Origin: Soonwooa buanensis
Lineage (GTDB): Bacteria; Bacteroidota; Bacteroidia; Flavobacteriales; Weeksellaceae
NCBI RefSeq assembly: GCF_900167905.1
Contig: NZ_FUYZ01000010.1
Span: 1-64,000 of the forward strand
DNA length: 64,000 nucleotides
Direction of reading: 5' to 3'
Numbering within the stretch: the first letter of the stretch is position 1; each line of letters opens with the position of its first letter. Under the pieces are notes generated by a model, which had not been told where the DNA came from, ran no database searches, and saw nothing but the letters and a program-made list of their open reading frames with translations. The translations under genes and the position numbers were made by a program. Below are positions 1-64,000 of this stretch, in pieces.

Positions 1-105
1 TTTAACATCGTTTTTAATTTGATAATGCTTTTCCGTTTTGTTGGATTTCACATATAAATCCAACGTTAATTTGCTAACATCTACTCCAATAAAAACTTTT
101 TCCAT
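1..105 (-). CDS. IS110-family transposase, N-terminal fragment (runs off window)
   Basis: The minus strand from an ATG at 105 reads 35 codons without a stop to the window edge. The peptide begins MEKVFIGVDVSKLTLDLYVK. The segment FIGVDVSKxxLD is the hallmark opening of IS110 transposases, in which the Asp after Gly-Val is the first acidic residue of the DEDD RuvC-like catalytic domain. The enzyme recombines the circularised element into its target. Only the first RNase-H-fold strand is visible, so neither the rest of the DEDD set nor the C-terminal Tnp domain with its catalytic serine can be assessed. The gene is too short here to be picked up by simple ORF length filters. Confidence 0.75.
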   Translation of the reverse strand, partial: MEKVFIGVDVSKLTLDLYVKSNKTEKHYQIKNDVK

Positions 106-340
106 AACTTTGGTTTTAAGATTTTAAAGAGAAACTTATCTAGAGCTCAACTCCTTTATAATGGGTTTTAAACCCGAATTTCTATCTGAGTTTATGATAA
201 GAAGTGTTTAAGTCTAAATCGAAGTATGAGCCACAACTCTGAGTAAATATTAGTTTACTTAAACACTTTTCTCTTTCTCTTAAAGTTATCTCTTTTCTTG
301 TTACAAATCTAAAGGAGTAGATTTTGTAAAAATCGTATCG
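1..340 (-). mobile_element. IS110-family insertion sequence, 5' end (partial)
   Basis: The left edge holds the start of an IS110-family transposase gene reading out of the window, plus about 235 bases of non-coding DNA upstream of it that belong to no neighbouring gene. IS110 elements typically carry a structured non-coding end next to the transposase and lack long terminal inverted repeats, so the outer boundary cannot be fixed by eye. I place it before the stop of the next gene (base 358); 340 is an estimate. The rest of the element lies outside the window, so intactness is unknown. Confidence 0.6.
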
Positions 341-345
341 AGAAC
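106..345 (-). ncRNA. Candidate IS110 bridge-RNA region (non-coding end)
   Basis: IS110 elements encode a bridge RNA in the non-coding end upstream of the transposase; this RNA pairs with target and donor DNA. The stretch here has no ORF but clear pairing potential. A perfect 12-bp inverted repeat (AAGTGTTTAAGT at 202-213, ACTTAAACACTT at 257-268) is extendable by an A-U and a G-U pair. A second hairpin has arms 301-310 and 319-329, and its 8-base loop (311-318) is complementary to 151-157. The extent and the identity of the guide loops are inferred from family knowledge and cannot be proven without the other element end. Confidence 0.4.
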
Positions 346-357
346 TTTTTGTCGCGA

Positions 358-981
358 TTATTTCTTCTGCTCCAGAATTCTTTTGATTTCTACAATTTGC
401 TTGTCAACGATTTTTGTTAAATCATTCTGCTGCTTTTTATCTTCAATCTTTTTATTTTCAGAAGCCTCATTTCCGTCGCAGTCGTTGGTTTTAAATAAAA
501 ACTGAATCGGCCTTTGGTTTTCATCATAATAAATTCGGTTTTCCTCGTAGCAAGATTCCGCGGCGGATTCATAATACACGAAAAATAATTTATCATTTTT
601 AAAATAATAACTTAATTTTTGTTGCCATTCATAACCATTAAATTCTCCCGAATACACTTTTATTCCATTTGGGAGATTACACACCGAACCTCTATTTACA
701 AAGTCCATACTTAATTCTTTATCTAGTTTGTAAACCCATTTTTCTTCAGCTTTTCCACAATTTTTATCGACTGATTTCATGCTGTTTTGAGCGTCAGAAT
801 ACCAAGTTTTAATATCAGAAATTCTTTGTTCAGGAGTAACAGAATCTGTTTTTATTGATGAATTAATGACGGTTGAGTCGCCACTTTTTTCATCAACTAT
901 AATTTGTTTTTCCTTCTTTTCTTGACACGAAATCAAAATTATGAAAACACTAAAAATTTGAATTATTATTGAATTTTTCAT
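358..981 (-). CDS. Predicted lipoprotein of unknown function
   Basis: The 207-residue product starts with a lipoprotein signal peptide: a hydrophobic stretch at about residues 5-17, then the lipobox LISC with Cys19, followed by a very charged linker (QEKKEKQ). That predicts export and lipid anchoring in the envelope. The mature part is polar, with scattered cysteines (C75, C101, C143, C163) that could form disulfides, and a lysine/glutamate-rich C-terminal helix. I do not recognise a domain. The gene stands alone between the IS110 fragment and the thiamine operon, divergent from the latter. No function is assigned. Confidence 0.75.
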   Translation of the reverse strand: MKNSIIIQIFSVFIILISCQEKKEKQIIVDEKSGDSTVINSSIKTDSVTPEQRISDIKTWYSDAQNSMKSVDKNCGKAEEKWVYKLDKELSMDFVNRGSVCNLPNGIKVYSGEFNGYEWQQKLSYYFKNDKLFFVYYESAAESCYEENRIYYDENQRPIQFLFKTNDCDGNEASENKKIEDKKQQNDLTKIVDKQIVEIKRILEQKK

Positions 982-1061
982 AACGTAATATTTCCTAAAT
1001 TTTTCTGATTAAATACAAAAATACTTCCAAAATTTTTTACTCGTTTTCAAAAATTGTAAAA

Positions 1062-1092
1062 TTTGGAAGTATAAAAATTTTTTATATCTTAG
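1062..1092 (+). promoter_or_regulatory. Promoter of the thiamine operon (Bacteroidota -33/-7 type)
   Basis: TTTG at 1062-1065 is followed after 19 bases by TATCTTAG at 1085-1092, a 7/8 match to the Bacteroidota sigma-ABfr -7 consensus TAnnTTTG with canonical spacing. Transcription would start near 1097, just ahead of the TPP riboswitch. Confidence 0.6.
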
Positions 1093-1102
1093 CTTCGAAC
1101 TT

Positions 1103-1177
1103 TAGGGGTGTCTACAAAAAGTAGGCTGAGATTTTACCCTCACAACCTGATCTAGATCATACTAGCGTAGGGAAAAG
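1103..1177 (+). promoter_or_regulatory. TPP riboswitch (THI element) aptamer
   Basis: The leader holds the conserved THI-box pieces in order: GGGGTG (1105-1110), CTGAGA (1126-1131) with the following ACCCT, then AACCTGATCTAGATC and CTAGCGTAGGGAAA ending near 1175. These are the pyrimidine- and pyrophosphate-sensing arms that bind thiamine pyrophosphate. It lies 77 bases ahead of thiS, the first of eight thi genes, so high TPP should lower expression of the whole operon. Confidence 0.95.
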
Positions 1178-1179
1178 TA

Positions 1180-1257
1180 AATGGTCATCTTGGGCGCAAT
1201 CTGCGTTCGTGTATCCATTCCTAAAGTCAATTTTAATTTTAAAATGAAACGGAATGG
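1180..1257 (+). promoter_or_regulatory. Putative riboswitch expression platform sequestering the thiS start
   Basis: CCATTCC (1215-1221) is exactly complementary to GGAATGG (1251-1257), which contains the thiS ATG (1254-1256). A competing pairing is available between AATGG (1180-1184, just after the aptamer) and CCATT (1215-1219), enclosing a small hairpin around 1195-1206. There is no U-tract terminator. This suggests translational control by masking the start codon; the switching order is inference. Confidence 0.45.
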
Positions 1258-1460
1258 AACTTATCATCAATCACAAATCTACTTTTTTTGAAGTTTCTAA
1301 TTTAAGTTTGGAAGCATTGGTTATGCAGCATTGTCAGGGGAAAACCTCTGGTTTGGCGGTGGCTGTCAATCAAAAAGTTGTTCCTAAAAGTTTCTGGTCT
1401 CAAACGATGTTACAAAACAAAGATTCTATTCTGCTCATTACCGCTACACAAGGCGGTTAG
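1254..1460 (+). CDS. thiS: Sulfur carrier protein ThiS
   Basis: This 68-residue ubiquitin-fold protein ends in the diagnostic Gly-Gly (TATQGG). In thiazole synthesis that C-terminus is adenylated by ThiF and converted to a thiocarboxylate, which donates sulfur to ThiG. Length and C-terminus match the family; a ThiS-type beta-grasp opening (MELIINHKS) is also visible. It is the first gene after the TPP riboswitch, and its start codon may be masked by the leader. An overlapping ATG at 1244 is out of frame and is ignored. thiC follows after 26 bases, so the two are co-transcribed. Confidence 0.93.
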   Translation: MELIINHKSTFFEVSNLSLEALVMQHCQGKTSGLAVAVNQKVVPKSFWSQTMLQNKDSILLITATQGG

Positions 1461-1477
1461 ACGTTTTTAATCAATAA

Positions 1478-3857
<2,380 letters not shown>

Positions 3858-3885
<28 letters not shown>

Positions 3886-4604
3886 GCATTGCAGGATTTG
3901 ATCCTTGTGGTGGAGCGGGAACTCTTGCTGATATAAAGACTTTTGAACAACATCAAGTTCAAGGTTTGGCGGTGATGACGGCGAATACGTTACAAACGGA
4001 AAATCATGTTTTTTCTGTGGATTGGATTGCAATTGAAGACGTTTTAAAAAGCATCAAAACTTTACTGGATTTTTATCCAATTAAAGCTGTAAAAATCGGA
4101 ATTGTTCCCAACTCAGAATATTTGAAAAGCATTGTTGAAGTTTTAAAAATGAGCAATTCTAAACCCATAATTGTTTGGGATACTGTTTTGAAAAGTTCTT
4201 CTGGAAAGACATTTTTTAATGAAAACGATATTCAAAATGTAAAGGAAATTCTGCCACATTTGGATTTAATAACGCCCAATTTTTTAGAGTTTGAATATTT
4301 AAAATCGATGAATATTCTCAATGAAAATAAAAAAATGCTTTGCAATGTTTTGTTAAAAGGCGGACACCGAAAAAATGAGGAAGGTTTGGATACTTTATTC
4401 ACAGAAAATGAAATTTTTGACATTAAACCAAAAGCCGAAAAAGTCTTTCAAAAACATGGTTCTGGCTGCGTTTTATCAAGCGCAATTGTTGCAAATTTAG
4501 CTTTAGGAAAAACCATGAAACAAGCTTGTACAGAAGCAAAAAATTATATGGAAAATTATTTAAACAGTTCACCAAACTTATTAGGACATCATGCGAAATT
4601 TTGA
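3858..4604 (+). CDS. thiD: Hydroxymethylpyrimidine/phosphomethylpyrimidine kinase ThiD
   Basis: ThiD phosphorylates HMP to HMP-P and then HMP-PP, which is joined to the thiazole by ThiE. The 248-residue ribokinase-fold protein has the ThiD opening VLSIAGFDPCGGAGTLADIK (residues 8-27). The catalytic anion-hole segment HGSGCVLSSAI lies near residue 200, and GHR in the KGGHR block also matches. The start at 3858 lies inside the end of the previous gene and the stop lies inside thiE (14-base overlap), so the three genes are tightly coupled. Length is near the usual 260. Confidence 0.93.
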
Positions 4605-5214
4605 AAAAATACAATACATTTCTCAGGGCGACACTGCGGAAATTCAATTTAATAATATTGAAAATGCTTTAGAAAATGGTGTAAAATGGATTCAGCTTCG
4701 TTGGAAAGATGCTTCAAAAAATGATTTAAAATTATTGGCTCAAAAAGTAAAAATGCTTTGTGAGAATTTTGATGCAACTTTTATTATTAATGATGATGTG
4801 GATTTGGTTTCAGAAGTCGATGCAGACGGCGTTCATTTGGGTTTAGAAGATTTGAATGTTCTGAAAGCAAGAAAATTTTTAGGTTCCGAAAAAATCATTG
4901 GCGGAACAGCAAATACTTTTGAAGATGTTCAACAAAGAATTTCCGAAAACTGCGATTACATCGGACTTGGACCATTACGGTTTACATCAACAAAGAAAAA
5001 ATTGAGTCCAATTTTAGGTTTTGAAGGTTATCAAAAAATCATCAATCAACTTCAACAAAATAGCATTGATTTCCCACCGATCTATGCAATTGGCGGAATA
5101 ACAAAAAATGATATTCAACCGCTTCAAAATATCGGGATTTATGGTGTGGCTTTGTCACAATTAATTACTGATAAACCTGCTTTAATCCAAGAATTACAAA
5201 CAGAATTTATATGA
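4591..5214 (+). CDS. thiE: Thiamine phosphate synthase ThiE
   Basis: ThiE couples HMP-PP with the carboxythiazole/HET phosphate to give thiamine monophosphate. The 207-residue TIM barrel keeps the catalytic motifs missing from its paralogue at 3298: IQLRWKD at about residues 35-41, the acidic INDDVDL, the VHLGLED block, [12 protein letters not shown] (the GPxxxTxTK loop) and AIGGI. This is therefore the likely functional synthase of the operon. It overlaps thiG by four bases (ATGA). Confidence 0.93.
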
Positions 5215-5984
5215 AAAAATTACAAATAGGTAACACAGAATTTTCGTCAAGATTGTTCTTAGGAACAGGAAAATTTGGAAGTTTAAGTCAAATGCGAGAA
5301 GCCGTCCAAGCTTCAGAATCTGAGTTGGTGACCATGGCTTTGAAACGTGTCGATTTCGATTCTCCAACAGACGAATTATTAGCAGAATTAAAGAAAACAA
5401 AAGCCAATCTTTTGCCAAATACTTCGGGCGCAAGAAACGCAAAGGAAGCGGTTTTAGCGGCGGAATTGGCTCGTGAAGCTTTAGAAACCAACTTCGTAAA
5501 ACTGGAGATTCATCCAGATCCAAGATATTTGTTGCCAGATCCTATCGAAACGCTGAAAGCTACGGAAGAATTGGCGAAATTAAGTTTCGTGGTTATGCCT
5601 TACATTCACGCCGATCCCGTGTTGTGCAAATTGTTAGAAAATGCAGGAACGTCGGTTGTAATGCCTTTAGGAGCGCCGATTGGAACGAACAAAGGTCTTA
5701 GAACCATCGATTTTTTAGAAATCATTATCGAGCAAAGCAAAGTTCCTGTGGTTGTAGATGCAGGAATTGGTGCGCCTTCCGACGCTGCAAAAGCAATGGA
5801 ATTGGGCGCTGATGCGGTTCTGGTGAATACGGCGATTGCTGTTGCAAAGAATCCTGTAGAAATGGCAATTGCTTTTAAAGAGGCTGTAATAGCGGGACGA
5901 CGCGCATTTGAAAGTGGTTTGGGAGCAATTCAAAATCGAGCCGAAGCATCGAGTCCGTTAACTGCTTTTTTGTTGGATGATTAA
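5211..5984 (+). CDS. thiG: Thiazole synthase ThiG
   Basis: ThiG assembles the thiazole phosphate from deoxyxylulose phosphate, dehydroglycine and ThiS thiocarboxylate. The product is 257 residues, the standard length, and opens with [19 protein letters not shown], typical of ThiG. The [27 protein letters not shown] and [21 protein letters not shown] blocks follow, and the C-terminal region [12 protein letters not shown] is family-like. The gene begins in an ATGA overlap with thiE and ends nine bases before thiH, its partner in supplying dehydroglycine. Confidence 0.96.
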
Positions 5985-5993
5985 AGAAATATC

Positions 5994-7103
5994 ATGAGTT
6001 TTAAAGGTGTTTTTCAGAAATATTCTTGGGATGAAATCAACGCAAAGGTTTATTCATACAGAGAAAATGATGTACGGCAAGTTTTGAATAAACAGAAATT
6101 AAATGTTGAAGATTTTTTGGTTTTGTTGTCGCCTTCAGCTAAATTTTTCTTAGAAGAAATGGCTCAAAAATCTCAGCAATTAACGCAGAAAAGATTCGGG
6201 AAAACCATACAAATGTATGCGCCGTTGTACGTTAGCAACGAGTGTCAAAATATTTGTACGTATTGCGGATTTAGTTTGGATAATAAAATAAAACGCAAAA
6301 CTTTAACCGATCAAGAATTGCTGAAAGAAGCTTCAATCCTCAAAAAAATGGGAGTTGATCACGTTCTTTTGGTAAGCGGCGAAGCGCAACATATAGTTGG
6401 ACTTCCGTATTTTTTGAATGCAGTTTCGCTTTTAAAATCGCTATTTTCGAATATTTCTATTGAGGTTCAGCCTTTGGAAACTCACGAATATCGAGTTTTG
6501 CATGAAGCTGGCGTTCATTCGGTTTTGGTGTATCAAGAAACTTACCATCAAGATGTTTACAAAACTTACCATCCGAAAGGTCGAAAGTCTAATTTTGATT
6601 ACCGTCTCGATACGCCAGATCGCGTTGGTAATGCGGATTTTCATAAAATGGGATTGGGCGTTTTGCTTGGTTTAGAAGATTGGCGAATCGATAGTTTTTT
6701 CAATGCTTTACACATCGACTATTTGCAGAAAACCTATTGGCAATCGAAGTTTTCGGTATCTTTTCCTAGATTGAGACCTGCGGAAGGAATCATTGAACCC
6801 AATTTTGAAATGAAGGATCGTGATCTTTTACAACTGATTTTTGCTTACAGAATTTGGAATCCAGATTTGGAAATTTCTATCTCGACTCGCGAAAATGAAA
6901 ATTTTAGAAATCATATTGTACAACTGGGTGCAACCACGATGAGTGCGGCTTCTAAAACCAATCCTGGTGGTTATTCTGTAGATGAAAATTCTTTGGAACA
7001 GTTCGAAACTTCGGATGAACGCAGCATGGATGAAATTAAGAATATTATTAAAAATGCAGGTTACGATCCTGTGATGAAGGATTGGGATAAAGCTTATTCT
7101 TAA
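5994..7103 (+). CDS. thiH: 2-iminoacetate synthase ThiH
   Basis: ThiH is a radical SAM tyrosine lyase that cleaves tyrosine to p-cresol and 2-iminoacetate (dehydroglycine), used by ThiG. The 369-residue product contains the cluster motif CQNICTYCGF (C-x3-C-x2-C) at about residues 83-92, preceded by YVSNE as usual for ThiH. The LLVSGEAQ and RLRPAEG blocks are also visible. The presence of ThiH rather than ThiO implies the oxygen-sensitive, tyrosine-dependent branch. The stop codon abuts the start of thiF directly (TAAATG). Confidence 0.95.
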   Translation: MSFKGVFQKYSWDEINAKVYSYRENDVRQVLNKQKLNVEDFLVLLSPSAKFFLEEMAQKSQQLTQKRFGKTIQMYAPLYVSNECQNICTYCGFSLDNKIKRKTLTDQELLKEASILKKMGVDHVLLVSGEAQHIVGLPYFLNAVSLLKSLFSNISIEVQPLETHEYRVLHEAGVHSVLVYQETYHQDVYKTYHPKGRKSNFDYRLDTPDRVGNADFHKMGLGVLLGLEDWRIDSFFNALHIDYLQKTYWQSKFSVSFPRLRPAEGIIEPNFEMKDRDLLQLIFAYRIWNPDLEISISTRENENFRNHIVQLGATTMSAASKTNPGGYSVDENSLEQFETSDERSMDEIKNIIKNAGYDPVMKDWDKAYS

Positions 7104-7805
7104 ATGAAAAACGAAGAATTTACACGCTACAGTCGCCAAATTTTCATGGATGAAATTGGCATTGAAGGTCAAAAGCAAATTTTGTCAGCCAAAGTTCTTG
7201 TGGTGGGAGCGGGCGGTTTGGGAAGTCCTGTAATTCAGTATTTAGCTGCGGCTGGCGTTGGGAAAATTGGCGTTGCAGATTTTGATGAAGTTGAAATTCA
7301 TAACCTAAATCGGCAAATTATTCACATCGAAAATTCTGTTGGAACATCAAAAGTTGATAGCGCACAAAATTTTGTTCAAAACATCAATTCTAATGTGGAA
7401 TTTATAGGTTTTAAATCAAAAATTACGTTGGAAAATGCGAATTCCATTTTAAAAGAATTTGATGTCATCGTTGATGCTTCCGATAATTTTGCGACAAGAT
7501 ATTTACTTAATGACACTTGTGTTCAATTAAAAAAATCCTTGGTTTATGGCAGTATTTTAGGTTTTGAAGGTCAAGTTGCTGTGTTTAATTATCAAGGAAG
7601 TAAAAACTTGCGAGATATTTTCCCAGATTGTCCTGAAACCGCTTTAGATTGTGATAAAAACGGCGTTTTAGGCGCTCTTCCAGGCATTGTTGGCAGTTTT
7701 ATGGCGATGAATACACTGAAAATTATTTGTAAACTTCCAGTAAAAACCAATCAACTTTTAATTATTGATACTTTAAACTGGAATTTTACGCAAGTTGATT
7801 TTTAA
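7104..7805 (+). CDS. thiF: ThiF/MoeB/HesA-family adenylyltransferase, probable ThiF
   Basis: This E1-like enzyme adenylates the C-terminus of ThiS using ATP. The 233-residue protein has the nucleotide-binding loop VGAGGLGSPVIQYLAAAGVG at about residues 31-50, the DFDEVEIHNLNRQ segment with the conserved Asn-Arg pair, and VDASDNFATRYLLND. Two cysteines (DCPETALDCDKNGVLG) occupy the region of the first zinc knuckle or crossover loop, but no second CxxC pair is visible and the C-terminus is slightly short compared with about 250 residues. Its position as last gene of the thi operon supports ThiF over MoeB. Its stop lies three bases from the end of the convergent receptor gene. Confidence 0.88.
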   Translation: MKNEEFTRYSRQIFMDEIGIEGQKQILSAKVLVVGAGGLGSPVIQYLAAAGVGKIGVADFDEVEIHNLNRQIIHIENSVGTSKVDSAQNFVQNINSNVEFIGFKSKITLENANSILKEFDVIVDASDNFATRYLLNDTCVQLKKSLVYGSILGFEGQVAVFNYQGSKNLRDIFPDCPETALDCDKNGVLGALPGIVGSFMAMNTLKIICKLPVKTNQLLIIDTLNWNFTQVDF

Positions 7806-7808
7806 AAA

Positions 7809-9761
7809 CTACAATTTCCACTTCACCGAAAGATTAAAAACTCGGCCATCAATTGGTCCCCAAAGTGGATTAAAACTCGGATTTAAAGTACTTCCAGTAT
7901 ATAAACTTTCTTTGCGACTTTGTCTGTAATCGAACAGATTTTCGCAATTTAAAACCACCGTAAAATGTTCACCCAAATCTTTTGAAATCATCGCTGCCGC
8001 AAACAGATAATCTGGCGTTTTGCTGTAATCCATTCGGTACTGACTTCCGTTGTAAGACGCTTCTACACCGAATTTCCAACCACCGTCGAAATCTTTAACC
8101 ACCGTCATTGCAGCACGATTTTTTGGCGTTAATGGAATGAATTGATTCCCCTCTTGAAATTTATATTTCGCAATCGTAAAGGTATAACCCAAATAAAGCT
8201 CCCAATCGTCGATGGTTCCTTTTACATAAGTGTCAAAACCTTTTGAAACCACAGGCTGATCTTGATTCGCAAAATACACGTTTTGATTTGCGTCCAAAGT
8301 CGCAATCACAGGATGATTGATGTTGGTGAGGAAAAACGCTTGATTAATAAAAATTGAATTTCCGTTTTCGAATTTCTTTTTATAATTGAATTCTAAATTA
8401 TAACCCACAGATTTTTCAGCTTTCGTCGTCTGAATATTAATAGGCATCAGGTTTTCAAGAGGATAATCAATCATTTGTGGAGCCAATGCATTCGGAACTT
8501 TATAACCCAAACCAACACCGCCACGCGCTGCCCAATAATCATCAAAATGATAAATCATCGCCAAACTTGGCAAAAAGAAACTTCCGTAATGATTGGTGAA
8601 ATCGTTTCTAATTCCAGTTTCTACCGTTGCTTTATTGAATTTTAAAGTGTTTTGAAGGAAGAAACCAAAGCTATTGTTTTCAAATTTTGGAATATTAAAA
8701 TTTTGAAAAGATTCTGGATTAAATCGGCTTCCTTGAAAATCGCTTCCCAAAACCCAAATCATGTTATTCATTGGTTTAACGTAAGAAAGCTCCGAGAAAT
8801 AGTTGGTTTGATTGGCATTCAAAAAATTATCGTTGCTTGAAAATTTTCTTTCGAAATCGCTCAAACTATTTTTAAATTCAAGTTTTGAATCATCATTGAA
8901 TTTCTGATTATAAACCAATTCATAAGTATTTCTTTGCAATTTATTTTGTTCGAAATATTGATGGTCAGCTGATTCTCCATTTTTAATAACTTGCATATCG
9001 CCACCCAAATTTTTGTCAAAACTTCCGCTCCAACCCAAACTAATGCTGGAATTTTGAGATGGATAAAAAAACAATTTTGGATGAACAACCAAAGATCGAA
9101 TCTGTGGAACATCCGAAAATCCGTCCTTGTTTATATCTTGCTCGTTTTGATCCGTGTAACCTCCGAAAAACGTGTAGCCGAACCATTTGTATTTTTTAGA
9201 TGCAAATAAATTTAGATTTTTTTCATCCAAAGTAGAGTAGTTCACAAGCGCAGTTAACTCTTGCTTTGAAGTTGGTTTACGCGAAATAACGTTCACCAAG
9301 CCGCCAATTGCACCGCCGCCATAAAGTGTGGAAGCCGAACCTTTTATCAATTCAACTTGTTGCAAATCCAAAGGCGGAATATTTAGAACGCCCAAACCGC
9401 CGCTAAATCCATCGAACAAAGGCATTCCGTCGCGAAGAATTTGTGTGTAACGCCCATCCAAACCTTGAATTCTGATATTTGAATTTCCTGATACCGCGGA
9501 ACTTTGCTGAATTTGTACGCCGCTAATATCACCAAGAATACTCCCGATTCCAGCGGGTTTTATACCGCTTTCTTCCGTCATTTCTTCCTTGCCAAGAACT
9601 TCAACTTTTTGCGGAGAATTTTCAATTTTTTGTTGAGTTCTGGAGGAAGCGACGATGGTTACTTCTTGTATTTCGTTTTCCTTTTTTATCGTGTCAGATT
9701 TCTGTTGAGCGAAAGCTGTTAAGGAACAAAGTATAGCAGCTGAGGCTATTATTTTTTTCAT
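7809..9761 (-). CDS. TonB-dependent outer-membrane receptor
   Basis: The 650-residue product has a signal peptide (residues 1-18, cut after TAFA), then a TonB-box-like stretch with VTIVASSRT. A plug domain follows at about 45-155, with IRIQGLDGRYTQILRDGMPLF, LNIPPLDLQQVELIKGS and the STLYGGGAIGGLVNVISRKP block. A beta-barrel of about 500 residues ends in FNLSVKWKL. It imports a large or scarce substrate across the outer membrane using TonB energy. It converges tail to tail with the thi operon (3-base gap), but no riboswitch precedes it, so a thiamine substrate is not supported by sequence. There is no N-terminal carboxypeptidase-like (SusC) extension. Confidence 0.92.
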   Translation of the reverse strand: MKKIIASAAILCSLTAFAQQKSDTIKKENEIQEVTIVASSRTQQKIENSPQKVEVLGKEEMTEESGIKPAGIGSILGDISGVQIQQSSAVSGNSNIRIQGLDGRYTQILRDGMPLFDGFSGGLGVLNIPPLDLQQVELIKGSASTLYGGGAIGGLVNVISRKPTSKQELTALVNYSTLDEKNLNLFASKKYKWFGYTFFGGYTDQNEQDINKDGFSDVPQIRSLVVHPKLFFYPSQNSSISLGWSGSFDKNLGGDMQVIKNGESADHQYFEQNKLQRNTYELVYNQKFNDDSKLEFKNSLSDFERKFSSNDNFLNANQTNYFSELSYVKPMNNMIWVLGSDFQGSRFNPESFQNFNIPKFENNSFGFFLQNTLKFNKATVETGIRNDFTNHYGSFFLPSLAMIYHFDDYWAARGGVGLGYKVPNALAPQMIDYPLENLMPINIQTTKAEKSVGYNLEFNYKKKFENGNSIFINQAFFLTNINHPVIATLDANQNVYFANQDQPVVSKGFDTYVKGTIDDWELYLGYTFTIAKYKFQEGNQFIPLTPKNRAAMTVVKDFDGGWKFGVEASYNGSQYRMDYSKTPDYLFAAAMISKDLGEHFTVVLNCENLFDYRQSRKESLYTGSTLNPSFNPLWGPIDGRVFNLSVKWKL

Positions 9762-9879
9762 TGAGAAAATTTGTATTGCAAAATTATATCAAATGAAAAA
9801 CCGCTTTTGTATTTTTTAGCTTAAATAATTATTAAAATAGTTTTGAATTTAATAACATTTAAAAAATATGTAAATTAAA

Positions 9880-10332
9880 TCATCTAACTACAAAAATAAA
9901 AGTCCAAATTATTAGCAAAATTTGAAATGGAATTCTAAAAAAGTAAAGATATGACATGCCTTTGCCGTCACGATTACCCGTTTCAAAATTAATGTTATGG
10001 AGCGATGCAAAAATATTAGCAGGTAGAATTAGAATAAAAAATAAAATGAGTAAAATACCTGTTATCTTTTGAATCTGAGGAATAAAAATTCCGACTGCAG
10101 CAGCAATCTCTATAAGACCAGTCAACAAAATAATAAGTTGCCTTTTCGGTACAAAATGGGGAAGCATCATAGCCATTGTTTTTTCGTACTTAAAGTGACC
10201 AATTGAAGTAAAAATCAACATGACAGCCAAGGCCAATCTTCCTGAAAATATGGGATCAATTTCTCTTGAAACGATAAGAGTTCCTAATAACGTAATTAAA
10301 AAAGAAGAAATAAAAATAAAGAAAGGCTTCAT
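9880..10332 (-). CDS. DoxX-like integral membrane protein
   Basis: The 150-residue protein has four hydrophobic segments at about residues 5-22, 28-45, 68-87 and 91-110, plus a final one at 128-149. Their arrangement and the GRLALAVMLIFTSIGHF and GLIEIAAAVGIFIP segments resemble the DoxX/MauE-type superfamily of small quinol- or redox-linked membrane proteins. The function of this subfamily is not established. It is a monocistronic unit divergent from nothing close. Confidence is higher for membrane protein than for the family name. Confidence 0.7.
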   Translation of the reverse strand: MKPFFIFISSFLITLLGTLIVSREIDPIFSGRLALAVMLIFTSIGHFKYEKTMAMMLPHFVPKRQLIILLTGLIEIAAAVGIFIPQIQKITGILLILFFILILPANIFASLHNINFETGNRDGKGMSYLYFFRIPFQILLIIWTFIFVVR

Positions 10333-10536
10333 TTTTATTTTAAAAATATAAATAATATTTCATACAAATATCATAACAACATTTAAAAAAGAAATTAAAA
10401 CTTCAGTTATTTAATATTAAATTCTTTTCAAATTGCGTTACCATGGTACTTTACGAAGATAAGATCAACTTAAGAATAGGTCAACGAAATAAGCTTAACT
10501 ATCTTTACTGTCAAGAACACAAATGAAGGAAATTAT

Positions 10537-10570
10537 GTAATAGGCTTGTTCTTCGGAGCAAGTCTATTAC
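10537..10570 (-). terminator. Hairpin overlapping the stop of the 10567-11337 gene
   Basis: GTAATAGGCTTG (10537-10548) pairs with CAAGTCTATTAC (10559-10570) with one G-U pair and a 10-base loop. On the minus strand it covers the TAA of the upstream gene. The following U-tract is weak, so it may be a terminator or a stabilising 3' stem. Confidence 0.45.
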
Positions 10571-11337
10571 GAATTTAAAATTTCGTCAATATCAGGATTA
10601 TAATTATCCCAAATAAGCCAATTATTGTCTTCATTTTTGCGTAAAAAATAGACCTGTTCTTCCTTTTTTTGGTATGGAAAAAACTTTTCGTTAGCAGAAA
10701 AAATAAGATTCCAAGTTTCTTCGGTTTTAACGACAAGTGTATTATCATCTTTTGAGACAAGTTGATAATTATAAACTTCAAAATTGCTTAATTCTTCTTG
10801 AAGTTTCAATTTACCGTACGACGAAAGTTTTTGCAAATACATTTCGATCCTCTTGAGATAAGGAGAAGAATTACAAACAACACCATCAAAATCCTCCAAA
10901 TCTAAATCGGGTAGATGTAGCATTTGCTTGTATTCCGAAGCACAGGCTTTTTCAATTAGAGAAATTGCCTCAGTTAAATCATCTACTTCAGAATTTTCTT
11001 TAGACGATACTTTTTGAGCAATAAAAACGTTGAGTTCTTCATATCCTAAAAATATGGAAAGCTTCTCAAGTGATTTCAAGAAACGAGCATCTTTATAAGC
11101 AGATTCTTTTATCTGATTTTTAAAAATTCGTTTTAATGTAATGGGAGAAATAGTATTGCCCAAACTGAAAAAAGCCTCGCTATTAATATCTATTTTTTCA
11201 AAAAGTTCCTCGTTAATAATTTCGGACAGGCTTTCATAATGACTATTTTTCCAATCATTGGTTTTTCCTAAAACAGAATTTCGCACCTTTCCATGATCAA
11301 GGATTTCTCGTGTAAGTTGCTGTACAACGTCTAACAT
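10567..11337 (-). CDS. Hypothetical protein with an N-terminal HTH-like domain
   Basis: The 256-residue product is soluble, with no signal peptide. Residues 55-107 (SPITLKRIFKN ... LKSLEKLSIFLGYEELNVF) match a pattern I associate with small helical modules at the N-terminus of many Bacteroidota proteins: a S/T-LxRxF helix, then LxxLaxflGyxxxxxF. Such modules may act as DNA-binding or adaptor domains; this is recognition by eye. The C-terminal part (about 145-256) is mixed alpha/beta with many aromatic residues (WNLIFSANEKFFPYQ, NNWLIWDNYNPD) and resembles no family I can name. The gene stands alone. Confidence 0.65.
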   Translation of the reverse strand: MLDVVQQLTREILDHGKVRNSVLGKTNDWKNSHYESLSEIINEELFEKIDINSEAFFSLGNTISPITLKRIFKNQIKESAYKDARFLKSLEKLSIFLGYEELNVFIAQKVSSKENSEVDDLTEAISLIEKACASEYKQMLHLPDLDLEDFDGVVCNSSPYLKRIEMYLQKLSSYGKLKLQEELSNFEVYNYQLVSKDDNTLVVKTEETWNLIFSANEKFFPYQKKEEQVYFLRKNEDNNWLIWDNYNPDIDEILNS

Positions 11338-11505
11338 TCTCGTATCGCATTAGTTTGTTCAAATTTAAACAAAATATTAACGATAAATAATATTGCCAAT
11401 TTTTAAAAGAGATTTAAACTACTTTTTTGATATTTTAAAATAATCACGATTGTTTCATTCTATCGATTTTCAAGAATTACATGCATTTTGCTAAAAATAT
11501 ATCTC

Positions 11506-11513
11506 TACTTTTG
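11506..11513 (+). promoter_or_regulatory. -7 promoter box of the ABC exporter gene
   Basis: TACTTTTG is a full match to TAnnTTTG, 18 bases ahead of the ATG at 11531; a TTTG at 11487-11490 lies upstream with a short 15-base spacer. It predicts a leader of about 13 bases. Confidence 0.5.
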
Positions 11514-11530
11514 CAGCATTATTTTTGAAA

Positions 11531-13327
11531 ATGAAAACGCTTTTTAAATATTTAAAACCTTATAAATGGCTGATTGTATTGTCTTTACTTTTAGCTACCA
11601 TTAACCAAGTTTTTTCTTTGTTTTCGCCTGCGATTACGGGAAATATTCTCGATCATTTGGTGACGCATCCTAATTTTTTCGATAAAGAAAATACACTTCC
11701 GAGAAATCTAAATCAATATTTATACGGTGACGGAATTTACCACGGTGTATTTTATTTCTTGCTTTTATTGATTGGAACCGCGATGGTCAGCCGAATTGCA
11801 AAAGCATTCCAAGATTATGTTGTGAATGTGATTACGCAAAAATACGGCGCAAAAATTTTCACAGATGGTTTAAAACACTCGATGGCATTGCCTTTTCAAG
11901 AATTTGAAGACCAAAGAAGTGGCGAAACTTTATCTATTTTAACCAAAGTTCGTGAAGATTCGGTGAAATTCATCACCAGTTTTGTGAACATCTTTTTTGG
12001 GATTTTGGTGAGCATTATTTTCGTTTCTGTTTATGCGCTTCGTTTGCATTGGTCGATAATGCCGGTTTATATCGTTGGAATCTTCTTCATTGCGTTTGTC
12101 ACGAATTTATTGAGTAAAAGAATTAAAAAAATCCAGAAAAATATCGTTTCTGAAACAACAGCTTTGGCGGGAAGTACAACAGAAAGTCTCCGAAATATTG
12201 AAATCGTAAAAAGTTTGGGTTTAACGAATCAAGAAGTGAATCGTTTAAATAATAATACCTATAAAATCTTAGGTTTAGAATTGAAAAAAGTAAAAAGCAT
12301 TCGTTCTTTAAGCTTTGTACAAGGGACTTTGGTGAATTTTCTACAACAAGTGATTACGTTCACGCTATTGCTTTTAATTTTTAAAAACATTGTTACGCCA
12401 GGTCAATATTTGTCGTTGATGTTTTATGGTTTTTTTATTTTCGGGCCAATGCAGGAAATTGGAAACATCATTATTTCATATCGTGAAGCGGAAGCATCTT
12501 TGAATAACTTTGATACATTGATGAAAAAACCTGCCGAAGAAAAACCGCTTCATCCAAAACATATCGGAAGCATCGAAGAATTAGAGTTTAAAGACGTTTC
12601 TTTCAAACATCAATCGGCGCAATACAAAGCGTTGAATGGAATTTCTTTCGATGTTAAAAATGGAGAAACCATCGCTTTTGTTGGACCAAGTGGTTCTGGA
12701 AAAAGTACGTTGGTAAAACTTTTGGTTGGTTTGTACAGACCGCAGGAAGGAAGTATTTTCTATAACAATATCAACGGAAAAGATTTTGATTTTGATGAAT
12801 TGCGGAATCAAATTGGTTTTGTAACTCAAGATACGCAGCTATTTTCTGGAACGATAAAGGAAAATTTACTCTTCGTGAATCCAAACGCAACCGAAGAAGA
12901 TTTGCAATTGGCGTTGAAAAAATCAAGTTGTACAGCACTTTTGGAACGTGCCGAAAAAGGAATTGAAACCGTAATTGGCGAAGGTGGTTTGAAATTAAGC
13001 GGCGGTGAAAAACAAAGAATTGCAATTGCACGAGCTTTGTTAAGAAAACCTCATTTATTGATTTTTGACGAAGCTACTTCTGCGTTAGACAGCATTACAG
13101 AAGAGGAAATCACGACAACCATTAAAGATATTTCGAAAAATAAAGAACAAATTACCGTTCTCATCGCGCACCGTTTGAGTACGATTATGCATGCTGACAG
13201 AATTTATGTTTTGGAACGCGGAAAAGTCATTGAAACGGGTTCGCACGAAAACTTACTTGCCGAAAACGGCTTGTATTACGCGATGTGGAGACAGCAAATT
13301 GGGGAAAGAAAAACGCTCTCATCTTAA
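11531..13327 (+). CDS. MsbA/LmrA-type ABC exporter, fused permease-ATPase
   Basis: The product is a half-transporter of about 598 residues that exports lipids, drugs or peptides as a homodimer. An N-terminal transmembrane domain with about six helices spans roughly residues 10-320. The C-terminal ATPase carries Walker A GPSGSGKSTL, a Q-loop (VTQDTQLFSGT), the signature LSGGEKQRIAIARALL, Walker B LLIFDEATSALDS and the H-loop IAHRLSTI. A TTG two codons upstream (11525) could extend the frame, but the ATG at 11531 fits the usual MKTLFKYLKPYKW opening and the promoter box. The substrate cannot be told from sequence. Confidence 0.93.
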   Translation: MKTLFKYLKPYKWLIVLSLLLATINQVFSLFSPAITGNILDHLVTHPNFFDKENTLPRNLNQYLYGDGIYHGVFYFLLLLIGTAMVSRIAKAFQDYVVNVITQKYGAKIFTDGLKHSMALPFQEFEDQRSGETLSILTKVREDSVKFITSFVNIFFGILVSIIFVSVYALRLHWSIMPVYIVGIFFIAFVTNLLSKRIKKIQKNIVSETTALAGSTTESLRNIEIVKSLGLTNQEVNRLNNNTYKILGLELKKVKSIRSLSFVQGTLVNFLQQVITFTLLLLIFKNIVTPGQYLSLMFYGFFIFGPMQEIGNIIISYREAEASLNNFDTLMKKPAEEKPLHPKHIGSIEELEFKDVSFKHQSAQYKALNGISFDVKNGETIAFVGPSGSGKSTLVKLLVGLYRPQEGSIFYNNINGKDFDFDELRNQIGFVTQDTQLFSGTIKENLLFVNPNATEEDLQLALKKSSCTALLERAEKGIETVIGEGGLKLSGGEKQRIAIARALLRKPHLLIFDEATSALDSITEEEITTTIKDISKNKEQITVLIAHRLSTIMHADRIYVLERGKVIETGSHENLLAENGLYYAMWRQQIGERKTLSS

Positions 13328-13393
13328 CTAAAATTGATGAGCTTATTTCGTTGAATAGTATTATTTTTAATTGATAAATATTATATCCAAGCA

Positions 13394-14035
13394 ATGAATT
13401 CCACATCAATTTTACTACTTTTTCTTGTTGTAATTTCTTTCTATTTCGCATTTAGAATTACAAAGAAAATAGCTTCAAAAAGTGATAAAGGCAAAATTTG
13501 GGAATCAGGATTTCTGTTTCTTTTCACGTTTTTAATTGTTGGAAGTTTAAACTTATTTTCAATTTTCTTTTCTTATACATTCATTTGGGAAAAAGGATTT
13601 CGTGCTGTTGTTGAACAAAAACATGAAGCTGTAGTTGTCGATTATGTGATTGAAAAATCTTACCGAAAAAGTACCACAGGATCTGGATCATACCCAATAC
13701 TGCTTTATTTTCCTGTCGTTAAATTTAAAAATGAGAAAGGAATTGAAACTAAAAAGAAGCTGGACTTAACAAGTAATCATCCCTATAAAATTGGACAAAC
13801 CATAAAGATCAGCGCAAACGATGCCTCCAAGAATGCCAACAGCATTGAGTTTGAACCCTTATTCAGTGTTATTGCAATTTCATTGACTAGTGTTGCAATG
13901 TTCTTTTTTGTGTTGGTAGCGAGTTTCGGGTTTAATAAAACAATGAAAGAGCGGGTTAAAATAGCAAGAAACATAAGTGTTTTACTGTTCCTAATCAACG
14001 GAATAATATCGCTTTGGATGTATTTCGTTGTCTAA
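13394..14035 (+). CDS. Membrane protein resembling DUF3592
   Basis: The 213-residue product has hydrophobic segments near residues 5-20, 40-62, 155-177 and 190-212. Between them lies an extracytoplasmic beta-rich domain (about 70-145) containing VVVDYVIEKSYRK, YFPVVKFKNEKG and PYKIGQTIKI. This TM-beta-TM arrangement with a V-x-F-x-xxxG strand resembles the DUF3592 family, whose function is unknown. It lies 66 bases downstream of the ABC exporter and may be read from its transcript. The call is moderately sure for architecture and weak for family. Confidence 0.6.
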   Translation: MNSTSILLLFLVVISFYFAFRITKKIASKSDKGKIWESGFLFLFTFLIVGSLNLFSIFFSYTFIWEKGFRAVVEQKHEAVVVDYVIEKSYRKSTTGSGSYPILLYFPVVKFKNEKGIETKKKLDLTSNHPYKIGQTIKISANDASKNANSIEFEPLFSVIAISLTSVAMFFFVLVASFGFNKTMKERVKIARNISVLLFLINGIISLWMYFVV

Positions 14036-14037
14036 AA

Positions 14038-16233
14038 TTACACCACCAACAATACTACTTCTTTTAATTTTTCAGCAGATTTTGAGTAAATAAAAACATC
14101 GAAATCCATTTGTAATTTTTCTTCAAAATCAGATTTCATTTGTTGGAAGGTTATGGTTTTCGGGGTCTGTTTTAAATCTTTAATGAACTGAATAAACCAT
14201 TCTCCAATTTCCTTTTCTACTCTGATTTCTACCGCTTCATTTTTGGTATGAATCGAAAGCATCGTATTTTCGTACGAAACGCCTTTCTTCATTTTCGTTG
14301 AAGTTTTAAGATTTGGAATTCCGCCAAGCCAAACGATTTTTTGGTTCGGTTTATGTCCAGAAAAAGTTTCGTTATTGAGAACATCTTCGATATAAAATTT
14401 CGGAACCGTTGTTCTTGGAACTTTAAAATCAAACCATTCTTGTAGCGATAAATCAAATCCAACACCGTGCATATAATTGAACAAAGATTTCTTCAAACCA
14501 TACGAAAACTGCTGATGATCCATTCCTGATTTTTCTTCGTGAATCATATCGTTATTCGCAAAAGCTCCAACTTCTACGCTGTGATTGATGACGTTGTATT
14601 TTTCAGGGTTCAAACCAACTGGACTGTGAGCGGTCATCGCAAATTGATGCCAAAATCCAGATTGCAAAATTCCGATTTCAAAAAGTTGACGAACCATTTC
14701 CAAGCTATCAATCGTCTCTTGCGTGGTTTGTGTCGGAAAACCGTACATCAAATACGCGTGAATCATAATTCCAGCTTCGGTGAAATTTCGGTTGACAATC
14801 GCCACTTGATCCACAGTTACACCTTTGTCAATCAATTTTAATAATCTGTCCGAAGCCACTTCTAAACCGCCTGAAACAGCGATGCAACCAGAAGCTTTCA
14901 ATAATCGGCATAAATCGTAGGTGAAACTCTTTTCAAATCTAATATTCGTCCACCAAGTAACACTTAATTTACGTTTCAAAATCTCCAAAGCAACTTCTCG
15001 CATCAAAGCTGGTGGCGCAGCTTCGTCAACAAAATGAAAACCTGTATTTTGAGTGGATTCAATCAATTCTTCCATTCTATCAACGATTTGTTTCGCAGCA
15101 ATTGGTTCGTAAACCTTGATGTAATCGAGAGAAATATCACAAAAGGTACATTTTCCCCAATAGCAACCGTGCGCCATCGTCAATTTATTCCAACGACCAT
15201 CGCTCCAAAGTCGGTGCATCGGATTCACCACTTCTATAACAGAAATGTATTGATTGAGTTTTAAATCCGAATAATCGGGCGTTCCAACTTCCGAAAATTT
15301 ATAATCGCGAATTTTTGGATTATTGATGTAAACAACTTCATCATTTTTAAGAACAAAAGTTCGTTTTAAGTCCGAAACTTCAACTTCGTTATTGACGTAT
15401 TTTAAAACTTGTTCCGTCGGAGCTTCGCCATCATCCAAAAGGATAAAATCGAAAAACTCAAACACTCGAATATCGCTCAACGAACGTAATTCCGTATTCG
15501 GGAAACCTCCGCCCATGCTGATTTTTACGTTCGGATAATTTTGCTTGATATATTGTGCACATCGAAAAGCCGAATACAAATTCCCTGGAAAAGGCACCGA
15601 AAATCCGACCATTTTTGGATTGGTTTTCTGAATTAAATCTTCCAATTCCGAAAGTGTAATTTGGTCAATGTACGTCGGTTCTTTTTGAAGTTCAGCATAC
15701 ATTTCATCAAAAGAATTGGCGGAACGTCCCAATCTTTCGGCGTATCGACTAAAACCGAAGTTTTCGTCCACGGCTTCAATGATTAAATCTGATAAATCTT
15801 CCAAATACAAAGTCGCCAAATGTTTGGCTTTGTCCTGAAAAGACATTGCTCCAAAAGCCCATTCCAAATCATCTAACTGTGAAAAACGCGACGCTTCGGG
15901 CAAATAACCATCTTGAACAATAGAATCTGCCAAAGTGGAATTTTTTCCTTGTAGAAACCGAATGACAGCATCAATGCTCGAAATATAATCGTCTTTCAGC
16001 ATCAACATTCGTTGTGCGTTTTCACTTAATTCAACATCTTGAAATTCAATATAATTGAATAAATCGGTCAAACCTTTTTTGGAAAATAATTTCAGAATAA
16101 CATCCAAACCCAAATCCGCCTGAAACACTTTGTAGGAAAGCGTATTCAAGAAACCTTTTAGATAAACCGTGCCCGGATAAGGCGTGTTCAATTGTGTAAA
16201 AGGCGGCGTAATAAGGACTAAATCGGTTTGCAA
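14038..16233 (-). CDS. Cobalamin-binding-domain radical SAM protein
   Basis: The 731-residue enzyme has an N-terminal region beginning LVLITPPFTQLNTPYPGTVYL and a B12-binding-like fold to about residue 300, including MVGFSVPFPGNLYSAF and MGGGFPNTE. A radical SAM domain follows, with the cluster motif CYWGKCTFCD at about residues 362-371. The cysteine spacing is C-x4-C-x2-C, not the usual C-x3-C-x2-C. VSGGLEVASDRLLKLIDKG and YLMYGFPTQT are typical of B12-radical SAM enzymes. The start is TTG at 16233: a TATTTTTG box on the minus strand (16257-16250) leaves no room for an earlier codon. The substrate is unknown. Confidence 0.88.
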   Translation of the reverse strand: MQTDLVLITPPFTQLNTPYPGTVYLKGFLNTLSYKVFQADLGLDVILKLFSKKGLTDLFNYIEFQDVELSENAQRMLMLKDDYISSIDAVIRFLQGKNSTLADSIVQDGYLPEASRFSQLDDLEWAFGAMSFQDKAKHLATLYLEDLSDLIIEAVDENFGFSRYAERLGRSANSFDEMYAELQKEPTYIDQITLSELEDLIQKTNPKMVGFSVPFPGNLYSAFRCAQYIKQNYPNVKISMGGGFPNTELRSLSDIRVFEFFDFILLDDGEAPTEQVLKYVNNEVEVSDLKRTFVLKNDEVVYINNPKIRDYKFSEVGTPDYSDLKLNQYISVIEVVNPMHRLWSDGRWNKLTMAHGCYWGKCTFCDISLDYIKVYEPIAAKQIVDRMEELIESTQNTGFHFVDEAAPPALMREVALEILKRKLSVTWWTNIRFEKSFTYDLCRLLKASGCIAVSGGLEVASDRLLKLIDKGVTVDQVAIVNRNFTEAGIMIHAYLMYGFPTQTTQETIDSLEMVRQLFEIGILQSGFWHQFAMTAHSPVGLNPEKYNVINHSVEVGAFANNDMIHEEKSGMDHQQFSYGLKKSLFNYMHGVGFDLSLQEWFDFKVPRTTVPKFYIEDVLNNETFSGHKPNQKIVWLGGIPNLKTSTKMKKGVSYENTMLSIHTKNEAVEIRVEKEIGEWFIQFIKDLKQTPKTITFQQMKSDFEEKLQMDFDVFIYSKSAEKLKEVVLLVV

Positions 16234-16249
16234 TGTGAAATATTTGCTG

Positions 16250-16257
16250 CAAAAATA
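16250..16257 (-). promoter_or_regulatory. -7 promoter box of the radical SAM gene
   Basis: On the minus strand the sequence reads TATTTTTG, a full TAnnTTTG match, 16 bases ahead of the TTG start codon at 16233. It supports that unusual start. Confidence 0.5.
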
Positions 16258-16308
16258 CGGAGGATTTTATGGAAATCAAATTCTAGGAAATAGACAACAA
16301 GAAATCAT

Positions 16309-16722
16309 CTATTGATCAAGCATTTCGTAATAAACCTGTAACTGTTTTGCACGGACTTTTACCACGTTTAGCTTTTCACCAGCTGCAATAACGCTGTACA
16401 ATGTTCCTTGCTTCACGTTATAATAATATCCATCTATTAAAGAAAATTCTGCATCTCTAAATTTCAACCAAGCTTTTTGAGCCGATGTAAATTGGATTTC
16501 CTGGGCGTTTGGAAGTCTTTTTAAAGTCAATTGATAATATTTGTTCAAATCTTTATCATAAGATTCTTGAGCTTTAAATGTGCATTCGCGTTGTCCGGCA
16601 GTTGAGTAATTCTTTTCTAGACATTTTTCCAATTCAGTTTCAATATTATTTTCTTGAGCATTCATGGATTGATATGTAAATAAAATAAAGAATGTAGCAT
16701 AGGCGAAGATGTATTTTTTCAT
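16309..16722 (-). CDS. Secreted DUF1311 (LprI-like) protein
   Basis: The 137-residue protein has a signal peptide (about residues 1-22, cut after SMNA). It is followed by the lysozyme-inhibitor LprI-type domain: a cysteine-containing helix (ELEKCLEKNYSTAGQRECTFKA), then YDKDLNKYYQLTLKRLP and QKAWLKFRDAEF, the most recognisable block of DUF1311. Two cysteines (C33, C46) probably form a disulfide in the periplasm. Some family members inhibit lysozyme; whether this one does is unknown. It is the most downstream of three co-directional small exported proteins. Confidence 0.8.
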   Translation of the reverse strand: MKKYIFAYATFFILFTYQSMNAQENNIETELEKCLEKNYSTAGQRECTFKAQESYDKDLNKYYQLTLKRLPNAQEIQFTSAQKAWLKFRDAEFSLIDGYYYNVKQGTLYSVIAAGEKLNVVKVRAKQLQVYYEMLDQ

Positions 16723-16798
16723 TTGAGTAATTAAGATTTAGAGATTACCCCGTAACAACGAGACTAATAAACATATTTTTCTTCGGATAATTCCAAAT

Positions 16799-17317
16799 TT
16801 AATCAAACTTAACCCATTCTTTTTCAAAATAAACATCATGTTTTTTATTTAAACTATCAGTTAAGATTGCATGGACAAAATCCTTTGTTTTATTTTTATA
16901 TTTTAAACTAAATTTATTACTATTATGAGGCATTTCGTAATAGGAGCCAAACCTACACTTTGAAGGATTATTTTCAACTTCGTCTGTGAAAACGGAAAAT
17001 AGAATTAATTTTTCAGATTTTATGTTAGGTTTTGCATAACCAAAAATACGATGATCATGTTGGATATTGGATGTTAAATACATCGTACTGTCTTTTCTTG
17101 AAAGTGAAACTCCAAATGTATTACGTTCATCATCATTCAGTTCTTCGGGTTCAACAATTGGAGGAATAGGTTTTGGTAAGATATCTACTAAAGTATCTTC
17201 AACTTTTTGAATCCTAATGCTATCATTTTTAGTTTTACTTTCGGTTAAATTTTGTTTTTCTTTTTTACAAGAAAATAAAACGACAATAGAGAAAATTGAA
17301 ATGTATCTAAGCTTCAT
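16799..17317 (-). CDS. Predicted lipoprotein of unknown function
   Basis: The 172-residue product has a lipoprotein signal peptide with the lipobox LFSC (Cys17) followed by KKEKQN. The mature chain has a proline-rich stretch (LPKPIPPIVEPEELNDDE) around residues 48-65 and then a beta-rich region with YLTSNIQHDHRIFGYAKP and SKCRFGSYYEMPHNSNKF. I know no family for it. The gene above ends 15 bases before this start, so the two are probably co-transcribed and may act on the same envelope process. Confidence 0.7.
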   Translation of the reverse strand: MKLRYISIFSIVVLFSCKKEKQNLTESKTKNDSIRIQKVEDTLVDILPKPIPPIVEPEELNDDERNTFGVSLSRKDSTMYLTSNIQHDHRIFGYAKPNIKSEKLILFSVFTDEVENNPSKCRFGSYYEMPHNSNKFSLKYKNKTKDFVHAILTDSLNKKHDVYFEKEWVKFD

Positions 17318-17332
17318 TTTTAGAATTTAAAA

Positions 17333-17950
17333 TTAATATAAAAACGTTTGATAATCAGGTGTATCTAACGACCAACTCGAAAAAGGATAAACGGATTTGG
17401 AATCATCATCATTATAATTCTCAATCAAAGTTTTAAGATTGTTTTCTGTGATTTGATTTTTAGAAACATTGGCAAAATAAAATGCCGCCGAACCAAAATC
17501 TTTATAATTTCTAAACAATATCAATGACTTCTTCAGCTTATTAGAATGATACAAAACAAAATTTTCACTTTCTTCAACCAAGACAAAAGTATCTTTATAT
17601 TGATGTTTCTTTTCGATACAACCATCTTCTTGCTCGGTAATTTTCAGCGTTTTTGGAAATTTAAAAGGATTTGTTAATTTCATTTTAAAACTGACATCAT
17701 TCGAAAAACAATCGGGCGCACCACAATCTGGGCCATGTAAATTAAAAGTAATATTTCCAACAATTTCATCATTCTTGACATTAACCGCATTTCGGATGTA
17801 TAATTCTTGTAGAAAACTTTCTTTTAAAATTTTGTTGGGTTTAGATTTTAAAACGATAGTTCGCAACGAATCTTGATTTTGTGCAATTGCCATATTTGCA
17901 ATGAATATTGTCAATAGTAATAGTAAAATATTTGACTTCGATTTTGTCAT
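17333..17950 (-). CDS. Exported protein of unknown function
   Basis: The 205-residue product starts with a signal peptide (positive MTKSKSN, hydrophobic residues 8-20, likely cut after AIA). The exported part has a GPDCGAPDCF cysteine pair near residues 74-83 and a further single cysteine (QEDGCIEKKH), a possible metal or disulfide site. The rest alternates charged and aromatic strands (FVLVEESENFVLYHSNK). No known domain is recognised. It leads a probable two-gene unit with the lipoprotein gene downstream. Confidence 0.65.
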   Translation of the reverse strand: MTKSKSNILLLLLTIFIANMAIAQNQDSLRTIVLKSKPNKILKESFLQELYIRNAVNVKNDEIVGNITFNLHGPDCGAPDCFSNDVSFKMKLTNPFKFPKTLKITEQEDGCIEKKHQYKDTFVLVEESENFVLYHSNKLKKSLILFRNYKDFGSAAFYFANVSKNQITENNLKTLIENYNDDDSKSVYPFSSWSLDTPDYQTFLY

Positions 17951-18094
17951 TATTTGTGTGGTTTTGTCTTTCTAAAAATAAGAAAATTCGGCTTTTGATG
18001 AAAGTTAATTATGACCTCAAAACTTATTTTCATTGAAATATTTTCTAAAAAAAATTCAATAGATTGCAATAAATATGAAATTTCAATTTTACTA

Positions 18095-18922
18095 ATGCAC
18101 AGAAAGAAAGAAGAAAACGAGAACATCACCGCCGATTACACGATTAATGGAATCGATTATAAAACCGAATTGCAATTGGGCATTGGATTAGGTGTCATCA
18201 TTATTTGTGTGTTTATTGCTATTGCAGTCACGCCGTTTTTGATGAGTAACGTTGCGAGGTTTTCTCTTGTAGGACTTGCTGGAACTATTGTGGCAGGGAG
18301 TTTTTTGTATTTAAAGTTTATAATGAATTTTATTAAAAATAAAGTTTGGACAATCAAAATATTAGATGATAGACTTTATTTTAATTATGGACAAAAAGAA
18401 ACGATTATTCCGTTGTCAGATATATTAAAGATCAAGAATGTTGGTAATTCTAATGTCTTTCGATATTTAAGTTTTTATACCAAAAATTCTGTGGTGAAAA
18501 TTAGAGTAGGGAATGGCGGATTTACACCTTTTTCGAAAGAGGAAGATGTTAGCAAACTTGACCAATTTTTTGAAGAACTTTTACCGTACATCAATAAGAA
18601 TTTTAATAAAAAAGAAGCCTTCGTAAAACCAAATCAATTCAGTTTTAAAAATATGGGTGTTTACGTCCATAAAAGTGAAAAAATCCATTACAATATTATT
18701 GAAAGGATGGGAGTAACTTATTACATTGTTGGACTTTTTATTTGTGCAGGTTTATTTTTATCGATCGTTTTTTCCTCTGTCGAAATCCTTCAGTCTTATT
18801 CTCGTTATGATAAATTTCCGTCAGAACTGACGTTTATTAACTTCTTTTTCATTATGATCAGCCTTCTTATAATATATTCGATTGCTGTATATTTAAAAAT
18901 TTCAAAGCATAAAAAAGACTGA
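18095..18922 (+). CDS. Integral membrane protein of unknown function
   Basis: The product is about 275 residues from the ATG at 18095 (MHRKKEENE). An in-frame ATG at 18011 would add 28 residues that look non-coding and resemble no signal peptide, so I prefer the later start. Two hydrophobic helices near the N-terminus (GIGLGVIIICVFIAIAVTPF and the following segment), a central soluble domain (IKILDDRLYFNYGQKETIIPLSD) and two C-terminal helices are visible. The central part resembles PH-like bacterial modules only loosely. Function is unknown; its 3' end forms part of the terminator hairpin. Confidence 0.65.
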   Translation: MHRKKEENENITADYTINGIDYKTELQLGIGLGVIIICVFIAIAVTPFLMSNVARFSLVGLAGTIVAGSFLYLKFIMNFIKNKVWTIKILDDRLYFNYGQKETIIPLSDILKIKNVGNSNVFRYLSFYTKNSVVKIRVGNGGFTPFSKEEDVSKLDQFFEELLPYINKNFNKKEAFVKPNQFSFKNMGVYVHKSEKIHYNIIERMGVTYYIVGLFICAGLFLSIVFSSVEILQSYSRYDKFPSELTFINFFFIMISLLIIYSIAVYLKISKHKKD

Positions 18923-18948
18923 CTAAGATAAGACAGTCTTTAATTTTT
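18914..18948 (+). terminator. Intrinsic terminator overlapping the stop codon
   Basis: AAAGACTG (18914-18921) pairs exactly with CAGTCTTT (18934-18941), then T-rich DNA follows. The 5' arm contains the last codons of the upstream membrane protein. Confidence 0.6.
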
Positions 18949-18980
18949 AAATGTTTTATTTTGAAACCTAATTCTATTTT

Positions 18981-19628
<648 letters not shown>

Positions 19629-21116
19629 ATGCAATTAAATTGCTATTTTAGGGACTTTATTTCAAAAGAAAAGAATTTGGAAACACAACAACAATCGGGC
19701 GAATCTAAAACCGAATTAAAAAGAGGTCTCAAAAATCGTCATATTCAGCTAATTGCGTTAGGAGGAGCAATCGGTACAGGTCTATTTTTAGGGATTGGTC
19801 CAGCTGCCGTTTTGGCGGGTCCATCAGTAATTTTGGGTTATGCTTTTGCAGGACTTATCGCTTTTTTTATCATGCGTCAGCTTGGTGAGATGGTCGTTCA
19901 GGAGCCTGTTTCAGGAAGTTTTAGCCATTTTGCGTATAAATATTGGGGCTCATTTGCTGGTTTTGCCTCTGGGTGGAATTATTGGTTGTTGTATATTCTT
20001 GTTAGTATGGCAGAGCTAACAGCAATTGGCGTTTATGTCCAGTTTTGGTGGCCCGAAATTCCATTATGGATGTCGAGTTTATTTTTCTTTTTTGTCATTA
20101 ATGCTTTGAATCTTGCTTCGGTGAAAGTCTATGGTGAAGCCGAATTTTGGTTTTCCATTGTTAAAGTTGTTGCAATTATTGCGATGATTATTTTCGGAAG
20201 TTATTTGTTGATTAGCGGAACTGGCGGTGATCAAGCAACCATTTCTAACCTTTGGAATAATGGTGGTTTCTTCCCAAAAGGATGGATTGACACTGACGGA
20301 AAAGGTGGTTTTGTAGGGCTTTTGGCTGCAATGGCTTTGATTATGTTTTCATTCGGTGGACTAGAGTTGGTTGGTATTACGGCGGCAGAAGCAGAAAATC
20401 CAGAGAAAAATATTCCTAGAGCAACCAATCAAGTTATTTATAGAATCTTAATTTTCTATGTCGGTGCTTTGATTATCTTGTTTTCGTTGTCACCTTGGGA
20501 AAAAATTACAGCAGGAAGTAGCCCGTTTGTTATGGTATTTGAAAGGTTAAATGGATTTCAATTTGATATATTTGGTACGACAATTCAGTTTACAAAATTA
20601 ATTGCTAATATTCTTAATATCATTGTTTTAACTGCAGCATTGTCAGTTTACAACAGTAGTGTTTATAGTAATAGTAGAATGTTATTTGGTCTTGCCGAAC
20701 AAGGTAATGCTCCTCGATTTTTGTCTAAATTAAATAAAAATCACGTTCCTGTAATGGCAATTTTGGTGTCAGCTGCGTTTGCTGCAATTTGTATCGTCAT
20801 TAATAAAATAATACCAGAACAAGCTTTAGAAATCCTAATGTCATTGGTGGTTTCTTGTCTTGTAATCAATTGGATAATGATTAGTTATACACATATTAAA
20901 TTCAAACAAGCTTATAAAAATACAAAAACCTTGTTCCCATCTTTTGCTTATCCTTTAACTAATTATATCTGTCTTATTTTCCTATTCGGAATTTTGGTGA
21001 TTATGTGGTTTACAGGACTAAAAATTTCGGTAGAACTTATTCCGATTTGGTTAGCATTCTTATTTTTATGTTATCTAGGTGTTAAGAAGAACAATGCCAA
21101 AAAACTTTCAAAATAA
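19629..21116 (+). CDS. APC-family amino-acid permease
   Basis: The 495-residue transporter has about 12 helices. Its AroP/CycA/YifK-type N-terminus is RGLKNRHIQLIALGGAIGTG (residues 33-52), which contains the substrate-binding GAIGTG loop of helix 1. The FGGLELVGITAAEAENPEKNIPRA block, typical of the AAT subfamily, lies near residue 240. It imports an amino acid with protons; which one cannot be read from sequence. The ATG at 19629 may be too early: a TTG at 19677 gives METQQQSGESK, a more typical opening. Confidence 0.9.
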   Translation: MQLNCYFRDFISKEKNLETQQQSGESKTELKRGLKNRHIQLIALGGAIGTGLFLGIGPAAVLAGPSVILGYAFAGLIAFFIMRQLGEMVVQEPVSGSFSHFAYKYWGSFAGFASGWNYWLLYILVSMAELTAIGVYVQFWWPEIPLWMSSLFFFFVINALNLASVKVYGEAEFWFSIVKVVAIIAMIIFGSYLLISGTGGDQATISNLWNNGGFFPKGWIDTDGKGGFVGLLAAMALIMFSFGGLELVGITAAEAENPEKNIPRATNQVIYRILIFYVGALIILFSLSPWEKITAGSSPFVMVFERLNGFQFDIFGTTIQFTKLIANILNIIVLTAALSVYNSSVYSNSRMLFGLAEQGNAPRFLSKLNKNHVPVMAILVSAAFAAICIVINKIIPEQALEILMSLVVSCLVINWIMISYTHIKFKQAYKNTKTLFPSFAYPLTNYICLIFLFGILVIMWFTGLKISVELIPIWLAFLFLCYLGVKKNNAKKLSK

Positions 21117-21127
21117 ATAAATTTAAA

Positions 21128-21153
21128 AGTCTCATTTTTGAGGCTTTTTTTAT
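21128..21153 (+). terminator. Terminator of the permease gene
   Basis: AGTCTCA (21128-21134) pairs with TGAGGCT (21139-21145) with one G-U pair and a 4-base loop, followed by a run of T. Confidence 0.7.
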
Positions 21154-21268
21154 TGAAAATACTTCTGCGATTGCTTTTCATTAAAAAGGTTAAATTGATT
21201 CTTGTCAGTTTTTGGAAATTTGTTTTGGTATGTTAATTGCGTCTTAGGTTATAGCAAAAAATAAAAAA

Positions 21269-21766
21269 ATGAAAAGTACATTAACTGGCGGAATGCTATT
21301 AGGATTGAGTTTATTATCAAGTTTAGCATTTGCACAAACGACACAAAAAGTTGATATTACACCTTTCCCAAAAGCAGAAAAAGGTATGAAACAAGTGGTT
21401 ATCGAAGTGCCACATTCTAACAATGACGCAAACAAAAAGATCGAAATATTTGTTGGTAAATCTATGCAAACAGATGGTTGTAACAGAATTTGGTTGTCTG
21501 GACAGTTTTCTAAATCAGAGTTGAAAGGTTGGGGTTACGATTATTTAACCTTTAAGACTGATGGATCAACACCTTCGACCAATATGGCTTGTCCAAATGC
21601 AGCGCCTAAGAATGAGTTTGTAAAATCACAAGGATACTTCACAGACTATAATGGACGAATGCCTATCGTGTTATACATCCCTGATGGTTACGAAGCGAAA
21701 TTTAGAATTTATAAAGCCGAAAAGGATCTTTATAGCGCACAAGAAATTATGTCAAAATCGAAATAA
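21269..21766 (+). CDS. eco: Ecotin, serine protease inhibitor
   Basis: The 165-residue protein has a signal peptide (cut after AFA, residue 22). It then aligns by eye with ecotin: PFPKAEKGMKQVVIEVP, ELKGWGYDYLTF and the reactive loop STNMACP (residues 103-109), then MPIVLYIPDGYEAKFRIYKAE. Cys71 and Cys108 match the E. coli disulfide C50-C87. Ecotin is a periplasmic dimer that inhibits trypsin-fold proteases. The E. coli P1-P1' pair is Met-Met; here it is Asn105-Met106, an unusual P1 residue. It is a single gene with its own terminator. Confidence 0.93.
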   Translation: MKSTLTGGMLLGLSLLSSLAFAQTTQKVDITPFPKAEKGMKQVVIEVPHSNNDANKKIEIFVGKSMQTDGCNRIWLSGQFSKSELKGWGYDYLTFKTDGSTPSTNMACPNAAPKNEFVKSQGYFTDYNGRMPIVLYIPDGYEAKFRIYKAEKDLYSAQEIMSKSK

Positions 21767-21785
21767 GATTTAGATATTTAACATT

Positions 21786-21822
21786 AAAAAAGAGGCTGCC
21801 AAACTATGACAGCCTCTTTTTA
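21786..21822 (+). terminator. Terminator of the ecotin gene
   Basis: AGAGGCTG (21791-21798) pairs exactly with CAGCCTCT (21810-21817); flanking A and T runs extend the stem and provide a U-tract. Confidence 0.85.
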
Positions 21823-21927
21823 TGATTATCCTTTTCTATTAGAACTCTAGATATTTTTCTTTCTTTTTCAGAAAAGCTTATGCCACAGTTCTTCTCAGGT
21901 TTTTCAATAAAATTAGTCTCTTTTAGA

Positions 21928-23181
21928 TTAATTTTTGATAATCTTAGCTTGATTTATTCTTCCATAATTATCAACTGCACTTACGAAGTAAGTACCAGCC
22001 TTTAGATTTCTAACATCAATTTTATTATCTAAAACTTCTTTTTCGATAACTACTCTTCCAGATGCCTCAAAAACTTTAGCTGATTTAATCTTAATATTCT
22101 GATCAGTTACGAAGCTAAGAACGTCTTTTACAGGATTTGGAGTAATTACAAATGTTTTTTGTAGATTAATATTACTCGTTGCAAGTGCGTTATCCTTTAA
22201 AAAATAAATTTTAGACTCTGTGTTATACGCTATACAACCTTGTCCACAATTAGCTACTGATAGAATTTGCTCAGATTGTGAAATTGGAAAATCATCAATC
22301 GGTAAGAAAGTATCAATATTAAATCTTTTTATACCAGCATTGTAGCTATAATAATTATTAGCATATGTAATAATTCTATTGGTATAATCTATTGTAAAGC
22401 TTCCTTTCACATTACTAAAAGTACCTAACAATGTGCTGTTTTTATAGTCGAACACTTGACCATTGTCAAAGATAACTTTACCTTCAAAAATCACAAAATC
22501 ACCTGGATACGATGTTAATGTAACATTCTGATTAATATCTGTTGCACCGTTTGCAGTCACCTTAATTCTTCTAAGTTTGGAGTCAGATGTACCTGTGCTT
22601 ATTCCTAGAATATATTCTGGCGATTCGAATGCAATGATATCAGCAGAATCATAAGTGAAATTTTCTGGATTAAAACTAGTTGTAGGACGCATTACCCCTT
22701 CATCATAGATAGCGACTCCCTTAAACGACGCTGACGTATTAAACTGTTTTTTACTAACTGCAATTGTGTTAGGACTTCCTGGCATTACTTTAATGTCTCC
22801 TGCATATAAAGGACCATAGCTAACCGAAGTACCCATCGAAAACGGCGCAGCAAAAGTTTGGCTCGCTACATCATATTTTCTAACGGAATTAGTTCCTCGA
22901 AATCCAACATAGATAAATGCACTATTATCAGAAATAGCCATAACGGTCGGTTCGCTACCTGCAAAAACTGTTTTATCAACACTTATTGTTTTTGGTGAAA
23001 TAACAGCAAGACTGTTTCCATTACTACCATTGGTACTCGGCACTGTTGCAAACATTTTATCACTAACTTTATCATAAAGGATTTTGTTAGTTTTAATGGC
23101 AATAGAACCATTTACTGTTAATTGAGCAGTAGACATTTGAGCAACTAAGCACACAAATGCAATTGTAAAATTTTTCGTCAT
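21928..23181 (-). CDS. Secreted beta-propeller-like protein with T9SS sorting domain
   Basis: The 417-residue product has a signal peptide (cut about residue 18), then a repeat-rich region with YVTN/WD-like strands (LAVISPKTISVDKTVF, FIYVGFRGTNSVRKYDV, GDIKVMPGSPNTIAVS), suggesting a propeller. The last 80 residues are a type A T9SS sorting domain: FVITPNPVKDVLSF, KVFEASGRVV and DVRNLKAGTYFVS. It should be exported by Sec and the type IX system to the cell surface or medium. Ligand is unknown. It lies 13 bases downstream of typA on the same strand, so it may be read from that transcript, an odd pairing. Confidence 0.85.
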   Translation of the reverse strand: MTKNFTIAFVCLVAQMSTAQLTVNGSIAIKTNKILYDKVSDKMFATVPSTNGSNGNSLAVISPKTISVDKTVFAGSEPTVMAISDNSAFIYVGFRGTNSVRKYDVASQTFAAPFSMGTSVSYGPLYAGDIKVMPGSPNTIAVSKKQFNTSASFKGVAIYDEGVMRPTTSFNPENFTYDSADIIAFESPEYILGISTGTSDSKLRRIKVTANGATDINQNVTLTSYPGDFVIFEGKVIFDNGQVFDYKNSTLLGTFSNVKGSFTIDYTNRIITYANNYYSYNAGIKRFNIDTFLPIDDFPISQSEQILSVANCGQGCIAYNTESKIYFLKDNALATSNINLQKTFVITPNPVKDVLSFVTDQNIKIKSAKVFEASGRVVIEKEVLDNKIDVRNLKAGTYFVSAVDNYGRINQAKIIKN

Positions 23182-23194
23182 ATATGTTTTAATA

Positions 23195-25000
23195 TTATCC
23201 TTTTGCGTTACGTTCTACACGTTTTCTTTCTTCTTCAGAAAGGATTTTCTTTCTCATACGGATGAAGTTAGGCGTTACCTCGATCGCTTCATCAGCTTGG
23301 ATGTATTCCATACATTCTTCAAGAGAAAGTAAGATTTTTGGAGCTACACCAGTATCTTTATCTTTACCAGAAGCTCTCATGTTGTTCAATTGTTTAGCTT
23401 CAACAATATTTACAACCAAATCACCTGGTTTGTTTTGTTCACCGATAATCATACCTGCGTAGATTTCCTCTCCTGGATCAACAAAGAATTTACCTCTATC
23501 TTGTAATTTCGCGATAGAATATTCAGTTGCAGGACCTTGCGTTTTAGAAACCAAAACACCATTATTTCTTCCAGGAATAGCACCTTTGAAAGGCTTATAT
23601 TCTGTAAATCTGTGTGCCATAATTGCTTCACCAGCCGTCGCAGTCAACATCTGAGAACGTAATCCAATCAATCCTCTTGATGGAATTTCAAATTCTAAGT
23701 GTTGCATTTCACCTTTTGTTTCCATGATGTGAAGATCACCTTTTCTTTGTGTTGCTAAGTCGATAACTCTAGAAGCAACTTCTTCTGGAACGTCAACTAC
23801 TAAAGATTCATAAGGCTCGCATTGTACACCATCAATCTCTTTAAGGATAACTTGTGGTTGACCAATTGTCATTTCGTAACCTTCTCTTCTCATTGTTTCG
23901 ATAAGAACAGATAAGTGAAGAATACCTCTACCGAAAACTAAGAATGTGTTAGCATCGTCAGTCTGTTGAACTCTAAGTGCTAAGTTTTTTTCTAATTCTT
24001 TTGTTAAACGTTCTTTAAGGTGGTTAGATGTAACATATTTTCCATCTTTTCCGAAGAAAGGCGAGTTGTTAATTGAGAACGTCATGTTAAGCGTTGGCTC
24101 ATCGATAGACGTTCTTGGAAGTGGTTCTGGATTTTCTAAATCAACAAATGAATCACCGATTTGGAAAGCGTCAAAACCTACTACTGCACAGATGTCTCCA
24201 GCCAATACTTCAGTTACTTTTTTCTTACCAAGACCTTCAAAAACATAAAGTTCTTTTACTTTACCTTTTACGATTTTGTCACCTTCTTGAGCAAGACCAA
24301 TCCATTGACCTTCGCTAATGCTACCTCTAATAACTTTTCCGATCGCAATTCTTCCTAAGAAAGAAGAGTAATCTAAAGAAACGATTTGCATTTGAAGATT
24401 TCCTTCCACAACTTTTGGTTCAGGAACATATTGAAGAACACCATCCAAAATTGGTAAGATGCTATCTGTAGGTTCTAGACTTGTGTTAAACCAACCTTGC
24501 TTAGACGATCCGTAGAATGTTGGGAAGTCTAATTGCTCTTCTGTTGCATCTAGGTTAAAGAACAAATCAAATACTTGATCGTGTACTTCTTCTGGACGAC
24601 AATTAGGCTTATCAACTTTATTGATAACTACGATAGGTTTAAGACCTAATTCTAAAGCTTTTTGCAAAACAAAACGCGTTTGCGGCATTGGACCTTCGAA
24701 AGCATCAACTAGCAAGATAACACCATCAGCCATTTTCAAAACACGCTCTACCTCTCCACCGAAATCGGCGTGACCAGGCGTATCGATAACATTGATTTTG
24801 GTGTCTTTGTATGTAACAGAAATGTTTTTAGATAAAATAGTAATACCTCTTTCTCTTTCAAGGTCGTTATTATCCATAATCAATTCTCCAGATTCTTGAT
24901 TTTCTCTAAAGATATTGGTTGCGTGGATGATTTTATCAACCAAAGTAGTCTTACCGTGGTCAACGTGCGCGATAATCGCAATATTTCTAATGTTTTGCAT
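23195..25000 (-). CDS. typA: Translational GTPase TypA/BipA
   Basis: TypA is an EF-G-like GTPase that acts on ribosomes and in stress adaptation. The 601-residue product has the G1 motif AHVDHGKTT (residues 10-18), switch I RERGITI, G3 [16 protein letters not shown] and G4 NKVDKP. It also has the C-terminal TypA-specific blocks ([39 protein letters not shown]). Length matches the usual 600-615. A TAATTTTG -7 box lies 18 bases ahead of the start. Confidence 0.97.
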
Positions 25001-25018
25001 AAAGGATTTTTACGGGTG

Positions 25019-25026
25019 CAAAATTA
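25019..25026 (-). promoter_or_regulatory. -7 promoter box of typA
   Basis: On the minus strand it reads TAATTTTG, a full TAnnTTTG match, predicting a leader of about 14 bases before the ATG at 25000. No clear -33 TTTG is seen. Confidence 0.5.
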
Positions 25027-25067
25027 CGGAATTTTCAGAAAAAAAAATTATAAGTGACGAAAATTTA

Positions 25068-25106
25068 ACAAAAAAACAAAAAGTCCACTCTTGCGAATGG
25101 ACTTTT
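25068..25106 (-). terminator. Terminator of the M36 peptidase gene
   Basis: AAAAGTCCA (25079-25087) pairs with TGGACTTTT (25098-25106). On the minus strand it is followed by a T-rich run, 26 bases past the stop of the peptidase. Confidence 0.75.
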
Positions 25107-25131
25107 AAAAAATTATAATTGCAAAAATTAA

Positions 25132-27735
25132 TTATTCTACAATCAATTTATCAGTTTGGATAACATTACCATTTTCAGAGATATTAACTAAGTAAACACC
25201 TTTTGGCATGTTAGACGTTGATACAGCTTCAACACTATTTTTCTTTCTTTCAAAAGATTTGATAGTTTTTCCAGAAATATCGATTACTTCAACCTTTACA
25301 GAGCCTTGGCTAAGCGTTGGTCTTCCAGCAATAAAGAATTCTCCTTTAGCAGGATTTGGATAAACATTAAATGCTTTTGCTTTATTAGCTTCAGAAGTTG
25401 CCATTTTACATTTTTCAGGCACATTATAATCTTCAGTCTGATCAGCAACACTAGTATTAGAACCTGCATTTGCGTTAAGACCTAAACCTCTTTTAGCAAA
25501 AACATTCCAGATTAAACATTCGTCAGCACCACCAGTAGCAAGATCTGCTTGGATGATAGCATTTCTTCCTGATACGAAATCTGGAGAACATGGTTGTAAC
25601 TTCAATCCATCTACTACTAACTGTACAACTTTCGCACTACCACTATTAGGATTTGCAACGATATCTGAGGCGTATCCATATTTTTCTGCTAACTTCCAAT
25701 GCAAATCCCAAAGCATAGTTGCCCAAACTTGACCTACGTCATGTGGCGATTGTGCACCAGCAATACTGTTATAAGTCCAGTTGTTAACAGCAAAATCAGG
25801 AGAATATTTTTTCCCTCTAATCCCTAAACCTGTAGGTTGTTGACCAGCAGAATAAGTAGCTATACCTCTTGCAGTTGCAGCAGTATATTCTGGCTTGTTA
25901 GTCATCATCAAAGCAAAGAAATCTGACCAACCTTCACCCATCTGCTCACCATTATTAAGACATCCCATACTGTTACCAGTAAGACGGTTAGAGATACCAT
26001 GTCCATATTCATGAACCATTACACCATTATCAAAACTAGAGTTTTTATAACCATTCCCCATATCCTTCAAATCTACATTAACTGTTTTTCCACTGTTAAT
26101 TAGCGAAATGATATAATCTCCTTCGTCTTTACCAACCATAATTGAAGGAATAGTAATTGTTTGATCTGTACCATTCATGTCAATCGCAGAATTGGTATTT
26201 GTACGATGTATAATAGCTCCTTTAGCTCCTGCCGCCTGAGCATTTTTCACCTTTACAATATTTGAACACTCCCCACCACTTCCAGGAGAATAATTTAATA
26301 ATGCTATTTTACCAGTCAATGAACCAGCTGTAATGGTACTACAACCGTTAGCTACGTTAGGAATAACAACATCTCCAGTTGTTGGTATAGAAAATAATAA
26401 TTTCCCAAAAGTTGCAGCACCTGCCGCTACACCTGGTCTAGATACAGCTTCCTCTGGAGAATTGTAGAATAGTTTTTGTTTTAAACCTAATGTCCCTGAT
26501 TTCCAAAGATACATTTGCATCCTAGGTGCAGCAACTGTTGATTCAGTTTCATAACCTGCATTAAAGTTTGCGTTGTTATAACCACTACCATCATAACCTT
26601 CTGCTCTTACAGCATCATTACCTCTACCTCCTTTATCGAAGTTATTTGTTTGGAAGTTCTTTGATGATTCTGTAAATCCAAATCGATAAAAAACATCATG
26701 CACCATATTATTAGCATAGAATAAATTGGTTATGGCAGAATGCTTGTTATCATACGCTGAGATTTCTGGTCCTTCAGCATAAGGGAAATCAAAGTTCAAA
26801 CCTGATCCACCATCAGTTATATCTGTGTTAGGTGGTGTATTTGTACTTGCATTATCAAAATATGCCCATACGTTATTTCCTCTGGTATAAGTGTAGTTTG
26901 CAGATCCTGTATCGTGCCATCCTAACGGTGATGCTGCAACATCCCATGGATCTGTTAAAACTGATCTAGAGCCAAATGTTGGAGCCTCGATCGGAAAAGG
27001 GAAAACATTATACGAAGCACTTGCAACCGCAGTAGCCGCTTTATGTGCAGTATTTATTTGATTTTCAACAAAAGCTGGTAAAAAATGATTGTGCACATGC
27101 TCGCCATCTTCTGAAGCTGCGTAGGCATCATCATGGAAATTACATGAAATAACCATATTATGTTTTTCCAAAACCTCGTTATTCTCAAGATTAACCATTA
27201 CTTGCCAAAATGCATTGTTTTTAGAATCATCTATAAAGAATAAACGTGCAGGCACTAACTTACCATCTTTTTGATAATAGTAAGCAAAATTAGCAACTTG
27301 ATCAGCTTTTGGATTATCAACAGCAACACCATCAGCAATCAATTTGTAATTAGCTTCAGCAAGACCTAGATTACTAATAACAGAAGAAAATGCAGATGTT
27401 ACAGAATTTGGTTTCGAATATTTTGAAACATTCTGAACAGTATCAAAATTATTATTAAATGACCACATTTTACCATCTTTAATAATAGCTTTTGCTAATG
27501 AATGATAAATAGGGACACCATTTACAGTTTGTTGCACATCCACAACATTTGCTTTCAAGCTAGCAGAATTATCCTCATTAAGGATTTTAAACTCTACCGC
27601 TTTTGACACTCCTTTAAAACTTGCATCATTTGAGATATGATCTCTAATAATCGTCTCCGTACTTTGTCCGTTCACCACAGTTAAGAAGAACAATGCTCCA
27701 ACTCCGATTGAACGCTTTAATAAAGAATTTTTCAT
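25132..27735 (-). CDS. M36 fungalysin-family metallopeptidase with PA and T9SS domains
   Basis: The 867-residue exported zinc peptidase starts with a signal peptide (residues 1-23) and then an inhibitory FTP-type propeptide (VVDVQQTVNGVPIYHSLAKA). In the catalytic domain the zinc motif HEYGH is at residues 575-579 (VMVHEYGHGISNRLTG), with the third ligand in GEGWSDFFALM. A protease-associated (PA) insert (GKIALLNYSPGSGGECSNI) interrupts it upstream. The last 75 residues are a T9SS sorting domain (FNVYPNPAKGEFF, KGVYLVNISENG). It would digest external protein for nutrition. The domain set is typical of flavobacterial M36 enzymes. Confidence 0.95.
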   Translation of the reverse strand: MKNSLLKRSIGVGALFFLTVVNGQSTETIIRDHISNDASFKGVSKAVEFKILNEDNSASLKANVVDVQQTVNGVPIYHSLAKAIIKDGKMWSFNNNFDTVQNVSKYSKPNSVTSAFSSVISNLGLAEANYKLIADGVAVDNPKADQVANFAYYYQKDGKLVPARLFFIDDSKNNAFWQVMVNLENNEVLEKHNMVISCNFHDDAYAASEDGEHVHNHFLPAFVENQINTAHKAATAVASASYNVFPFPIEAPTFGSRSVLTDPWDVAASPLGWHDTGSANYTYTRGNNVWAYFDNASTNTPPNTDITDGGSGLNFDFPYAEGPEISAYDNKHSAITNLFYANNMVHDVFYRFGFTESSKNFQTNNFDKGGRGNDAVRAEGYDGSGYNNANFNAGYETESTVAAPRMQMYLWKSGTLGLKQKLFYNSPEEAVSRPGVAAGAATFGKLLFSIPTTGDVVIPNVANGCSTITAGSLTGKIALLNYSPGSGGECSNIVKVKNAQAAGAKGAIIHRTNTNSAIDMNGTDQTITIPSIMVGKDEGDYIISLINSGKTVNVDLKDMGNGYKNSSFDNGVMVHEYGHGISNRLTGNSMGCLNNGEQMGEGWSDFFALMMTNKPEYTAATARGIATYSAGQQPTGLGIRGKKYSPDFAVNNWTYNSIAGAQSPHDVGQVWATMLWDLHWKLAEKYGYASDIVANPNSGSAKVVQLVVDGLKLQPCSPDFVSGRNAIIQADLATGGADECLIWNVFAKRGLGLNANAGSNTSVADQTEDYNVPEKCKMATSEANKAKAFNVYPNPAKGEFFIAGRPTLSQGSVKVEVIDISGKTIKSFERKKNSVEAVSTSNMPKGVYLVNISENGNVIQTDKLIVE

Positions 27736-28075
27736 ATTAAAACTACAATTGTATATTTTGATTTTTTGAACGCCCTAATGTACAGCTTTTTTTTATTGAA
27801 TTTAAAATTCAATTGTTAAATAGTTAAGTTTTAATTAAAATTTAAGCCCCACATCATTGTTATTTTCATAAAAATAATTGATTATAATCAATTATCAATA
27901 ATCATAATTAAAAGATGTATAAACTTGTTTTTACAGATATTTTCAATTGCATCCTTAAGAAAACACCTAAAAATCATCTTCAAATACAATTCAAACAATT
28001 TTTATCAATATTTTTAAGAACGTTATATATCTATCAAAAAAAAATGTATTTTTGTAAAAATTCAAAAAAAGTAAA
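27736..28075. other. Divergent promoter region between peptidase and E2 genes
   Basis: This gap of 340 bases has no ORF. It holds the promoters of both neighbours; the E2 -7 box is listed separately. A long T/A-rich stretch and no inverted repeat of note are seen. Confidence 0.4.
28047..28054 (+). promoter_or_regulatory. -7 promoter box of the E2 gene
   Basis: TATTTTTG matches TAnnTTTG fully and lies 21 bases ahead of the ATG at 28076. Confidence 0.5.
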
Positions 28076-29380
28076 ATGGCTGAATATAAGTTAATACTAC
28101 CCTCAATGGGAGAAGGTGTGATGGAAGCGACAATCATCAGTTGGTTATACAATGAAGGTGATATGGTTAAAGAAGACGATTCTGTTGTAGAAATTGCAAC
28201 AGATAAAGTTGACTCAGACGTTCCAACGCCAGTTTCTGGTAAAATTGTAAAAATCCTAAAACAAAAGGACGAAGTTGCTAAAATCGGCGAAGCCATTGCC
28301 ATTTTAGAAATTGAAGGAGAAGGATCAGCTTCTACCGAAGTTGCCCCAGTTGCAGATGCGCAACCAGATGCTGAAACTTTAAAAACGATAGAAGAACCAT
28401 TACAAGTTGCAGCTGCAGTAGCACTTTCGGGAGATCTTAATCTTTCACCGCTTGTAAAATCTATCGTACAACAAGAAAACATTTCTGAAACTGAACTTAA
28501 AACCATTAAAGGAAGCGGTTTAGAAAACAGAATTACAAAAGAAGATATTTTAGCGTATGTAGCTAACCGTGGTAATCAAGCCGCACCTGCGCCTGTTGCT
28601 GCTGCGCCAGTACAAGAAGCTCCAAAAGCTGCTGTACCAACTGCTCCAGTTACGCCAATCGCTGTTGCAGCGGGTGACGAGATCATCCCAATGGACAGAA
28701 TGCGTAAGATTATCGCAGAAAATATGGTTAAGGCGAAACAAATTGCACCACACGTAACATCTTTCATCGAGACGGACGTTACTAATGTTGTGAAATGGAG
28801 AGCTAAAAACAAGGCAGCATTCGAAAAGAGAGAAGGTGAAAAACTGACTTTCATGCCAATTTTCGTGAAGGCGATTGTTAAAGCCATTCAGGATTTCCCA
28901 ATGATCAATGTTTCTATTAGCGGTGAAAATATCATCAAAAAGAAAAACATCAACATCGGTATGGCAACAGCTTTACCAGACGGTAACCTAATTGTTCCGG
29001 TTATTAAAAATGCTGATCAATTATCACTTTCTGGACTTGCAAAAGCCATTAATGATTTGGCTTACAGAGCGAGAAACAAAAAGTTAAGACCAGAAGACAC
29101 GCAAGGTGCAACTTATACAATCTCGAACGTTGGTAGCTTCGGAAACCTTATGGGTACGCCAATTATCCCTCAACCGCAAGTTGCGATTTTAGCAATTGGT
29201 GCGATTGTTAAAAAACCAGCAGTTTTGGAAACGGAAGATGGCGACGTTATTGCAATCAGAAACTTGATGTTTATGTCACACTCTTACGATCACAGAGTTG
29301 TTGACGGATCTTTGGGTGGAATGATGCTAAAACACGTTCACGACTACCTAGAAAACTGGGATCTAAATACAGAAATCTAA
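28076..29380 (+). CDS. 2-oxoacid dehydrogenase E2 (dihydrolipoamide acyltransferase)
   Basis: E2 transfers acyl groups from lipoamide to CoA within a 2-oxoacid dehydrogenase complex. The 434-residue protein has one lipoyl domain (residues 1-76) with lipoylated Lys44 in EIATDKVDSD. A subunit-binding domain (about 127-165, LSPLVKSIVQQENIS and ITKEDILAYV) and an Ala/Pro linker follow. The acyltransferase domain ends in the catalytic SYDHRVVDG. A single lipoyl domain with TDKVDSDVP suggests a branched-chain (BCKDH-type) enzyme, but pyruvate or oxoglutarate cannot be excluded. E1 and E3 genes are not adjacent; lpdA is at 60394. Confidence 0.92.
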   Translation: MAEYKLILPSMGEGVMEATIISWLYNEGDMVKEDDSVVEIATDKVDSDVPTPVSGKIVKILKQKDEVAKIGEAIAILEIEGEGSASTEVAPVADAQPDAETLKTIEEPLQVAAAVALSGDLNLSPLVKSIVQQENISETELKTIKGSGLENRITKEDILAYVANRGNQAAPAPVAAAPVQEAPKAAVPTAPVTPIAVAAGDEIIPMDRMRKIIAENMVKAKQIAPHVTSFIETDVTNVVKWRAKNKAAFEKREGEKLTFMPIFVKAIVKAIQDFPMINVSISGENIIKKKNINIGMATALPDGNLIVPVIKNADQLSLSGLAKAINDLAYRARNKKLRPEDTQGATYTISNVGSFGNLMGTPIIPQPQVAILAIGAIVKKPAVLETEDGDVIAIRNLMFMSHSYDHRVVDGSLGGMMLKHVHDYLENWDLNTEI

Positions 29381-29400
29381 TATTAGATTTTTCCTAATAT

Positions 29401-29432
29401 AAAAGCCTTCAAAATTTTGAAGGCTTTTTTTA
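29401..29432 (+). terminator. Terminator of the E2 gene
   Basis: The 28 bases from 29401 to 29428 form a perfect palindrome (AAAAGCCTTCAAAA and its complement) followed by more T. The same GCCTTC arm also occurs in the terminator at 35885. Confidence 0.85.
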
Positions 29433-29436
29433 TTTG

Positions 29437-29541
29437 GGCGTCTTAACCAGCTGTCACTAGTCGCTGCGCCGCGCCAAAGCTAATGCCCGCGCCTGCGGCG
29501 CGAGCTCCAACATGCCGTTCCATCTGGGACGCGGGTGGGGA
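29437..29541. repeat. GC-rich intergenic island with inverted repeat
   Basis: About 100 bases are strongly GC-rich in an otherwise AT-rich region. GCGCCGC (29466-29472) pairs with GCGGCGC (29495-29501). There is no ORF of note. It looks like an extragenic palindromic repeat unit; copy number elsewhere in the genome is unknown. Confidence 0.5.
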
Positions 29542-29598
29542 ATAATTTTTAAAATTTGAGTAATTATGAATTTATAATTAATAAAATATTTAGACAAG

Positions 29599-29633
29599 AA
29601 AGCCTTTCAGAGTTTCAAACTCTGAAAGGCTTT
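29599..29633. repeat. 35-bp near-perfect palindrome, possible bidirectional terminator
   Basis: A 17-bp arm AAAGCCTTTCAGAGTTT (29599-29615) pairs exactly with 29617-29633 around a single central base. On the minus strand it lies downstream of the S1/P1 nuclease gene; a U-tract is weak on both sides. It could be a terminator or part of a repeat element. Confidence 0.5.
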
Positions 29634-29640
29634 AAATTAT

Positions 29641-29709
29641 CTAGCATCTGATGTCTAATATCTGATGTCTGATGTCTGATGTCTAATTTCTAATATCTAG
29701 TATCTAGCA
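29641..29709. repeat. Degenerate heptamer tandem repeat (TCTGATG/TCTAATA type)
   Basis: About nine imperfect copies of a 7-base unit TCTRATR run from 29641 to 29709, ending at the stop of the nuclease gene. They have no coding sense. Similar low-complexity runs occur between genes in flavobacteria; function is unknown, and slippage could vary the copy number. Confidence 0.65.
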
Positions 29710-29712
29710 TCA

Positions 29713-30507
29713 CTAATCAAAAACATCATTCAAAACTTTAGCAAGACGAAGACCGCCGTAAAGCAATTGTCTTTCCATAACTTCATTGAATTGGTACTGA
29801 TAATCGTAACCCAATTTACTGTCGTTAGGCGTTGCTGCGTAGATTTCGTTGGCGATTTTATGAGAATCATATAACCAATCTTCCAAAGTTCCGGCTTGGA
29901 TAGCTTTTACTTCATCTTTAGTTTTAATATCAAGAAGTTTTGCATATTCCGTATAACTGTATTTTTGAGAATCCACCAATTTACCATCCCAAACCGAATG
30001 TAGATTAGACTTCTCACCAAAATAAGTCACATTAATTTTATTCCCTCCCAAATCTTCCGAACGGCCTGTATGCATTGGCTGTGCTAGATCACCAAGCAAG
30101 TGAATCAAAAATATTAAAGCTATTTTTCTATCTTTTTCAGAAGTTTTATCACTTTTAATCTGAGAAGACAGAACACCGATTTGTGTGTAAAGACTTGGTC
30201 CAGCTTGCGCTTTTAGATTTTCTTCAAAAGCTTTAAAATCCGTTTGTGGATCGATATTAACATAATGCCATGATGATGCTTCTTTCCACATGCCAGTTTT
30301 ATCAGACTTGATGAAGTCTGGCCAGTTTGCCCAATAGGCAAGGCGTTCTTGTCCCATTATTTTTTTTATCTGGCGACGCGCACGACCATCAAGATGATTT
30401 TCTGCGATCTCTGCAATTATACGGTGACCAGCTAATCCCCATGCGTAAGAATATATCGACGTTGAGATACTTAATAGCATCAAAACTTTTACCCAAAGTT
30501 TTTTCAT
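29713..30507 (-). CDS. S1/P1-family zinc nuclease
   Basis: The 264-residue product has a signal peptide cut after residue 22, exposing Trp23 as the N-terminal zinc ligand, as in P1/S1 nucleases (WGLAGHRIIAEIAENHL). Further ligand segments are visible: WANWPDFIKSD, SSWHYVNID, FLIHLLGDLAQPMHTG and GGNKINVTYFG followed by NLHSVWD. These bind three zinc ions and cleave single-stranded DNA and RNA. It should act in the periplasm or outside the cell to scavenge nucleotides. A TATCTTTG box lies ahead of the start. Confidence 0.93.
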   Translation of the reverse strand: MKKLWVKVLMLLSISTSIYSYAWGLAGHRIIAEIAENHLDGRARRQIKKIMGQERLAYWANWPDFIKSDKTGMWKEASSWHYVNIDPQTDFKAFEENLKAQAGPSLYTQIGVLSSQIKSDKTSEKDRKIALIFLIHLLGDLAQPMHTGRSEDLGGNKINVTYFGEKSNLHSVWDGKLVDSQKYSYTEYAKLLDIKTKDEVKAIQAGTLEDWLYDSHKIANEIYAATPNDSKLGYDYQYQFNEVMERQLLYGGLRLAKVLNDVFD

Positions 30508-30531
30508 TTTTATTAAAAAGTTTTAGAACTG

Positions 30532-30565
30532 CAAAGATACTAAGCTAGATTTTAAAAACATTCAA
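30532..30565 (-). promoter_or_regulatory. Promoter of the S1/P1 nuclease gene
   Basis: On the minus strand TTG (30565-30563) is followed after 23 bases by TATCTTTG (30539-30532), a full -7 match, 24 bases ahead of the ATG. Confidence 0.5.
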
Positions 30566-30679
30566 CATCAATTTTAACACAGTGTCAAAATATGTTAAAT
30601 TATCGTAATGTTTTATTGGTTTTAGTTGATTTTATTCTATATTTAAAACACAAACATTGAAACACTGAAAAAATAAGTT

Positions 30680-31615
30680 ATGAAAAAAGTATTTTTGATT
30701 GTTGGTGCTTTAACAATCGCAAGCATGTCAACAAGTTGCAAAAAAGATGGCGCAACAGATTCTTCTAAAACCGAAGTTAGCGTAAAAGGTTCTGACGACG
30801 CTAATGATATTATCGATTTTAACAATATCATTATCGAAGAATACAAAAAGAAGTCTAAACGTGTTGACAATATTTTGCAATACATGGACAAAGCTGTCGC
30901 GAAGTCGAAAGGGGAAAATGTACCTTTTATACCATCTGTCATCCCAATGATTGGCTTTAGTAAAAAAGATATTTCGGAAGTGCCAAAAGCTTTTGGAAAA
31001 GATAAAGATGCAATGGATAAGTCTTATGCAAGTTTTAAATCTTCTTTTGCTACCATTGAAAAAAAGTTTGAAGAACTAAAATCTTATATGTCGGCAGAAG
31101 ACTATAAAGACGATAAAGGTGCAAAAGCTGATGGAATCGCTAAAGAAATAGAAACAGCTTCTAATACCTTCTTTGCTGCTGGAGATTCTATTTTAAAAAC
31201 GCTAAAACCGATTGCTGATAAAGCCGAAGAAATTACGCTTAAAGATCATCCACTTAAAGATTACATCATAACTTCTAAAACTGTTCTTAATAGTCTTGAT
31301 GCGTCTTACGATGCGATGGATAAATCTTTTGCTGCTGGGAAATACAACGAAGCTGAAGTGCAAAAAGCTTATGATGCATTAGAAAAAACTTTGAAAGCAA
31401 ATCAAGATAAAAAATTCGAGGTTAAAGATGCTTCTTACACATCGAAGGGTGTGTACTATGATAGTTTTAATAGAGATATCAGTAGTTATCTTGATAAGTT
31501 ACGAAAAGTAATGCGTGACTCTAAAGGAAGCGGAAATGTTTCTGAGTCTAACATGAGTACGTTGGACAGCGCTTACGATTCTGCAATCTCAAGTTATAAC
31601 AACTTTATCAACTAA
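30680..31615 (+). CDS. YiiG-like DUF3829 lipoprotein
   Basis: The 311-residue product has a lipoprotein signal peptide with Cys20 (STSCKKDG). The rest is almost wholly helical and charged: FNNIIIEEYKKKSKRVDNI, YASFKSSFATIEKKFEEL and SLDASYDAMDKSFAAGKYNEA, as in the DUF3829/YiiG family of envelope lipoproteins of unknown function. It is divergent from the nuclease gene and has its own terminator. Structure prediction would probably give a long helical bundle. Confidence 0.8.
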   Translation: MKKVFLIVGALTIASMSTSCKKDGATDSSKTEVSVKGSDDANDIIDFNNIIIEEYKKKSKRVDNILQYMDKAVAKSKGENVPFIPSVIPMIGFSKKDISEVPKAFGKDKDAMDKSYASFKSSFATIEKKFEELKSYMSAEDYKDDKGAKADGIAKEIETASNTFFAAGDSILKTLKPIADKAEEITLKDHPLKDYIITSKTVLNSLDASYDAMDKSFAAGKYNEAEVQKAYDALEKTLKANQDKKFEVKDASYTSKGVYYDSFNRDISSYLDKLRKVMRDSKGSGNVSESNMSTLDSAYDSAISSYNNFIN

Positions 31616-31638
31616 GATTAGAATATTAATTAATCATA

Positions 31639-31667
31639 AAATCCCAGAATTTTCTGGGATTTTTTTG
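31639..31667 (+). terminator. Terminator of the DUF3829 lipoprotein gene
   Basis: AAATCCCAGA (31639-31648) pairs with TCTGGGATTT (31653-31662) with a short loop and a T run. Confidence 0.8.
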
Positions 31668-31698
31668 TTGCTATGATGACTAAAGATTTGATTATTTG

Positions 31699-31706
31699 TA
31701 CCTTTG
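31699..31706 (+). promoter_or_regulatory. -7 promoter box of uvrA
   Basis: TACCTTTG is a full TAnnTTTG match only nine bases ahead of the ATG at 31715, predicting a leader of just a few bases. It excludes the upstream in-frame ATG at 31673 as the start. Confidence 0.55.
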
Positions 31707-31714
31707 CAAAATCT

Positions 31715-34540
31715 ATGGCAGATCAAGATTTTATAGAAGTTTATGGTGCTCGCGAGCACAATCTTAAAGATATTAATGTAAAAATTCCGCGCAACGAATT
31801 GGTCGTTATCACGGGGCTTTCGGGTAGTGGAAAATCCTCTTTAGCGTTTGATACCATCTTTGCAGAAGGTCAACGTCGCTACATCGAAACTTTTTCGGCC
31901 TACGCGCGACAATTCTTGGGAGGATTAGAGCGTCCTGACGTTGACAAAATTGAAGGACTTTCGCCAGTTATTGCAATCGAACAAAAAACTACCAATAAAA
32001 ATCCACGTTCTACAGTGGGGACGATTACGGAGTTGTACGACTTTTTACGTCTTTTATTTGCGAGAGTTTCGGATGCTTATTCTCAAAGTTCTGGGAAGAA
32101 ATTGGTGAGTTATTCGGAAGATCAAATTTTAGAAACCATTAAAGAAAATTTTAAAGGTCAAAAGATTTTGTTGCTTTCGCCAGTTGTGCGTTCTAGAAAA
32201 GGGCATTATCACGAGCTTTTTGTTCAGTTAGCAAAAAAAGGATATTCACAAGCGAGAATTGATGGCGTTCTTCAAGATATTGAGTATGATCTAAAACTTG
32301 ATCGTTACAAAACCCACGATATCGAAGTCGTTATCGACCGTTGGATTATTGGCGAATCAGCTTCGGAAACGCGAATGCCAAAATCTCTAAAAACCGCTAT
32401 GGAAATGGGAGATGGTATTATCGCAATTCAAAAAATGGGAGAGGAGGACGTCCAATATTTTAGTAAAAACTTAATGGACGATGCGACGGGAGATTCTTTG
32501 GCTTTGCCAGAACCTAACACGTTTTCGTTCAATTCTCCTAAAGGAAGTTGTCCAACTTGTAAAGGTTTAGGAACTGTTAAAAAAGTCAATACCGATTATT
32601 TTGTAGACAATCCTAAATTATCCATTAACCAAGGCGCTTTGTTGCCTTTGGAACAAATTAAAAATAATAAATGGATTATTGGTCAGATCAAAACGATTTT
32701 AGAACAGTTTGATTTGCCGATGTCGACGCCTTTCGAAAATATTCCGAAGGAAGCTTTGGATATGATCTATTATGGAGCACATCAAGAAATAAATAAAGAG
32801 CTAAAACACGCTGGCATTTCTAAAAAGCTAAAAATCAATTTTGATGGTTTGGTGGCGATTTTGGAAGAAATGGTGGAAGAGCGCGAAAATTATGATGCCG
32901 TTGTTTTGGAAAGAAACTTTACAACCGAAGAAACTTGTCCGAGTTGCAAAGGCGCGCGTCTACAAGCTTCTAGTTTGAGTTTTAAAATTGATGGAAAAAA
33001 TATCGCTGAAATTAACGGACTTTCTTTAATCGATCTAAAAGATTGGTTGGCCGAGGTTAAAGATAAATTCAGTGAAAAAAATAAAATCATTGCCCACGAA
33101 ATTTTAAAGGAAATCGAAACAAGACTTCAGTTTTTATTGGATGTTGGTTTGGATTATTTAAGTTTAAGTAGAAGTTCTAAAACTCTTTCTGGTGGCGAAT
33201 CTCAACGTATTCGTTTGGCGACACAGATCGGTTCTCAGTTGGTTAATGTTCTTTATATTCTAGATGAGCCAAGTATCGGATTGCACCAACGTGACAACGA
33301 AAGATTAATTAATTCATTGAAAAATCTTCGTGATATTGGGAATTCGGTTTTGGTTGTAGAACATGATAAAGACATGATTTTGGAAGCAGATCATGTTTTG
33401 GATATTGGTCCACGCGCTGGGAAATTCGGTGGAGAGATTCTTTGGCAAGGTGATCCAAAAGATATTAAAAAAGCAAATACGATTACCGCAGATTACATTA
33501 CAGGAAAGCGTAAAATCGAAATTCCAGAAGTTAGAAGAGCTGGCAACGGAAAATCTATTGTGCTAAAAGGTGCGATGGGCAACAATCTTAAAAATGTAAA
33601 TGTCGAGATTCCGCTTGGGAAATTGGTGGTTGTGACTGGGATTTCTGGTAGTGGAAAATCATCCTTGATTAACGGAACTTTGTATCCAATTCTTAATCGT
33701 CATTTCTACCGAAGTGTGCAAGAGCCTTTGCCTTACAAAAGCATTGATGGTATTGATAATATTGATAAAATTGTTGATGTTGATCAAAGTCCAATTGGTC
33801 GAACGCCACGCTCGAATCCTGCAACTTATACCGGGATGTTTACGGATATAAGAAATCTTTTTGCAGAGCTTCCTGAGTCAAAAATCCGAGGTTACAAAGC
33901 GGGACGTTTTTCTTTTAATGTAAAAGGTGGACGTTGCGAAACTTGCCAAGGTGGCGGACTTAAAGTTATCGAAATGAATTTCTTGCCAGACGTTTATGTT
34001 CATTGTGAAACTTGTCATGGTAAACGTTTTAACAGAGAAACTTTGGAAGTTAGATACAAAGGAAAATCAATTTCTGATGTTTTGGAAATGACCATTAACG
34101 AAGCGGTAGATTTCTTCCAACCGATTCCTAAAATTTATAATAAAGTTAAAACTTTGAAAGACGTTGGCCTTGGTTATATCACTATTGGGCAGCAATCTAC
34201 GACTTTGAGTGGGGGAGAAGCACAACGTGTGAAACTTGCAACCGAACTTTCGAAAAGACAAACCGGTAACACTTTATATATTTTGGATGAACCGACGACT
34301 GGATTGCATTTTGAAGATGTCAAAATTTTGATGGACGCGATTAATCAGTTGGTTGAGTTGGGGAATTCATTTATTATTATTGAACATAATATGGATGTTA
34401 TCAAATTGGCAGATCATATAATTGACGTCGGTCCAGAAGGTGGAAAACACGGCGGAACTATCGTTGCACAAGGAACGCCTGAAGAAATTATAAAATCTAA
34501 AAAATCATTAACTGGTAAGTTTTTGAAGAAAGAATTTTAA
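31715..34540 (+). CDS. uvrA: Excinuclease ABC subunit UvrA
   Basis: UvrA is the damage-recognition ATPase of nucleotide excision repair. From the ATG at 31715 it is 941 residues ([19 protein letters not shown]). Two ABC ATPase halves are seen: Walker [11 protein letters not shown] and [10 protein letters not shown], and signatures [13 protein letters not shown] and [13 protein letters not shown]. The zinc modules have [24 protein letters not shown] and CETCHGKR. The 5' extension to 31673 would lie upstream of the promoter box and adds a non-family peptide. It is a monocistronic gene with a terminator downstream. Confidence 0.97.
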
Positions 34541-34561
34541 ACAAATTTTAGTTATACATAT

Positions 34562-34598
34562 AAAATACCTTGTCTTTTTGATGAGGTATTTTTTTTCT
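34562..34598 (+). terminator. Terminator of uvrA
   Basis: AAAATACCT (34562-34570) pairs with AGGTATTTT (34584-34592), followed by T. Confidence 0.8.
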
Positions 34599-34667
34599 CC
34601 AATGTTAAATTTCCGCATTAATGTGAATTTAATGTTAACTAAAGTTTAATTGTATATTAAAAATTTG

Positions 34668-34675
34668 TAACTTTG
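34668..34675 (+). promoter_or_regulatory. -7 promoter box upstream of 34715
   Basis: TAACTTTG, a full TAnnTTTG match, 39 bases ahead of the ATG of the following secreted protein. Confidence 0.45.
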
Positions 34676-34714
34676 TTTTTGTTATTGAATAATTAATCTA
34701 TAAATCAACGCATT

Positions 34715-35119
34715 ATGAAAACAAATATCAAAATCTTATCGCTATCTATATTTATGTTTGGACTTGTAGGAGTTTTTTCTACAACTAAAGCGCAAACCAG
34801 TAACCACAGCGAATTACAAGAAGTTACTGTTAAATCTGGAGACGGATTTGGAGAACTTAGAAATTTATTAAAAGACAATTTCGATTTTAATAATCCTACT
34901 TTTAAAGAAGGAATTATCAATTCTGATGTTAGTTTTAGTTTAACGCCAGAAGGTAAAATTTCTAATGTTCACGCCAAAGGAGATTGCAAAAATGTAAGTA
35001 AAGAAATCGAAAATGTATTGACACATTTGTTATACAAAGTAGATGTTTCTAAACTAAAATCTAGCATGCTTGCTGATGAGTACACTTTCCCAGTGACAGT
35101 AAGTATTGCACAAAGATAA
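34715..35119 (+). CDS. Small exported protein of unknown function
   Basis: The 134-residue product has a signal peptide (about residues 1-26, cut after TKA). The mature part contains SDVSFSLTPEGKISNVHAKG, then SKEIENVLTHLLYKVDVSK and YTFPVTVSIAQR. The pattern of a beta-strand with PxGKI, a helix and a final strand resembles the TonB C-terminal/energy-transducer-like fold seen in many small Bacteroidota exported proteins, but no TonB motif is certain. It has its own promoter box and terminator. Confidence 0.65.
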   Translation: MKTNIKILSLSIFMFGLVGVFSTTKAQTSNHSELQEVTVKSGDGFGELRNLLKDNFDFNNPTFKEGIINSDVSFSLTPEGKISNVHAKGDCKNVSKEIENVLTHLLYKVDVSKLKSSMLADEYTFPVTVSIAQR

Positions 35120-35142
35120 TTTCTGTATTAAACTTTTTTATA

Positions 35143-35175
35143 GAACCACGCTTATTAATTAAGTGTGGTTTTTTG
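35143..35175 (+). terminator. Terminator after the small exported protein gene
   Basis: AACCACGCTTA (35143-35153) pairs with TAAGTGTGGTT (35159-35169) with one G-U pair, then T. Confidence 0.8.
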
Positions 35176-35223
35176 TTTTTAAAGAATATTTTACAGTATT
35201 ATTATTTGTTTAAGTAAAATTTA

Positions 35224-35231
35224 TAAATTTG
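35224..35231 (+). promoter_or_regulatory. -7 promoter box upstream of 35253
   Basis: TAAATTTG, a full match, with TTTG at 35204-35207 upstream (16-base spacer, slightly short) and the ATG 22 bases downstream. Confidence 0.45.
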
Positions 35232-35252
35232 AAATAAATAAAACTAATATCT

Positions 35253-35864
35253 ATGAGAAAATCTTTATTATCTATTTTTGTTTGTGTTATTGGTAATTTC
35301 GGTTTTGGACAAGCCAATCCTGTTCAGAATTTAGAATGGAGTCATAGTTATGAATGGCCTTACGGAAATCTCTATGGACTATTTTGGTCAGAACCAGAAA
35401 CTCCGCATGATGAATTGTTAGGATATAATGTTTATCGTAATAATGAATTTTATAAGTTTTTCACAAAAAATTCTTTTGGGTGTAATCCCAAATGGGGTGC
35501 AACCGAAGATTGTAATTTTATTTCCTATAATGGTGGTGGTCCATTCACTGGTTATATTGCAGCCGTCTATAAAGGAAATGTAGAATCTGATCGTGTTTCT
35601 TTTGAAGTCGGCGGTGCAGCATTAAATATAAATGAAACATCACTAACTAAAATCTCAATTTTCCCAAATCCTGCTAAAGACGTTCTTAACTTTTCGGAAG
35701 AGTTTTCAAGTATTAAAATCTCGGATGTTTCTGGTAAGCTTTTTATTCAAAGTGCAAAACCAGAAAAAGCAATAAATATTTCAAAATTAACAAAAGGCGT
35801 TTATGTTATTTCAGCGGTTTCAAAGTCGGGCAAAGTAATAAATGCCAAGTTTGTAAAAGAATAA
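35253..35864 (+). CDS. Secreted protein with T9SS sorting domain
   Basis: The 203-residue product has a signal peptide (about residues 1-20). A short domain of about 110 residues follows, with NLEWSHSYEWPYGNLYGLFW and LLGYNVYRNNEFYKFF, resembling a fibronectin type III strand pattern (xLxWxxP...GYNVYRN). The C-terminal 75 residues are a type A sorting domain (KISIFPNPAKDVLNF, KLTKGVYVISAVSKSG). It should be exported by T9SS. Two cysteines (C78, C88) may bond. The small size suggests a binding module rather than an enzyme. Confidence 0.8.
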   Translation: MRKSLLSIFVCVIGNFGFGQANPVQNLEWSHSYEWPYGNLYGLFWSEPETPHDELLGYNVYRNNEFYKFFTKNSFGCNPKWGATEDCNFISYNGGGPFTGYIAAVYKGNVESDRVSFEVGGAALNINETSLTKISIFPNPAKDVLNFSEEFSSIKISDVSGKLFIQSAKPEKAINISKLTKGVYVISAVSKSGKVINAKFVKE

Positions 35865-35884
35865 TTTTATTCAATAATAATCTC

Positions 35885-35912
35885 AAAGCCTTCCAAAACG
35901 GAAGGCTTTTTT
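35885..35912 (+). terminator. Terminator of the T9SS cargo gene
   Basis: AAAGCCTTCC (35885-35894) pairs exactly with GGAAGGCTTT (35900-35909) around a 5-base loop, then T. Confidence 0.85.
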
Positions 35913-35940
35913 GACTACTTTTATTTAAAATTTAGATCAA

Positions 35941-36453
35941 ATGAATCCATTTTTAGACATTTCGCTAAGATCACTTGCTGTATATATTTTTATGCTTGTT
36001 GCATTGCGACTATTTGGTAAAAATCAGTTGTCACAGCTTAATGCGGGCGATGTTGTTTTGTTGTTATTAATTTCTAATGCAGTTCAGAATGCGATGGTTG
36101 GGCCAGATACAACCTTGCAAGGCGGTTTGTTAGCAGCTTTGGTGTTGTTTGTTGCAAATTTTATAGTTAAAAAAGTAATGTTTAGAAATCAAAAATTCAA
36201 AAATTTGCTAGAGTCAGAACCCTATGTTTTAATTAGAGATGGACAAATTTTCCAAGAAACTTGTCAAAAAGTAGAAATTTCAAAAGATGAACTTCTCGAA
36301 ACCGTCCATGAGCACGGCATCGAAAGCTTAGATAAAGTCAAACTAGCTATTTTGGAAGTCGATGGTAATATAAGTGTTGTGTCTCAGGATCAAAACGGAT
36401 CGACACATTATACAAGACATAAAAAATGGCTACGTAGAAAAAGAAATTTTTAA
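35941..36453 (+). CDS. YetF-family (DUF421) membrane protein
   Basis: The 170-residue product has three N-terminal hydrophobic helices (about 5-22, 38-50 and 60-78) and a cytoplasmic C-terminal domain. Family blocks are clear: RLFGKNQLSQLNAGDVVLLL, ISNAVQNAM and EPYVLIRDGQI, then DELLETVHEHGIESLDKVKLAILEVDG. DUF421/YetF proteins are widespread, with unknown function. It begins 76 bases past the previous terminator and appears to be its own unit. Confidence 0.85.
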   Translation: MNPFLDISLRSLAVYIFMLVALRLFGKNQLSQLNAGDVVLLLLISNAVQNAMVGPDTTLQGGLLAALVLFVANFIVKKVMFRNQKFKNLLESEPYVLIRDGQIFQETCQKVEISKDELLETVHEHGIESLDKVKLAILEVDGNISVVSQDQNGSTHYTRHKKWLRRKRNF

Positions 36454-36536
36454 GAATTTTATAAGCATTTGAATTTATTATTTCTTTTTTGGCATTCATA
36501 TTGAATTAACATAAGCGAACGTAAAATTTGAATGTT

Positions 36537-36923
36537 ATGAAATGGATTAAATATTTAGGACTTAGTATTGCAGGAGGTTTTTTAGCAATATCATGTTCTA
36601 CAGGTTCGATATACGGAAAGAATGATCGAGTCTATCGTGCGCCAGACGGCGGTGTTTATAGACAAGGGGAGGTCTACAGAGATAGAAATGGTAGTGTTTA
36701 TCAAAATGGTAGAGTTATTGTCTACGACAGAAATTCTGGCGATTACAGAAATCTACCGCCTGGCCAAGCAAAAAAAATATATGGTGATAAATCAGCTAAA
36801 AAATATGCACCAGGTCAACGTAAAAAAGCCAAAAACTATTATTACGACGACGATGATGATCAGGGAAGAAAGTACAAAAAAAATAAAGGCAAAAAACATC
36901 ACCGTGACCACGACGATGATTAA
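36537..36923 (+). CDS. Small lipoprotein with charged His/Asp/Lys tail
   Basis: I prefer the ATG at 36537 (MKWIKYLGLSIAGG); a TTG at 36528 looks like part of the promoter (TAAAATTTG). The 128-residue product has a lipoprotein signal peptide with Cys20 (AISC). Short repeats such as YRAPDGGVYRQGEVYRDRNG and VYQNGRVIVYDRNSG follow, resembling Gly/Tyr YXNG-type repeats of cell-wall proteins. The tail is extremely charged (YYYDDDDDQGRKYKKNKGKK, then HHRDHDDD) and could bind metal or polyanions. No family is recognised. An overlapping frame with 102 codons is a shadow. Confidence 0.7.
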   Translation: MKWIKYLGLSIAGGFLAISCSTGSIYGKNDRVYRAPDGGVYRQGEVYRDRNGSVYQNGRVIVYDRNSGDYRNLPPGQAKKIYGDKSAKKYAPGQRKKAKNYYYDDDDDQGRKYKKNKGKKHHRDHDDD

Positions 36924-36934
36924 TTTATAACAAT

Positions 36935-36968
36935 AAAATCCGTATCAGAATAGAGACGGATTTTTTAT
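36935..36968 (+). terminator. Terminator after the small lipoprotein gene
   Basis: AAAATCCGT (36935-36943) pairs with ACGGATTTT (36956-36964), then T. Confidence 0.8.
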
Positions 36969-37013
36969 TGGCATAAGACTTGAAGCCTTGTAATCTTTCA
37001 AAAAAATAAAAGA

Positions 37014-37865
37014 ATGGACATTAGCCTAAAAGAAATTTTAGAATACGATATTTTAACAATCGGAAAATACTCTTTATCAGTCTATCAACTGATTTCATCG
37101 GCGATTATCGTCATAGTCGGGATGTTTGTCACAAAGCTTTTCCGAACTTTTATATATAAATCCGAACGTATCGATGTCGGTAAAAAATTTGCCTTCTCTC
37201 AGATTTTAAAATATTTAATCATCCTGATCACGGCGATTTTGGCCTTCAAATCGATTGGTGTTGACGTTTCGCCATTTCTTGTTGGTGGAGGTGCGATCTT
37301 GGTTGGTATTGGTCTGGGCTTGCAAAATTTAATTCTCGATTTTATTTCTGGAATCATTATTCTTCTAGATCGAAGTATTAAAGTGGATGACGTTGTTGAA
37401 ATCGAAGGCGTTGTCGGGAAAGTTCAACAAATTAACATCCGTACCTCGACAATGTTAACACGTGACAATAAAACCATGATTATCCCAAATTCCATTTTGA
37501 CCAAAAACAAATTGGTGAACATGAGTTATGATGATGATAGTTCGGGGTTCAGTATTTCAATTGGTGTTGGTTATGATTCGGATGTTAAGCAAGTTATTAA
37601 CTTGATGGAAAAAGCTGCAAAGTCGCATCCAGAAGTCATGCATGAGAAACCAGTCGTGGCAAGGTTGACTAATTTTGGAGAATCTTCTTTAGATTTTAGT
37701 TTGTTTTTCAACACGAAATATCTCTTCAAAGCAGAAGCCATAAAAGGTGATATTAGAATTGATATTTTAGAAAAATTTAGAGCCAATAATATTGATATTC
37801 CTTATCCGATAAGAACTGTTTATACGCCAAATATCAAACATTCTCTTGATGAAATGAAGGCTTAA
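37014..37865 (+). CDS. mscS: Small-conductance mechanosensitive channel (MscS family)
   Basis: The 283-residue product has three hydrophobic N-terminal helices. The pore-lining TM3 is glycine/alanine rich (GGGAILVGIGLGLQNLILDF at about 92-111), followed by the MscS beta domain (KVDDVVEIEGVVGKVQQINIRTSTM, PNSILTKNKLVNMS). It releases osmolytes on hypo-osmotic shock. Length is typical of the minimal MscS. Its last four bases overlap the convergent Crp/Fnr gene, so the two transcripts end against each other. Confidence 0.92.
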   Translation: MDISLKEILEYDILTIGKYSLSVYQLISSAIIVIVGMFVTKLFRTFIYKSERIDVGKKFAFSQILKYLIILITAILAFKSIGVDVSPFLVGGGAILVGIGLGLQNLILDFISGIIILLDRSIKVDDVVEIEGVVGKVQQINIRTSTMLTRDNKTMIIPNSILTKNKLVNMSYDDDSSGFSISIGVGYDSDVKQVINLMEKAAKSHPEVMHEKPVVARLTNFGESSLDFSLFFNTKYLFKAEAIKGDIRIDILEKFRANNIDIPYPIRTVYTPNIKHSLDEMKA

Positions 37866-38440
37866 GCTCTAACGATTTCTTTCCTGATTCTACTGAGCGA
37901 AGTGTCGGTGATTCCTAAAAATGAAGCGATAAATTTTAATGGAACCGTTTGCAAAATTTGAGGTTTTTCCTTGGATAATTTTAAATATCGGTTGGTTGCA
38001 CTTATCGTAATCATGTCCAACGAACGTTGTTTCAACGTGAATAACTGATACGTAAACCACAATCTTCCCCATTCTGCAAAACTTGGAATAGAACGAAAAA
38101 CTTCCTGAAAATCATCGTATTTAATTTCCCAAACTTCGCAATCCGTAACGGCTTGTAAACTTTCTTGTGAAGGAATTTGCTGAAACAAAGAACTCGGAAT
38201 AATCACAATATCGCCATCAATAAAAAATTCGGTGGTGATGTCATTATTATCCATATCATTTACAAACGCCCTAACTACGCCTTTTTCCAAAAGATAATAC
38301 GATTCTAAAACCTGATCTTTCGCAAGAATTAGTTCATCTTTTACAAAGCTTCTTTTCTTGTGAAACGAAGCAATTTGATTAATATCTTCTTCGCTTAAAA
38401 GAAAGTGTTGATAGGTATTTTGAAAGATTTCAGAATTCAA
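37862..38440 (-). CDS. Crp/Fnr-family transcriptional regulator
   Basis: The 192-residue protein has an N-terminal cyclic-nucleotide-binding-like beta-roll (about 20-120: FVKDELILAKDQVLESYYLL, then GVVRAFVNDMDNNDITTEFF). A C-terminal winged-helix HTH follows (VPLKFIASFLGITDTSLSRIRKEI, about 166-189). The usual cAMP cassette (FGE...RxA) is absent; the position reads FIDGDIVIIPSSLFQQ, so cAMP binding is not supported. Such short Bacteroidota Crp/Fnr proteins often sense other cues. It is the last gene of a five-gene minus-strand cluster containing two adenylate cyclases. Confidence 0.85.
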   Translation of the reverse strand: MNSEIFQNTYQHFLLSEEDINQIASFHKKRSFVKDELILAKDQVLESYYLLEKGVVRAFVNDMDNNDITTEFFIDGDIVIIPSSLFQQIPSQESLQAVTDCEVWEIKYDDFQEVFRSIPSFAEWGRLWFTYQLFTLKQRSLDMITISATNRYLKLSKEKPQILQTVPLKFIASFLGITDTSLSRIRKEIVRA

Positions 38441-38452
38441 AATTGGAGAAAA

Positions 38453-39334
38453 TTAATGTTTAATAATTTCTTTGACAATTCCACCTTGAGGCTCACGAAC
38501 CGTTGAAGTAAAAATAAAAGCTTTTGGATCAATTTCGTGAACGATATTTCGAAGTTTACGAACTTCCAATCTCGTCACAATCGTGAAAATAATATCTACA
38601 TCCGCACTTTGTTCAAAGGATTCTTTCATAAAACCTCTTTCGCCTTTGTAAACGGTAATTCCACGATTTAAAGTTAAAACCAAAGCTCGCTTCACCGCAT
38701 CCGGATTGCTGGAAACAATCGTTACGCCTGTATAAGCTTCAATTCCTTCGATAACATATTTCGTCATTTGACCAGCAATAACGTAGGTTAAAATTGCATA
38801 CAATGCTGTTTCAACCTTTAAAAATAAAGCCGCAATAATGAAGATAATGATGTTCATTCCCAAAATAATTTCGGTGATGCTAAAGCTGCTTCGTTTTAAG
38901 GTCAATAATGCTAAAACCTCCATTCCATCGAAAGTTCCGCCACCCCGCATCGATAATCCAATGCCAATTCCGAGGAAAAATCCTCCAAACATCGCAACCA
39001 ATAATTTGTCATGCGTTAGTTCTGGAAATGGTATAAAATGCAGTGTTAATGCGATTAAAACAATCGTTAGCGCAGAACGAATCGCAAAATGTTTTGAAAC
39101 TTTAAAATAAGCTAAAGCGATAAATGGAATGTTCAATAAAATAAGAATCAAACCTAAATTCCAGCCTTGAACTTCATGAAATAAAAGTGAAATTCCCGTT
39201 ACTCCACCATCTAAAAAGTGATTGGGAACAAGGAAACTTTTAAGTGCAAAACTTGCGGACAAAACGCCCAAAATAAGATAAATAATATCAGAAAGTGTGA
39301 ATAATGGATGATTCTGATGCGTTCCTGCCTGCAT
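38453..39334 (-). CDS. YitT-family membrane protein (DUF161/DUF2179)
   Basis: The 293-residue product has five to six hydrophobic helices (residues 15-180), including the YitT signature VPNHFLDGGVTGISLLFHE and GIGLSMRGGGTFDGMEVLAL. A cytoplasmic DUF2179 domain follows (about 205-290, GITVYKGERGFMKES, VVT-type RLEVRKLRNIVHEIDPKAFI). The transported ligand is unknown. Gaps of 12 and 15 bases to its neighbours indicate co-transcription with the HD and Crp/Fnr genes. Confidence 0.9.
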   Translation of the reverse strand: MQAGTHQNHPLFTLSDIIYLILGVLSASFALKSFLVPNHFLDGGVTGISLLFHEVQGWNLGLILILLNIPFIALAYFKVSKHFAIRSALTIVLIALTLHFIPFPELTHDKLLVAMFGGFFLGIGIGLSMRGGGTFDGMEVLALLTLKRSSFSITEIILGMNIIIFIIAALFLKVETALYAILTYVIAGQMTKYVIEGIEAYTGVTIVSSNPDAVKRALVLTLNRGITVYKGERGFMKESFEQSADVDIIFTIVTRLEVRKLRNIVHEIDPKAFIFTSTVREPQGGIVKEIIKH

Positions 39335-39349
39335 TGTTCGGTTGTAATT

Positions 39350-39925
39350 TTATAGTTTAGATTTGATGATCGCTAGATTTTCTGCTTTCTTAGCTGCTCG
39401 ATTTTCGATCGCGGTTTTGGTAAAATAATGATGATTTTCGAGGAAACGTTCTTGCAGAAGATTCCAATCGCGCTCGCTGGAAATCATCCCAAACATCGCT
39501 AATTCTTCATACAATTTGTCACCAATGGTGAAGAAATCATCACGTCCAAGATAATCCAAATCGGCATCAGCAAGGATTTCTTCAAAATGATTATTGGGAG
39601 ATTGCGGAATTTTCGTCGCCATAATCATCCCTTTTATCAAATCGATTTTTTCTTGCGAATAACCGTGATTTGGTAAGTAATCTTGAGCAATTTCGCACGA
39701 CTTTTCTTCATGATCTTTAGAACCATACAAGAATCCTGTATCGTGGAAAAGCGCCGCTGTTTCCAGTAAAACCAAATCTTCCTCCGAAAGACCTTCGGCT
39801 TTACCGATTTCTCGCGAAGCCTGAATTACATCCTCAATGTGCGACACGCTGTGATACGACAAATGTTTCGGCAACTTGTTCTGAAGCTCCGACAGAATTA
39901 TGTTTTTTACCTCCTGATAATTCAT
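39350..39925 (-). CDS. HD-domain metal-dependent phosphohydrolase
   Basis: The 191-residue protein has the HD superfamily metal site: an N-terminal HSVSHIEDV (residues 23-31), the HD pair in AALFHDTGF (about 57) and a later Asp in LADADLDYLGRDDF. HD enzymes cleave phosphate esters of nucleotides, so one role here could be turnover of a nucleotide made by the adjacent cyclases; this is inference from context. It lies 32 bases downstream of a cyclase gene and 15 bases ahead of the YitT gene. Confidence 0.85.
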   Translation of the reverse strand: MNYQEVKNIILSELQNKLPKHLSYHSVSHIEDVIQASREIGKAEGLSEEDLVLLETAALFHDTGFLYGSKDHEEKSCEIAQDYLPNHGYSQEKIDLIKGMIMATKIPQSPNNHFEEILADADLDYLGRDDFFTIGDKLYEELAMFGMISSERDWNLLQERFLENHHYFTKTAIENRAAKKAENLAIIKSKL

Positions 39926-39957
39926 ATGTCAAATATAATTGAAATTGTGACTAAATA

Positions 39958-41967
39958 CTATGCTTCAACAAAATACATTTCCATTTCGCCTTTTCCTTTC
40001 ACAGAAATCTTGCCACGATAAGTTGTGCCGAAATCGTCTTTTACTAATTCGTAAGTATTTTTAGAAATATTGATTTTTCCTTTTTCGCCCGCTTGTTCCA
40101 TTCTGGCAGCTGTATTTACGGTGTCGCCCCAAATATCGTACGCAAATTTCTTCACACCAACAATTCCCGCAATCACTTGTCCAGAATGGATCCCAATGCG
40201 CAAATCCAAAGCGTTTGGACTTACTTTTTTACGTTCTTCGATAAATTTCAGAATATCTTGACTCGCTGCGATGGCATTTTTAGCGTGATCTTTATTAACT
40301 GTTGGAAGTCCGCTCACTGCAAGATACGCGTCACCGATGGTTTTTATTTTTTCTAAACCATGTTTGCCCATAATATTGTCAAATTCGGTAAAGCAAACGT
40401 TGAGTTCTTCTAATAATTCTTGAACACCAATCTTTTCCGAAGTCGCTGTAAAATTCACAAAATCAGTAAACAAAACCGAAACTTCATCGTAATATTTTGC
40501 TTTGGATTTTCCTTTATCTTTTAATTCTTGCGCCACTTCTTGCGGAAGAATATTTAGTAATAAATCTTCGGATTTTTGCTTTTCCACTTGCAGTTCTGAA
40601 GTTCTTTTTTCAACTTGTTCTTCAAGAATTTCGTTTTGATTTTGAAGAATATTTTGCTTTTCTTGCTCCTGTTGTATCGTTAAATCTGACAGTCGATTAA
40701 CCTCTACCAATTGTTTTGTTAATCCAATATTGGTTGCTGCAAATTGCCAAGCTAAATACGCTGAAATAGAAACAGGAAAGCTAAATAAAATAAAAAATGC
40801 TATGGGCGGAAAATACTTTGATAAAAAATCACTATCTGGATCAATAGAACCTCCATTTAAGATTAAAGTTATTATCAAAGCAACAATTGCCACAAAGAAA
40901 ACCAATATTCCACCACCGACAATAAATGCCGATTTTTCTCTTCGCCACATTGCTCTTATTATCAGGAAAAATGATTCGAATGTGACAGAAATCAAATATA
41001 GTAGTAAAATAAGAGAAGCCCACTCGTTACTGAAATAGAATATGCAAATTCCTAACACTGGAAAAATTGAAAGTATATAAAATCTCAATTTTCTTTTTCC
41101 GAAAAGTGTATTCACAAATCCTGATAACGAAAAACAAAATGCTGCAAAACTGATATAAAACCAAAATGTTGTTGAGATAAGAGTTGTTGGATCTTCCATC
41201 TGATAGAACTTAACCAACAGAAAACTCATCAACGCAATTGATAAATTATAAATTCCAAAAAACAGGTTGTAAACGGCATTTCTATAAAAAAGAAAAAGCA
41301 ATAAATGAATAAATCCTAATGCCATAAATATCCCTGTTATCAACATAACAATAGAATAAAATGACTTGTCTTCATCTAATGTTTCAGGAAAATAATCACT
41401 CGCTAATGTAAAATACATGTAGAAATTACTACCACTAAAAGAAACAATTGAACTAAGTTCATTCCGAGGCACAGGCTGAATTCTTACCGAAAGAACATGC
41501 GTTAAAGTATCTGAAATTGTTATAATCTTAGGATTATTATTTTTTATTTTATATTTCGGATCTTTAACATCAATTTTTCCTAATACGTCTAATCTTTTTC
41601 CATCCAGAAATATTTCAGAAGCTCCATTTTGCATAACTCTCACCATCAAAGGCTTTCCTACTAATGAAGAATCTATTTTGAAATAATTACGTTGCCAATA
41701 GATTTTCGAATAATTCTTAATATCTACTTTAGAAATTTCTTTCCAAGAACGATCATCAAAATTAGTTTGTGCATATTCTGGACGATCGTCTGGACTTACC
41801 ATCCATTTTTTATCAAGAACAAGTTCTAAAGAATCATTTTTGCTTGTTTTTAATAAAGCTGGATTTTCCTTACTTGTTTGAGCCAACAAAAAGCAATGCG
41901 CTAAAAAGACGATTAAAACTAAAAACCGCTCTCTAAAGATTGTATAAACTATTGATTTTTTTTTCAC
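39958..41967 (-). CDS. Membrane class III adenylate cyclase with 7TM-DISM sensor
   Basis: The 669-residue product has a signal-like N-terminus, a beta-rich extracytoplasmic sensor (about 40-180, resembling 7TMR-DISMED2) and a seven-helix 7TM-DISM region (about 195-400). A coiled coil (LTIQQEQEKQNILQNQNEIL) then precedes a class III cyclase domain (about 480-669). Catalytic residues are visible: metal aspartates in FTDFVNFT and IGDAYLA, adenine-specifying Lys and Asp in EKIKTIGD and YDIWGDTVN, and NTAARM. It should make cAMP in response to an outside signal. The cyclase domain is nearly identical to that of the next gene (608-bp direct repeat). Confidence 0.9.
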   Translation of the reverse strand: MKKKSIVYTIFRERFLVLIVFLAHCFLLAQTSKENPALLKTSKNDSLELVLDKKWMVSPDDRPEYAQTNFDDRSWKEISKVDIKNYSKIYWQRNYFKIDSSLVGKPLMVRVMQNGASEIFLDGKRLDVLGKIDVKDPKYKIKNNNPKIITISDTLTHVLSVRIQPVPRNELSSIVSFSGSNFYMYFTLASDYFPETLDEDKSFYSIVMLITGIFMALGFIHLLLFLFYRNAVYNLFFGIYNLSIALMSFLLVKFYQMEDPTTLISTTFWFYISFAAFCFSLSGFVNTLFGKRKLRFYILSIFPVLGICIFYFSNEWASLILLLYLISVTFESFFLIIRAMWRREKSAFIVGGGILVFFVAIVALIITLILNGGSIDPDSDFLSKYFPPIAFFILFSFPVSISAYLAWQFAATNIGLTKQLVEVNRLSDLTIQQEQEKQNILQNQNEILEEQVEKRTSELQVEKQKSEDLLLNILPQEVAQELKDKGKSKAKYYDEVSVLFTDFVNFTATSEKIGVQELLEELNVCFTEFDNIMGKHGLEKIKTIGDAYLAVSGLPTVNKDHAKNAIAASQDILKFIEERKKVSPNALDLRIGIHSGQVIAGIVGVKKFAYDIWGDTVNTAARMEQAGEKGKINISKNTYELVKDDFGTTYRGKISVKGKGEMEMYFVEA
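39968..40575. repeat. Direct repeat copy 1: cyclase-domain segment
   Basis: This segment is nearly identical to 42003-42610 (offset 2035 bases) and covers the whole cyclase domain of the 7TM cyclase gene. The encoded domains differ at only about seven of 205 residues by eye, while the rest of the two genes is unrelated. Confidence 0.85.
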
Positions 41968-41989
41968 TTATTATTAGTTCAATGTATAA

Positions 41990-44335
41990 TTAAGCTTTTC
42001 CCACAAAATACATTTCCATTTCGCCTTTTCCTTTCACAGAAATCTTGCCACGATAAGTGGTTTCGAAATCGTCTTTTACTAATTCGTATGTATTTTTAGA
42101 AATATTGATTTTTCCTTTTTCTCCCGCTTGTTCCATTCTCGCTGCAGTGTTCACCGTATCGCCCCAAATGTCGTAAGCAAATTTCTTCACCCCAACAATT
42201 CCTGCAATCACTTGCCCAGAGTGAATCCCAATGCGCAAATCCAAAGCGTTTGGACTTACTTTTTTACGTTCTTCGATAAATCTTAGAATATCTTGACTCG
42301 CCGCAATAGCATTTTTCGCGTGATCTTTATTAACTGTTGGAAGTCCGCTCACTGCAAGATAAGCATCGCCAATGGTTTTAATTTTTTCTAAACCATGTCT
42401 GCCCATAATATTGTCAAATTCTGTAAAGCAAACGTTAAGTTCTTCTAATAATTCTTGAACACCAATCTTTTCCGAAGTCGCTGTAAAATTCACAAAATCT
42501 GTGAATAAGACTGAAACTTCGTCGTAGTATTTCGCATCAGATTTTCCTTTTTCCTTAAGCTCTTGCGCCACTTCTTGCGGAAGAATATTTAGTAATAAAT
42601 CTTCGGATTTCTTTTTCTCCGCAGCGATTTTAATACCGTCTTTTCTTTTTTGATTGTATGACCAACCTGCAAAACCTAAAAGTAACAATGCCGCTAAAGC
42701 ACCACCAATAGACATATTTCGGATGTTCTTAGATTTAGAAAGTTCTGCTTTAGCTTCGGCATCTTTTTTAGCTTGTTCGGCTTTTGCAACTTTCTTTTCT
42801 TGAGCATATTTTATTGCAATTGCTTTTTGCTCTTCATCGTATTTAATACTAATTTCACGACGTTTATGTTCTTCTTCTAACAACAATCTTTGGCGCTCAA
42901 CTTCAGTTTTGGCAGCCGCTTGTTTTTTGTCAAATTCGTAACGAAGTGCTTTTAACTCCAATTCTTTTTGAAGCTGAATACGTTTGGTTTCTTCCTCTAA
43001 TTTGATTTTTAATTTCTGTTCAGATAAAGTTCGTTCAGATTGAGTTTCTTCGATACCCCGAATATTCTCAGCACTTGTCTTTTGGTTTTCAAGATCTTTG
43101 TATTTTTTGTAGTACGAAAAAGCCGACTCATAATCTCCTAACATTTCATCAACTTTAGAATAATATTCCCACATTTGACCATCCATTTCCTTATTATGAT
43201 AAAGTTCTTGCGCTAAATAATTATCATAGGTTTTTGTTAGATCAGTACGTAAATTTTGCAGTGTAGTTTTTCTTTCCGAATCTGTTGCAAAACTTATCTT
43301 TTTATCTTGTATTTGATCAATTTTGATGTTTAACAAAAGTAATTTTGCAGAGGATTTTGTTATTGACAATCCCTTTTCTGGAGCTGAATCATATGATTTT
43401 TGCGCAAATTGAATTGCTTTATCATAGTCTTTTTCTTTTTGATTAATCTGAGCAGTTAAATAATATAATCTTGGTAAGTTTTGAATTTGATTTTGCGCCT
43501 CCATAAACTTTAATGAACTTGTAGCATATAACTTTGCCTTTTCATAATCCTTTAATTCCATAAAACAAAACGAACGCAAAATATTAATTTCAGCTAAAAA
43601 AGCTTCACTTTTGTTAGGCAATAACTCCGCACTTTTATCAAGAGCACTCAAAGATTTTTGATAATTTTTCATTTGATATTGCAACAAACCTATAAAGTAC
43701 ATTGGAATATAAGATTCTGCTTTGCTATATTTATTTGTATAATCGGAAAATTCTAAAGCCTTTGTATAGGCATCCGAAATTTTATTTTGCTGATTAAGGT
43801 TGCTAATGCTCATTGCATAAACATTTCTCATAATGCTAGGAACAATCTTATTTTCATTCTGCTGATTTAATGCAATTGCTTTATTTAACTCCGTACTAGC
43901 TTCTTCGAATTTATTTTGCGTAAAAAAGTTTTGAGCATCGGTAAGAATTAAAAGAGCTTTAGAATTATAATCATTTGACATCTGCAAATATCTTTGCGCT
44001 TCTTGTTTATAATATTCTCCTCCCGTAGTGTCTCCCTTTGTTAAATAGGCAGAATAGATAGTAATATAAATACTACCGATTGTCATACTATTTTTCGACT
44101 TTTTAAAATATTCAATAAGCTTTGGACCGTTGGCAATAACACTATCATTCTTTCCTTCTACACTAAATTGATTAATCATATCAATCTTAATACTAGTACG
44201 ACTTTTCTCGTCCTTCGCATCTTTCAGCTTTTGACGAAGTTCTTTAATAGAAACCGAATCCTGCGCTTTTAAAACACAAAAAGAACTCAGTGTTATACAT
44301 AGGAAAATATAGAAAGGGATGGAGATATTTTTCAA
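41990..44335 (-). CDS. TPR-containing class III adenylate cyclase
   Basis: The start chosen is a TTG at 44335, giving MKNISIPFYIFLCITL, a normal signal peptide cut after LKAQ. The ATG at 44377 lies upstream of a TATTTTTG promoter box (44363-44356) and is unlikely. About 10 TPR-like helix pairs (NSMTIGSIYITIYSAYLTKG, EEASTELNKAIALNQQNENK) form a periplasmic array. A long coiled coil, a single TM helix (about 545-565) and a class III cyclase domain follow, with the same adenylate-type residues as the gene downstream. It should sense an envelope or protein signal and make cAMP. It heads the cyclase cluster, 22 bases before the second cyclase. Confidence 0.9.
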   Translation of the reverse strand: MKNISIPFYIFLCITLSSFCVLKAQDSVSIKELRQKLKDAKDEKSRTSIKIDMINQFSVEGKNDSVIANGPKLIEYFKKSKNSMTIGSIYITIYSAYLTKGDTTGGEYYKQEAQRYLQMSNDYNSKALLILTDAQNFFTQNKFEEASTELNKAIALNQQNENKIVPSIMRNVYAMSISNLNQQNKISDAYTKALEFSDYTNKYSKAESYIPMYFIGLLQYQMKNYQKSLSALDKSAELLPNKSEAFLAEINILRSFCFMELKDYEKAKLYATSSLKFMEAQNQIQNLPRLYYLTAQINQKEKDYDKAIQFAQKSYDSAPEKGLSITKSSAKLLLLNIKIDQIQDKKISFATDSERKTTLQNLRTDLTKTYDNYLAQELYHNKEMDGQMWEYYSKVDEMLGDYESAFSYYKKYKDLENQKTSAENIRGIEETQSERTLSEQKLKIKLEEETKRIQLQKELELKALRYEFDKKQAAAKTEVERQRLLLEEEHKRREISIKYDEEQKAIAIKYAQEKKVAKAEQAKKDAEAKAELSKSKNIRNMSIGGALAALLLLGFAGWSYNQKRKDGIKIAAEKKKSEDLLLNILPQEVAQELKEKGKSDAKYYDEVSVLFTDFVNFTATSEKIGVQELLEELNVCFTEFDNIMGRHGLEKIKTIGDAYLAVSGLPTVNKDHAKNAIAASQDILRFIEERKKVSPNALDLRIGIHSGQVIAGIVGVKKFAYDIWGDTVNTAARMEQAGEKGKINISKNTYELVKDDFETTYRGKISVKGKGEMEMYFVGKA
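42003..42610. repeat. Direct repeat copy 2: cyclase-domain segment
   Basis: Partner of 39968-40575. Similarity stops abruptly at both ends, at the stop-codon side and just before the coiled coil, so the segment was copied or converted as a unit. Confidence 0.85.
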
Positions 44336-44355
44336 ATCATGCTTTTTATCGCAAG

Positions 44356-44363
44356 CAAAAATA
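44356..44363 (-). promoter_or_regulatory. -7 promoter box of the TPR-cyclase gene
   Basis: Reads TATTTTTG on the minus strand, a full TAnnTTTG match; the predicted transcript would start near 44350, downstream of the ATG at 44377 and upstream of the TTG at 44335. Confidence 0.5.
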
Positions 44364-44427
44364 AAAATTAATAGCAATTTTAAATCATCAAAAGCGCTAA
44401 AATTTTAAGAATTTATTAAGAAATCAA

Positions 44428-45633
44428 TTAAAACAATGACAATTGTATTCCGTCACTTGGTGGTTTAGCGTCGCCCATAACGGTCTTTCCACCAAATCGA
44501 AATGAATTTCGGCGCTCCTCCTCAACAACAGTATCAAAATCAAAATCGGGTGTAAAGTTTTTTTCGGTCTCAGCAACAATGCGGTGTAGTTTTTCGATTG
44601 ACTTTAATTTGTCCGAGTTTCCAAGTTTGGATTTTTCAACACCTTTTTGAAGAATCGAAATCGTCTCATCGAACGTATTAATTGGCACAGGAAAAGGATG
44701 ACCATCTTTCCCGCCATGCGCAAAAGAAAAGCGCGCTGGATCTTTGAAACGTGACGGCGCACCATGAATAACTTCACTAACCAAAGCCAAACTTTGCATC
44801 GTGCGAGGTCCAACACCTTTTAGCAATAATAAATCTTCGAAGTTTTGAGGTTGCAATTCGCGAGTGACATACAGCAAAGCGCCAAGTCTTTTCAGATCGA
44901 CATCTTTGGCGGTGACTTCATGATGTTGAGGCAGAATTAAATTCGCAAAATCCTGCATAATCTTCTCGGAGTTGGTATGCGAAATGTCTAAAATTCCGTT
45001 TCGATTATCTTTAGCATCGCTTGCTGTAAGGTTAAGAATCTCACCTCGATTAACACCTTGGATCGCGCTGTGAGGATCATCAACAAAGGATTTCAGATTT
45101 TCGGAATGCCAATGATAGCGGCGCGCCGTTCCATCGGCATCATTCAGACCTTGCTGAACAACCGCCCAACTGCCTTCATCGCTCAAAATAAAATTATGCA
45201 AGTACAATTGATAACCATCTTGGATCGCCGTGTTATCAACTTTAGCCGTCAATTTGCTCGCTCGGACAAGCCTGTCAGCATTTAATCCAGTTTTGTCGGC
45301 AATTAGTAGAAGTTCGGAGGGCGTTTCTTTAGAATATTTGCCTTTTCCACCACAAATATAAATTCCCAAATCTTTAGCGATAGGATTGATACTTCGTTTT
45401 AGAGCGCCCATCACGGAAGTGGTAATTCCCGACGAATGCCAATCCATGCCCATAACAGCACCAAAACTCTGAAACCAAAAAGGATCCGACAAACGTCGAA
45501 GCACTTCAGCCTTTCCGTAATCTGCCAAAATAACTTCGACAATAGAAAGTCCCAGGGCAGACATACGCTCGTACAACCATGGCGGAACTTTACCATAGTG
45601 AAGCGGAAGAGTTGCTGTACCTGATCGTTTCAT
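44428..45633 (-). CDS. DUF763 protein with HhH motif and C-terminal clamp-binding motif
   Basis: The 401-residue soluble protein belongs to the DUF763 family by its opening MKRSGTATLPLHYGKVPPWL, the conserved GGKGKYSKETP block, QGYQLYLHxFxxSDEGSWAVVQQGLND and SFAHGGKDGHPFPV. Its function is not established. Residues 266-290 (EDLLLLKGVGPRTMQSLALV) form a helix-hairpin-helix DNA-binding motif. The last five residues are QLSLF (397-401), an exact match to the bacterial sliding-clamp binding pentamer QL(S/D)LF. Together these suggest a DNA repair or replication-associated enzyme; that is inference. It follows a terminator of tpx and stands alone. Confidence 0.85.
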   Translation of the reverse strand: MKRSGTATLPLHYGKVPPWLYERMSALGLSIVEVILADYGKAEVLRRLSDPFWFQSFGAVMGMDWHSSGITTSVMGALKRSINPIAKDLGIYICGGKGKYSKETPSELLLIADKTGLNADRLVRASKLTAKVDNTAIQDGYQLYLHNFILSDEGSWAVVQQGLNDADGTARRYHWHSENLKSFVDDPHSAIQGVNRGEILNLTASDAKDNRNGILDISHTNSEKIMQDFANLILPQHHEVTAKDVDLKRLGALLYVTRELQPQNFEDLLLLKGVGPRTMQSLALVSEVIHGAPSRFKDPARFSFAHGGKDGHPFPVPINTFDETISILQKGVEKSKLGNSDKLKSIEKLHRIVAETEKNFTPDFDFDTVVEEERRNSFRFGGKTVMGDAKPPSDGIQLSLF

Positions 45634-45639
45634 AGGATT

Positions 45640-45668
45640 AAAAAACGGTCCACTCGAAGGCAGACCGT
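45640..45668 (-). terminator. Terminator of tpx
   Basis: ACGGTC (45645-45650) pairs with GACCGT (45663-45668). On the minus strand a T run follows, immediately ahead of the DUF763 start at 45633. Confidence 0.7.
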
Positions 45669-45693
45669 CTAGATTTTTATTTAAATATAAATA

Positions 45694-46191
45694 TTATTTA
45701 ACTGCTGCTAAAGCATTTTCGTAGTTTGGTTCTTGACCAATTTCTGGAACTTGCTCTGTGTATACCACTTTTCCATTTTCATCAACCACAACAACCGCAC
45801 GACTCAAAAGTCCATGAAGCGGAGAATCTTCTAAAGTTACACCATAATCTTCACCAAAACTTCCTCTAAAATCAGAAAGTACGTCAACATCATTTAGTCC
45901 TTCTGCAGCACAAAAACGACTCAACGCAAAAGGTAAATCGCGAGAAACATTAACCACAACTGTATTATCTAAAGAACTTGCATCTTGATTGAAATGTCTT
46001 GCAGAAGCCGCACAAACTCCAGTATCAATACTTGGAAAAATGTTAAGAACAACTTTCTTTCCTTTATAATCGGATAATTTTTTTTCGGATAAATCGGAAG
46101 CTACCAAAGTAAAATCTTTAGCTTGAGTTCCAACTTCTGGAAGATTCCCAACTGTGTGTATTGGATTTCCTTTAAATGTAATATTTGCCAT
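45694..46191 (-). CDS. tpx: Thiol peroxidase Tpx
   Basis: Tpx is a peroxiredoxin that reduces lipid and hydrogen peroxides with thioredoxin. From ATG 46191 the product is 165 residues (MANITFKGNPIHTVGNLPEV). Peroxidatic Cys60 lies in the TGVCAASARHF motif, and resolving Cys94 in SRFCAAEGL. An in-frame start at 46212 falls inside a TAAATTTG promoter box (46217-46210) and is unlikely. A terminator separates it from the DUF763 gene downstream. Confidence 0.95.
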   Translation of the reverse strand: MANITFKGNPIHTVGNLPEVGTQAKDFTLVASDLSEKKLSDYKGKKVVLNIFPSIDTGVCAASARHFNQDASSLDNTVVVNVSRDLPFALSRFCAAEGLNDVDVLSDFRGSFGEDYGVTLEDSPLHGLLSRAVVVVDENGKVVYTEQVPEIGQEPNYENALAAVK

Positions 46192-46209
46192 ACTTTTTTT
46201 TATTTGAAT

Positions 46210-46217
46210 CAAATTTA
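46210..46217 (-). promoter_or_regulatory. -7 promoter box of tpx
   Basis: Reads TAAATTTG on the minus strand, a full match, 18 bases ahead of the ATG at 46191. Confidence 0.5.
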
Positions 46218-46253
46218 GGGCAAGCTTTTCAGTAATCCTATATCATAAGATAA

Positions 46254-48596
<2,343 letters not shown>

Positions 48597-48620
48597 GAAT
48601 TAAATTCTTTCTGAAAATAA

Positions 48621-48651
48621 ATTTCGGCAGCTTCTTTGAAGCTGCCGAAAT
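48621..48651 (+). terminator. Terminator of icd
   Basis: A 14-bp stem ATTTCGGCAGCTTC (48621-48634) and its complement (48638-48651) encloses TTT; T-rich DNA follows. It also lies just downstream of the convergent small gene. Confidence 0.8.
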
Positions 48652-48666
48652 TGTTTTATAACAATG

Positions 48667-48939
48667 TTATCTACAACCAATGCAATAATCTCTATCTACA
48701 TAGACTTTACTATCGCCTGAGTAATAATAACAGCCTCCTCTTTTACCAACATATAATGAGTGACCATTATATGTGCACGATTTTTTTGTAGAAGATGTGG
48801 ATTTCTTTTTTGTTCCTTTCTTTTTCTTCGTTTGGAGAGAATTGTAATACTTTCCAGATGCAGCGTGAAGATTATTGGTTAAAGAATTTGTAAACAAAAA
48901 TCCCAACACTAATGTTAAGGTAAATAATTTAAATTTCAT
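48667..48939 (-). CDS. Small exported basic protein, PBCV-adaptor-like domain
   Basis: The 90-residue product has a signal peptide (residues 1-26, cut after LHA). A lysine/serine/threonine-rich linker (KKKKGTKKKSTSSTKKS) then leads into a compact domain CTYNGHSLYVGKRGGCYYYS, followed by KVYVDRDYCIGC. The YxGxRGGxYYxxxxxKxYV pattern matches the PBCV-specific basic adaptor domain, seen in short proteins of viruses and bacteria. Five cysteines suggest disulfides. The role is unknown; a DNA, wall or toxin-associated function cannot be chosen from sequence. Confidence 0.65.
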   Translation of the reverse strand: MKFKLFTLTLVLGFLFTNSLTNNLHAASGKYYNSLQTKKKKGTKKKSTSSTKKSCTYNGHSLYVGKRGGCYYYSGDSKVYVDRDYCIGCR

Positions 48940-49101
48940 TTATTTTAAATTTAATGGTTAGTCTCATTCACAGCTTCTTGAATAGTCTATATATTTTTTC
49001 TTTACGGATATATGTAAAAACAAAAATTCAAAAAATTCAAAAAATTAAAATAATTAAAATAATTAAAAAAAATTCAAAATAAATGATTCTATCTTTAAGA
49101 A

Positions 49102-49767
49102 TTAGATAATCCCAAAATCTTTACAAAAGGCGATAAGCTGTTCATTACTATTAATATCTAACGAATCCTTGATGTCTTTTAATCTTTTTTCAACGGCACT
49201 TTTGCTAGAAGGCGTTATACTATTTTCTTTCAAGTATTCTGGAATGTCTTTTAGTAAAATTCCGTTTGCTAATAAGGAAACAAGCGTAATATCATAATTT
49301 GAAAACTCGTATGAATTCCTTTCTGAACTTTTAGTTTTCAAATCATATGAAATATATTTTTCATTATTAAAAACTGATATTATCGCTTTTTTAAGATCCT
49401 TTACATCATTTCTTCCTTTTTTAACATAAGCGTTTATTTTTTGATCTTCAAAAAGTTTTTCAATAATGACTTCCTTTTTCTGACCAGAAAAAACAATTAC
49501 CTTCAAATGAGGCTGAATTTCTCTAATAGCTGAAATAAGTTCTTGACCGGACCTAATATTTTGTTGTCTATGGTCTTCATCGAAAGAAAGATCCGTAATA
49601 AGAAGCTCAAAATATTCTTCTTGTGAAAGGCTTGTTTTAATACGAACTAAGGCATCATCGCAATAGCTTACGTAGGTTGGATTGGGTATTTTTAGGTCGT
49701 CTAAAGCTTTTTGAACAGAGATGTTTGCACTTTCATAATCTTCAGCAACAAGAATTTTTTTAAACAT
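49102..49767 (-). CDS. Response regulator with C-terminal HTH
   Basis: The 221-residue protein has a receiver domain: acidic ED at residues 9-10 (ILVAEDYESA), phospho-acceptor Asp59 in LLITDLSFDED and Lys in AYVKKGRND. A C-terminal region (about 150-221) contains DITLVSLLANGILLKDIPEYL and SAVEKRLKDIKDSLDINSNE, a LuxR-type HTH by pattern. It ends five bases past the kinase stop on the same strand, so they form a two-component pair. Target genes are unknown. Confidence 0.85.
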   Translation of the reverse strand: MFKKILVAEDYESANISVQKALDDLKIPNPTYVSYCDDALVRIKTSLSQEEYFELLITDLSFDEDHRQQNIRSGQELISAIREIQPHLKVIVFSGQKKEVIIEKLFEDQKINAYVKKGRNDVKDLKKAIISVFNNEKYISYDLKTKSSERNSYEFSNYDITLVSLLANGILLKDIPEYLKENSITPSSKSAVEKRLKDIKDSLDINSNEQLIAFCKDFGII

Positions 49768-49772
49768 ATGTG

Positions 49773-51434
49773 TTAATTTTTGATAGGAAATGAAATTTTT
49801 ATTTTCAACAAATGATTGGTTTCTGTGTCAAAAGTAATATTTCCATGAATTGTTTGAATACGGTTTTCCATATTTTGGATACCATTTTTTGGAGAAAGTT
49901 TCTTAATTCCTATGCCATTATCTGTATACGTCATATGAATGTAATTTTCATTTTTTTCAAACTTTATAGAAACGACGCTTGCTTGGCTGTGTTTCTTCAT
50001 GTTCGTTAATAGTTCTTGGATGATCAAATAGACTTCGGTTTTAATCTGAAAATTAACATCTGTCCATATTTTCTCATCATTTCCCACAAAAAAAATTTTC
50101 GTAGAATCTGATAAATAAGAACTTCGCATATTTGAAAGCTGTGATACAAAGTTTTGATTTTCATTAAAATCTTTGTCATAAGAAATGTCTCGCGTAATTT
50201 CATAAACATTGTCTAGACTAAAAATCAAAGCATTTCTATCGACCGTTTTGCTGTTTTCTACAAATGAAAGTATTTGATAAATTTTGTTCGCAACTTTGTC
50301 ATGTATTTTTTTTGAAATTTTTAGTTCTGTATTTTTAACTTCGATGATTTTCTCTTGCTGAAGTCGCTTTTGTCTTTTTTTATAAACTAAATAACCAACA
50401 ATTAACAACATTAATAAGAGTGTAATCCCAAAATATTGTACAATAATATGGTTCTCTTTTTGGGCACTATCAGCTTTTGCTTTTAGAAAATCTGCTTTGT
50501 TTTTTTCTGTTTCATAACGGATAAGGGCAAACTGATTTTTTGCTTTATTTCTAGCTGTTAGAAGACTGTCATTTAATTTTTGATAATCTTTAAAATGTTG
50601 TTTTGAGTTTTCAGAACTTTCTAAAGTAATTAGTTTTTGAAGTGCTTCAATTTGATCATCTGGACTTTTGATCACCTTAGAAATTTCATACATTTTCCTT
50701 GCATAACTTAATGCAGAATCCTGATTCTTTGTGATATAATAATCCGCTAGATGTGCATAACTGGAGTTCAGCCCCCAATTATCTTTTTCTTTTAATCTAA
50801 TTTTTAAAGCTTCTTGATATTCAGGAATAGGCTTATAGTTTGGATTTTGGAGATATTTTGTTTTTGCAAAATTGGTTAGAGTACGAGAATAGTTGACATC
50901 TTTTTTATTATTAGATTTTAAAATATTATTAAATATGTGTAATGCGTTATCATATTGTCTTAACTCTCTAAAAACGTTAGCTTTATTGTTAAGCGAAATG
51001 TTTTTAGACAACTCATCTTCAGCAAATTGAGCGCCCTTTTCATAGTATTTTAGCGAGTTTTGATAATTTTTTAAATTATAATTTGTAAGTCCTAGATTAT
51101 TATAATTTGATAATAGAAAGTAAAAGTTTTCTTTATTGTGTTTGTTTAAAAATTTTAAAGCTTCCAAAGAGACTTCTATACTTCCAAAATTATCACCTTT
51201 ATTATATAAAATAGTTGCCATGTTAGTTAAACATTTGCCAACCCCAAGACTATCTTTATTCTTAAGAAAAATATATTTTGCTTTTTCAAAATAAACAAAG
51301 GCTTCTAAATCTTCTTTTTTATCATAAAATATCCAAGCTTTATCATAAAAAGAATTAGGAATTTGTTTATTGGAAATCGGTTTTTCAGAACAACAATAAA
51401 ATGATAATAAAATAAAAAATACTATTTTCTTCAA
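49773..51434 (-). CDS. TPR lipoprotein-like sensor histidine kinase
   Basis: From a TTG at 51434 the product begins MKKIVFFILLSFYCCSEKPI, a lipoprotein-like signal with Cys15/Cys16 after a hydrophobic core. The frame can be extended to a GTG at 51560, but that prefix crosses a terminator hairpin and reads like a decayed peptide. About seven TPR helix pairs (residues 30-290) are followed by a single TM helix (about 330-350). The dimerisation helix KISKKIHDKVANKIYQILS has His378, and a HATPase domain follows (NMKKHSQASVVSIKFEKNEN, DNGIGIKKLSPKNGIQNMEN). It is of the HisKA_3/LuxR-type kinases and partners the regulator downstream. Confidence 0.85.
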   Translation of the reverse strand: MKKIVFFILLSFYCCSEKPISNKQIPNSFYDKAWIFYDKKEDLEAFVYFEKAKYIFLKNKDSLGVGKCLTNMATILYNKGDNFGSIEVSLEALKFLNKHNKENFYFLLSNYNNLGLTNYNLKNYQNSLKYYEKGAQFAEDELSKNISLNNKANVFRELRQYDNALHIFNNILKSNNKKDVNYSRTLTNFAKTKYLQNPNYKPIPEYQEALKIRLKEKDNWGLNSSYAHLADYYITKNQDSALSYARKMYEISKVIKSPDDQIEALQKLITLESSENSKQHFKDYQKLNDSLLTARNKAKNQFALIRYETEKNKADFLKAKADSAQKENHIIVQYFGITLLLMLLIVGYLVYKKRQKRLQQEKIIEVKNTELKISKKIHDKVANKIYQILSFVENSKTVDRNALIFSLDNVYEITRDISYDKDFNENQNFVSQLSNMRSSYLSDSTKIFFVGNDEKIWTDVNFQIKTEVYLIIQELLTNMKKHSQASVVSIKFEKNENYIHMTYTDNGIGIKKLSPKNGIQNMENRIQTIHGNITFDTETNHLLKIKISFPIKN

Positions 51435-51465
51435 CGGAATTAGTTTGCATCGAAAATATAAAAAA

Positions 51466-51492
51466 TAAGCGAAAGAATGATTCTTTCGCTTA
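51466..51492 (-). terminator. Hairpin terminator upstream of the histidine-kinase start
   Basis: AAGCGAAAGAA (51467-51477) pairs with TTCTTTCGCTT (51481-51491) around TGA; the minus strand then has a long T/A run. A -7-like box TATTTTCG (51458-51451) lies between the terminator and the TTG start of the kinase. Confidence 0.65.
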
Positions 51493-51703
51493 CTACTATT
51501 TTTAGGAGAATAAGCTTCGTTCTTACCCGTATCAACTGGACTAGCTTGTTGCGTAACCACCGTTGTATTTCCAGTAGTATCAAATATTTGTTATAGTCGT
51601 AGTTGAAGGGTTTGAAAAATCCAGAAAATGGAAAATCATTAAAACCTATTACTGAATATATTATTAATAAGTATACGAAATAGTTCCTTGGATTTCAAAG
51701 ATA
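51493..51703 (-). pseudogene. Possible remnant of a short Thr-rich coding region
   Basis: On the minus strand a full -7 box TATCTTTG (51703-51696) is followed by an ATG frame reading MIFHFLDFSNPSTTTITNI and a stop. In the next frame the reading FDTTGNTTVVTQQASPVDTG continues, then NEAYSPKNSSK, up to the terminator at 51492. The shared Thr/Asn-rich composition suggests one gene broken by a frameshift and shortened. No family is recognised, and it could be chance in AT-rich DNA. Bases 51493-51703 hold nothing else. Confidence 0.3.
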
Positions 51704-51718
51704 ACGAGTTGTATTAAA

Positions 51719-51754
51719 TGAAAAAATCCTCACAAGATTTAACTTATGAGGATT
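51719..51754 (-). terminator. Terminator of katG
   Basis: AATCCTCACAAG (51725-51736) pairs with CTTATGAGGATT (51743-51754) with one G-U pair; on the minus strand a T run follows, 21 bases past the katG stop. Confidence 0.8.
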
Positions 51755-51775
51755 CTATTTTAAGTAATTTAAATT

Positions 51776-54031
<2,256 letters not shown>

Positions 54032-54058
54032 TTATTTTTAATTTCTAAAAGGTTTTAA

Positions 54059-54090
54059 CAAAGCTATTGGTTTAATATTGGGAAAATCAA
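54059..54090 (-). promoter_or_regulatory. Promoter of katG
   Basis: Minus strand: TTG (54090-54088), a 21-base spacer, then TAGCTTTG (54066-54059), a full -7 match, about 34 bases ahead of the ATG. Confidence 0.55.
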
Positions 54091-54305
54091 TTTTAGTCAT
54101 AACTTAAATTTAAACAACCGATAAATAAAATCTATCATATTCAAAATTTCAATTCCGTTCATCTATTTAAAATTTACTAATACATAAATTTTATCTTTAA
54201 ATTTAAAAGATATTTCCATGATATGCACAATTGTTTATCAATTTTAAAATAAGATTAACATTCGTAAGTTTTATTTAATGCAAAAATCCTATCGAAACAA
54301 TTGAT

Positions 54306-54313
54306 TAACTTTG
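54306..54313 (+). promoter_or_regulatory. -7 promoter box of mgsA
   Basis: TAACTTTG is a full TAnnTTTG match ending 16 bases ahead of the ATG at 54330. No -33 element is clear. Confidence 0.5.
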
Positions 54314-54329
54314 TTTTGAAATAAAAATC

Positions 54330-54794
54330 ATGACAGAATTAAAACAACTTCCTGCAAAAAAGACAATTGCTCTGGTAGCACACGATCATAAAAAAGATGA
54401 ATTACTAGATTGGGTAAAACGCCATCGAGATATCTTGGTACAACATCATCTTATAGCAACGGGAACAACTGGAAAACTAATTTCGGAAAGTCTGAATGTT
54501 GAAGTGGCGCGTGTCCTGAGTGGTCCATTGGGTGGAGATCAGCAACTTGGAGCCATGATTGCTGAAGAAAAAATAAATATGGTTATTTTCTTTTGGGATC
54601 CGATGGAATCGCAACCTCATGACAGCGACGTAAAGGCTTTTTTGAGACTTTGCGTGGTCTGGAATATCCCAACAGCAAGTAATTCTGCAAGTGCCGATTT
54701 CTTAATTACTTCCAAATATATGGACGAAGATCACAGCGTATCGCTTCCTGATTACAAAACCTATTTGAACCGAAATATCAAGAAAGGTATATAG
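54330..54794 (+). CDS. mgsA: Methylglyoxal synthase MgsA
   Basis: MgsA converts dihydroxyacetone phosphate to methylglyoxal and phosphate, a bypass of lower glycolysis. The 154-residue product matches the family: IALVAHDHKKDELLDWVKRH, ATGTTGKLISE, the phosphate-binding GPLGGDQQLGAMIAE and FFWDPMESQPHDSDVKAFLR with the catalytic Asp/His. Length is the usual 150. A hairpin terminator shared with the convergent tatC follows. Confidence 0.96.
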   Translation: MTELKQLPAKKTIALVAHDHKKDELLDWVKRHRDILVQHHLIATGTTGKLISESLNVEVARVLSGPLGGDQQLGAMIAEEKINMVIFFWDPMESQPHDSDVKAFLRLCVVWNIPTASNSASADFLITSKYMDEDHSVSLPDYKTYLNRNIKKGI

Positions 54795-54813
54795 AATCAC
54801 ATTTTATTCAATA

Positions 54814-54845
54814 AAAAAAGCTACAATTAATCTTGTAGCTTTTTG
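54814..54845. terminator. Bidirectional terminator between mgsA and tatC
   Basis: AGCTACAA (54819-54826) pairs with TTGTAGCT (54833-54840), flanked by A and T runs on both sides, so it can serve both converging genes. Confidence 0.75.
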
Positions 54846-54848
54846 AGT

Positions 54849-55679
54849 TTATTCTGAGGTTTTCATCAAATCTCGTTTGTTTTCTTTTTCAATTTTATTA
54901 TACACATATTTTGACATCAAAATACTAAATTCATACAACAATAGTAACGGTAACGCAGCTGCCATCATACTTAGCACATCAGCAGGCGTAATAATCGCAG
55001 CAACAACCATGATTAAAACAATGGCATGACGACGATAAGTTTTTAAGAATTTCGGTGTTAAAATCCCGATGGCTGTCAATATATAAACGATTATCGGGAA
55101 CAAAAATACCAAGCCCATTCCTAATACAACTTGTAAAAAAAGTGTTGTATAATCGCTTAAATCAAATAGTTGAACAATGTTTTCTGAAACTGTGAATAGT
55201 AAACCGAAATTAATAGCTAAAGGTAGAATTAAAAAATATCCTGTTAAAACACCAGCAATAAATAAAATCCAAATGCTATTGATATAAAACACTGAGTTTC
55301 TTTTTTCTTTAGGAAGTAAAGCAGGACTTATAAATCTCCAAATTTCCCAAATTATATATGGAAATGCGATAACAATTCCACCAAAAATAGAAACCGCCAT
55401 CATCACATTAAACTGCTGAAATAATTGCTTTTGTTGAATTTTGAAAGTGTCGGGAAGATGGATACTTTCTTGACCAGTAAACATTTTTGAAAAATGATTA
55501 ATCAATCGGAAAGTCGGAAAATCGTTACTTGTTGGACCAAAAAATATGTGATCCATAATCCAATTAATATTAAATCCTACGATTAAAGCACCAGCAATAA
55601 TGGCTAAAATTGATCTTACCAAATGTGATCTAAGCTCTCCAATGTGTCCCAAAAAGGACATTTCTTTTTCTTCGCTCAT
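54849..55679 (-). CDS. tatC: Twin-arginine translocase subunit TatC
   Basis: TatC is the receptor of the Tat pathway that exports folded proteins with twin-arginine signals. The 276-residue product has six hydrophobic helices (from about residues 15-35 to 240-262). Family blocks are FLGHIGELRSHLVRSILAII, FQQFNVMMAVSIFGGIVIA, PYIIWEIWRFISPALLPKEK and TPADVLSMM. A cytosolic C-terminal tail is charged. No tatA/B gene is adjacent. Confidence 0.95.
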   Translation of the reverse strand: MSEEKEMSFLGHIGELRSHLVRSILAIIAGALIVGFNINWIMDHIFFGPTSNDFPTFRLINHFSKMFTGQESIHLPDTFKIQQKQLFQQFNVMMAVSIFGGIVIAFPYIIWEIWRFISPALLPKEKRNSVFYINSIWILFIAGVLTGYFLILPLAINFGLLFTVSENIVQLFDLSDYTTLFLQVVLGMGLVFLFPIIVYILTAIGILTPKFLKTYRRHAIVLIMVVAAIITPADVLSMMAAALPLLLLYEFSILMSKYVYNKIEKENKRDLMKTSE

Positions 55680-55764
55680 TAATTTCTGTTCCTGTTAATG
55701 CAATTTTGTGACTGCGAAATTAACTATTTTATTGTTAAATCTTTGTATGACTTTTTTCGAAATT

Positions 55765-56715
55765 CTAAATTATCCCTTCATCCAAAAGTTTGTGCAAGTC
55801 GATAATGCCATAATATTGTCCGTTATCCGTTACGATGAGTTGTCCGATATTGTTGTTTTTAAGAATGTACATGGCTTCTTTCGCAAGTTCGGATTTATCA
55901 ATGTTTTTCGGATTTTTGCTCATAATATCTTTTGCAATAACTTTGGAAACATCATCCTGATTTAACAACATTCTTCGCAAATCGCCGTCAGTAATCACAC
56001 CTAGAATTTTTCCGTTGTCTGTCACGACGGTTATACCATGTTTGGAAGCACTCACCGAAATAATAACCTCACGAATTGTTGCTTCGGGATTAACTTCTGG
56101 TTTGGTTTGCGAAACAAATTGTTCCACTTTCGCTGTTAAATTTTTTCCTAAGCTTCCTCCTGGATGGAATTTTGCAAAATCGATATCTTTAAAATCTTTT
56201 AGTTCCATAAGACAAACTGCTAGCGCGTCACCCAAAGCCATTTGGACTGTCGTAGAGCTTGTTGGCGCCAACTTGTTCGGGCAAGCTTCTTTGTCAACAT
56301 ACGTATTCAAAATAATTGCAGATGCTTTTCCTAATTTACTATCAGGATTTCCAGTCATACCGATTAAACATGAAGAATAATCTTTTAAAAAGGGAAGAAG
56401 ATTAACGATTTCGGGCGAGTTTCCAGAATACGATATGCAAAGCACAACGTCTTGTTTTTGGATAACACCAAGATCACCGTGAATGGCTTCTGCCGCATGT
56501 AGAAATTGCGCGGGCGTGCCAGTTGAGTTAAGTGTTGCCACGATTTTGTTACCAACATGGGCAGATTTACCGATGCCAACTACGATGAGTTTTCCGGAGG
56601 CAGCATTGATGCTTTCAACGGCTTTTACAAAACTGTCATCCAATCTATTTTTAAGTGATTCAAGCTCGGCGATTTCGATGGATAGGGCATCTTTGGCTAG
56701 TGAAAGAAGATTCAT
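55765..56715 (-). CDS. kdsD: KpsF/GutQ-type arabinose-5-phosphate isomerase
   Basis: The enzyme isomerises ribulose 5-phosphate and arabinose 5-phosphate, the precursor of KDO in lipopolysaccharide. The 316-residue protein has an N-terminal SIS sugar-phosphate domain (about 30-190: IVVGIGKSAHVGNKIVATLN, ISYSGNSPEIVNLLP, LAPTSSTTVQMALGDALAV). Two CBS repeats follow (about 200-316: GITVVTDNGKILGVITDGDL, NNIGQLIVTDNGQYYGIID). This SIS-CBS-CBS order is that of KdsD/GutQ. It is divergent from recQ. Confidence 0.92.
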   Translation of the reverse strand: MNLLSLAKDALSIEIAELESLKNRLDDSFVKAVESINAASGKLIVVGIGKSAHVGNKIVATLNSTGTPAQFLHAAEAIHGDLGVIQKQDVVLCISYSGNSPEIVNLLPFLKDYSSCLIGMTGNPDSKLGKASAIILNTYVDKEACPNKLAPTSSTTVQMALGDALAVCLMELKDFKDIDFAKFHPGGSLGKNLTAKVEQFVSQTKPEVNPEATIREVIISVSASKHGITVVTDNGKILGVITDGDLRRMLLNQDDVSKVIAKDIMSKNPKNIDKSELAKEAMYILKNNNIGQLIVTDNGQYYGIIDLHKLLDEGII

Positions 56716-56937
56716 ATTACTTAATTATTAAGCTTCATTATTTATTTTAGAATCACATTAAATTTTGCTATCTTCACGTTCCCAAAAAAAATAGATTTTT
56801 GGTTTTTTCAATTAGCTTTAGTAACTTTAGTACATCAAGTCAGCTATTAAGCTTTTAAAGTTTAGCAAAAATGTTATTCTTTAATAATTGAAGTCATTTT
56901 TGATTTATTGTGCAAATTTAGTAAACAAAACTAAAGG

Positions 56938-59145
56938 ATGGATATAAAGAACATCGACTTATCAAAGGAGTTAAAAAAATACTTTGGTTTTTCAACATTT
57001 AAAGGTCAGCAAGAAGAGATTGTAAATACATTATTGGCATCGAAAGATGTTTTTGTATTAATGCCAACAGGTGGTGGAAAATCGCTTTGTTATCAACTAC
57101 CTGCATTAATCTCGGATGGCACGGCGATCGTTGTGTCGCCACTTATCGCTTTGATGAAGAACCAAGTTGACGCGGTTAATGGGCTTTCTGAAGAAAGTGG
57201 TGTGGCGCATGTTCTTAACTCATCACTTAATAAAGCGCAAACCAAACAAGTTTTTGATGATATTAAATCTGGGAAAACAAAACTACTATATGTTGCACCA
57301 GAATCTCTGATAAAAGAAGAGTATGTTGAATTTCTTCGCGATGTTAAGATTTCGTTTGTTGCCATTGATGAAGCGCACTGTATTTCGGAGTGGGGACACG
57401 ATTTCCGTCCAGAATATCGCAACTTAAAAGGTATTATTGATAAAATTGCTGACGTGCCGGTTATGGCTTTAACAGCGACTGCAACGCCAAAAGTTCAGGA
57501 TGATATCCAAAAAACTTTGGGAATGAACAATGCTTTAGTTTTTAAAGAAAGCTTTAACAGAGCCAATTTGTTCTACGAAATCCGACCAAAAGTTAATGTT
57601 GATAAGGAAATTGTAAAATTCATCAACCAACATAAAGGTAAATCCGGAATTGTCTATTGTCTCAGCCGCCGAAAAGTAGAGGAGTTTGCACAACTTCTTC
57701 AGGTTAATGGTATTAATGCTTTGCCTTATCACGCGGGACTTGACCAAAAAACGAGAGTTGCCAATCAGGACAAATTCTTGATGGAAGAAGTTGACGTTAT
57801 TGTCGCAACCATCGCTTTCGGAATGGGAATTGACAAACCAGACGTTCGATTTGTTATTCATTATGATATTCCAAAATCTTTAGAAAGTTATTATCAAGAA
57901 ACGGGTAGAGCTGGCAGAGATGGCGGTGAAGGTTATTGTTTGGCATTTTATGATCCAAAAGATATTGAAAAACTAGAAAAATTCTTAGCTCAAAAACCAG
58001 TTTCTGAACGCGAAATCGGACTTCAATTGTTGAATGAAGTTGTCGGTTATGTGGAAACTTCGATGAGCCGTCGTCAATATTTATTGCATTATTTTGGAGA
58101 AAAGTTTGATCCTGTAAAAGGTGATGGTGCCAAAATGTGCGACAATTCGGTTAATCCACCAAGTTTAATTGAAGCGACCAAAGATTTAAATTTTGTTTTA
58201 AAACTGATAAAAGATTTGGGTGAAAAATTCCGTACCAAAGATTTGATTTCTATTATTACAGGAAAAGAAACTGCGGTTACAAAGTCTTATAAACTTGAAA
58301 AATCTGAAGCTTTCGGAATCGGGAAGGAGCAAAGCGACAACTATTGGAAATCGATTATTCGCCAAGCGACGGTGCAAGAATATCTTAAAAAAGACATCGA
58401 AACGTATGGTGTTTTAAAATTGTCTCCAAAAGGCAATGATATGTTGGAAGGCAAATGCAAAGAGCAATTCTTCATTGCGGAAGATAGACAATATGATTTA
58501 GCACAAACCAAAAAATCCGAATCTGAACAAGTCCAAGTGCAAGCTGGTGGTGGACTCGACCAAGTTTTGTTTGGGCAACTAAAAGATCTTCGTAAAAAAG
58601 TCGCGCACAAGCTAGGAATTCCGCCATACACGGTTTTTATGGATCCTAGTTTGGAAGATATGACGGTGCAATATCCAACGAGTTTAGAAGAAATTGCTAA
58701 AATCTATGGCGTTGGCGAAGGTAAAGCCAAAAAATACGGAAAAGATTTTGCGGAGTTCATCAAGAAATATGTGGAAGAAAATAATATCGAGCGTATGCAA
58801 GATATGGTTCTGAAACAAGTGGCCAACAAGGCGAGTCACAAGGTTTTTATTATTCAGAATACTGATAAAAAGTTAGATTTTGAAGATATTGCGAGAGCCA
58901 AAAATTTAACAATGAATGAGCTTCTTAAAGAAATGGAAGCGATTGTATATCAAGGAACTAAGTTGAATGTTAATTACTACATCGAAGATAATTTTGATGA
59001 AGATATCGTTGAAGAATTTATGGAATTTATGAAAGATTCCGAAAGCGACTCAATGAAAGTTTTGACAGACGAATTTGGTGATGACCTTTCTGATGAAGAA
59101 ATCCGAATGTTAAGAATTAAATTTATTAGCGATGTCGCAAATTAA
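56938..59145 (+). CDS. recQ: ATP-dependent DNA helicase RecQ
   Basis: RecQ unwinds DNA in recombination and fork repair. The 735-residue product has the helicase motifs: GQQEEIV, Walker [14 protein letters not shown] in [26 protein letters not shown] and [14 protein letters not shown] winged-helix (RQC) region follows (about 400-520), then an HRDC domain ([20 protein letters not shown]). The zinc-binding site is degenerate: Ser377, Ala398, Cys401 and Ser404 occupy the four cysteine positions (E. coli C380, C397, C400, C403). It is a single gene with its own terminator. Confidence 0.95.
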
Positions 59146-59165
59146 TCTATTTTAAAATATTAAAT

Positions 59166-59200
59166 AAACGCTTTACTAATCGAGTAGAGCGTTTATTTTT
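59166..59200 (+). terminator. Terminator of recQ
   Basis: AAACGCTTTACT (59166-59177) pairs with AGTAGAGCGTTT (59183-59194) with one G-U pair; its T run runs straight into the -7 box of the next gene. Confidence 0.8.
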
Positions 59201-59201
59201 T

Positions 59202-59209
59202 TATCTTTG
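59202..59209 (+). promoter_or_regulatory. -7 promoter box of the glycosyltransferase gene
   Basis: TATCTTTG, a full match only two to five bases ahead of ATGATG (59212, 59215). The mRNA would begin near 59214, so it may be leaderless. Confidence 0.5.
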
Positions 59210-59211
59210 GA

Positions 59212-60288
59212 ATGATGAAAAAAAATTCAATAATATTCATTCTTCCCGATTTGGAAACTGGCGGTGCCGAGCGCATTGTGATGACGCTTGCCAACCATCT
59301 TCCGCGCGAAAAGTTTGAACCTCAAATCATGCTTTTGCGTAAAGAAGGCGGTTATCTGCGTTATGTGAAAGATGATGTGGAAATTATCGACCTCAATACA
59401 GAACGCATTCGACATTCGATTCGGCCGATTTTAAAGGAAATTCGAAAAAGAAAACCTGATATTGTTTTTTCGGGATTTGGAGAAGTTAATGCGTACTTAT
59501 CCTTGTTTATCAAGCTTTTTCCGAAAACGAAATTCATAGCAAGAGAAACCAATGTGGTTTCGGAACACGTTACAAGAAAGGAAATTCGATTTTTTTATAA
59601 ATTTTACAACAGCTACAAAAACATCATTTGTCAAAGTGATGATATGGCGCAGGATTTACTCAAAAATTTTGATATTAAATCCAATAAAATAGTCAAAATA
59701 AACAATCCTGTTGACTTTGATTTTATTGATGAAAAATTGAAATCGTCTCAACGTCCAGAAAGTTTTAAAACCAATTTTAAAAACGTTGTCGCCATCGGAA
59801 ACCTTTCTTCGAGAAAGGGCTTTGATAATTTATTGAAAGTATTTTCAAGATTAAAAAACGAAAATATTTTGCTTCATATTTTGGGCGATGGACGCGACAA
59901 AGAAATGCTCCATGAAATGAAAGAACTTCTTGGACTTAAAAACGTGATTTTTCACGGAAGACAAGAGAATCCTTATCAGTTTTTAAAATTTGCAGATTTA
60001 TTTGTTTTATCGTCTCGCTATGAAGGTTTCCCCAATGTTTTGTTGGAAGCTGGCGCTTGCGGAACTTTTTCTTTAGCCAATAATTGCCCTGGTGGAATCA
60101 ACGAAATTGTGCAAGAAGGTATCAATGGTGAAGTTTCTAATATTGAGAATCACGAGGATTTTGCTCAAGATATTTTAAAGATTTTAAAACAAGAACATGA
60201 TGCAAATTCCATTCGAGGTTCGATATTTTCAAGATTTTCGAAAGACATCATTATGAAAAAATATGAGCAAGTTTTAGGAAATTTATAA
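59212..60288 (+). CDS. GT4-type glycosyltransferase
   Basis: The 358-residue product is a GT-B fold glycosyltransferase. The N-terminal domain begins IIFILPDLETGGAERIVMTL (glycine-rich GGAER motif). The C-terminal domain has AIGNLSSRKGFDNLLKVFSR, HGRQENPYQFLKFADLFVLS and the donor-binding RYEGFPNVLLEAGACG (E-x7-E type). It would transfer a sugar from a nucleotide donor to an envelope glycan or lipid; substrates are unknown. Translation may start at either ATG 59212 or 59215. Confidence 0.9.
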   Translation: MMKKNSIIFILPDLETGGAERIVMTLANHLPREKFEPQIMLLRKEGGYLRYVKDDVEIIDLNTERIRHSIRPILKEIRKRKPDIVFSGFGEVNAYLSLFIKLFPKTKFIARETNVVSEHVTRKEIRFFYKFYNSYKNIICQSDDMAQDLLKNFDIKSNKIVKINNPVDFDFIDEKLKSSQRPESFKTNFKNVVAIGNLSSRKGFDNLLKVFSRLKNENILLHILGDGRDKEMLHEMKELLGLKNVIFHGRQENPYQFLKFADLFVLSSRYEGFPNVLLEAGACGTFSLANNCPGGINEIVQEGINGEVSNIENHEDFAQDILKILKQEHDANSIRGSIFSRFSKDIIMKKYEQVLGNL

Positions 60289-60327
60289 CATCTATCGCAG
60301 GTTTAACAAAATTTTGCGCAATCTCAG

Positions 60328-60358
60328 TTGGCGATGCTGTATATTATCTTTAAATTTG
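60328..60358 (+). promoter_or_regulatory. Promoter of lpdA
   Basis: TTG (60328-60330), a 20-base spacer, then TAAATTTG (60351-60358). It is a complete -33/-7 pair, 35 bases ahead of the ATG. Confidence 0.6.
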
Positions 60359-60393
60359 TAACGCTTAAAAAGTATTAACATAAAAAATATATA

Positions 60394-61797
60394 ATGTCAC
60401 AATTTGATGTTACCGTAATCGGTTCTGGTCCTGGTGGATACGTTGCTGCAATTCGTGCGGCGCAATTGGGTTTCAAAACAGCAATTATCGAAAAATACCC
60501 AACCATGGGTGGAACGTGTCTTAACGTAGGATGTATTCCTTCGAAAGCACTTTTGGATAGCTCTGAGCATTTCGAAAAAGCAAAACACGATTTTGCAGAT
60601 TTCGGTATTATCATCAACGAGCCAAAAGCAGATTTAGCAAGAATGATCGCTCGTAAAAACGAAGTGGTTGATATGACGACGAAAGGAATCAGCTTCTTGA
60701 TGGACAAAAACAAAATCACTGTTTTTGAAGGTGTAGGAAGTTTTGAATCGGCTACAAAAATTAAAGTGACTAAAAATGATGGTTCTACAGAATCTATCGA
60801 GTCAAAATATACGATTATAGCAACAGGTTCTAAGCCATCTTCGTTGCCGTTTATCACATTAGATAAAGAAAGAGTAATCACTTCTACAGAAGCTTTAAAC
60901 TTAAAAGAAATTCCAAAACATTTAATCGTAATCGGTGGTGGTGTAATCGGTCTTGAGTTAGGTTCAGTTTATTTAAGATTAGGTTCTCAAGTAACTGTGG
61001 TTGAATATATGGACAAAATCATTCCAGGAATGGATGGTTCTTTGTCTAAAGAGCTTCAAAAAGTCTTGAAAAAACAAGGTATGAAGTTCGAACTTTCTAC
61101 AGCAGTTTCTGGTGTCGAAAGAAATGGCGATAGCGTAAAAGTTAGTGCTAAAAACAAAAAAGGTGAAGAAGTTGCTTTCGAAGGAGATTATTGTTTAGTT
61201 TCTGTGGGTAGAAAACCTTACACAGACGGACTTGGTCTTGAAGCTGCGGGAGTTGAATTGGATGAAAGAGGAAGAGTAAAAGTAAACGATCATCTTCAAA
61301 CAAATGTTGCAAACATCTACGCAATTGGTGATGTTATCAAAGGTGCGATGTTGGCTCACAAAGCAGAAGAAGAAGGAGTTTTCGTTGCTGAAACTTTGGC
61401 TGGTCAAAAGCCACACATCAATTATAACTTAATCCCGGGAGTTGTTTATACTTGGCCAGAAGTTGCTGGAGTTGGACAAACAGAAGAGCAATTGAAAGAA
61501 GCTGGTGTTGAGTATAAAGTTGGTAATTTCCCAATGAGAGCTTTGGGAAGAAGCCGTGCTTCGGGTGATACAGATGGTTTCGTGAAAATTATTGCTGATG
61601 CAAAAACTGACGAAATCCTTGGTTTCCACATGATTGGCGCAAGAGCTGCAGACTTAGTTGCTGAAGGTGTTACTGCAATGGAATTCCGTGCAAGTGCAGA
61701 AGACTTAACAAGAATGTCTCACGCGCACCCAACTTACGCAGAAGCTGTAAAAGAAGCTGCTTTGGACGCTACAGGAAAAAGAGCAATCCATATGTAA
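60394..61797 (+). CDS. lpdA: Dihydrolipoyl dehydrogenase (E3)
   Basis: E3 reoxidises dihydrolipoamide of 2-oxoacid dehydrogenase complexes and the glycine cleavage system, giving NADH. The 467-residue flavoprotein has the FAD motif VIGSGPGGYVAAIRAAQLG, the redox disulfide Cys42/Cys47 in GGTCLNVGCIPSK, the NAD motif VIGGGVIGLELGSVYLRLG and the C-terminal His-Glu pair in HAHPTYAEAVKEAA. Length is standard. The E2 partner at 28076 is not linked, so this E3 probably serves several complexes. Confidence 0.97.
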   Translation: MSQFDVTVIGSGPGGYVAAIRAAQLGFKTAIIEKYPTMGGTCLNVGCIPSKALLDSSEHFEKAKHDFADFGIIINEPKADLARMIARKNEVVDMTTKGISFLMDKNKITVFEGVGSFESATKIKVTKNDGSTESIESKYTIIATGSKPSSLPFITLDKERVITSTEALNLKEIPKHLIVIGGGVIGLELGSVYLRLGSQVTVVEYMDKIIPGMDGSLSKELQKVLKKQGMKFELSTAVSGVERNGDSVKVSAKNKKGEEVAFEGDYCLVSVGRKPYTDGLGLEAAGVELDERGRVKVNDHLQTNVANIYAIGDVIKGAMLAHKAEEEGVFVAETLAGQKPHINYNLIPGVVYTWPEVAGVGQTEEQLKEAGVEYKVGNFPMRALGRSRASGDTDGFVKIIADAKTDEILGFHMIGARAADLVAEGVTAMEFRASAEDLTRMSHAHPTYAEAVKEAALDATGKRAIHM

Positions 61798-61820
61798 GAT
61801 TTTTAAAATCAAAATATTTA

Positions 61821-61852
61821 AAAAGAGAAGTCAATTTTGGCTTCTCTTTTTT
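61821..61852 (+). terminator. Terminator of lpdA
   Basis: AAAAGAGAAG (61821-61830) pairs with CTTCTCTTTT (61841-61850), then T. Confidence 0.85.
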
Positions 61853-62023
61853 TTTTATTTTAAAATTTGCTTTGATGATATTTTTTAAAGAGAGTTAAAT
61901 TGAATTTTGTTAAAAAAAATGATTTACTAAAAATATTTAATTATTCATTTAAAGTTCCTAAAATACAAGGTTTTTGGCACGTTTGTAGAATATAGGAAAT
62001 TGTAAACCTAAATTTTAAAAGTC

Positions 62024-62929
62024 ATGAAAAAGATATTTACATTTTTAATTTTAGCTATCAGCTTACAAACTTTTGCACAAGAAGCTGGACGATCTGGAGA
62101 ATTGCTAAAAAATGAAGCAAGTACTTCCGAAATGCAACAACGAAATAATGTTGGAGAGATAAGTGGTGAAAGAGGTTCTTCAAAAAATAACGGACAACGA
62201 AACTCTGAAAATAATAGTAATGATTATGGCCGAAGCAATGGATCTTCAGGAATAAGGTCGACAAATAATTATCGATGGAACCAAAACTACGGTTACTCTG
62301 AAGTATTTTTAAGAATTCCTGAAAATGGCTATTTCACAGTAGAAGTTGGTGATCAAATGATAAGTAATTCTTCAGGAAAATACCGTTTCTTTGATTTAAG
62401 TTCTGGTAAGATTCCGGTTTCAATTTATACGAATGGTTATTTAATCTATAGAACTCAGTTGAAAGTTGCGAATAACAGCAGAATGGTTTTGGATTTCTTC
62501 ACCAATAAAGGTTTGTTTTTGCTAGATTCGTATCCTGTACAAGGACAAATGTATGGCTTTAACGAGTGGGACGATGTTTGGAATAATCCATATAATTCTG
62601 GATGGAATCAACCTACTTCTCCAAATTTCAATAACAGTGGCGTTATGAACAATCAATTGTTTCAACAATTTTATAATGCAATGCTGAAAAATGCGGCTTT
62701 TGATAAAGATAAAAAGGAATTCATTCTTCAACAAGTCCGAGCTTCGAATTTTACATCAAATCAAATTGCAATGTTACTAAAACCGTTTTCGTTTGATAGT
62801 AATCGACTGGATGTGGCAAAAATATTATACAAAAATTGCGTTGATAAAAATCAATATTTCGTCGTTGGTGATGCATTTGATTTTGAGACAGGAAGACGAG
62901 ATTTAATGAAGTTTATTTCTAATCAATAA
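62024..62929 (+). CDS. Exported DUF4476 protein
   Basis: The 301-residue product has a signal peptide (residues 1-18, cut after TFA). A low-complexity Asn/Ser/Gly/Arg-rich stretch (about 35-85) follows, then a beta-rich domain at 95-150 (YSEVFLRIPENGYFTVEVGD, KYRFFDLSSGKIPVSIYTNG). The C-terminal DUF4476 domain (about 210-298) reads NAAFDKDKKEFILQQVRASN, then FTSNQIAMLLKPFSFDSNR and LYKNCVDKNQYFVVGDAF. Function is unknown; the family is common in Bacteroidota. A terminator follows. Confidence 0.85.
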   Translation: MKKIFTFLILAISLQTFAQEAGRSGELLKNEASTSEMQQRNNVGEISGERGSSKNNGQRNSENNSNDYGRSNGSSGIRSTNNYRWNQNYGYSEVFLRIPENGYFTVEVGDQMISNSSGKYRFFDLSSGKIPVSIYTNGYLIYRTQLKVANNSRMVLDFFTNKGLFLLDSYPVQGQMYGFNEWDDVWNNPYNSGWNQPTSPNFNNSGVMNNQLFQQFYNAMLKNAAFDKDKKEFILQQVRASNFTSNQIAMLLKPFSFDSNRLDVAKILYKNCVDKNQYFVVGDAFDFETGRRDLMKFISNQ

Positions 62930-62952
62930 TTTTTTAGAACAGAATATAATAT

Positions 62953-62980
62953 AAGAGGAAGTTAGCTTCCTCTTTTTTTG
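62953..62980 (+). terminator. Terminator of the DUF4476 gene
   Basis: AAGAGGAAG (62953-62961) pairs with CTTCCTCTT (62966-62974), then T. Confidence 0.85.
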
Positions 62981-63003
62981 TTTTTTAATACACCTTAAAT
63001 TGG

Positions 63004-64000
63004 TTAATGTGTTTTGTGTAAGTCGTTTTTCGCACGTTTTCGGCTTTTCATGTTTCTGACATTGATGCCATCGCGATCTGATAGTTTTAGATATTCATAA
63101 AGTGTTACCAAGCCAAGAACACCAATAATAGCGAAAGCTAAATGAAAATCTTTAACATTATAATGACCTTCTGTACCATGAAAAAGACTTGCTGTTTTTA
63201 ACGAGAATGCACCAAGCGTAATTCCCATCCCCAAAGTCATTTGTTGTGCTGTGCTATATAATGTATTGGCGTTGTTCATGCGCTCTTTCGGGATGTCAGC
63301 GTATGCTAAAGTATTAAGACTACTAAATTGCATCGACCGAACACATCCTGAAATAAACAATACGGTTATGGTCATCCAATGTGGTGTATCTGGGAAGAGT
63401 AGAAGCATTGCAAAAGATGTTAAACTAAGTAAAATAGTGTTGGCAACTAGAACTCTTCTAAACGAAAATTTCCGAGTGATCCAAACTGTTGCAGGCTTCA
63501 TTACCAAACTACCAACCATACTTGCCATTAGCAAACTTCCAGATTCGAAGGCTGTCAATCCAAATCCGACTTGAAACATTAATGGCATTAAAAAAGGCGC
63601 CATCCCAATAACCATTCTTGTTATAGAACCAGAGTAGATGGTGATTGCGTAAGTTTTGGTTTTTAATTCGGAAAAATCGAGTAGCGGATTATCAACTTTT
63701 TTGGTATGTAAATAAAAAATATAAAACACCAAAATACTAAATATCATCAATGGCACCGAATAATAAACAGGCAGCATATCATTCGTAAAACTTTCTAAAC
63801 CCAACATAAACCCAATCATCCCAATCGTACTTAACGCAAATCCTTTAACATCAAGTTTTCTGTCCGTTTTTTCGTTCGTATCGGGAATGTATTTCATGCT
63901 TAGAAAGAAGGCTAAAAGCCCCAACGGAATATTAATGAAAAAGATCCAGTGCCAACTGAAATAGGTTGTAATATAACCTCCTACAAAAGGACCCAAAATT
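63004..64000 (-). CDS. EmrB/DHA2-type MFS transporter, C-terminal part (5' end off window)
   Basis: The reading frame is open to the window edge and its start lies beyond base 64000. The visible 332 residues begin LGPFVGGYITTYFSWHWIFF and INIPLGLLAFFLSMKYIPD, the typical helix 5-6 motif C of 14-helix DHA2 (EmrB) drug exporters. About eight further helices and a basic C-terminus (MKSRKRAKNDLHKTH) follow. It should use the proton gradient to expel drugs or toxic compounds, usually with an EmrA-like partner, which would lie outside the window. Confidence 0.9.
   Translation of the reverse strand, partial: ILGPFVGGYITTYFSWHWIFFINIPLGLLAFFLSMKYIPDTNEKTDRKLDVKGFALSTIGMIGFMLGLESFTNDMLPVYYSVPLMIFSILVFYIFYLHTKKVDNPLLDFSELKTKTYAITIYSGSITRMVIGMAPFLMPLMFQVGFGLTAFESGSLLMASMVGSLVMKPATVWITRKFSFRRVLVANTILLSLTSFAMLLLFPDTPHWMTITVLFISGCVRSMQFSSLNTLAYADIPKERMNNANTLYSTAQQMTLGMGITLGAFSLKTASLFHGTEGHYNVKDFHLAFAIIGVLGLVTLYEYLKLSDRDGINVRNMKSRKRAKNDLHKTH

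Follow-up and report, generated by a model that had tools for sequence, protein, structure and literature searches.

A predicted clamp-binding tail on the DUF763 proteins of Bacteroidota points to a probable role in DNA repair

Introduction

A tail that binds the sliding clamp is the mark of a protein working at the replication fork or on the DNA behind it. The available text of PMC12309361 gives the bacterial clamp-binding consensus as QL[S/D]LF, or more generally as QxxLF, and clamp clients are described there and in the available text of PMC13254535 by the consensus Q-phi-x-[LM]-[FL] / QL[S/D]LF. The same two sources report that the C-terminus of B. subtilis PolC is QLSLF and that its peptide binds the clamp with a KD of 3.8 micromolar. 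On the archaeal side, the PIP box of Haloferax volcanii has been written as QxxLxxFx in the part of PMC7776575 that was available, and the corresponding part of PMC4929162 defines the box more strictly, as QxxhxxAA including two aromatics.

DUF763 (PF05559) is a Pfam family that is present in both archaea and bacteria and has no assigned function. We take it to be the same family as COG1415, of which our literature search found no mention. The search on DUF763 and PF05559 returned no function either, and in the text available the family was named only in domain tables (PMC554113), which place it in Xanthomonas and in many archaea, thermophilic ones included. The literature and Pfam are thus in line with the first-pass annotation of the DNA studied here, which had described the family as one without assigned function. 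In the present study, we analysed a DUF763 gene in a window of 64,000 nucleotides of Soonwooa buanensis (assembly GCF_900167905.1, contig NZ_FUYZ01000010.1, positions 1 to 64,000), and compared its product with homologues from Bacteroidota, Alphaproteobacteria, and haloarchaea.

Results

The DUF763 gene and its surroundings in the window

The gene is located at 44428-45633 on the minus strand, starts with ATG, stops with TAA, and encodes a protein of 401 amino acids whose C-terminal residues are GIQLSLF. Residues 5-316 matched PF05559 with E 6e-136 and 453.3 bits against a curated cut-off of 35.5, which makes the protein a member of the family by profile. A single copy was found in the window's genome. 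Beyond DUF763 and a weak HHH match, Pfam detected nothing in the protein, and no known nuclease or glycosylase motifs were recognised in it. The PDB sequence search gave no significant relative, the search for phage or viral copies of DUF763 found none, PADLOC gave no match to the DUF763 members submitted, and PHROGs gave one weak match (E 0.056) to one of 11 members.

Between DUF763 and the thiol-peroxidase-like gene upstream of it (45694-46212) lies a hairpin with a six-U run at its 3' foot (45640-45670, minus strand), a possible intrinsic terminator. RNA folding of 45630-45700 indicated a strong hairpin (-15.7 kcal/mol, z -3.2), and the consensus terminator scan did not report it. Because six bases separate the end of the U run from the start codon, transcription of DUF763 may rely on its own promoter or on read-through. 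At 39958-44377 on the minus strand, two adjacent genes were seen to have almost the same C-terminal stretch, which is nucleotide-cyclase-like by eye and which stands, in the second gene, behind tetratricopeptide-like repeats; the shared stretch is probably a recent domain duplication.

A conserved C-terminal QLxLF tail in Bacteroidota

The pentapeptide QLSLF at residues 397-401 (44431-44445, minus strand) fits the consensus of beta-clamp clients and is a predicted beta-clamp-binding motif. It is preceded by a variable linker, residues 387-396 (44446-44475, minus strand), which connects a conserved GGKTV block to the pentapeptide; residues 395-401 have pLDDT below 50 in the model. The C-termini of 130 Bacteroidota homologues were read from DNA, a set that may contain the same species twice and that leans toward close relatives, since one homologue search contributed the best 80 of 577 relatives; within the family sample described below, the DNA of 36 of the 60 DUF763 genomes was read. 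The results showed that QLxLF stands within three residues of the C-terminus in 126 of the 130 homologues and exactly at the terminus in 119, while the remaining four carry the near-matches QLSFF, QLSMF, RLTLF, and QMRLF. Among representatives of less than 80 percent identity (n = 27), 23 kept the strict QLxLF and the others were the same four near-matches. Conservation to this extent excludes a chance match, and in 20,000 shuffles of the window protein QLxLF never came to lie three or fewer residues from the end.

The 126 motifs are encoded by 75 different 15-base sequences, with all six leucine codons used at both leucines, which implies purifying selection on the peptide and not shared DNA. 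Q1, L2, L4, and F5 are constant, and position 3 is occupied by S (92), K (20), E (7), R (5), G (1), or A (1); judged from these sequences, freedom at position 3 with the other four residues kept resembles the general clamp rule. The linker from the GGKTV-type block to the motif, measurable in 122 of the 126 homologues, is 8-30 residues long with many K, P, and G, so that the Bacteroidota motif has the accessible, flexible setting and the conserved terminal position of a clamp client. The first-pass annotation had read QLSLF as an exact clamp consensus at the terminus, and both the sequence and its conservation bear this out. It is very likely, from sequence comparison, that the tail of Bacteroidota DUF763 would prove to bind the beta clamp.

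Other proteins ending in QLxLF in the same genome

The DNA pattern for QLxLF followed by a stop codon occurs at 52 sites in the window's genome versus 47 for the reversed-pattern controls and is thus not enriched, so that the argument rests on conservation and not on the site count. Fifty of the 52 sites were checked for an ORF of at least 80 aa, the other two being the window's own site and one that ends in TGG, which is no stop. Besides DUF763, only two ORFs of at least 80 aa were found to end in QLxLF, and both encode radical-SAM proteins. One belongs to TIGR03916, a putative DNA modification/repair radical SAM family (654.6 bits); the other (L143, 478-1515) belongs to the PA0069 radical SAM family (482.9 bits) and ends in QLRLF. 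The literature search found the TIGR03916 model named nowhere. TIGR03916 carries a helix-hairpin-helix (HhH; Pfam HHH_3), and its full-length copies from the 61 Bacteroidota genomes followed (n = 15; L188, positions 1898-3151, and L198-L212) end in QLxLF in six cases and in QMVLF in one, the other C-termini being QLxLPG[ILM] (seven) and QLVIPGI (one). Seven of these 15 tails fit the QxxLF rule, and the eight QLx[LI]PG tails resemble the published clamp forms but miss them. Since one of the two additional ORFs falls into a putative DNA-repair family, a terminal QLxLF may flag repair factors, and it may offer a cheap route to undescribed ones in Bacteroidota.

A probable helix-hairpin-helix and a conserved N-terminal region

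Residues 265-290 of the window protein read FEDLLLLKGVGPRTMQSLALVSEVIH and contain a GxG hairpin signature; the HhH signature itself (residues 266-290, with KGVGPRT) maps to 44764-44838 on the minus strand. Pfam HHH matched residues 260-278 of this protein with E 0.14 and 12.5 bits, and it gave E of at most 1 in 7 of 11 diverse DUF763 members, the best reaching 0.01 and 16.1 bits; with the cut-off at 24, the Pfam score places neither the window protein nor the best member in HHH. G273 and G275 are conserved across the aligned Bacteroidota, Alphaproteobacteria, and haloarchaea and fit the hGhG hairpin; a low-confidence model places a helix on either side of them, at 265-269 and at 276-289. An hhalign comparison of DUF763 residues 235-320 with the HhH stretch of TIGR03916 gave a probability of 68 percent. 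With residues 1-345 the matching stretch aligned at 25 percent, and with residues 1-230 the value was 1.7 percent, so that by hhalign the TIGR03916 stretch shows no relation to the N-terminal part of DUF763. The HhH that had been proposed at 266-290 from KGVGPRT thus holds as a signature with a sub-threshold Pfam score, and we regard the 265-290 region as a probable HhH.

The N-terminal conserved region, about residues 13-177 (45103-45597, minus strand), was outlined from a comparison of the three groups and from invariant alignment columns and is a candidate active site. A position was counted as conserved when the same residue occurred in at least 95 percent of the 130 Bacteroidota, 7/7 alphaproteobacterial, and 4/4 haloarchaeal proteins. 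By this definition, 85 positions are conserved from haloarchaea to Bacteroidota, 63 of them within the first 191 residues. The motifs comprise D64 W65 H66 S67 S68, GG[KR]G at 95-98, E107, D133, Q138 D139, H146, QQG at 160-162, and ARRYHW at 170-175, and the conserved polar residues (D64, H66, S67, S68, K79, E107, D133, D139, H146, Q160, Q161, R171, R172, and H174) look like those of an enzyme in the alignment.

Two AlphaFold models, built from Bacteroidota-only alignments of 48 and 73 rows, were poor (pLDDT 62.7 and 63.5). With models of this quality, Foldseek gave no match under E 1e-3, either for the first model against PDB or for the second against viral structures. VIA-align of the second, low-confidence model gave a best Z of 4.8 (rmsd 3.6, 76 aligned), all rows being below Z 5; one of these, to Rad51, was weak (Z 2.7, rmsd 2.9, 55 aligned) and covers model residues 220-293. 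None of the fold comparisons was given weight. As the models are too poor for naming the fold, our best account of DUF763 is an architectural one.

DUF763 proteins of Alphaproteobacteria and haloarchaea

The plasmid collection contained 230 DUF763 records, mostly from Rhizobium and Sinorhizobium, and a Legionella plasmid copy is counted in this tally. QLxLF occurs in none of the 13 alphaproteobacterial proteins read, most of which keep a GGRSVFGWE-type block and then continue into unrelated C-terminal tails. The motif is therefore conserved in a clade and not across bacteria, and its conservation in all bacteria was rejected; the expectation of the first-pass annotation that bacterial members keep it held for Bacteroidota and failed for Alphaproteobacteria. 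As a separate observation, 12 of the 13 alphaproteobacterial proteins (L130-L133, L139-L141, and L193-L197) contain Q[LV][DE][LM]L at about residue 215, in the segment that separates the beta-rich part from the HhH and close to the site of the haloarchaeal PIP-like box described below. It was dropped as a clamp motif, the counterpart segment in Bacteroidota being modelled as a helix.

All four haloarchaeal DUF763 proteins found contain QRSLADFG or QRSLSDFG within an otherwise variable archaeal insert, which agrees with the QxxLxxFx form in 4/4 cases. The stricter QxxhxxAA form is absent from them, since position 8 is G in all four; our search pattern allowed G at this position, which was added after inspection of the sequences. 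The QxxLxxF pattern is loose: it arose in 1.6 percent of shuffles of one haloarchaeal protein, and it also occurs in 100 of the 130 Bacteroidota proteins, mostly in a core strand in the examples printed. Its weight in haloarchaea comes from its being kept within an insert that otherwise varies. The four haloarchaeal sequences are 74-84 percent identical to one another and so amount to nearly one observation. The PIP-like box is thus suggestive only. A PCNA motif had been anticipated in archaeal members, and what the haloarchaea contain is such a box in an internal insert and not at the terminus.

Gene neighbourhoods of DUF763

A repair gene was found near DUF763 at five of 11 annotated alphaproteobacterial loci, within flanks of 5-7 kb. 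AlkB overlaps DUF763 by one base in Rhodopseudomonas, UdgX is a neighbour in Sinorhizobium meliloti, a 3-methyladenine glycosylase in Ensifer canadensis, and LigD in Shinella, and in Bosea the order is DUF763 - glycosylase - Ku - Ku - LigD. Four Rhizobium loci outside these five have an endonuclease/exonuclease/phosphatase-family gene, and two of the 11 have neither kind of gene in their flanks; two further loci, without annotation, are not among the 11. No repair neighbours were found at three annotated haloarchaeal loci, and one haloarchaeal copy adjoins orc1/cdc6. At the Bacteroidota loci, inspection by eye of the 40 largest neighbour clusters recognised no repair gene. The genes seen most often beside DUF763 resemble a Crp/Fnr-type regulator, at 50 loci, and a thiol peroxidase, at 46, both assigned by eye and not by profile. 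Many of these loci reach only about 1.5 kb on each side, so the neighbour counts are lower bounds. In one Bacteroidota genome (L118), a thiol peroxidase (by eye) stands between DUF763 and a divergent Ku, and a Flavisolibacter locus (L084) has an Fpg/Nei glycosylase-like gene (by eye) about 1.5 kb from DUF763.

Co-occurrence of DUF763 with Ku

The distribution of DUF763 is patchy, with 19 of 296 genomes in a phylum sample and 60 of 148 in a family sample. Ku was found in 16/19 DUF763 genomes versus 23/277 others in the phylum sample (Fisher p 2.6e-13, relatedness ignored), and in 48/60 versus 16/88 in the family sample (Fisher p 4.1e-14, relatedness ignored). When Ku was shuffled within genera, the 48 co-occurrences observed compared with 45.8 expected, a weak excess (p 0.03), and at the genus level Ku was present in 7/9 DUF763 genera versus 3/24 others. 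The association thus lies mostly between genera and not within them; in one genus of the order (g4), Ku was present in 6/6 DUF763 genomes versus 1/10 without DUF763, among those listed. Catalase, which was meant as a control gene, proved nearly universal (131/148 genomes) and was used only for genus labels in the 148 genomes. On plasmids, as raw counts, Ku accompanied DUF763 in 6 of 8 alphaproteobacterial cases and in 0 of 4 haloarchaeal ones. A search of the window's genome found neither Ku nor LigD_N, and in the family sample Ku was missing from 12 of the 60 genomes that carry DUF763, so that the gene does not always travel with Ku or LigD.

Discussion

The genomic context supports a role of DUF763 in genome maintenance, and a role in DNA repair is probable. 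The first-pass annotation had already proposed repair, and this proposal gained indirect support from the HhH, from the alphaproteobacterial neighbours, from the co-occurrence with Ku, and from a layout like that of TIGR03916. With moderate confidence, we favour the reading that DUF763 is an accessory DNA-repair factor which is recruited to the clamp in Bacteroidota via its QLxLF tail, the clamp contact, the catalysis, and the type of lesion being putative parts of it. The flexible tail ending in QLxLF would dock on the beta sliding clamp, and the HhH module would grip the DNA backbone. The N-terminal alpha/beta region, with D64, H66, E107, D133, D139, H146, R171/R172, and H174 as the likely catalytic site, would process a damaged base or a broken end on the DNA that carries the clamp. 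The tail would in this way hand the protein to the clamp on recently replicated DNA, and in haloarchaea the internal PCNA box may give an equivalent recruitment. A broader proposal, which we put forward only tentatively, is that DUF763 is a lesion-processing enzyme of unsolved fold in bacteria and archaea to which the clamp became attached separately, through the tail in Bacteroidota and through the PCNA box in haloarchaea, the alphaproteobacterial members, which frequently lie close to Ku, LigD, or base-excision genes, having no recognisable strict clamp motif.

The Ku counts of both samples, the gene orders at L118 and in Bosea, and the alphaproteobacterial plasmids would also fit a protein that is mainly an accessory of NHEJ, for instance an enzyme that processes ends alongside Ku and LigD, in which the clamp tail serves as a secondary aid to localisation. 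Against this, both Ku and LigD_N are missing from the window's genome, which implies that DUF763 is not dependent on NHEJ and led us to reject a requirement for Ku; 12 of the 60 family-sample carriers do without Ku as well, and so do the four haloarchaeal plasmids. In addition, NHEJ follows genome size according to the available text of PMC7719229, and genome size is a confounder still contained in the counts. Given this confounding and the small excess within genera, an NHEJ accessory is kept as a rival only, and we judge it unlikely.

The same tail could belong to a replication-coupled regulator, for which the clamp is a signal of replication and which acts on another protein or on initiation. 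The fit of QLxLF to the clamp consensus, the lack of a recognised catalytic motif of known DNA enzymes, and the haloarchaeal copy beside orc1/cdc6 are compatible with such a regulator, whereas the patchy distribution is ill-suited to a core regulator, and the many enzyme-like polar residues and the repair-gene neighbours in Alphaproteobacteria speak for an enzyme of repair; a regulator therefore appears quite improbable. Short hydrophobic C-termini can also serve other roles, and the terminal QLxLF might bind some different partner, for example a protease adaptor, with a coincidental match to the clamp consensus. The absence of the motif from the 13 alphaproteobacterial members and the predicted nature of clamp binding leave some room for such a partner. 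Nevertheless, Q1, L2, L4, and F5 are kept with position 3 free, as in the general clamp rule, and the two further ORFs found to end in QLxLF in this genome encode radical-SAM proteins, one of which falls into a putative repair family, so that a non-clamp partner is the least plausible of these rivals and very improbable.

Recruitment to the clamp for DNA repair thus remains the reading that we prefer. If the tail binds DnaN, the DUF763 family would move from one without assigned function to one of clamp-recruited genome maintenance, and the conserved clamp-type tail makes DUF763 a strong and directly testable candidate for a DNA repair factor not yet described. Among known systems, the PolC-type clients of the beta clamp likewise have QLSLF at the extreme C-terminus (PMC12309361, in the text available), whereas DUF763 is no polymerase and its binding is predicted. 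NreA, as described in the available text of PMC4929162, is a PCNA-dependent repair factor of about 400 aa without an assigned activity, and in this it is like DUF763 as read here; unlike DUF763, it is specific to archaea and has a C-terminal PIP, and the likeness noted here is one of description. Closest in architecture is rSAM_link_UDG (TIGR03916), which also combines an HhH with a clamp-like C-terminus and whose copy in the window's genome ends in QLSLF, although its catalytic part is a radical SAM domain that is absent from DUF763. The two proteins of this genome share a common layout of a catalytic part, putative in DUF763, followed by an HhH and a clamp-type C-terminus.
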